This document shows, in pieces, positions 1-30,927 of a stretch of 30,927 nucleotides of DNA. Position 1 is the stretch's first letter, and every line of letters starts with the position of its first letter. The DNA is taken from NCBI RefSeq assembly GCF_000003605.2, contig NW_003156233.1, forward strand, positions 195,959 to 226,885, read 5' to 3'. Under the pieces are notes generated by a model that worked only from the letters and a program-made list of their open reading frames with translations, did not search any database and was not told the DNA's origin. The translations under genes were made by a program, and so were the position numbers. This DNA comes from Saccoglossus kowalevskii. Its lineage: Eukaryota > Hemichordata > Enteropneusta > Harrimaniidae.

Positions 1-438
1 TCAGCGAACTTCTTTGTGTGGGGTCCGGTCAAACCCTGGTGGCAGTCATGTTTGTTTTTATTATTAGAGGACGCTTACGCGCGTTATCATTCCATATTTA
101 GAATTCGCATTTCCTAATATGGTAGGATGAAAATACCCCGTAAAATACCGCAAAATTGCGGCACGCTGTAATTTATGACGTTACGGTGACAGATGTATAA
201 TAATAATTGTTATTATTATATTTGAATAAAAACATGTGTCAATCAGAAATCGTGGGAACACGTTTTCTTTGTTCGTAAATATGTACATGTATTTAATAAT
301 AAATGTCACACTAATTTTAAAAATATTATAATATCACCGGTATTATAACACGCTAAACATTGTATAGTTCATAATTATAATTTTAAAATGTTTTTTACTC
401 TTTCACAATGATAAAATCATTCGAAGACCGCTCAATCA
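1..438. other. Non-coding left edge
   Basis: AT-rich sequence with no recognisable gene. Frame 1 on the plus strand is open from base 1 to a TAA at 115-117 (38 codons). It contains the phrase FFVWGPVKPWW, but I do not recognise it and cannot tell whether it is the end of an exon cut by the window edge. Confidence 0.4.
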
Positions 439-780
439 TTAAAGATGCAACATTGATGAAAAAAAACATTGTCGTTTGAAATTGTCGTTTGATGTGTCAT
501 TTTGACGATTTTGCGTTGAAGTCCCATTGTATAGTAGTCGTTGGATGACAAATGAAAACACCTTATACGCATGTGCGGTGATTATTACGACTGTACATAC
601 AAAACAATTACTGCGCACGCGCATTAGAGAGTTGCTTGCTTCTTCGAACGAATACAAATTTAATTTGATATGAGCTTCAAGAACAACATTTAAAGTTTTA
701 GATAAGCCATAAATGCATCTAACAACAGATAGCATAAAGCAGCAGTATTAAAAATTCAATATTCTATATTGCGTATTTAA
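439..780 (-). repeat. TTAA-flanked MITE, family C, copy 1
   Basis: This is a non-autonomous DNA-transposon relic of about 342 bp bounded by TTAA at 439-442 and 777-780. The left end reads TTAAAGATGCAACATTG. The right end, reverse-complemented, reads TTAAATACGCAATATAG, so the terminal inverted repeats are diverged. The reverse complement aligns along its length with the copy at 1723. Shared blocks include AATACTGCTG, the GCTCATATC region, AATGCGCGTGCGCA and ATCACCGCACATGCGTATAA. A 98-codon minus-strand open frame (439-735) lies wholly inside the element and follows the repeat homology, so it is not taken as a gene. TTAA duplications with AG-starting ends fit Kolobok-type or piggyBac-type non-autonomous elements; no transposase is present. 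Confidence 0.75.
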
Positions 781-1722
781 GTTGCACTTCGCATAGCTGC
801 ATATTAAATTGTTAAATCACATGAGCAATATTTAGCTAAAAAATAGCGAAAGCACCCTGTCGATATCTTAGCAATGTAGAAAGATGCTTATGTGTGGTAA
901 AGAGTGTGAACTGCCAAACATGATTCGAATTGAATGCAATATCACAAAGCTTTTTCTTTCCCGAACTAAAATATTCCTTAATTCGACTAGTTACTATTTT
1001 ATCTGCATATAGTTACGTTCAGTGTTATTATATTCAAGAGTGCCAACTGTTCAAGTGACTAAATTGATGATATAACGACTGAACACCATTCGTGTCTCAA
1101 CTCCCATACTGATATATATGCATAACGTCTGGAACAATATGAATGAATTAAAACAACATGCACGGCACCCCTCCAGAAATCAAATGTACTCTCCCTTGAA
1201 AGCAACATCATCAATTATATGATTACTAGAATAATTACTCGTTGATAAACTAATATTTTGTTCACATAAGGTTTATAATTAATGTTAACTAATTGCCTCG
1301 TTTATTCCAATTAGCAATGACACACAATATGACGTTTGGCAGATTTGCGTGACTTGGTGCGACAACGATACTGGGAGGCCTACATGGGTTCAGTGGCTCC
1401 AGGGTCATATTTGATGATCGGAATATCACGTGGCCCCTTACGTCACGGATCCAACCGTGTCGCATAATCATGGCTAAAACTGATGGGGAGTACAATTCAA
1501 ATAATCTGCCCGAAATGAATTGGCGGGGGAAAATGCGTCTACAGTTTCTATTGAATGAATTATTATCTTCAATGCTAGATATTCAATCGTTCAACAGCAG
1601 TTTTGACTCGATATTTCTTTTTTATTTGGCAAATTCTATTTTCGAAAACATTTGTCTTTCCGTTAATAAACACCGCCATTTTATGATATCCCAGAACACT
1701 TAGCGGTCATTACGGCTTTGCG
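781..1722. other. Non-coding spacer
   Basis: No gene recognised. A somewhat GC-richer patch at about 1330-1530 carries open frames on both strands (minus 1289-1495, plus 1470-1703). Neither resembles a known domain, and overlapping opposite frames argue for chance. Confidence 0.4.
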
Positions 1723-2082
1723 TTAAAGATGCAATGTGAATGAGAACATCGGATTTTTTAATACTGCTGTTTTATGCTGCATGTTGATAGATACATGTGA
1801 TTATGGTTTATCACAAACTTGTTCTCGATGCTCATATCCAAGTATTCGTTTGATTAAACAATATAATATATAATGCGCGTGCGCAATAATTATTTTGGTA
1901 CGTACAATAACAATCACCGCACATGCGTATAACTTGTTTTCATTTTTCATCTAACAAATACAGTACAGTGTGCTTTAAAAGTAAAATTATTAGTGTAGGA
2001 TAAATCATAATTCAATTCGGTCTTCAAAATGCTACATTAAACATTAAAAAAATGTACGTTTTCGTATATATTGCATCTTGAA
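1723..2082 (+). repeat. TTAA-flanked MITE, family C, copy 2
   Basis: Second copy of the family seen at 439-780, in the opposite orientation. The left end is TTAAAGATGCAATGTGAATG, starting at TTAA 1723-1726. The right end is TTGCATCTTGAA, one base from the exact inverse TTGCATCTTTAA, so the right TTAA has decayed to TGAA (2079-2082). The middle contains TAATGCGCGTGCGCAATAAT and CACCGCACATGCGTATAA. The coding potential is nil. Confidence 0.7.
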
Positions 2083-4394
2083 ATGAAACTGGAACAAAAC
2101 TACTAGATTAGTAGGAATACGGAGTTTTAAGTATGGTTTGTCGATACGATTGGATCCGCGTAATATCTATATCTTTAAAATAAGACGCAAGAGCAGTGAA
2201 ACAAGGGCTAAGATGGGACCATGACAAATTATTTTTTTTATAGTACTCATAATCTCTCACTGCTATGAGATTTTACATTCGATAACGTCGATGAAATACG
2301 TATCTAAGCCGCCTACTGATGCGATAATAAGAGATTAGTTTTTAGTGTGGTATTCGTCAAAAACCGATCAATCAAAGTCACAACACACTTTATGGCCCTA
2401 TTTGTTGCATCGAAATCGATACTTGTACTACTTGTAGTTCAACGTAAGGTCAGAAATCCAGATGACCCAAATTATTGCAAATCTACCATCGATCTCGAGA
2501 AATCAGAAAGTGACAATAAGTCAGTATTCAAAATACGCGACAAATTGAGGTCATGAGTAATGCTATATGCCATGAGGTGACGTCATATGAATTACTCTGA
2601 TTACATCTATTCAATTCTAGTACAAATGTTTTAGCGTTGAAAAGCCATAATACGGTGAGACACGATGGGCACCCGGTGACAGCCCATCCATTCGTCTTCA
2701 TCCGCAAATTCATGATAATCCGTATTTACTAACGAACGAACAAGACCATTCGCTATTTATTGGCAAGCTGTTACTGATAGTGTAGGATTCATAAAATAGG
2801 CATAACGCTTTATTTTCTATGGATTCATGGTCAAAGGCGGCGTTGTTATGGTAACGGTTGTCTAACGATACGTAAATGATAGCAGCTAATACATCATGTA
2901 TAGCCTCTGTGATGTTCGGTAACTGCATGGTAATATATAAATTTAATTTAGCGTTATGTTGACGTCATTTAAATCTGTCACTGTTGTTCGACTTGAACGA
3001 CAATAGTACGTCAACTTGATAAATTGAAATACAACAGAATACAGAACATTTTATTTTTACAAGCATAGTTTTCATAGCAACACAATATTTTACCAGTGTG
3101 TCCAAACTGATTTTAAGATATGATTCAATATTCCAATCATTCATGGATGAAACTTCCTTTGAATTAAAATAATGTGAAGAAATATCAGAAAGGGTTATTT
3201 TCTCGGCGTGCCTTTGTAAATTAAACATTTTAGTGGTTTTGTTTATTTTAAAATCAAGAACAAAAGTGGGTCAACAATTTCTATGCCACGATCTACATTT
3301 TTATCTCCTTTTGTTCGTTGTACGAGAGACGTGAAGCTGTATTAGTTTAAGGATATTTACACGGAAATCCATTATATTCTTCAATTCAAATCATCACTGC
3401 ATTACATTATATTTTTGACAGATCGTAGGTAAAACTTAAATCCCCTGGATATTGACAATAATAGCCTCAGGGCAGTATAGAAGCCTTGCGTAAGGGCGAA
3501 TAGTCCACCATCCAGATGTCACCGTGTTATGAATAGAAAATAGAAAAAAGATAAAAACCATTGTCATGCACAGACTGTATATGTTTACACAACGTAGAAA
3601 CAAGCTTTTCGAGTAACAATTCCTTGGTAATATTTGTTTTTCAAATATTAGATACAAATTGCTGTACAACCGCATTCGTAAACACAATGTTTATGCATTT
3701 CAGATCGCAAAAAAACGATATATTATTTTATAGAAGAAATACTAGTACTATCCTTCTATAAAACATACAGAAGTATTAAAACATATAATAATAATTATAC
3801 ACCCACATAAATCAAACTATATTTTTAGTAATATGATTTGCAAAGCTCATTATGATATTTGGGGGTCATTCATCTGCTAATTAGGGCGTACAATTATCGT
3901 CACAACAACGATCAGTTATCCCCTGATGCTCAATGGCCACCATAGTAAGCATGCAAAATTGAAATCGGAGCTATAGGTGGCATAGTTTGATTTCTACAGT
4001 GAAATTAGCTAGTTGAATCCTCGTAAGTACCGACATTAGAAGTTATTGATAGAGGCTAGTGCCAATGCCATCATGGTTAATAAGTGAATTTCCAACTACA
4101 AATGCGGGCTGGTACTATTCACTTGAATTAATTATGATGGACCACAGACAGGAGGGAAAGGACATAATTTGATGCATCTATTGACGCGACGTCACTAGCC
4201 TGCGTTGTGTAAAAACGGCAACAGAACAGCAATGAAACAACGTAACAATAGTTGTGTTCCAGATGTGACCATGTAATAAAATAAACTGATGAACATATTA
4301 TAAGATAATACATCACATAACATTCACATTCAGTAAAATGCGTAATATGTGCTCTAAATGCATCTACGATCGAACAGAGTTAGAATGACTCCTG

Positions 4395-4405
4395 CCCCCC
4401 CCCCC
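4395..4405. repeat. Poly-C run (C11)
   Basis: Eleven consecutive C residues follow TAGAATGACTCCTG. Such runs are length-unstable and also prone to sequencing error. Confidence 0.9.
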
Positions 4406-4960
4406 ATATAGACTCACGTCGCACTCATGTATCACTGACAGGGAGAACCATGTTGGCAACAACCAATGTTAGAACGATTGATAATATATTTTTGTTTCTG
4501 TATATGTGTGATTCGAGATGAGAGCCCAATTAGTTGTATTTAAACTAAATAACTTGAATTATCAAATATAATGGATTGATGATTTGCCACATCGATCATT
4601 AGATAACGAAACGGCAAGGAAATTGTAGCCATTTGTCTAAAAACAATCATGTTGTATTTGAACGACATTCCTTGTAACAAGCATTTTGTTAATATACCAT
4701 TAAAACCCATTTTTCAAATGTACTTACTTCTTGTAGCTTAATAGGTTGATTTAAAGCGAAAAGTAACGAGGTTCAAGTTAGCTACTTCTCTGTATGATGA
4801 CATCTATCTTGCCGTGTCGCTCGTAGTCCATTTTATTTGTACTGTGCATATGTGACGAGGGCAGACGCTCCCACTTACAGGCTGTCGTTCTAGATCGTTA
4901 ACACCGCCCGCTACCACTCTGCAGATCCAATGCGCTGTTTTGAACGGATGTACATTACGA

Positions 4961-4974
4961 GTTACCATGGCAAT
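4961..4974. promoter_or_regulatory. RFX X-box-like site
   Basis: GTTACCATGGCAAT matches the X-box consensus GTNRCCNNRGYAAC at 13 of 14 positions; the last base is T. No gene is recognised nearby, so function is doubtful. Confidence 0.25.
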
Positions 4975-7900
4975 GGAGGTCTTCTGCCGATAACACACAA
5001 TGAATATCGAAGAAATGGAATGGGTTCACACATTTTATCGCTTTTCATTTAAATCTGTTATGCTTCTCTTTAAATGCACACGTTGTCCCACGCCTTCGTA
5101 TATAACGGACATACTGCATGTACATATAGACCAGCTAGGAAACTACGATCATCCCGGCAAGGCCTACCTACATTTAACAGTACTCGTGAAAAGTCAAATT
5201 TAGTAATAACGTACTTTTATAATCGATCGTATCTTTGTTGTAAATTTAGACTTACATATATTTTGTGTTTTTTGTGTTTTTTTTTTTTCAATAAATGGCC
5301 GGGTTACCGCGAAAGCCAGGTCACCGCGAAACAAACAATCGGTATACTTTCGCCATTCATGTGAATAGCCATATGAAGAATCTTTCAAATAAGTTGTAAA
5401 TTGTGAACATAATCATAATTTAAAAAAAATAGAATATTATGTATACTGAGTTTTGGTTAAGAAACTCAAAACTACTCCAGATTTTGTATCACTAACCATA
5501 CTTTTGCTATACACAAAAAAATGACAAAACACAGTTAAAAAATAGACATTGCAAATTTTGTAAAGATTGCACTGGAAAAAAATACAGTTCTATTAACTAT
5601 TAAATTACGTACACAGACGATCAGCTGTCATAATAAAATTAAATACCAAACACAAACTAGCAATTCACACTTTTCCTTTCTAATAAACACATTTCTATTT
5701 TAAATTGTAAATTAAATTGTTAAATCAATCTAGTTAGAAACACTTTAATATTTTTATTGGAGTTAATAATATAATAGTTTTCTGTGAAATTGTTCCTATT
5801 TCTAAATGTATATGTTATTCGTTTACATGAATTCAAAATACTGAATACCCTGAATAAATAGTTTTGTAAATCGCATGAAATTTGGCATCTAACACAAATA
5901 AATATTTGTTTTTCTACATGCAATAAATGAAGTCGAAAGAGGCTGAGAAATCTTCATGTTTAACAAGTATTACTTTATGTATTAGTAAAAACAAGACCAA
6001 TATGTCTCCCGCTCTTATGAATATAAAGGGTCTCAAGATATATTAACAAGCTGATTCACAGACCAGATGAAAGGGAGATGCCGTTTTCATTATTTTGCGT
6101 ATCAATTTCCATTGAAAACTGTGTCTATAGTAGGAGAAATATTCATAAATTCCTATCCCACATTTTCATTTTTTTTCATTCAGTGAACTTAAACATTCTG
6201 AACGTGGAGTTATAAAATATTTAGATAGAACTTGAATTCTTTGGATACATATTAACGTATACAGCTGTTCAGGTGATATGATTTACCAATAAATATAACA
6301 TGATCATTTGTCCATTGTTTTGACTGCAGCAATATTCTACAGCATTCGGTCTACACCAAGTGGTAACCGGGGGTCAGAAGATATAAAAAAAGACCCTTGG
6401 TCAAAGCATTACTGGTCTGTAATAACGTACGTAAGTGCGTGGCCTGGCATGCGTTATCATTATTGATATCAACAACAGAAAGATTTGTTCAACTTTACAA
6501 TATTTGGTTTGTTGTCGCCAAATAACCAACGATAACAGTGTATTGAACCAAATGATAACATGTTTATCTTAAGACACACAAAACGATGCTGCTGGCATCG
6601 TATAGTAACATAGCTACTGGAAAAATCATTACGTCTATTATAGTAATAAAGGGAATTACATTCGTGTGTGACTTCGCTTAGGAATATAACTGTGGCACGT
6701 GAGACATTGTATTTGTCTCGCTTTCAACCGAGTTATTGGGCAATTGGCTGCATCAGTACACTGTCACGTAAAACTAACATGAAAATAAATTAATGGCGTT
6801 TACTTCAGAAAATACTTTAAATACAAAACACATTGTTACTTTGAAATCTTTGCACTTTGCATTTGATTGTAACACTTGGTGGCGCTATAATTGTTAACTT
6901 TCTCACTTAGCGCGTGTATCAGTGAGTTGGTCTCATTACAGTTGTTTAACGCTGAATCGTTTTATGAATGTTTATTATCGTAGTAACCCTACGTGAAATT
7001 TGATATTCGGTATTTAATACGTAAGGCTGGTCAGTGGCTTGAAAGCATGTACATATATACATGATGTAAGTAAAATTTAAAAACATGGAGGGGTTAAATT
7101 CTGGCAACTCCCTTTTCAAGTGGTTGCATCGTCATAGCTTCCATGCATGCAGCTTATAAACGCCATCAGCGGCGAACATAGTCAAGTTAAACACGTACAC
7201 TTAACATTGAACACCACAACCTTGGTAAAATGAATTAGAATCGCGGAGGTCGTACTAATCTTATAGATTTATTTAGTAAACAACAACCTTTTAATCACAA
7301 GTTTACTTTACATGTATTTGAATTGTTGAAATCTAATATCCCAGGACCGACTTTACCATACTCGCAGACAGTAAAACAAAGTTTAGTGCGCCACCAATCG
7401 ACAGTGTGATTAGTAACCATATCAATACGGTCATACGCACAAACCCTGGCGACTGATTATCGTTATTGGTCACGCACCACAGTAGCAGTAGATGACACGC
7501 ATGCATACGTATCACAATACCCAACTGTTCTTTGTCTGTTACATTGCAAATCATTCTAAAATAATCGAACTATTTAACAAATATGACGTAAAACCGCCCT
7601 TGGGTGATGATATTTATATTTTATGGCACCAGGAAACCGTTAATTCAGATCCATCCACTAAGGTATAACAAAAATCGTTTATGCAACTAAGAACACCAGC
7701 TGTTTCTTGACATATTAACATTGAATATCTATTTTTTAATTCTCGTTTATTTGTGCACCAACTATCTACATATTTGGATGTTATTTTGTGACTTAAATCA
7801 GACCACACTGACATTTCGCAGCTCACTATACTTTTCAATTTGACAATCATTTTTCCCATGGCAACCAATGATCCATACCATTCAGATTGCTATGGAAACC

Positions 7901-8057
7901 TATTATATACATTATGTTTCTTAAGAATAATTAGGTAAGTACTTAAACGTGATAAAATGTCATAGATCTGAAGTATAGATTACGTCCCTGGGCCATCGAA
8001 TGACAGTATGACACTGCGGGGTTTTCAATACTCCAGGAACAACATTACACTGACCCG

Positions 8058-8071
8058 TCAACAGAGGGCGC
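8058..8071 (+). promoter_or_regulatory. CTCF-like core motif
   Basis: TCAACAGAGGGCGC matches the vertebrate-type CTCF core CCASYAGRKGGCRS at 12 of 14 positions. AGGGCGC endings are also common in invertebrate MITEs, so it may be a repeat remnant. Confidence 0.2.
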
Positions 8072-9108
8072 ACTTCGGACATGCATGGTGGTAAATCTCA
8101 TGTTTGAAAAAAAAAACTATTTGAATCGACTTTTATTCACTCGTATTTATGCATTATTCATTCAAAATAACGATTGATGACAGTCTCATGGGACTGCATG
8201 CCCTTAACAGCAGCTTTCACTGACATTTTCGATCGACCACCGACTAAAAGATATTAATATTGATCAATGAAGTACGCATTATATCATGTTAGTGCGAATA
8301 CATTATTATATGTACATGTCACCACCAACGTCTAAAGCATCAATATATATTACATCTCGGTATGCAAATGAATCACAACAATATGCTAATACGACATGAG
8401 CATGAAGTCACCAATAACGCATTTGTGTAAATCAATGTCCTCCAACGAAACACACATTTGTGAATATTTTCATTTTGTTAAATGGCATATTTCTGAAAAC
8501 AAATGGTGTGCATACTAATTTATAATCGATGCAGTGAAACGTTCTTCTGCCGCGTTCTACGAGTACGTACAACCCTTGGGAAGACGACTATTCCAAGCAC
8601 GTAGTCGCACTTTATTCGATACGCTATAAATATTGAATACCCAATCATATTGGGTTTAAGGCAATGTAATCACGAATAAAGCTGCATTTTTTCTATAAAG
8701 TTAGCAATCTCGCAAATGTTACGAAGTTGAAGTATACATTCCACAGAAAGATGCTTGTTCAATGATCTTACGTAAACTAGTACATCAATCAATCTCGGTT
8801 AAAGTAATGACGTATTTGTAATCTCCTGGAAGCCTTAGTTGTTTGTAGAGTCTAGTCAACATTCGGTATATCCTACTCTATCGGCCAGTAAAATAACATA
8901 TCCCATCACACACTGCGAAGGCAATCAATTTATGGTTGCACCCGTAGAATATAAATGTTGGCTTCAACTGGATGGAAATGAATATAAAATGGAATAACAT
9001 TGTCAATGTGTTAGGCCTCTTTTACCAAGCAACATATTATGGTCTTCATAGGGTGTCATGTATTGCTTATAGTAAATCAGTTAATAGACTTGATTGAGGT
9101 ATATTTAT

Positions 9109-9128
9109 CTGAACTATATATAGTTCAG
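9109..9128. repeat. 20-bp perfect palindrome
   Basis: CTGAACTATATATAGTTCAG is its own reverse complement over 20 bases. It could extrude as a small cruciform or act as a symmetrical binding site; there is no gene context. Confidence 0.85.
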
Positions 9129-10712
9129 GCTACAAGTAACAATTCAAGTGCGAGTACGTCGGGAAATGCAATATCACTGTCGTAAATTGTCGCATTACGC
9201 TGTTGTCGTACGGTAGGTTTACCACTGCGATACAATACAACGTTTGCACCACGTGTCGGTCCCATTTGGTTTGTGATTGATGGATTTACATGAATTCGCA
9301 CTGTTTAGCCGCACGCAGAATTCCAACTAGTGATGCAGCTCTTCAATGAGTAGACACATGTTCAGACAACGGGCATACATTTGTGACAATAACAGGAAAA
9401 TAGCTAGAAAATTAATTATTGGTCGAGAAAAAATCCTTTTGCCAGCTGCGCGCTGCTTTGTATATTCGTAGCATGAACATTGACGTATTTTACTCAGTGT
9501 GCATTCATATGGTATCACAATAGTAATTTTTGCTCAGAATTGACATAGATTAAAAGTATGACAAAAATGAAAAAAAATCTGCTCGCTCGCCTTCAATTAT
9601 TTTGAATCTAAATCTAACATACATAAATATTATATTATATATATATTAATAAAATAAATCAGTTGTAGATCATAAAAAAACATGCATGATATATTTGATG
9701 CACGCTGTGCTTATTTATTCAAGTCATTGTGAACATATACTTAGTTCTATCTTTGAATCTCCTCCACGTCACGGTGCCCGAGGCGAATCTAACGTGTTCA
9801 TCAATACAGGTATACCTGTTCGTATTGGTGGATGCCGACTTTTAAAGATATTAAAGAACGGGGTATGCGCGGTCTTATTGATTTAATCCCTCGGGCAATT
9901 ATATTAGTGCATTATAAATATGAATACACAGCACATATAAATTATAATAAGTCCAAGCGTCCTTGTGTCCTGTGCGGTTACAAACGATAGAGGGGGCACG
10001 TCAGTGGTATTCCACGCTAGGTCGGGATTTGTGGTCACATCTGTTCCACCTAGTATCAGCCCAGTTACTCGCTTCCAAGAATACAACAACAAAATGTATT
10101 AGGACACACTGACTGGGCGAATCGAACAAATCTGATTATGAAACAATGTCTTACAGGCATCGTTAGTGAAATTGGATTTTCCATTTTAGGACGATTCTAT
10201 TTCAACATCCTCCCGCCGACGCTACAAGCAGACGAGGGATAATGTGTAAACTGCGCACTTACATTATATAGATGCAGTGTGCTAGTGATACTTAAAGTAT
10301 CGCCACAGACTTCACAGTACACGGAATCTCATAATATCTGTGTGTGTGCCCGCGTTCATTCCGTCATATGCCGGTGCTAACAATAGGCAGCGAATAGGGA
10401 CAGCAGTGGTTCGCTCAACAGATTTGAATATATCGACAACGTAATTCAACTACCAGGTGAATGCCTCAATTTATTTTTAGTTAGTTGACACCAGTCTGAA
10501 CGCGGTTCATCGGGGTCATATTTGGCTGTACATCGATTACCATATTTGAAAAGGCTTCCCGAGTCATGCTTTGCGGCATTTGCCACTCGCAACTGCGTAA
10601 CATATTTGCGAGCACTGTATATTTCCATGAGTGATTGGGGATGGGTCGTCACCCTTCGTAACATCATTGATGAAGTTTTCACAGTCTTTGGGAATACACT
10701 TCTTCTACGAAA

Positions 10713-10878
10713 ATGATGAAAGAAACAGTAATGACCTATGATCATCCTGTGGTCTCGGAAGCTGTGAAGGTAAAAGCTGAAACGCCCAAACCGAGTCAAC
10801 TCCGCGCAGCTATACCCGCCATGCACATATGCGCCGCGGTAACCTGTTTAGTATTGAATATATGTATTCCGGGACTAG
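10713..10878 (+). CDS. Spec3/Stum gene, coding exon 1
   Basis: Encodes residues 1-55, ending LNICIPGL plus one base of the Gly56 codon. The donor is CTAG|GTAAGA at 10878/10879. The start has A at -3 (ACGAAAATGATG). The continuing open frame to 10922 is intron read-through. A 126-codon minus-strand frame over 10446-10826 is the antisense shadow of this exon and its 5' region. Confidence 0.88.
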
Positions 10879-13800
10879 GTAAGACTACATTATTACTGGC
10901 TCTGTGTATGTGTTCAATATAATTAAACGTCGAATAATGGCGAAATTTAAATTCGCTTTTCTGTGTAAAAATAATCAGAAAATCAAAGCGAACAATCGAT
11001 ATTTACACCACTATCTTAGATTGATATGCATTCTCAACAATAATAATTTATCTGTGTAGTGTTTGGAGACGTAATTGTTGTCAGTCTCGTTATTTCTCTA
11101 CTCAAAGTGTATTTACACCTTTATATATTACCTGAGTGATTGTTCTCCGCATAGTTAATAACAACGGATAGTGTATATAGTTTAAATGGTACATTCGTCT
11201 AATATCACATTGAATTCCCCTTTATTTCATTGCCTTTTTTGGTTGATTTAGTATTGAAATAATACTGGCTTATTAATTATACATGATTTATGTTCCACTA
11301 GTCCTGCCTTATCTGTTTCATTTTCTCAAGGTATCCATGGGATTGCAATTGAAAGATTCACTTCTACACGTGCAACTGTGTTATTTGGATTCATGCTGCT
11401 AAAATATGCGCGATCGTGTGTGCATGTGTTTCGTGTATTCAATTCTATTCCCTCTTCTCTAGTTAAAAGTAGATGTCTCTTGACACTGGAACGATCTATA
11501 TCGCCATAATTTAAAGAATCGTTATGGACTAATTAATAGTACGTATAAGTAATTCACAACGCATGCGCATACGCGTAGCGTCGTCAAACAAATTGTTTTC
11601 GCAAACAAAAACAACATTTTTATTTTATGATGAATCCAGAGTCAATTAAAGATGCAATGTGAGCAAAAGCATGTTTTCTTTTAATAATGTTGTTCGAAAC
11701 TCCATATAAAAATGTCGCGTTTGCCGGATACACAGCTGTGTTCTTTAGATGAAAGAAAATAAAATGAAACACGGTGCAATGACTGTTATTATACGAACCA
11801 AAACAACCGGGGCGCATGCGTATTAGAGAATACTCAGTTGTGTGTAGCGTTTTCCGTTCATGGTAAATTATATTGCAATGTATCTATTAATATAAACATC
11901 AAACAACAATATTAAAATTGCATATTGTGGTTCCTGTTACGTTGTTAACATGTCACAATCAATCAACCAAAACATAACAGAAATACTCAAAATCATCTAC
12001 ATGTTGGCATCGACAACCATGTTAGCCACTGATAACGTCCCACGAGAACGTCTCTGTAAATCTCCTCCCTGAATTGCCACAAGTCAACGTACTCAAACCA
12101 CGGAGGATTTGATTTGAGGTTATTAGTTGATCTCGCGTGTCGTTTATATTGGGAAGCAATTCATGATTGCATGGGAACTAACATCTGCTGTAGTATAAAT
12201 CCATTATTTTGATTTCAATTTGTCTGTCAACATTAACACTTAGCGTGTGCTTACTTCCAGCCATTTTGAAATGTTAGTTCATTTTACAATCTGACGTGTA
12301 AACAGTAAACTCCCTGTGAAACAATGCACGCGCGCAATGAATATGAAACCAACTTAATCAACCACAGTGTGCGTCCAAAGAGTTTTCCCCCATCATGTTT
12401 AAAGCGCGGCAGTCGGCGCGCTGCGCATGTGCGAGATATATGGGTCTCATATAAATAAAGATGGCGACTTTGATTGTTGCGCAGATCAACGCGTACGAAC
12501 TGAGACGTTTCCAAGCTTTAATTAAGTAATTTTCATGTTGTTGGAAGGCATCGAAGGAGTCACCGGCGGTAATCAGTGCAAGTCGCGCCCAGGTCAAACC
12601 TCATACTTGTGATTCCCATTTGAAGAGCGCATTGAATTGTGGGAAAATCAATGTTTATCAACACAAATGTGGTACATGCGCAGCTCGACGACTACCGCGC
12701 TTTAAGTTTTTCGAAGTAACATTTCGTACATACTCGCATTAGACAATCGTGCGGCGATAAATTAACCTGTCATTCCATCGAAAATTACTCTAAAGATAAG
12801 ATAATTGACTTAAAATTTACAATGACGCTGCAATCATTGATCGTCGTTTTTTCAATATGTATATAGAGATTCCGAATTCGCATATATTTGTATTTGACAT
12901 TTGAATCACCGTGACTTAGTATATATTATCGAAAGTTCATTGTGATCTACTCGGATAATGAGCAGGCATTATTGTGTCTAAAGCGTTTAAGTATCGCCGA
13001 TAAAATTAAAACCAACGATATTACTTCGTAATTGCATTCAAAATCGGTGATAGGAACATTACAGATGTATCTAATGTGGAGTCATGTCTATATTGGACGG
13101 CACTCATTCAAAGTGTTAATACACGACTCTGGAGAAATAGTAAGTTAATTATACAAACAACGATTAATGGAAAGAAATCACATTTAGTCGACTAGAGTTT
13201 TTTTGAATTAAGTTTGTGAGTGGCCAATCTGTATTCCGGGTCCGATCGGAGTAGCGTGGGAGATTGCGACGCACTGCCAGGATATTTATAAACCTAATCC
13301 ACGATAAGCCACGGAAGATCCATTTTCCCTGTGTTCATCGACAAACTGATTACTTTAATTCCTAGCAAATCAAATAACCTCGTATATTTTTTTCTCAGGT
13401 ACTGCTGTTGCTGGATTTTCAGTATTTTGTTGTGCCAATCCAGGTCAATCCAGTAACGGGAAGGCAGGCACATGTTGTATTAATTTCTGGGTTGGCGTTG
13501 TCCAGTTAGCTACCTGCTGGATTTTTTTCATTGGTTGGATATGGAGCGTGCTTTGGGGAATTGCCTTCGTTGCCATGTCAAGTAAGTATACACACTCTTT
13601 AACACTCTCGGTACCCGGGTGAGAACTACAGGCTACGTGAGATAATGGAATGCCAACACGTTTTAGTTCAAGTGACCGTACAGATTGGTGTGTGAGTGCG
13701 GTTACGTATGTCGTTCCTTTGACGCGTAAGTGGACTAAATGAAAGGATGTGGCGAATCGGAAAAATCCGTTGCACGCTTAACATAGCGGAAACTCACTGC

Positions 13801-15399
13801 ACAGGATGGTTGTCATAACAAGAAGGGGAATCACGTACTAACGCGCGGGAATTGAGTCCTAGGCGACGATAACAACACACGCTAAAAACACAAAGGCTCA
13901 TGGGTAGACGCTTGCTTGTAAACAATGACACCCTATGGCCATCTGACGCATGCGCAGGTGACGACTCCCCCGCTTTAACGTTGACGTGGTTCAGCCACAT
14001 ACGATAATGTATTGATTATGATTATGTCAACATATTTACATATTAAGTACGTTTGCCAGTTCTTGTCCAAATAATATTTCGAGTTCAGTAACAGGATTGG
14101 ATACTGGAGTAAGGAAATCCACAGTGAATATTTTATAAAAACACTTAGCAATCCACAGTGAATATTTTATAAAAACACTTAGCTTTGAATTAAGTGAAAG
14201 AAATTGGTACTTAGTTGTAATACTGTTATTGGGCATTAGATACGTCATATTTAATCTCGGGGGACCGATCACCTTACACAATTACCATGTTTAGAATAAC
14301 GAGGTTGTGTTCAATAATTGACAGCTGCTGGTCGCCAGTTACTCATGTAAGATTACACTTTAGATAAAAATTGGCAGGTGCCAGTTTTGTATGGATGTAT
14401 TGAGATTAATGAGGGTACATACTTCTCTAAGTACATAGACATGTTTAAGAAACGGCACGGCGCAAAATAACAGGTTATTAAATACATTTTTTGAAAAATA
14501 TGTGTTGTAGTCTTCGAACAGCGCGCTTTCGATTTCATGTAAACAAACAATGTACTTTACACGCGTTGTATACTATAAGATCCACATCGAACACGACAAG
14601 GGCGATGACCCTGGTGTTTTAATGTTCGACGCTAAACACACACTTTCTGTCCCTGAATGTGCTGATCCGGGGTAAAATATAGATAAACAACCCATTTGGA
14701 TAAAATTTGTATGTATATTTAGTAACGACAAGGCATAAAAATGCATTAGTATGGATGATAGTTGCCCGGAACTCAGTATTGTGGAAGCTCGTCAAGTCAA
14801 GTACATGGCTGGTAAAGATGATGTTTTCCGCGTTGCTTGCCCGGGAGCTTTATTCCATATAAGGACATCCTTACGGCATATACACGTCGCGATATCATCG
14901 TTGATGAAATGTGCTATGAATATACGGAGCAGAAGAAACAGTATTAGTTAAATCCTCTGTGAATACGAACTGATTGGATCAGGCTGAATCAGTAGAATCC
15001 AAATAGAATAATCAAAATTATGAAATTGGAAGCGATGCATGGTGGACAATAAGGTGAATAAAAACCTCATGAAAAGCTATTACTGATACACAGTACTGTC
15101 TGGGAGAAAATACAAAAAGTGTAAAAAAATGTATGATATACAGATATTGGGTTACCACGAATACATGATACGTCGGTCAGTCATGTGCACGGTTTTATTA
15201 AACTAAATGTAAAATTCATTGTGAGGCGTTGAGTTATTTTAATGCATATTTGTTCTTTTAATCTACAGGTGAATACAATCCAGACAATAGAGCTATTATT
15301 ACGTTGTCATCCGTATCTCAACCGTCATCCGGGTATGCTACGCCGACGTCTAGCGAAGAGGTGCAGCTATACCAAGCTGGACTTAAAACATATACTTAA
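10713..15399 (+). CDS. Spec3/Stum-family membrane protein (three coding exons, spliced)
   Basis: Joining 10713-10878, 13399-13581 and 15269-15399 gives 480 nt, or 159 residues plus TAA. Residues 1-28 are a polar N-terminal tail. Residues about 36-67 form the first hydrophobic region, with the family signature LVLNICIPGLGTAVAGFSVF followed by CC. Then comes a short loop (NPGQSSNGKAGTCC), a second hydrophobic segment rich in Trp (about 85-114, FWVGVVQLATCWIFFIGWIW), and a Ser/Thr/Tyr-rich C-tail. This is the Spec3 domain of sea-urchin Spec3, a ciliary and Golgi protein of embryonic ectoderm, and of Drosophila Stum, needed for mechanosensing by proprioceptive neurons. Vertebrate STUM has a similar length. 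Both introns are phase 1. A ciliary or sensory-cell role is inferred from family. ATGATG is chosen as start because an in-frame TGA lies at 10671-10673. However, TTTTCACAG at 10676-10684 could be a splice acceptor, so an extra upstream exon is possible. Orthology to Spec3 or Stum specifically is not resolved. Confidence 0.88.
11646..11890. repeat. TTAA-type MITE, family C, copy 3 (diverged)
   Basis: Begins TTAAAGATGCAATGTGAG, as in the copy at 1723. It shares with the copy at 439 the block TGACTGTTATTATACGA, then AACCAAAACAACC and GCGCATGCGTATTAGAGA. The right boundary is uncertain; TTGCAATGTATCTATTAA, ending at a TTAA at 11887-11890, is the best candidate. A 65-codon minus-strand frame inside it is not a gene. 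Confidence 0.5.
12399..12705 (+). repeat. TTAA-flanked MITE, family A, copy 1
   Basis: A 307-bp element including its TTAA duplications (12399-12402 and 12702-12705), with roughly 34-bp terminal inverted repeats. The left end reads TTAAAGCGCGGCAGTCGG and the inverted right end reads TTAAAGCGCGGTAGTCGT, with about four mismatches over the repeat. The interior includes GATATATGGGTCTCATATAA, AAGATGGCGACTTTGA and GAGTCACCGGCGGTAA. It is closely similar along its full length to the copy at 15396. No transposase is encoded. Ends and target site fit Kolobok-like or piggyBac-like non-autonomous elements. Confidence 0.88.
13399..13581 (+). CDS. Spec3/Stum gene, coding exon 2
   Basis: A 183-nt symmetric (phase 1-1) exon between TTTTTTTCTCAG and CAA|GTAAGT. 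It encodes the end of the first hydrophobic region, two CC pairs (residues 66-67 and 81-82) and the entire Trp-rich second membrane segment to Ser116. This is the diagnostic core of the family. It is shorter than a 60-codon ATG-started ORF would require, so simple ORF calling misses it. Confidence 0.93.
13840..13978 (-). repeat. TTAA-type MITE, family B, copy 1 (left end lost)
   Basis: Matches the reverse complement of the element at 26992-27132. Shared blocks are ACGCGCGGGAATTGAGTC, AAAGGCTCATGGGTAGACGC, TTGTAAACAATGACAC and TATGGCCATCTGACGCATG, then GCGCAGGTGACGACTC ending at CGCTTTAA (TTAA 13975-13978). The left terminal repeat is not recognisable before about 13840. The middle carries about 25 bases (AACAACACACGCTAAAAACA and flanks) that are absent from the other copy. 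The overlapping open frame 13794-14000 gets its peptide from this repeat. Confidence 0.75.
14116..14183. repeat. Perfect 34-bp tandem duplication
   Basis: The unit begins AATCCACAGTGAATATTT and ends AAAACACTTAGC. It occurs at 14116-14149 and again, without a mismatch, at 14150-14183. The exact identity implies a recent duplication, or possibly an assembly artefact. Confidence 0.95.
15269..15399 (+). CDS. Spec3/Stum gene, coding exon 3 (terminal)
   Basis: Starts after TTTAATCTACAG. The first two bases complete Ser117. It encodes a 43-residue hydrophilic C-tail (SEYNPDN, then a Ser/Thr-rich stretch, then EEVQLYQAGLKTYT) and ends at TAA 15397-15399. The stop codon lies within the TTAA target site (15396-15399) of the family A MITE that follows directly, so the 3' untranslated region begins inside that transposon. 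Confidence 0.87.
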
Positions 15400-15695
15400 A
15401 GGGCGGTAGTCGTCGCGCCACGCATGCGCGAGATATATGGGTTTCATATAAACAAAGATGGCGACTTTGACTGTTGCGCAGATCAATGAGTACAAACTGA
15501 GACGTTACGAAGCTTTAATTTAGTTTTTTTTCTAGGTGGTTGTAAAGTATCGAATGAGTCACCGGCGGTAAGTCGCGCCAAGGAAAAACCTCATACTTGT
15601 GATTTCCATTAGTAGAGCACATTGGATTGTGGGAAAATCACTGTTTATCAACAAAAATGTCGCACATGCGCAGCGCGACGACTGCCGCGCTTTAA
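15396..15695 (+). repeat. TTAA-flanked MITE, family A, copy 2, inserted at the stop codon
   Basis: A 300-bp element bounded by TTAA at 15396-15399 and 15692-15695. The left end TTAAAGGGCGGTAGTCG pairs with the inverted right end TTAAAGCGCGGCAGTCG. It is collinear with the copy at 12399 (GATATATGGGTTTCATATAA, AAGATGGCGACTTTGA, GAGTCACCGGCGGTAAG, GGATTGTGGGAAAATCA). The Spec3/Stum codons ACT TAA read directly into the left TTAA. The empty site would have read ACTTAACTCTGACC, which keeps the same stop. The insertion therefore changed the 3' untranslated region but not the protein. Confidence 0.9.
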
Positions 15696-15997
15696 CTCTG
15701 ACCGACATGGACACATAACGCAGTTTTGTTGTTGGCTTTTTAAAGTGAATATGTACTAACATTGCGGGTATGATATAGTTGGGTGTCCGCCTGCATCCTC
15801 TAACCCACCGGAATTAAGAACATGCAGTGATGTCATGGTATCGACACTGCGTTTCGTTATAGAAAGATGCATGGGCTACAAAGGTGTTTATGCTACGTGA
15901 ATCGCATAAGTGGACTTTATTTAACTGCTTCTGTTGTGGACTTTACTCTTGCCTGATTGCAGGCAGTTTATTTCTATGGTGATGCCTTTGAAGACAC

Positions 15998-16011
15998 GTC
16001 ACCATGGTAAC
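15998..16011. promoter_or_regulatory. Perfect RFX X-box motif
   Basis: GTCACCATGGTAAC matches GTNRCCNNRGYAAC at all 14 positions. RFX factors bind X-boxes to activate ciliary genes. The site is about 600 bp downstream of the stop codon of a Spec3-family gene, within or next to its 3' untranslated region. X-boxes usually sit in promoters, so a regulatory role here is inference. Confidence 0.45.
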
Positions 16012-16141
16012 CATCGTCCTTTCGTTGTTGATAAAATCGCTGCGTTCGTTGATTACAATACTTAACCATCCTTATAGGAACGCCTTCAAGTTGCGAGCAT
16101 CAATTTTTCATCGTGTTGTCGTGTTCTTATAATTTCGTTTA

Positions 16142-16147
16142 AATAAA
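16142..16147 (+). terminator. Polyadenylation signal of the Spec3/Stum gene
   Basis: AATAAA, followed by a U/GU-rich stretch (TTTTGTATCATTTGTTGT) within about 25 bases, as expected of a cleavage and polyadenylation site. It is the first well-formed signal seen after the stop at 15399. Confidence 0.55.
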
Positions 16148-16194
16148 CGAGTTTTGTATCATTTGTTGTACAACCAATCTATCGTTCATCGAGT

Positions 16195-16290
16195 AATTTA
16201 TGTATTTACTTATTCATTTTATTATTGATTCATTGAGTGGGTGATTTATTTGTTTAATTTATTTATTATTCAAGTCATTCATTGCTAGGT
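16195..16290. repeat. Degenerate ATTT/ATTC tetranucleotide repeat
   Basis: A run of imperfect four-base units (TTTA, TTCA, TTTG), for example TTTATTTGTTTAATTTATTT. It follows closely after the poly(A) signal. Confidence 0.7.
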
Positions 16291-19200
16291 TATACGGTAC
16301 GTCGAGATGTTATAGTGCCACTCAAAAAAAAGAAAAAAATGCCAATTGGCTGCCATCTTCAAAGCAGACGTAAAAAATACTTATTTTAGTTAAATGATGA
16401 GATACATATTTTTTAGGATGTGATTCAGAAACTAGATATGGCAGCTTATCAAAAAATGTGGGTAATTTTTGTGATTCATAATGTGGGCTATTTTTTGTCA
16501 CAAATCGTAAAAATAAATTAGCCTGGGCACGTTTATTCCGGTCCATTTTGAGTAAACTGGTGTCATTAAAGACACATTTTTCAAGAAAAATTCAATAAAA
16601 AGAGGTACGTATGTTTTACGGCATTCTAAGATTGGAAAAAAATGGAAAAAACAATCTACCAAGGGAAGTTGAAACTATTTCAAATTGACTTTTTTGCGTA
16701 TGAGATATTTGTTAATTTGCATAATCATCCTTATATGTACCAGAAATGTCAGATAATTTTTCAAATGTCCATGGACAGGGTTTGTCTCAGCATTTTCCCA
16801 TAGCGATTCCCGACTAGGAAAATGAACTGGATCTTGCAATATATTCTGTGTACAAATGGGACACCTTTTTATATTTAAGTGGGGTCTCTCTCATATCGAG
16901 GGTTCGGGAAGTAGAATATGAGGTTAATGCAATTCTTAGCCCTGAAATCTACTGAATTGTCTTGTCAAAAGTTAATGTATAGTAAATTGTGAGGATTCAG
17001 ACATTATTCATCTAGATAAACACGTGACAGTTTTATAAAATCCACGTGGCAAATGTGCTTAATAATATTGAAGTTGAAACTTTCACAGCATATTAGCATT
17101 GATGTGTACTCTTCAAAAAAGTTAAAAAAAGGAGTTTCAATTAAAAGTGCCTGAAAGGCGAAGCTTATTCTTAAACATTTGCGTTCTCGTATTTGATTGG
17201 CTTATTTCTCATTAGCTTAATACCGACTGTACTTATAATGTATATTGTTAGTTACGAATGAGGTCACGGCGCATTACGTCATGTTATTAATCAGTTGAGA
17301 GGAGACGCACACGAGGTATTAAAACGAACGATAAAGCAACCGATTACGATTGTAGTAATCCTGCATTGAAATTCGATTACACGAACCACCTGCTAAATTC
17401 ATTTCAATATGGTAGCTTATAATGACTGATGGTAGATGGACAAATGGAAGTTATTGTCGACGCAAGATGGGCACATTCTTTTTTTTTGAATTTTCTACAC
17501 ACAAATAATTTCTTACTAACAAAGACAAATGTCAACGTCGTCAGCGTGGAAATATATTATACTCCCGGATTTACAAATACATGTACGAACAGAGATAAAT
17601 GGATACTTACTGCAATGTAATCGTACTCAGACCATACCATAATTCTTAGGAACAAACTTGAAGGATGACAGTGTTATAAAACAAGGCAATGACGGGGTGT
17701 GTACACTAACGATCGAGACACAGCCGATCCCATTATCTAAGCGAACATTGCCGTACGAGTTAACACGTAGTAAAAGTTTCGACACAGAGTCCTTTATTTA
17801 AATTAAATACACCAAATACACCGAAATGTCAAAAAAAAATAATAATATACGTGCAGTGTATTGGTACGCTTGAAATAAATCGGCCATGTGGTTACTGAGA
17901 AAAAGTCGATAACACTCACAAGCAAAGAGCTCGCAAAAACACACACATATGTAATTTTGCAAAAAAAATAAATATTCAAAATTTCCTAACGGAACTGAAT
18001 CATAGTGGATTCTTACAAATTTTGACAAACATTCGATATTGTTGATTCACGCACAATCTGTTTTGCTTTGACTCTAAGCGCTGTCAAGTTTTCAGCACGT
18101 GGTACCACGAGAACACGCAGTTACAACTAATATAATATAATAGGTATAATATATTTTACTGTTATTATCGTGGTTTGTTTTACATTTTTTGTAGTGAGTA
18201 TATTAATAATTATTTCAATTTCCGCTAAAATTCCCTATTCCGGTAAACCATGATTTTTATTCAACATTGAGATAGATTCGCCTCGAAGGATTCTACTGGA
18301 ATCGTAAAATGTCACGCCCAGGTGTCGAAGTCACGGTGCAGCAGGGTAGTAAAAGTTTAATAAACCTCAGTTTCATTATTAACTTAAATCTTGTTTTAGC
18401 TGAAGGAAATGCCATGCAGTGGATTACACCTCGTGCTACCTACTTACATACTGTAAAAAAACCATAATGCTCACCATTATTTGTTCAATACAGTATGAAC
18501 CACAATGTCGCACGTTATTACATTTGTATTAATTTTGTCGTGCACACTCTCCATAACATTTTTCAACACTGAATTATTTTTCAAAATGGCCGTCATTTCG
18601 TTCGGGATACAATTGGAAATGCTCATAGAACGATTTAGAAAGCCATTACCGTTTTGAAAATAGTGTAAATAAATGACAACTACACTAAAATAGTTTTATT
18701 TCACGAGTTTACGAAAATTCCGAATATAATAAAATTATTGATTGTGGTTTCATTTTGGAGCGAAAAATCGTTCATAGTCTCTGAACAGAACCATAACGTA
18801 TGGCGGGAATAATTTTCATATTGTACAATTCATGGGTGAATAACCAAATTTGAATAATCACCACATTTAAGATCAATCCAGTGATGCGTACAACCTTGGA
18901 CGCATTCACTGAAAAAACTTCGCATTCGGTCAAATTTCCCGTTTGATGAGTCATGATTGATCAAATTACATGTTGAGAAAAATATTACCCTGATAAGTCA
19001 GTGCACAGCCGGATAATATAGTGCGACTATTTAGAGTGTAACGAGAACATGGAATTACTTGTATGAGATCATAAATAGTTGATACATCACTGCAGACACC
19101 TCGCGGTGAGCTTCTTTCGCGATCTGTGATTTTCGCAAAGAAATATGTGTTTACAATTGTATAGACTTTTTTTTTATAATTAGCTTGATGGATGACCGTG

Positions 19201-19956
19201 ACGGCAGTGTTCTAACATCACTCGGGGTGAATTTGTAGACTATGCATGGTGAGAAATGATGATAGTAGTGAGAAAATGTATTGTATAACTTGTACAAAAG
19301 AAGACATTATTTCTCTTTGCCATAATAATATAGAAGCACGGCCTCCAGCTGTATCTTCGTTGTCGGGAATCGTAGTGAATCAGATTTTATGTTCATAACT
19401 GACAATTTTTCAAGCAAGGTTCGCTGTTTAAGGATTCATGGACAGCCAGTTTGTGAATTTTTATGCTGCATAAATTAAAAATAAAATAATTCTATTTCTG
19501 GGAATTCGTCAAATTCGATTTCAGAATGAAATGTAATTATACTGCGGTTTTTAAACAGTTACCTTTAAATGCATGAATTTATCGGGCAATTGAACATTTT
19601 CAACGTGTTACTGGCATATTTAAAGTGCCGAAAACGTGGCAAATCTGTTATTTCGCTCAAAGATGTTTTTATGGAGTATAGAAATTAAGTTTTAAATATA
19701 TTTAAAACGTAAATACTGTATTAACATATGCTTATGTTCGGTAAAAGAATATAACAATACTCATGGGGATTGTTAGTTACAACATTTGATGGTACAGTGG
19801 CTCGAAGGTAAGATTCTATCTCGATCTACTTGGCAGCGTTTTGACAGCGAATCTGACACACCAGGAGTGTAATTTATTGAAATCGTTACATTTTGGCGCG
19901 TGATGAATCTCACTTGCATGATTTACAGTACATGATCATTTCTGGTACATTTGTAA
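16291..19956. other. Non-coding spacer
   Basis: AT-rich with no recognisable exon. TGCCATCTTC at 16351 and AAAATGGCCGTC at about 18583 belong to the scattered YY1-like motif class. CGTGGTACCACG at about 18102 is a 12-bp palindrome. Open frames at 16322-16546, 17429-17620, 17798-18028 and 18772-18954 show no domain. Confidence 0.4.
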
Positions 19957-19995
19957 CCCCTCCCCTCCCGCATCACCGCCCCAACGCCCACCCAC
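19957..19995 (-). other. C-rich island, potential G-quadruplex on the minus strand
   Basis: CCCCTCCCCTCCC, then CCCC and two CCC tracts, in otherwise AT-rich DNA. On the minus strand this gives six G-tracts (GGG, GGG, GGGG, GGG, GGGG, GGGG) with loops of 1, 4, 9, 1 and 1 bases. One loop is longer than the usual 7-base limit, so a canonical quadruplex is possible but not certain. Confidence 0.45.
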
Positions 19996-20290
19996 AGTGA
20001 TTACATTATTTGTTAGAATATCCACATATATGTCTGTATTGTATCCAGTAACACATGATTGTTAATTAGCAAATTAATGACATTGTTTTAATACACATAA
20101 CCCGCGAATATTCGTCATTATATTCATTGTATAATTACCTGTTAATACACAACTAAATTATACATCAATGATCAACATTGAATATTATTCATAAATGCTT
20201 ATTTTGTTTTTTAGATATTTCTGAAAAGCCTGATATAATCATCACCACACATCACTTATCCTTTCGAAAAAAAAAATACGCACAGAGTAA

Positions 20291-20907
20291 TCATGTAAGA
20301 TGAATGTACTGAATATTCCTTTCCCAAGCTAAGCCAGAAAACACAGCAGATGCGATAGGTTGGGATCCTTCTCTGCAATCCCACAACAGCTTTTCTTGAT
20401 CAAATAGATATAGTTCAAGATAAAACTGCTCTTCGTCTATAACGCTATCAATCTCTTGCCAATTCTCCGTGCGTGACTGCGATGGATATATGAACTACTA
20501 CATCGGCATCACCAGCTAGAACACCGTCTGCGACATCGTCGTTAAAACTAGAGCGGAGTTCATCGACGCATATACAAATGTCGTCAAATATATTACTTGA
20601 ATTATTAACATGTAATTACACGAAGACGCTCACCGTAATCATTAAATTTGTGCCCGATTAGTCAAATTCTGCTGGGTTTGTTGCATTCCCGAGTTTACAT
20701 TGGCACAGTAATTCGACATGTTGACCCAGTGATAGACGCTGCAGCACAAGGGAATACCAACAGTAATGATCGTGGAGATAAGTCATCCTGTAGTTGGTTC
20801 GTGTTAATCGTGATTTCTAGGGCTATATAAAAGAACTTGTCACTCAACCGGATACCGGGCGCCGTAATGTCGTTGTTCGGATCAATGCATGAATTAAATA
20901 TACAAAA
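20291..20907 (-). pseudogene. Possible decayed coding segment, unassigned
   Basis: Three stop-free minus-strand stretches lie head to tail in a GC-richer patch: 20695-20907 (70 codons, no ATG needed), 20448-20615 (55 codons, containing ICVDELRSSFNDDVADGVL) and 20291-20494 (67 codons, containing EIDSVIDEEQFYLELYLFD). The second and third overlap in different frames. Two in-frame stops separate the second stretch from further open sequence upstream. The last stretch loosely recalls MADF/SANT-type DNA-binding domains (ELY, then LLWD), but this is weak. The 20648-20830 plus-strand frame overlaps the first stretch. It may be a degraded gene or transposon fragment, real exons of an unrecognised gene, or chance. 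Confidence 0.22.
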
Positions 20908-21206
20908 TCATTATAATAATTTACAAAACCTGAAATTAAAGCTTGTCTGTCAGCAATATAAAAAAAATTGAATATTAATAATTGTTATGTAATAAATAAA
21001 TAAAAAATTGAAATAAGAAACAAACATGAACATAAGGGTGCACGATATATCATTTTCGTGTCCAAGTACGGCATCAAAAACGCCATTTTTTCACCATCGA
21101 TCATAGCCTCGTTCCCACAATTCAACAAGAATCAACAAGCAGCTTACCGGCTGAAATAACTTCGCTGTTCGTGATGCATAATGAGAAAGGAATATGAAAT
21201 CAATCA

Positions 21207-21535
21207 GTCTAGCCATTGTCAAGATAACAAGATTATTCACTAAAATGGGAAAATGGAAGTTATCGACACTAAATAAATTAGTCTAATAGAGAAATGAATC
21301 AAGTCATTCTGACAGTGATCCATCCAACATATCTAAATATAGAATATCAAAACATTCGGGGTGGTCGTATTTTCAAAAAACCCACAGAAATGACTATTTT
21401 TACTGAAATTGACAAAAATATTCACTAAAATTATCTAAACAATTGGGCTAGCCATTTTCAAGAAGAAGTCGAAAATAGCATTTTTTCTACTAATAAATAA
21501 CACAAATGTTCACTGAAATTAGATAATTTAAGTTA
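21207..21535. repeat. Degenerate direct repeats
   Basis: CTAGCCATTGTCAAG at about 21209 recurs as CTAGCCATTTTCAAG about 240 bases later. TTATTCACTAAAAT recurs as ATATTCACTAAAAT and TGTTCACTGAAATT. This looks like an old tandem duplication, blurred by mutation. Confidence 0.4.
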
Positions 21536-21549
21536 TGGTAACCAAATGA

Positions 21550-21744
21550 ACCACCCACAATACATTTCAATGCGGTGAATGTGAAACTTATACAGCTGAA
21601 GAAGTCGAAAATGTTGAAGCCGACGGACGACGACAAACAATTACAAATGTGAAGAGCTCCGCACTGTCGACCGAGTCAACAGCGGCGCTAAAACATACAA
21701 TCCAAGTATTAACATGGAAGGAAGACAAAGTGGTATGGAAATGA
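21550..21744 (+). other. Unassigned 64-codon open frame without ATG
   Basis: Open from just after a TGA (21547-21549) to a TGA at 21742-21744. It reads through FQCGECETYTAEEVENVEA and ends LTWKEDKVVWK. It is clearly GC-richer than its flanks, hydrophilic and charged, which is exon-like. No convincing acceptor is seen immediately upstream; a possible donor is AAAGTG|GTATGG near its end. I recognise no domain. The minus-strand frame 21588-21782 is its shadow, or the reverse. Confidence 0.2.
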
Positions 21745-22329
21745 CTGTCTATAGTATTCAATGTTTTTCTGAAATAGTACAACTGAACATGACATTGACT
21801 TTGGAAACAGTATAAAATTGTGTGTGGGTAATGCAGAAGCTTTATCGTTATTTAATTATTAAGTTATCCAGCCCCAGTCTGTCCACGAAAATGACTAAAT
21901 ACCGCAAGCATTGGATTAATTTAGCTTAAGTCATAATCGCATGACATTTTTTAGGTTTAAATTATGAAGTATAAGATATGTAGATTACATTGTTTCTGAC
22001 AGTGTCTATTTGACCTACGATTACGATTGCGATTCTTATTGGAGTAGTTTGGATTTGGGGGAGGATTTCGTAAATGAAGAAAAAATGACGTCGCCAATGT
22101 TCATATTTGCACTGTGAATCAACATACGATGATCCATTCTATCTCTTTCATTTCCTCATAATTGGCGCGAGAATAACAATGTATCGCACGTAAATTGGCC
22201 GGCTTATTGACTCCCAAAATTACGACTAAATGTACAATTGGATATGGCACAGATTTGTTAGCTGAAATGGGTTTACTAATATATTCCATTCGTAACGCTG
22301 ATGTGTGCAAACTGTGCATCATAGATCGT

Positions 22330-23470
22330 TTTTGCTTATTTGCATAAATTCAAAATGGCCGACACCGTGACTGTAAAGAAAACAACATTATTTTGTGCCT
22401 CCTATGGTATATAACGAAATGTATTATCATCCTCGTTAAATTATATGTAAATCAGAAATGTCTTCACAATATTAGGATTCATGTCAGTATTACTTTTTAT
22501 CCCATGCCACCATGTAAAATGTTGAGATATGAGTAAGCTCACCATAAAAACAAGGATAACAATTTTTCATGACATTTCGAACTCTTGTGTCTAGTAAAAT
22601 GAGATAAAATCTTCAATTCGGTTCAGAACTTCTTCATAATATTAATTAACGACACATATTGTTTACCCAGGAGCTTCTACTATGGTATTGTCGAATTTGC
22701 ATTAATCCAAGATGGCGGCCGTCCGTTTGAAACTGTTCGGAATCTGTTATATTATTGGGAATATCATAAGCTTCCAGAGTATTAATGTATTTCTCATCGA
22801 ATTTGTTGTTTTTATATTATGACATGTAATCACATTTTATCCACAATTTTGTATTTAAAAAAATTATTTAAAATGCAGCAAACTATGTACCCAAGAACCT
22901 TTGTGGTAGTGATGAGACAAATAATACAAGAAGATAATGATGAAGTGTGATCGTGGCTACACTATTGTATGTCACAAAGTTGTACAACGACGACACAACG
23001 ATATTATTATTATTACCACATCATATCTAGAAGGTGTGGCCCATAAAGATCGTAGCAGCCATCTTGGCCGCCATCTTTAATCTTTAATTTTTCCTATCTT
23101 GCAGTTTGTCAATCATCTATCAGAAATATTTGGTAGACCATAAATTTGGGTCATGTGGTCTGTTTCTGTACTATATCAAGATATGCAGCAATGTCCATTA
23201 TTCAGTTCAAGTGCATGCCCAAGGCCATTCAAGATGGCCGTCGTCATTTCAAATTGATAGCAATTAAGGAGTTGACATATTCAAATGAGTGCAAACATGT
23301 TTGGTCGTTTTGTGTAATTTGCATAAATTCCAAATCGTCGCCATTCTATATCACCCACATCTTCCCCAAACCGATATAATGAAATTACACTTGAAACCAT
23401 TTAAAATTCACCTGTAATTTGATATACTACTATAAAGTGGGCCGATAAAACACACAATGGCGGCAATTTT
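22330..23470. repeat. Degenerate repeat block rich in AANATGGC motifs
   Basis: A sentence-like unit recurs about every 300-350 bases. TTTGCATAAATTCAAAATGG at 22340, TTTGCATTAATCCAAGATGG at 22696 and TTTGCATAAATTCCAAATCG at about 23318 are aligned versions. The phrase ACCCAGGAGCTTCTACTATG near 22665 reappears as ACCCAAGAACCTTTGTGGTA near 22890. CCATCTTGGCCGCCATCTT at about 23060 is the inverse orientation. No reading frame is kept between units. The open frame 23146-23379 is inside this repeat and is not a gene. Confidence 0.5.
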
Positions 23471-23915
23471 TAATTTACGAAAATTGCACGAAATGCAAAC
23501 ATCATAATATACCTTTCTGTATTTTTCTTCATTGTCTCAAGAATAAAGCTAAGATAACAACGAATACAATACAACTCAATTGCAGATTTCCCTGAAATGT
23601 TGAGAATAGTGTTACAGAGAGTTAATTAAACACAAGGTACGTTATTTTCGTAATGTTATTTTTTTTCGATGAATGTTTGAAAGCTCATTCAGAATTTATA
23701 TTTTCATCATAATTCACGACGAAAGAAATCACTTTATTTTGAGTTGTATGTGACAGCAAATTGTTGAACGTAATGGAGGGTTTATGACCCTTCTATATGA
23801 AAATTGACACATAATAAAATTTCAGCGCATCATAAACAGTCTAAAACCGTACTTTGATGATTAAATCATAGACACATCCCTTGAGTGTTGGCGACGCGAG
23901 ACGCTTCGAAATGGT

Positions 23916-23929
23916 GTTACCATGGTTAC
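23916..23929. promoter_or_regulatory. RFX X-box-like site
   Basis: GTTACCATGGTTAC matches GTNRCCNNRGYAAC at 13 of 14 positions. No gene is recognised nearby. Confidence 0.25.
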
Positions 23930-25617
23930 CTATTTTACAAGGATGTAGAATTTATCCGATGTAATTTTACCCAGACTTTGTACCCTCTGGCTTTGCTAGG
24001 TCATGATATACTATATATGTATTCATGTCGTTACTGACATGAACGATGTAACGATCGCTCGCTGAACGCTTACTTAAACAGACCATTGTGCAAGACAGCT
24101 AATGGCGGGTATCGAATATACCGTGCAGATGATTACTCGACAATCACGATAATAAGCGCACCAATCATATAATGCCATTGCTTCCAGGTATATGCACAAT
24201 AAGGCGGGGGCGTACATTTACACTTACTTTCAACGTAAAGTTTCTTAGCGTATTTAAAAAAAAAAACACTTATACTTAGAAATATGTAATCCTGATATTG
24301 ATATTTGAAATTTTCTGTAAAATTGAATATCAGTCAAACTTTCCACCCGGCTTCTGCTTATACACCTCTATTGTATATGTTTTATGGGGGAGAGGGAGGG
24401 GGTATTGCTCAATGCTTAGGACAATAATTCTGTTATTTTACTTTTGAGCGTTTGTAATCGAAATTTACGCACCACGTACAGATTGTGTTTGCTACTCTTC
24501 CAGCGTCGTACGTGCGTCCACGCATCGCGTTGTTATTAAAGCCGACCACCTATCGGTCGGTACGTAACGAGCGGCAACATTCATTTCACCACTCACCGGG
24601 CAGACTCGCAGGTGCTCTATTATAGTCATTAACCTGGCATGAACGGATTACTGATGTCAAAACAAACTAACAAATTGATCTAAGTTTCAGCTAGCGGAAG
24701 ACGAACAGAATAATAATGCGTTGTACCATGGTATTTAGAATTGATTCAAAGAAGGAAAACAGCTGGGGTTATTCTCACCGGGAAGGTCAGACAACTGCTA
24801 GTCAACTTTGATATCCTTACGCTAAAATATGACTGCTGGCCGCGTCTCAAACGTGACCGGCTTCTTTTTTGTTATATTACCGTGTTGTTACATCATACTG
24901 TTTTTTTTTTATTCTTGTATTTCATTGATCTTTAAATTCTTTGTAAATGATTTAGATGACGTCGTTATTGTAAATGCGCAGTGTCATGATACCGTCCTTG
25001 TCCAACATGGCTTCAGGGTCCTGTTTTGACATATCCAACTAAACGAGATAACTGATTGGGAAAACAAACATTGTATATCGATTTCACAGAAGTAAATGCT
25101 AGCTTCGTAAAAAACAACAGGTAATTCGAAAACACATTTGAATCAATATTTGTTCGAAGGTTCCAGTTTTCGGAAACATTTCATATGTTCAGCGTAAAAT
25201 GTAAATTGATTTATTATATGAAATACAAGACGTAATTACATGTAATAGTTCACGTTGATCCGCAGCGCCAGGATCCAACATAACCTCGGCCAAGCTTTAC
25301 ATGTATTAAGTGTAGGAAATTCAATTTAGTATATACAAAGAACCATTTTTTTGAAAGGCAATGTAAGTAGGTGCTTGATTCAGTTTTAACATTAGGTATC
25401 GAGTGAAATTGAAGCGCCACTGTGTTGTAAACTGGCTAGACGTCTTGTCCAAGTTGTTTTCACTGAAGAAAAGATATGTCAAAGCACCATTTTACTTTGA
25501 ATAGGCTTATGTTTTATGAATGTTATGTTGATGAGATGTTGTACACAATTACAGTTTTTTGGTAGTTAATTTTATTAGCCTGAGGTCTACTAAATTACTA
25601 AATGCACCTTTTCTATG
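23930..25617. other. Non-coding spacer
   Basis: No exon recognised. A G-rich run GGGGGAGAGGGAGGGGG lies at 24386-24402. A short hairpin CCGACC(7)GGTCGG lies near 24542. The overlapping plus-strand frames 24741-24935 and 25029 are low-complexity Phe/Leu/Ile runs caused by T-rich DNA. Confidence 0.4.
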
Positions 25618-25621
25618 AATT

Positions 25622-25635
25622 GCGCCCTCTAGTGA
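25622..25635 (-). promoter_or_regulatory. CTCF-like core motif, minus strand
   Basis: The reverse complement reads TCACTAGAGGGCGC and matches CCASYAGRKGGCRS at 13 of 14 positions. It forms the outer end of the left arm of the inverted repeat. Confidence 0.35.
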
Positions 25636-25853
25636 CCAAGTGCTTCTATGACGTAGATGAGTGACATGAAAGCCGTTCAAAGCGTCGGTATCTTTTTGAT
25701 CTGTAGTCGCCCTTCAATAAAGTTCATGTTTTCGAGAGATTTTACTGTATTCTAGAAGTCGGGCGACTGCGACTACACAACCAAACACATTTATCGATTT
25801 TTAACGATAATACTTCATCCACATAGGTTATTTTGACGTCATAGATTTGCCCA

Positions 25854-25867
25854 CCAACAGGGGGCGC
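25854..25867 (+). promoter_or_regulatory. CTCF-like core motif, plus strand
   Basis: CCAACAGGGGGCGC matches CCASYAGRKGGCRS at 13 of 14 positions and forms the outer end of the right arm. It is oriented away from the motif at 25622 (divergent pair, about 230 bp apart). Confidence 0.35.
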
Positions 25868-25870
25868 AAT

Positions 25871-26991
25871 CGATAGGGCACGTATGTTATTATGCGCGGG
25901 TAGAGAATTAAACGTATTGTATTTCAATTTTAAAGACAATAAATTAAAGAAAAACAATTAAACCTGGCCCAGGATAGTGAGTTAATAATTTCGAAAGCTA
26001 GGACGATGAATTTAAATGTTACAGTGTAAATTAGCATATGCCGACAGTGAAAACGTTTCGTCGTTCCATCATTTTTTTCCGGCAAGTCTTCTATACACTC
26101 CTGAAATTTTATGTATAATTGTCAACTCACAGCAGAACAAAGCTCCAAACAAAATAATACAAAATAAAATAAGTTTCGTATCTATTTCACATGTCAAAGG
26201 TCACATGTATGACAACACACTTTGGAAATAATTCAGGATCATCACAGTAGCCAAACAGACGCGTGTTTTGATTGACAAGATGCTCCCAAACCGTCACTTG
26301 AGTTTATAAATATACTATACGCACACTAATGCGACTCTTTATTTTGTCACGTACTCGGGGATCGATGTTTACACACAATCAAGCAAACATGTGAACAAAC
26401 TCATCTTTCTGTTATGAAAAATTTGATAATTAACATGCTGTCTATTGTGATGATGGTGACTTTGAATAAGGAGTGTTGAGTTTTCATTTTTGTTTTCAAT
26501 CATAATATGCTATTCAATTTACTTTCATTTTATAGAAAAATAAAAGCAATTACATTTACAAAAGACGAAAGAAACACAAAAATTGAACTACCTTTTAAAA
26601 AATTACACGTCTTTTGTGGGAATGTAAAAAAATAGAATATTTATATTGATCGTAACTAAAACGTTACATGCATTGCGATGCAATGTACTCAATAGTTGAT
26701 GTACAATGCAAGGTATGTGCACCTTTATAAGGTAGAAATAATTGGTTGGAATTTGTTCAGTAAGTATCTCTTTGGTACACTGTTTATAATTGCCATTAGT
26801 CCGTGCAATCTACAATGTACAGAAGGAAATAAACTGTTTTACACACACAAATCAATACACATTCTAACAATTTTATAGATTACTAGTATTATTATATTGT
26901 TACTAAAATTACTTAATAACTATATTCACAATTGTCTGCGTCATTATTACGAAAACAGCCCGGAATATCGCATTATATTAAAACGGAAAGC
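25871..26991. other. Non-coding spacer
   Basis: AT-rich with no exon recognised. A small hairpin CATTGC-GAT-GCAATG occurs near 26670. The open frames 26016-26231 and 26696-26878 have no domain. Confidence 0.4.
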
Positions 26992-27132
26992 TTAAAAGCG
27001 GCGGAGTCGTCACCTGCGCATGCGTCAGATGGCCATAGCGTGTCATTGTTTACAAACAAGCGTCTACCCATGAGCCTTTGCGCTTCTGACTCAATTCCCG
27101 CGCGTGCGCAGGTGACGACCCTCCCGCTTTAA
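26992..27132 (+). repeat. TTAA-flanked MITE, family B, copy 2
   Basis: A 141-bp element bounded by TTAA at 26992-26995 and 27129-27132. The left end is TTAAAAGCGGCGGAGTCGTC. The inverted right end is TTAAAGCGGGAGGGTCGTC, followed in both by ACCTGCGCA, so the terminal repeats make up nearly half of the element. It is the inverse of the truncated copy at 13840. The open frame 26932-27132 and the one at 13794-14000 share a peptide core (SSPAHASDGH, VSLFT, KRLPMSLC) only because they are translations of this repeat. Confidence 0.85.
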
Positions 27133-27371
27133 TGGAGAAATCAAATTTAAAGCGCTCGTTAAAATACAACGTCTTTATGACGTTGGAAATTAATCATTGA
27201 ACACACAATCAAACGAAGAGACGAAATTGTCGCCAACATTCAGGTGTACTGAAAAGAGTTGAAAATTGAACGTTTTATACATATTTCCCACAAATTGCAC
27301 AAATTCAGATCATCGATCATTTCATATAATAGTCACGTGACTCCAATAAAGCTTTATGAATGACAGCTTGG
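27133..27371. other. Short non-coding spacer
   Basis: Nothing recognisable lies between the MITE and the tandem array. Confidence 0.4.
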
Positions 27372-28079
27372 CAATATAGCAATATAATCAGACATGCAAT
27401 GATTTGAATAGTTTTCTATCAAGTTCGAAATAATAATACTATTACCATTTCTTACCTAAATTCTTCTAATATTTTCTTTTGTTAACAATTGACTGTTCAA
27501 TTTCATTGTGGGTAGATATTATTTCCGTTAAAGATAAACGCGACTATTGACACAACAAACCTGAAATAGTTCTAAATTCTTCCCAGTTACTGACTATTTG
27601 AAAACCCATCAATATTGCAATATAATCAGACATAGAATAATTTGAATTATTTTTCCATCAAGTTCGAAATAATAATACTATTACCATACTTATCTAAATT
27701 ATTCTAATATTTTCTTTTGTTAGCAATTGACTGTTCAATTTCATTGTGGGTAGATATTATTTCCGTTAAAGATAAACGCCACTATTGACACAACAAATCT
27801 GAAATAGTTCTAAATTCTTCCCAGTTACTGACTATTTGAAAACCCATCAATATTGCAATATAATCAGACATAGAATAATTTGAATTATTTTTCCATCAAG
27901 TTCGAAATAATAATACTATTACCATACTTATCTAAATTATTCTAATATTTTCTTTGCTTAACAACTGACTGTTCAATTTCATTGTGGCTAGATATTATTT
28001 TTGTTAAGGATGAACGTAACTAAAATCTCCTGAAATAGTCCTAAATTCTTCCCAGTTACTAACTATTTGAAAAACCGGC
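27372..28079. repeat. Tandem array, three copies of a 238-bp unit
   Basis: Units start at 27372, 27610 and 27848 (CAATATWGCAATATAATC). Each contains CAAGTTCGAAATAATAATAC, then TTCAATTTCATTGTGG, then TCTTCCCAGTTACT. Spacing is exactly 238 bp twice; the third copy is a few bases shorter because of a deletion near 28015. The first half of copy 1 and the second half of copy 3 are the most diverged. The inner halves are almost identical, as expected after unequal crossing-over. The units are non-coding. Confidence 0.93.
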
Positions 28080-28439
28080 AAAAAAAACTTACCAAATTAG
28101 TTTTTGAATTATGAACCTCGGTTGCATGTATTTTGACAAATCTTCAATTCAAAAATGGCCGCCATAATAGGGCTTGTGCTATTGAAAATCTCATTTATTT
28201 GATAGAACCTTTGACTTTGACTGTAGTAGCGCATATCCATAAGTTTGGCTGGTTTATATTGCCCTCCCCCATCAGTCTTAACGACCCTCGTTATTTATTG
28301 TACAACGACAATAGTTTCGTCAACATTAGTCATATTGTACGATATATTTCCCGTACAGTATAACATCTACTGTTCTCACAAAAGAAATCAGTTCATCGGC
28401 GCAAAACAGTAAAGCACAACTGAAAGCACCAATGTACAG
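28080..28439. other. Non-coding spacer
   Basis: Contains AAAAATGGCCGCC at 28151, another member of the YY1-like motif class. The plus-strand frame 28133-28363 has no recognisable domain. Confidence 0.4.
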
Positions 28440-29340
28440 TATGTTCATATTTATTTAAAAAAAAGTCACTGTCAATGACACAGTCCCCGTTCTCTGTCAG
28501 TTATAAAGAATACAAAAATGTACATATACTATAATTAAATTAGTGGGGAATATTTAGCTTGTGAAAAATATGGCGTACTTCAAATGACCCCTACCAGACT
28601 GTATTCAGTCAAACCTCTTATTTTCGTCCAAAATTGTATAACCCAAATATAAACCAGTTGGACATTTTGAATGAAATAACCAAAGAAAACACCATGTGTC
28701 TTGTTCATATCAAAATCAGTTGAAGCAATGATGTCTGGGAAATGGTTATGCACACGTGAAAATAAAAGCAAAATGGCCGCTTGGTAGATCAGTTTGAATC
28801 AACTCACAAAACACAGTCACGTGCATCTGTTGACAGTTCAAACAGTCCCTCTATAGAGAAACTGTGGTTCAAATGAAGAAAACTGATAAAAAAGGTTTAT
28901 TGACTTTTTGGCCTTTTTAACAAAAATAGTTGCCAGTCGCTAAATTTCATCAAGATCCAAAAATAACTGAGATCACATTCAACACATCACGTCTTGCTTT
29001 TGTATCAAATCTGCCAAATCTGTAAAAAAAAAAAATCCGAGAAACTAAAATGGCAGCCAGTAGGCAACTTTTAACCCAAACAAAATGACGTGCACCACAC
29101 TGAGTGATGTCAATGCCAAGTTCGAATGAAATTGATCAATGTATACCCGAGAAATGGTTGGCCACATGTTCAAATGTGTGTGTCAACCAAATCGAAAAAC
29201 AAAACAAAAACATTGATGTGCACAATATTCGATTATGACTTTTCTTTGTACATGTACAAACTTTGAACAAAATCGGTTCAGGCATGTCCGAGATATGACG
29301 ATGAACGGACGGACGGACGCACGGACGGACGGGACCCAAA
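28440..29340. repeat. Degenerate interspersed repeat ending in a GGAC minisatellite
   Basis: A phrase of the form CAAAATCGGTTCA, then ATGTCCGAGATATG recurs in blurred form near 28711, 28947, 29127 and 29266, interleaved with AAAATGGC motifs at 28770 and 29047. The block ends in the GGAC minisatellite. This layout is familiar from interspersed repeats in many marine invertebrates. Minus-strand open frames here (29136-29339, 29278-29466) give Val-Arg-Pro-Ser repeats from the GGAC units and are not genes. Confidence 0.5.
29306..29335. repeat. GGAC minisatellite
   Basis: CGGACGGACGGACGCACGG, then ACGGACGGGAC: about seven four-base units with one variant (GCAC) and a slip at the end. Confidence 0.92.
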
Positions 29341-29360
29341 ACAGAGTTTAACTTGTCGTT

Positions 29361-29476
29361 GTCCTTTGTTATATAATATAATTCCCTTTATCGTAGTTTT
29401 TTTCAATATGAATATACATGTACATCTACCAAAAACCTGTGATTGATGTAAATATCTTACAAACACATTGGTGCCA
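29361..29476 (+). repeat. Direct repeat, copy 1
   Basis: Shares TTTGTTATATAATATAATTC near its start and GATGTAAATATCTTACAAA and CATTGGTGCC at its end with the copy at 30353-30521. It lacks about 55 bases found in the middle of that copy. The two flank the LTR-like promoter block. Confidence 0.85.
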
Positions 29477-29532
29477 AGGTAGATATTATTCAGTCTATGT
29501 CACATCACATATCGGAAGTAGAAAATCTGTTC

Positions 29533-29545
29533 GGGGGGGGGGGGG
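29533..29545. repeat. Poly-G run (G13)
   Basis: Thirteen consecutive G residues. The Gly-rich stretch of the plus-strand open frame 29418-29690 comes from this run and the next. Confidence 0.92.
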
Positions 29546-29633
29546 AATTCATATTTGGAGCAGTATAACTACACACATTGGAGACATAAAATTAACACAT
29601 CTCTGTGTGAGGTGTATAATACAGGCAGATAAT

Positions 29634-29644
29634 GGGGGGGGGGG
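29634..29644. repeat. Poly-G run (G11)
   Basis: Eleven consecutive G residues about 90 bases after the G13 run. Two such runs so close together mark an unstable stretch. Confidence 0.92.
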
Positions 29645-29975
29645 TCAGCAAATTTGCATGCAAGAGGAAATAATTTATGGCTCATATTGAGGGGTGAATA
29701 ACTGTCACACGCAACGTAATATTACCGTAATTGGTATAGTACAGGTGTGATGGTTCAAATACCAAAATGGCAGCAGTAACAAAAAGACTTCCCTGGCGGC
29801 GATGATAAAATACGAACACGGAGCCAACAGATGAGGTTTCAACTGGTACTGGTATTATTATACTCTGCAAACACCAAGTACAATAACGCGGTAAAACTCC
29901 ACTACTCCAATAACTAGAAACTCCAATACAATTCAACGAGATCTCCGATCTGATCTCAGTGCTGAACAACTCCCC

Positions 29976-29983
29976 TATATATA
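29976..29983 (-). promoter_or_regulatory. TATA box (minus strand)
   Basis: On the minus strand it reads GGGTATATATAGGGGA. The start of transcription would be near 29950. A second TATA-like CTATAAATAG lies at 29994-30003. The heat-shock elements lie about 65-190 bp upstream in this direction. Confidence 0.4.
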
Positions 29984-30048
29984 CCCACACTGTCTATAAA
30001 TAGACCATTACATCAGCATACATAATGAGTCTGGAATTTACTATAAAT

Positions 30049-30061
30049 TTCCAGAATGTTC
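30049..30061. promoter_or_regulatory. Heat-shock element 1
   Basis: TTCCAGAATGTTC is three perfect alternating units (TTCnnGAAnnTTC), the binding site for an HSF trimer. Confidence 0.6.
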
Positions 30062-30121
30062 CATCACCTTCTATTGCCTCCTACAGTGTTCTATTACCTA
30101 TTCAACCAGTTTCTAAACAAA

Positions 30122-30134
30122 ATCTAGAATATTC
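30122..30134. promoter_or_regulatory. Heat-shock element 2 (one imperfect unit)
   Basis: ATCTAGAATATTC has two perfect units and one with a single mismatch (ATC for TTC). Confidence 0.5.
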
Positions 30135-30152
30135 TACACAGACACAGTACGG

Positions 30153-30165
30153 TTCTAGAACATTC
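30153..30165. promoter_or_regulatory. Heat-shock element 3
   Basis: TTCTAGAACATTC is three perfect units, 31 bases from the start of element 2, that is, about three helical turns. Confidence 0.6.
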
Positions 30166-30352
30166 TCAGTGACACGGGAGTAGTAAATAAGTCGTATGCG
30201 ACAATAACTCTTTGAGAGAAGAAGGGTTAACTTAGGGAAAAAAATCGAGAACAGACTATTTTATATGTTTCTCTCCATTAAAAGGTCTGGACTACAGTGT
30301 GAATGACATTTTAGTATACTTTTTAAAAACATAGTTGAACTCTGGTGACCTT

Positions 30353-30521
30353 GCCCTTTGTTATATAATATAATTCCTCTTATCATAGTTTGTTTCAATA
30401 TAAATATGCATTGTCATAATTAATTTTGAATACAAACAAGTTTTGGGGTTGAACCAACAGTGGGGAATCAGTCTACCGAATGTCCTTAAAAGATGTAAAT
30501 ATCTTACAAAAACATTGGTGC
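30353..30521 (+). repeat. Direct repeat, copy 2
   Basis: The fuller version of the repeat at 29361-29476, about 1 kb downstream in the same orientation. Its middle carries sequence around TTTTGGGGTTGAACC that the first copy lacks. Confidence 0.85.
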
Positions 30522-30927
30522 CTTATTTGTTTAATTATTTTAAGGGACATAATTTCCAGCTTTCTTCAAAGTAATTCAGATATTTTAGTATAAAAACAAA
30601 TGTCTCATTGAAAAAAAAGTGCTGCATTTAGATGTGAATAGATTCATAAAACATGCAAGATAACAGAAAATTTTAGCTGGCTTTAGTCTAAGTATTTTGA
30701 ACAGGTGTCTGTCAAAAATTAATGATTCACTGAGACAAATATGAACTGCCTCATTGTGTGACTACTGTATTATATGAAAAGTAAAAAAAACACCCTTTAT
30801 GAATAGCTATCATGTTGCAAGCTCTGCTTTGTATGCAAATCAACTTAAATAGTTAGTTGGTGTCCAGTGGAGGGAGAATTCAACAGTACTGGTACCTCCT
30901 GAGAATCTACATCTTCAAACACTGCAA
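30522..30927. other. Non-coding right edge
   Basis: AT-rich, with no gene or strong motif recognised. AAGGGACATAATTTCC near 30542 resembles phrases common in interspersed repeats of marine invertebrates. Confidence 0.4.

Follow-up and report, generated by a model that had tools for sequence, protein, structure and literature searches.

What did a transposable element that lies exactly at the stop codon of a gene change there, and did it reach this position by chance? The question is raised by a Spec3/Stum-like gene of Saccoglossus kowalevskii, whose stop codon is contained in the left target-site duplication of a miniature element (MITE). We analysed the whole stretch of DNA around this gene, 30,927 nucleotides in length (the window), and positions are counted from its first letter.

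The Spec3/Stum-like gene and the element at its end

The gene is composed of three exons on the plus strand, with coding parts at 10713–10878 (exon 1), 13399–13581 (exon 2) and 15269–15399 (exon 3, with the stop TAA at 15397–15399). Both introns are GT-AG and phase 1, and the model encodes 159 aa followed by TAA. Exons 1 and 2 are defined by the splice model and a match to the Pfam family Spec3 (PF15795), for exon 1 together with its translation. The match covers residues 32–116 and the complete profile (1–85 of 85; E = 2.8e-30), with a score of 105.1 bits that lies above the gathering score of 27. Exon 3 falls outside this domain. Its probable coding status is based on the splice acceptor, a frame that agrees with the phase-1 junction and the open frame itself. 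Taken alone, the open frame gives modest support, because exon 3 can also be read without stops in another forward frame and 71 of the 1558 43-codon stretches of intron 2 (4.6%) are open as well. A perfect 34-bp tandem duplication is also observed in intron 2 (14116–14183).

As expected for animal DNA, no Spec3 relatives were confirmed in the viral collection, which was searched with an inexact query, or in the prokaryote collection. Literature searches with peptides of the protein and for texts naming both Spec3 and stum gave no matches. Nine of the 28 open reading frames of at least 80 aa in the window were scanned against Pfam; none matched at the curated cut-off, the one weak match scoring 13.7 versus 30 bits.

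The element, copy A, occupies 15396–15695 on the plus strand and measures 300 bp including both TTAA copies. The left target-site duplication (15396–15399) contains the stop codon, and the right one is found at 15692–15695. The 44-nt terminal inverted repeats (15396–15439 and 15652–15695) are 82% complementary. A scan of every TTAA pair 60–1500 bp apart in the window, scored for complementary terminal bases out of 16, returned two pairs with at least 14 (copy A and 12399–12705), whereas 50 dinucleotide shuffles averaged 0.0. At a threshold of 12/16, two pairs were obtained versus 0.46 in dinucleotide shuffles.

The second pair delimits copy B (12399–12705, plus strand), which lies in intron 1 in the same orientation as copy A, with TTAA at both ends. 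Aligned end to end, the two copies are 84.1% identical across 309 columns (blastn); counted over ungapped columns, 260 of 298 agree, alongside 11 columns with gaps and a K2P distance of 0.14. Outside the TTAA, 10 of 40 and 11 of 40 flanking bases agree, which is about the chance level. The boundaries of copy A are firm because copy B has its terminal TTAA at the corresponding positions, beyond which the similarity does not extend. A and B plainly form one family, and they are the two full copies of the element within the window.

Copy A is thus short, has terminal inverted repeats and target-site duplications at both ends, and belongs with dispersed copies in unrelated flanks. At 300 bp it is too short to encode a transposase; it overlaps a single stop-to-stop reading frame of 80 aa or more (15559–15813, minus strand, 84 aa), which extends beyond the element. 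These observations support copy A as a TTAA-duplicating MITE with exact boundaries. An initial sequence-only reading had placed a 300-bp element between the same TTAA pair, with the stop of exon 3 (ACT TAA) held in the left duplication; the 44-nt arms and the common boundaries of copy B confirm the former point, and the gene model the latter. The insertion is neat and well preserved but ordinary, and it lies at the first position of the 3′ untranslated region (UTR). Terminal inverted repeats need not be identical at the time of insertion, and dating the event from the two repeats was therefore rejected as a method. The observed/expected CpG ratio is 1.11 in the whole window and 1.59 in copy A, with no sign of methylation-driven CpG loss.

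Two further elements may be related to copy A, solely through the similarity of their ends. Element C (13891–13978, plus strand), in intron 2, consists of a single end that terminates in TTAA; its final 30 bases show 87% similarity to A's right end, and no inverted partner was found for it in 13790–14000. Element D (26992–27132, plus strand), located some 11 kb beyond the 3′ end of the gene, resembles C and is 141 bp long, with TTAA at both ends and 30-nt arms that are 87% complementary. With copy A as the query, blastn matched the end of C but not D. An ungapped scan for the 31-base ends with up to 11 mismatches recovered nothing other than the two ends of A and the two of B. The TTAA-pair scan missed D owing to an extra base at its left end.

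The repeats of the window also contain short motifs. We searched both strands with up to two mismatches for YGCGCAYGCGCR, which we take to be the NRF1 motif, and obtained 29 matches versus 4.5 expected, palindromic sites being counted twice. Twelve of the 29 fall within the termini of A–D, eight in the repeat pair 508–757/1752–1987 and six at 11558–11822; the places are 566–623, 1874–1929, 11558–11822, 12422, 13945, 15419, 15661, 27015 and 27099. A presumably YY1-like motif, AAGATGGCGAC, is present in both full copies not far inside the left end (12458–12468 in B, 15455–15465 in A). With up to one mismatch it has six matches in the window versus 0.43 expected, four of the six outside the elements. 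The elements may thus carry promoter-type motifs. The dispersed repeats at 508–757 and 1752–1987 form an inverted pair, 73.7% identical across 255 columns, and terminal inverted repeats were found in neither. A tandem array at 27372–28073 is composed of three 238-bp units with 92% matches.

Superfamily placement from termini and target site

Seven element ends are readable, both ends of A, B and D and the one of C. All seven show TTAA, followed by RR in every case and by AG in six; the left end of D has one extra A ahead of AG. The ends of A and B read AGGGCGG and AGCGCGG, copy A starting with AGGGC at its left end and AGCGC at its right end. According to the available part of the source (PMC6004289), the Kolobok superfamily is characterized by a TTAA target and RR termini, and the tabulated full-length Xenopus copies start with AG. 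The ends in the window agree with this combination of a TTAA duplication and RR (AG) termini. The AGGRR termini of T2-MITEs are absent, and so is the CCYT that piggyBac ends carry in the accessible text of PMC2872659. Because AG termini adjoin the TTAA, unlike the CCYT of piggyBac, the element fits a Kolobok-like MITE, a placement made by termini and target-site duplication alone that does not amount to proof.

Two other identities were considered and rejected. The termini (AG, not CCYT) rule out piggyBac. A TA duplication of the Tc1/mariner type, with ends starting AAG, was rejected because it would not require the outer base to complete a TTAA, as it does at all seven readable ends.

No transposase was found for the element. 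Exact patterns from its ends and interior had no matches in the viral and prokaryote sequence collections, exact patterns of the C/D kind had none in the viral collection, and Rfam gave none on the whole window at the gathering threshold. No end sequences for comparison were obtained from the available portion of PMC10294476, and among the literature matches listed for strings from the element ends, all concerned unrelated subjects.

Changes at the stop codon

In the left TTAA, the first T closes the last sense codon (ACT) and the remaining letters are the stop TAA. When the element is removed together with one TTAA, the joined flanks read ACT TAA CTC TGA CC, with the stop and the protein unchanged, just as the sequence-only reading had proposed. 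The end of the protein is kept because the insertion duplicates TTAA. The coding sequence contains three TTAA sites, and solely the one at the stop has its TAA in frame. For an element that duplicates TTAA this is true by construction: a TTAA with an in-frame TAA can be nothing but a stop, and insertion there keeps the protein.

That reading also held that the element founded a new start of the 3′ UTR with the protein untouched. The protein is indeed unchanged; the description is incomplete in that the surroundings of the stop were altered in two respects. The base after the stop (+4) became A in place of C because the element begins with A, as any such element would cause. Moreover, a reserve in-frame TGA, which in the joined flanks lies one sense codon past the stop, was displaced by the insertion. 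The next in-frame stop is now met after 29 codons, inside the element, and a ribosome that reads through the TAA would therefore travel that far before terminating.

The first AATAAA downstream of the stop, at 16142–16147 on the plus strand, is a probable poly(A) signal and is followed by a T/G-rich stretch. On this strand copy A itself contains just a TATAAA (15447). Copy B has a sense-strand AATAAA at 12454–12459, within intron 1, where copy A reads AACAAA (15451–15456); the loss of a signal in A is not pressed, as the ancestral state does not follow from two copies.

Folded as RNA, copy A has a predicted stability of −107.1 kcal/mol versus −78.3 on average for 200 shuffles (sd 4.45), none of which was as stable. 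We also folded the 3′ UTR to an assumed end at 16165. The mean unpaired probability predicted for the first 36 bases past the stop is 0.16 with the element versus 0.39 in the joined flanks; the 3′ UTR now begins with a predicted hairpin. For the 13 bases up to and including the stop, the prediction is a rather more open state, with values of 0.70 with the element and 0.59 in the joined flanks.

History of the insertion and comparison with known systems

We consider it highly probable that a non-autonomous Kolobok-like MITE hit the TTAA spanning the final sense codon and the stop, and that this was a tolerated chance insertion. The element would have been mobilised by a transposase encoded elsewhere. 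The target, a TTAA made up of the third letter of ACT plus the stop, and the boundaries are shown by the anatomy of the locus. Target duplication would then have preserved T|TAA on the left side of the element, and translation, as the sequence shows, still ends at the same codon. The element would now supply the first 296 bp past the stop and is probably transcribed through to the AATAAA at 16142. The position is most likely a chance hit, which would be tolerated because this is the sole coding TTAA with an in-frame TAA, so that insertion leaves the protein intact.

The insertion could instead be non-neutral, the hairpin-forming element with which the 3′ UTR begins and the altered stop context lowering or modulating translation of the Spec3 mRNA. 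We regard this as unlikely. The greater predicted stability of copy A relative to its shuffles and the reduced predicted accessibility of the 36 bases after the stop are compatible with it, as is the precedent of the rice gene Ghd2, where a MITE in the 3′ UTR represses translation (PMC5338036, in the part available). However, strong folding is expected from any element with long inverted repeats, and the stretch leading up to and including the stop is, if anything, predicted to be more accessible. In addition, the repression of Ghd2 acts mainly through the plant Dicer-like protein OsDCL3a, as stated in the same part of that source, and may not transfer to an animal. Still less likely is a derived C-terminus, with exon 3 having formerly continued or been spliced onward and the insertion having helped to fix it as the last exon. 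The location of exon 3 outside the conserved Pfam domain would allow for this, but the stop sits in the target-site duplication and so predates the insertion, unless the frame changed later upstream, and the joined flanks, TAA CTC TGA, offer a second in-frame stop.

A preference of these elements for stop codons or gene ends, beyond what TTAA content would produce, would account for one element lying exactly at a stop and for three of the four elements (A, B and end C) lying in one gene span. The window contains 251 TTAA sites, of which the full copies A and B account for two and D and end C for another two, and 52 of the 251 fall in the gene span (10713–16165). Under uniform insertion, three of four elements in this span have a probability of about 3%, to which we attach little weight, as there are four elements and the window was examined because of them. 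Against such a preference, B and C are intronic, D lies well beyond the gene, and one stop hit among four elements is no test in a window singled out after the fact. As an illustration, if 2,000 genes in a genome end in T|TAA, the number expected to carry an element at the stop is about 32 at an occupancy of 4/251, about 16 at 2/251 and about 3 at a tenth of 4/251. Some hits of this kind are thus expected by chance genome-wide, and one case therefore says nothing on stop preference. We consider such a preference extremely improbable, and the view that this locus clearly demonstrates a match between TTAA preference and a stop codon is not supported beyond coincidence, the site being one of 251 in the window.

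As a single case, the locus shows cleanly how a 4-bp TTAA duplication can keep a stop codon intact, and it adds to the family a copy with well-defined boundaries. Its importance would grow only if such hits proved, across the genome, more frequent than TTAA content predicts, or if expression were affected by the changed stop context and the hairpin. A broader idea, which we hold to be very doubtful, is that T|TAA stops are protein-safe harbours and that Kolobok and piggyBac MITEs repeatedly founded the first bases of 3′ UTRs. If so, such elements would reset the stop context (to TAA-A where they start with A), displace reserve stops and add a hairpin, so that termination contexts created by transposons would form a recurring class. 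Among the titles listed by literature searches, none describes a TTAA-flanked element located at a stop, which is weak evidence of absence.

The chance insertion favoured here resembles known systems in several respects. Rice Ghd2 likewise carries an inverted element, of 217 nt, in its 3′ UTR, and transcription there ends 340 nt downstream; the phrase "stop codon", searched for the distance from that MITE to the stop, does not occur in the text available from PMC5338036. According to the same text, the Ghd2 MITE differs in being Stowaway-like and from a plant, and its effect on translation has been demonstrated, whereas the present case is known from sequence. The piggyBac MITEs of corals (CMITE) share the TTAA duplication and the small size (available part of PMC2872659), and differ by their CCYT ends from the AG found here. 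The T2-MITE/Kolobok elements of Xenopus, as described in the accessible part of PMC6004289, are alike in their TTAA duplication, in ends starting with AG and in being non-autonomous; this likeness is judged on termini, and at that level AGGGCGG and AGCGCGG of copies A and B set the present family apart from the AGGRR of T2.
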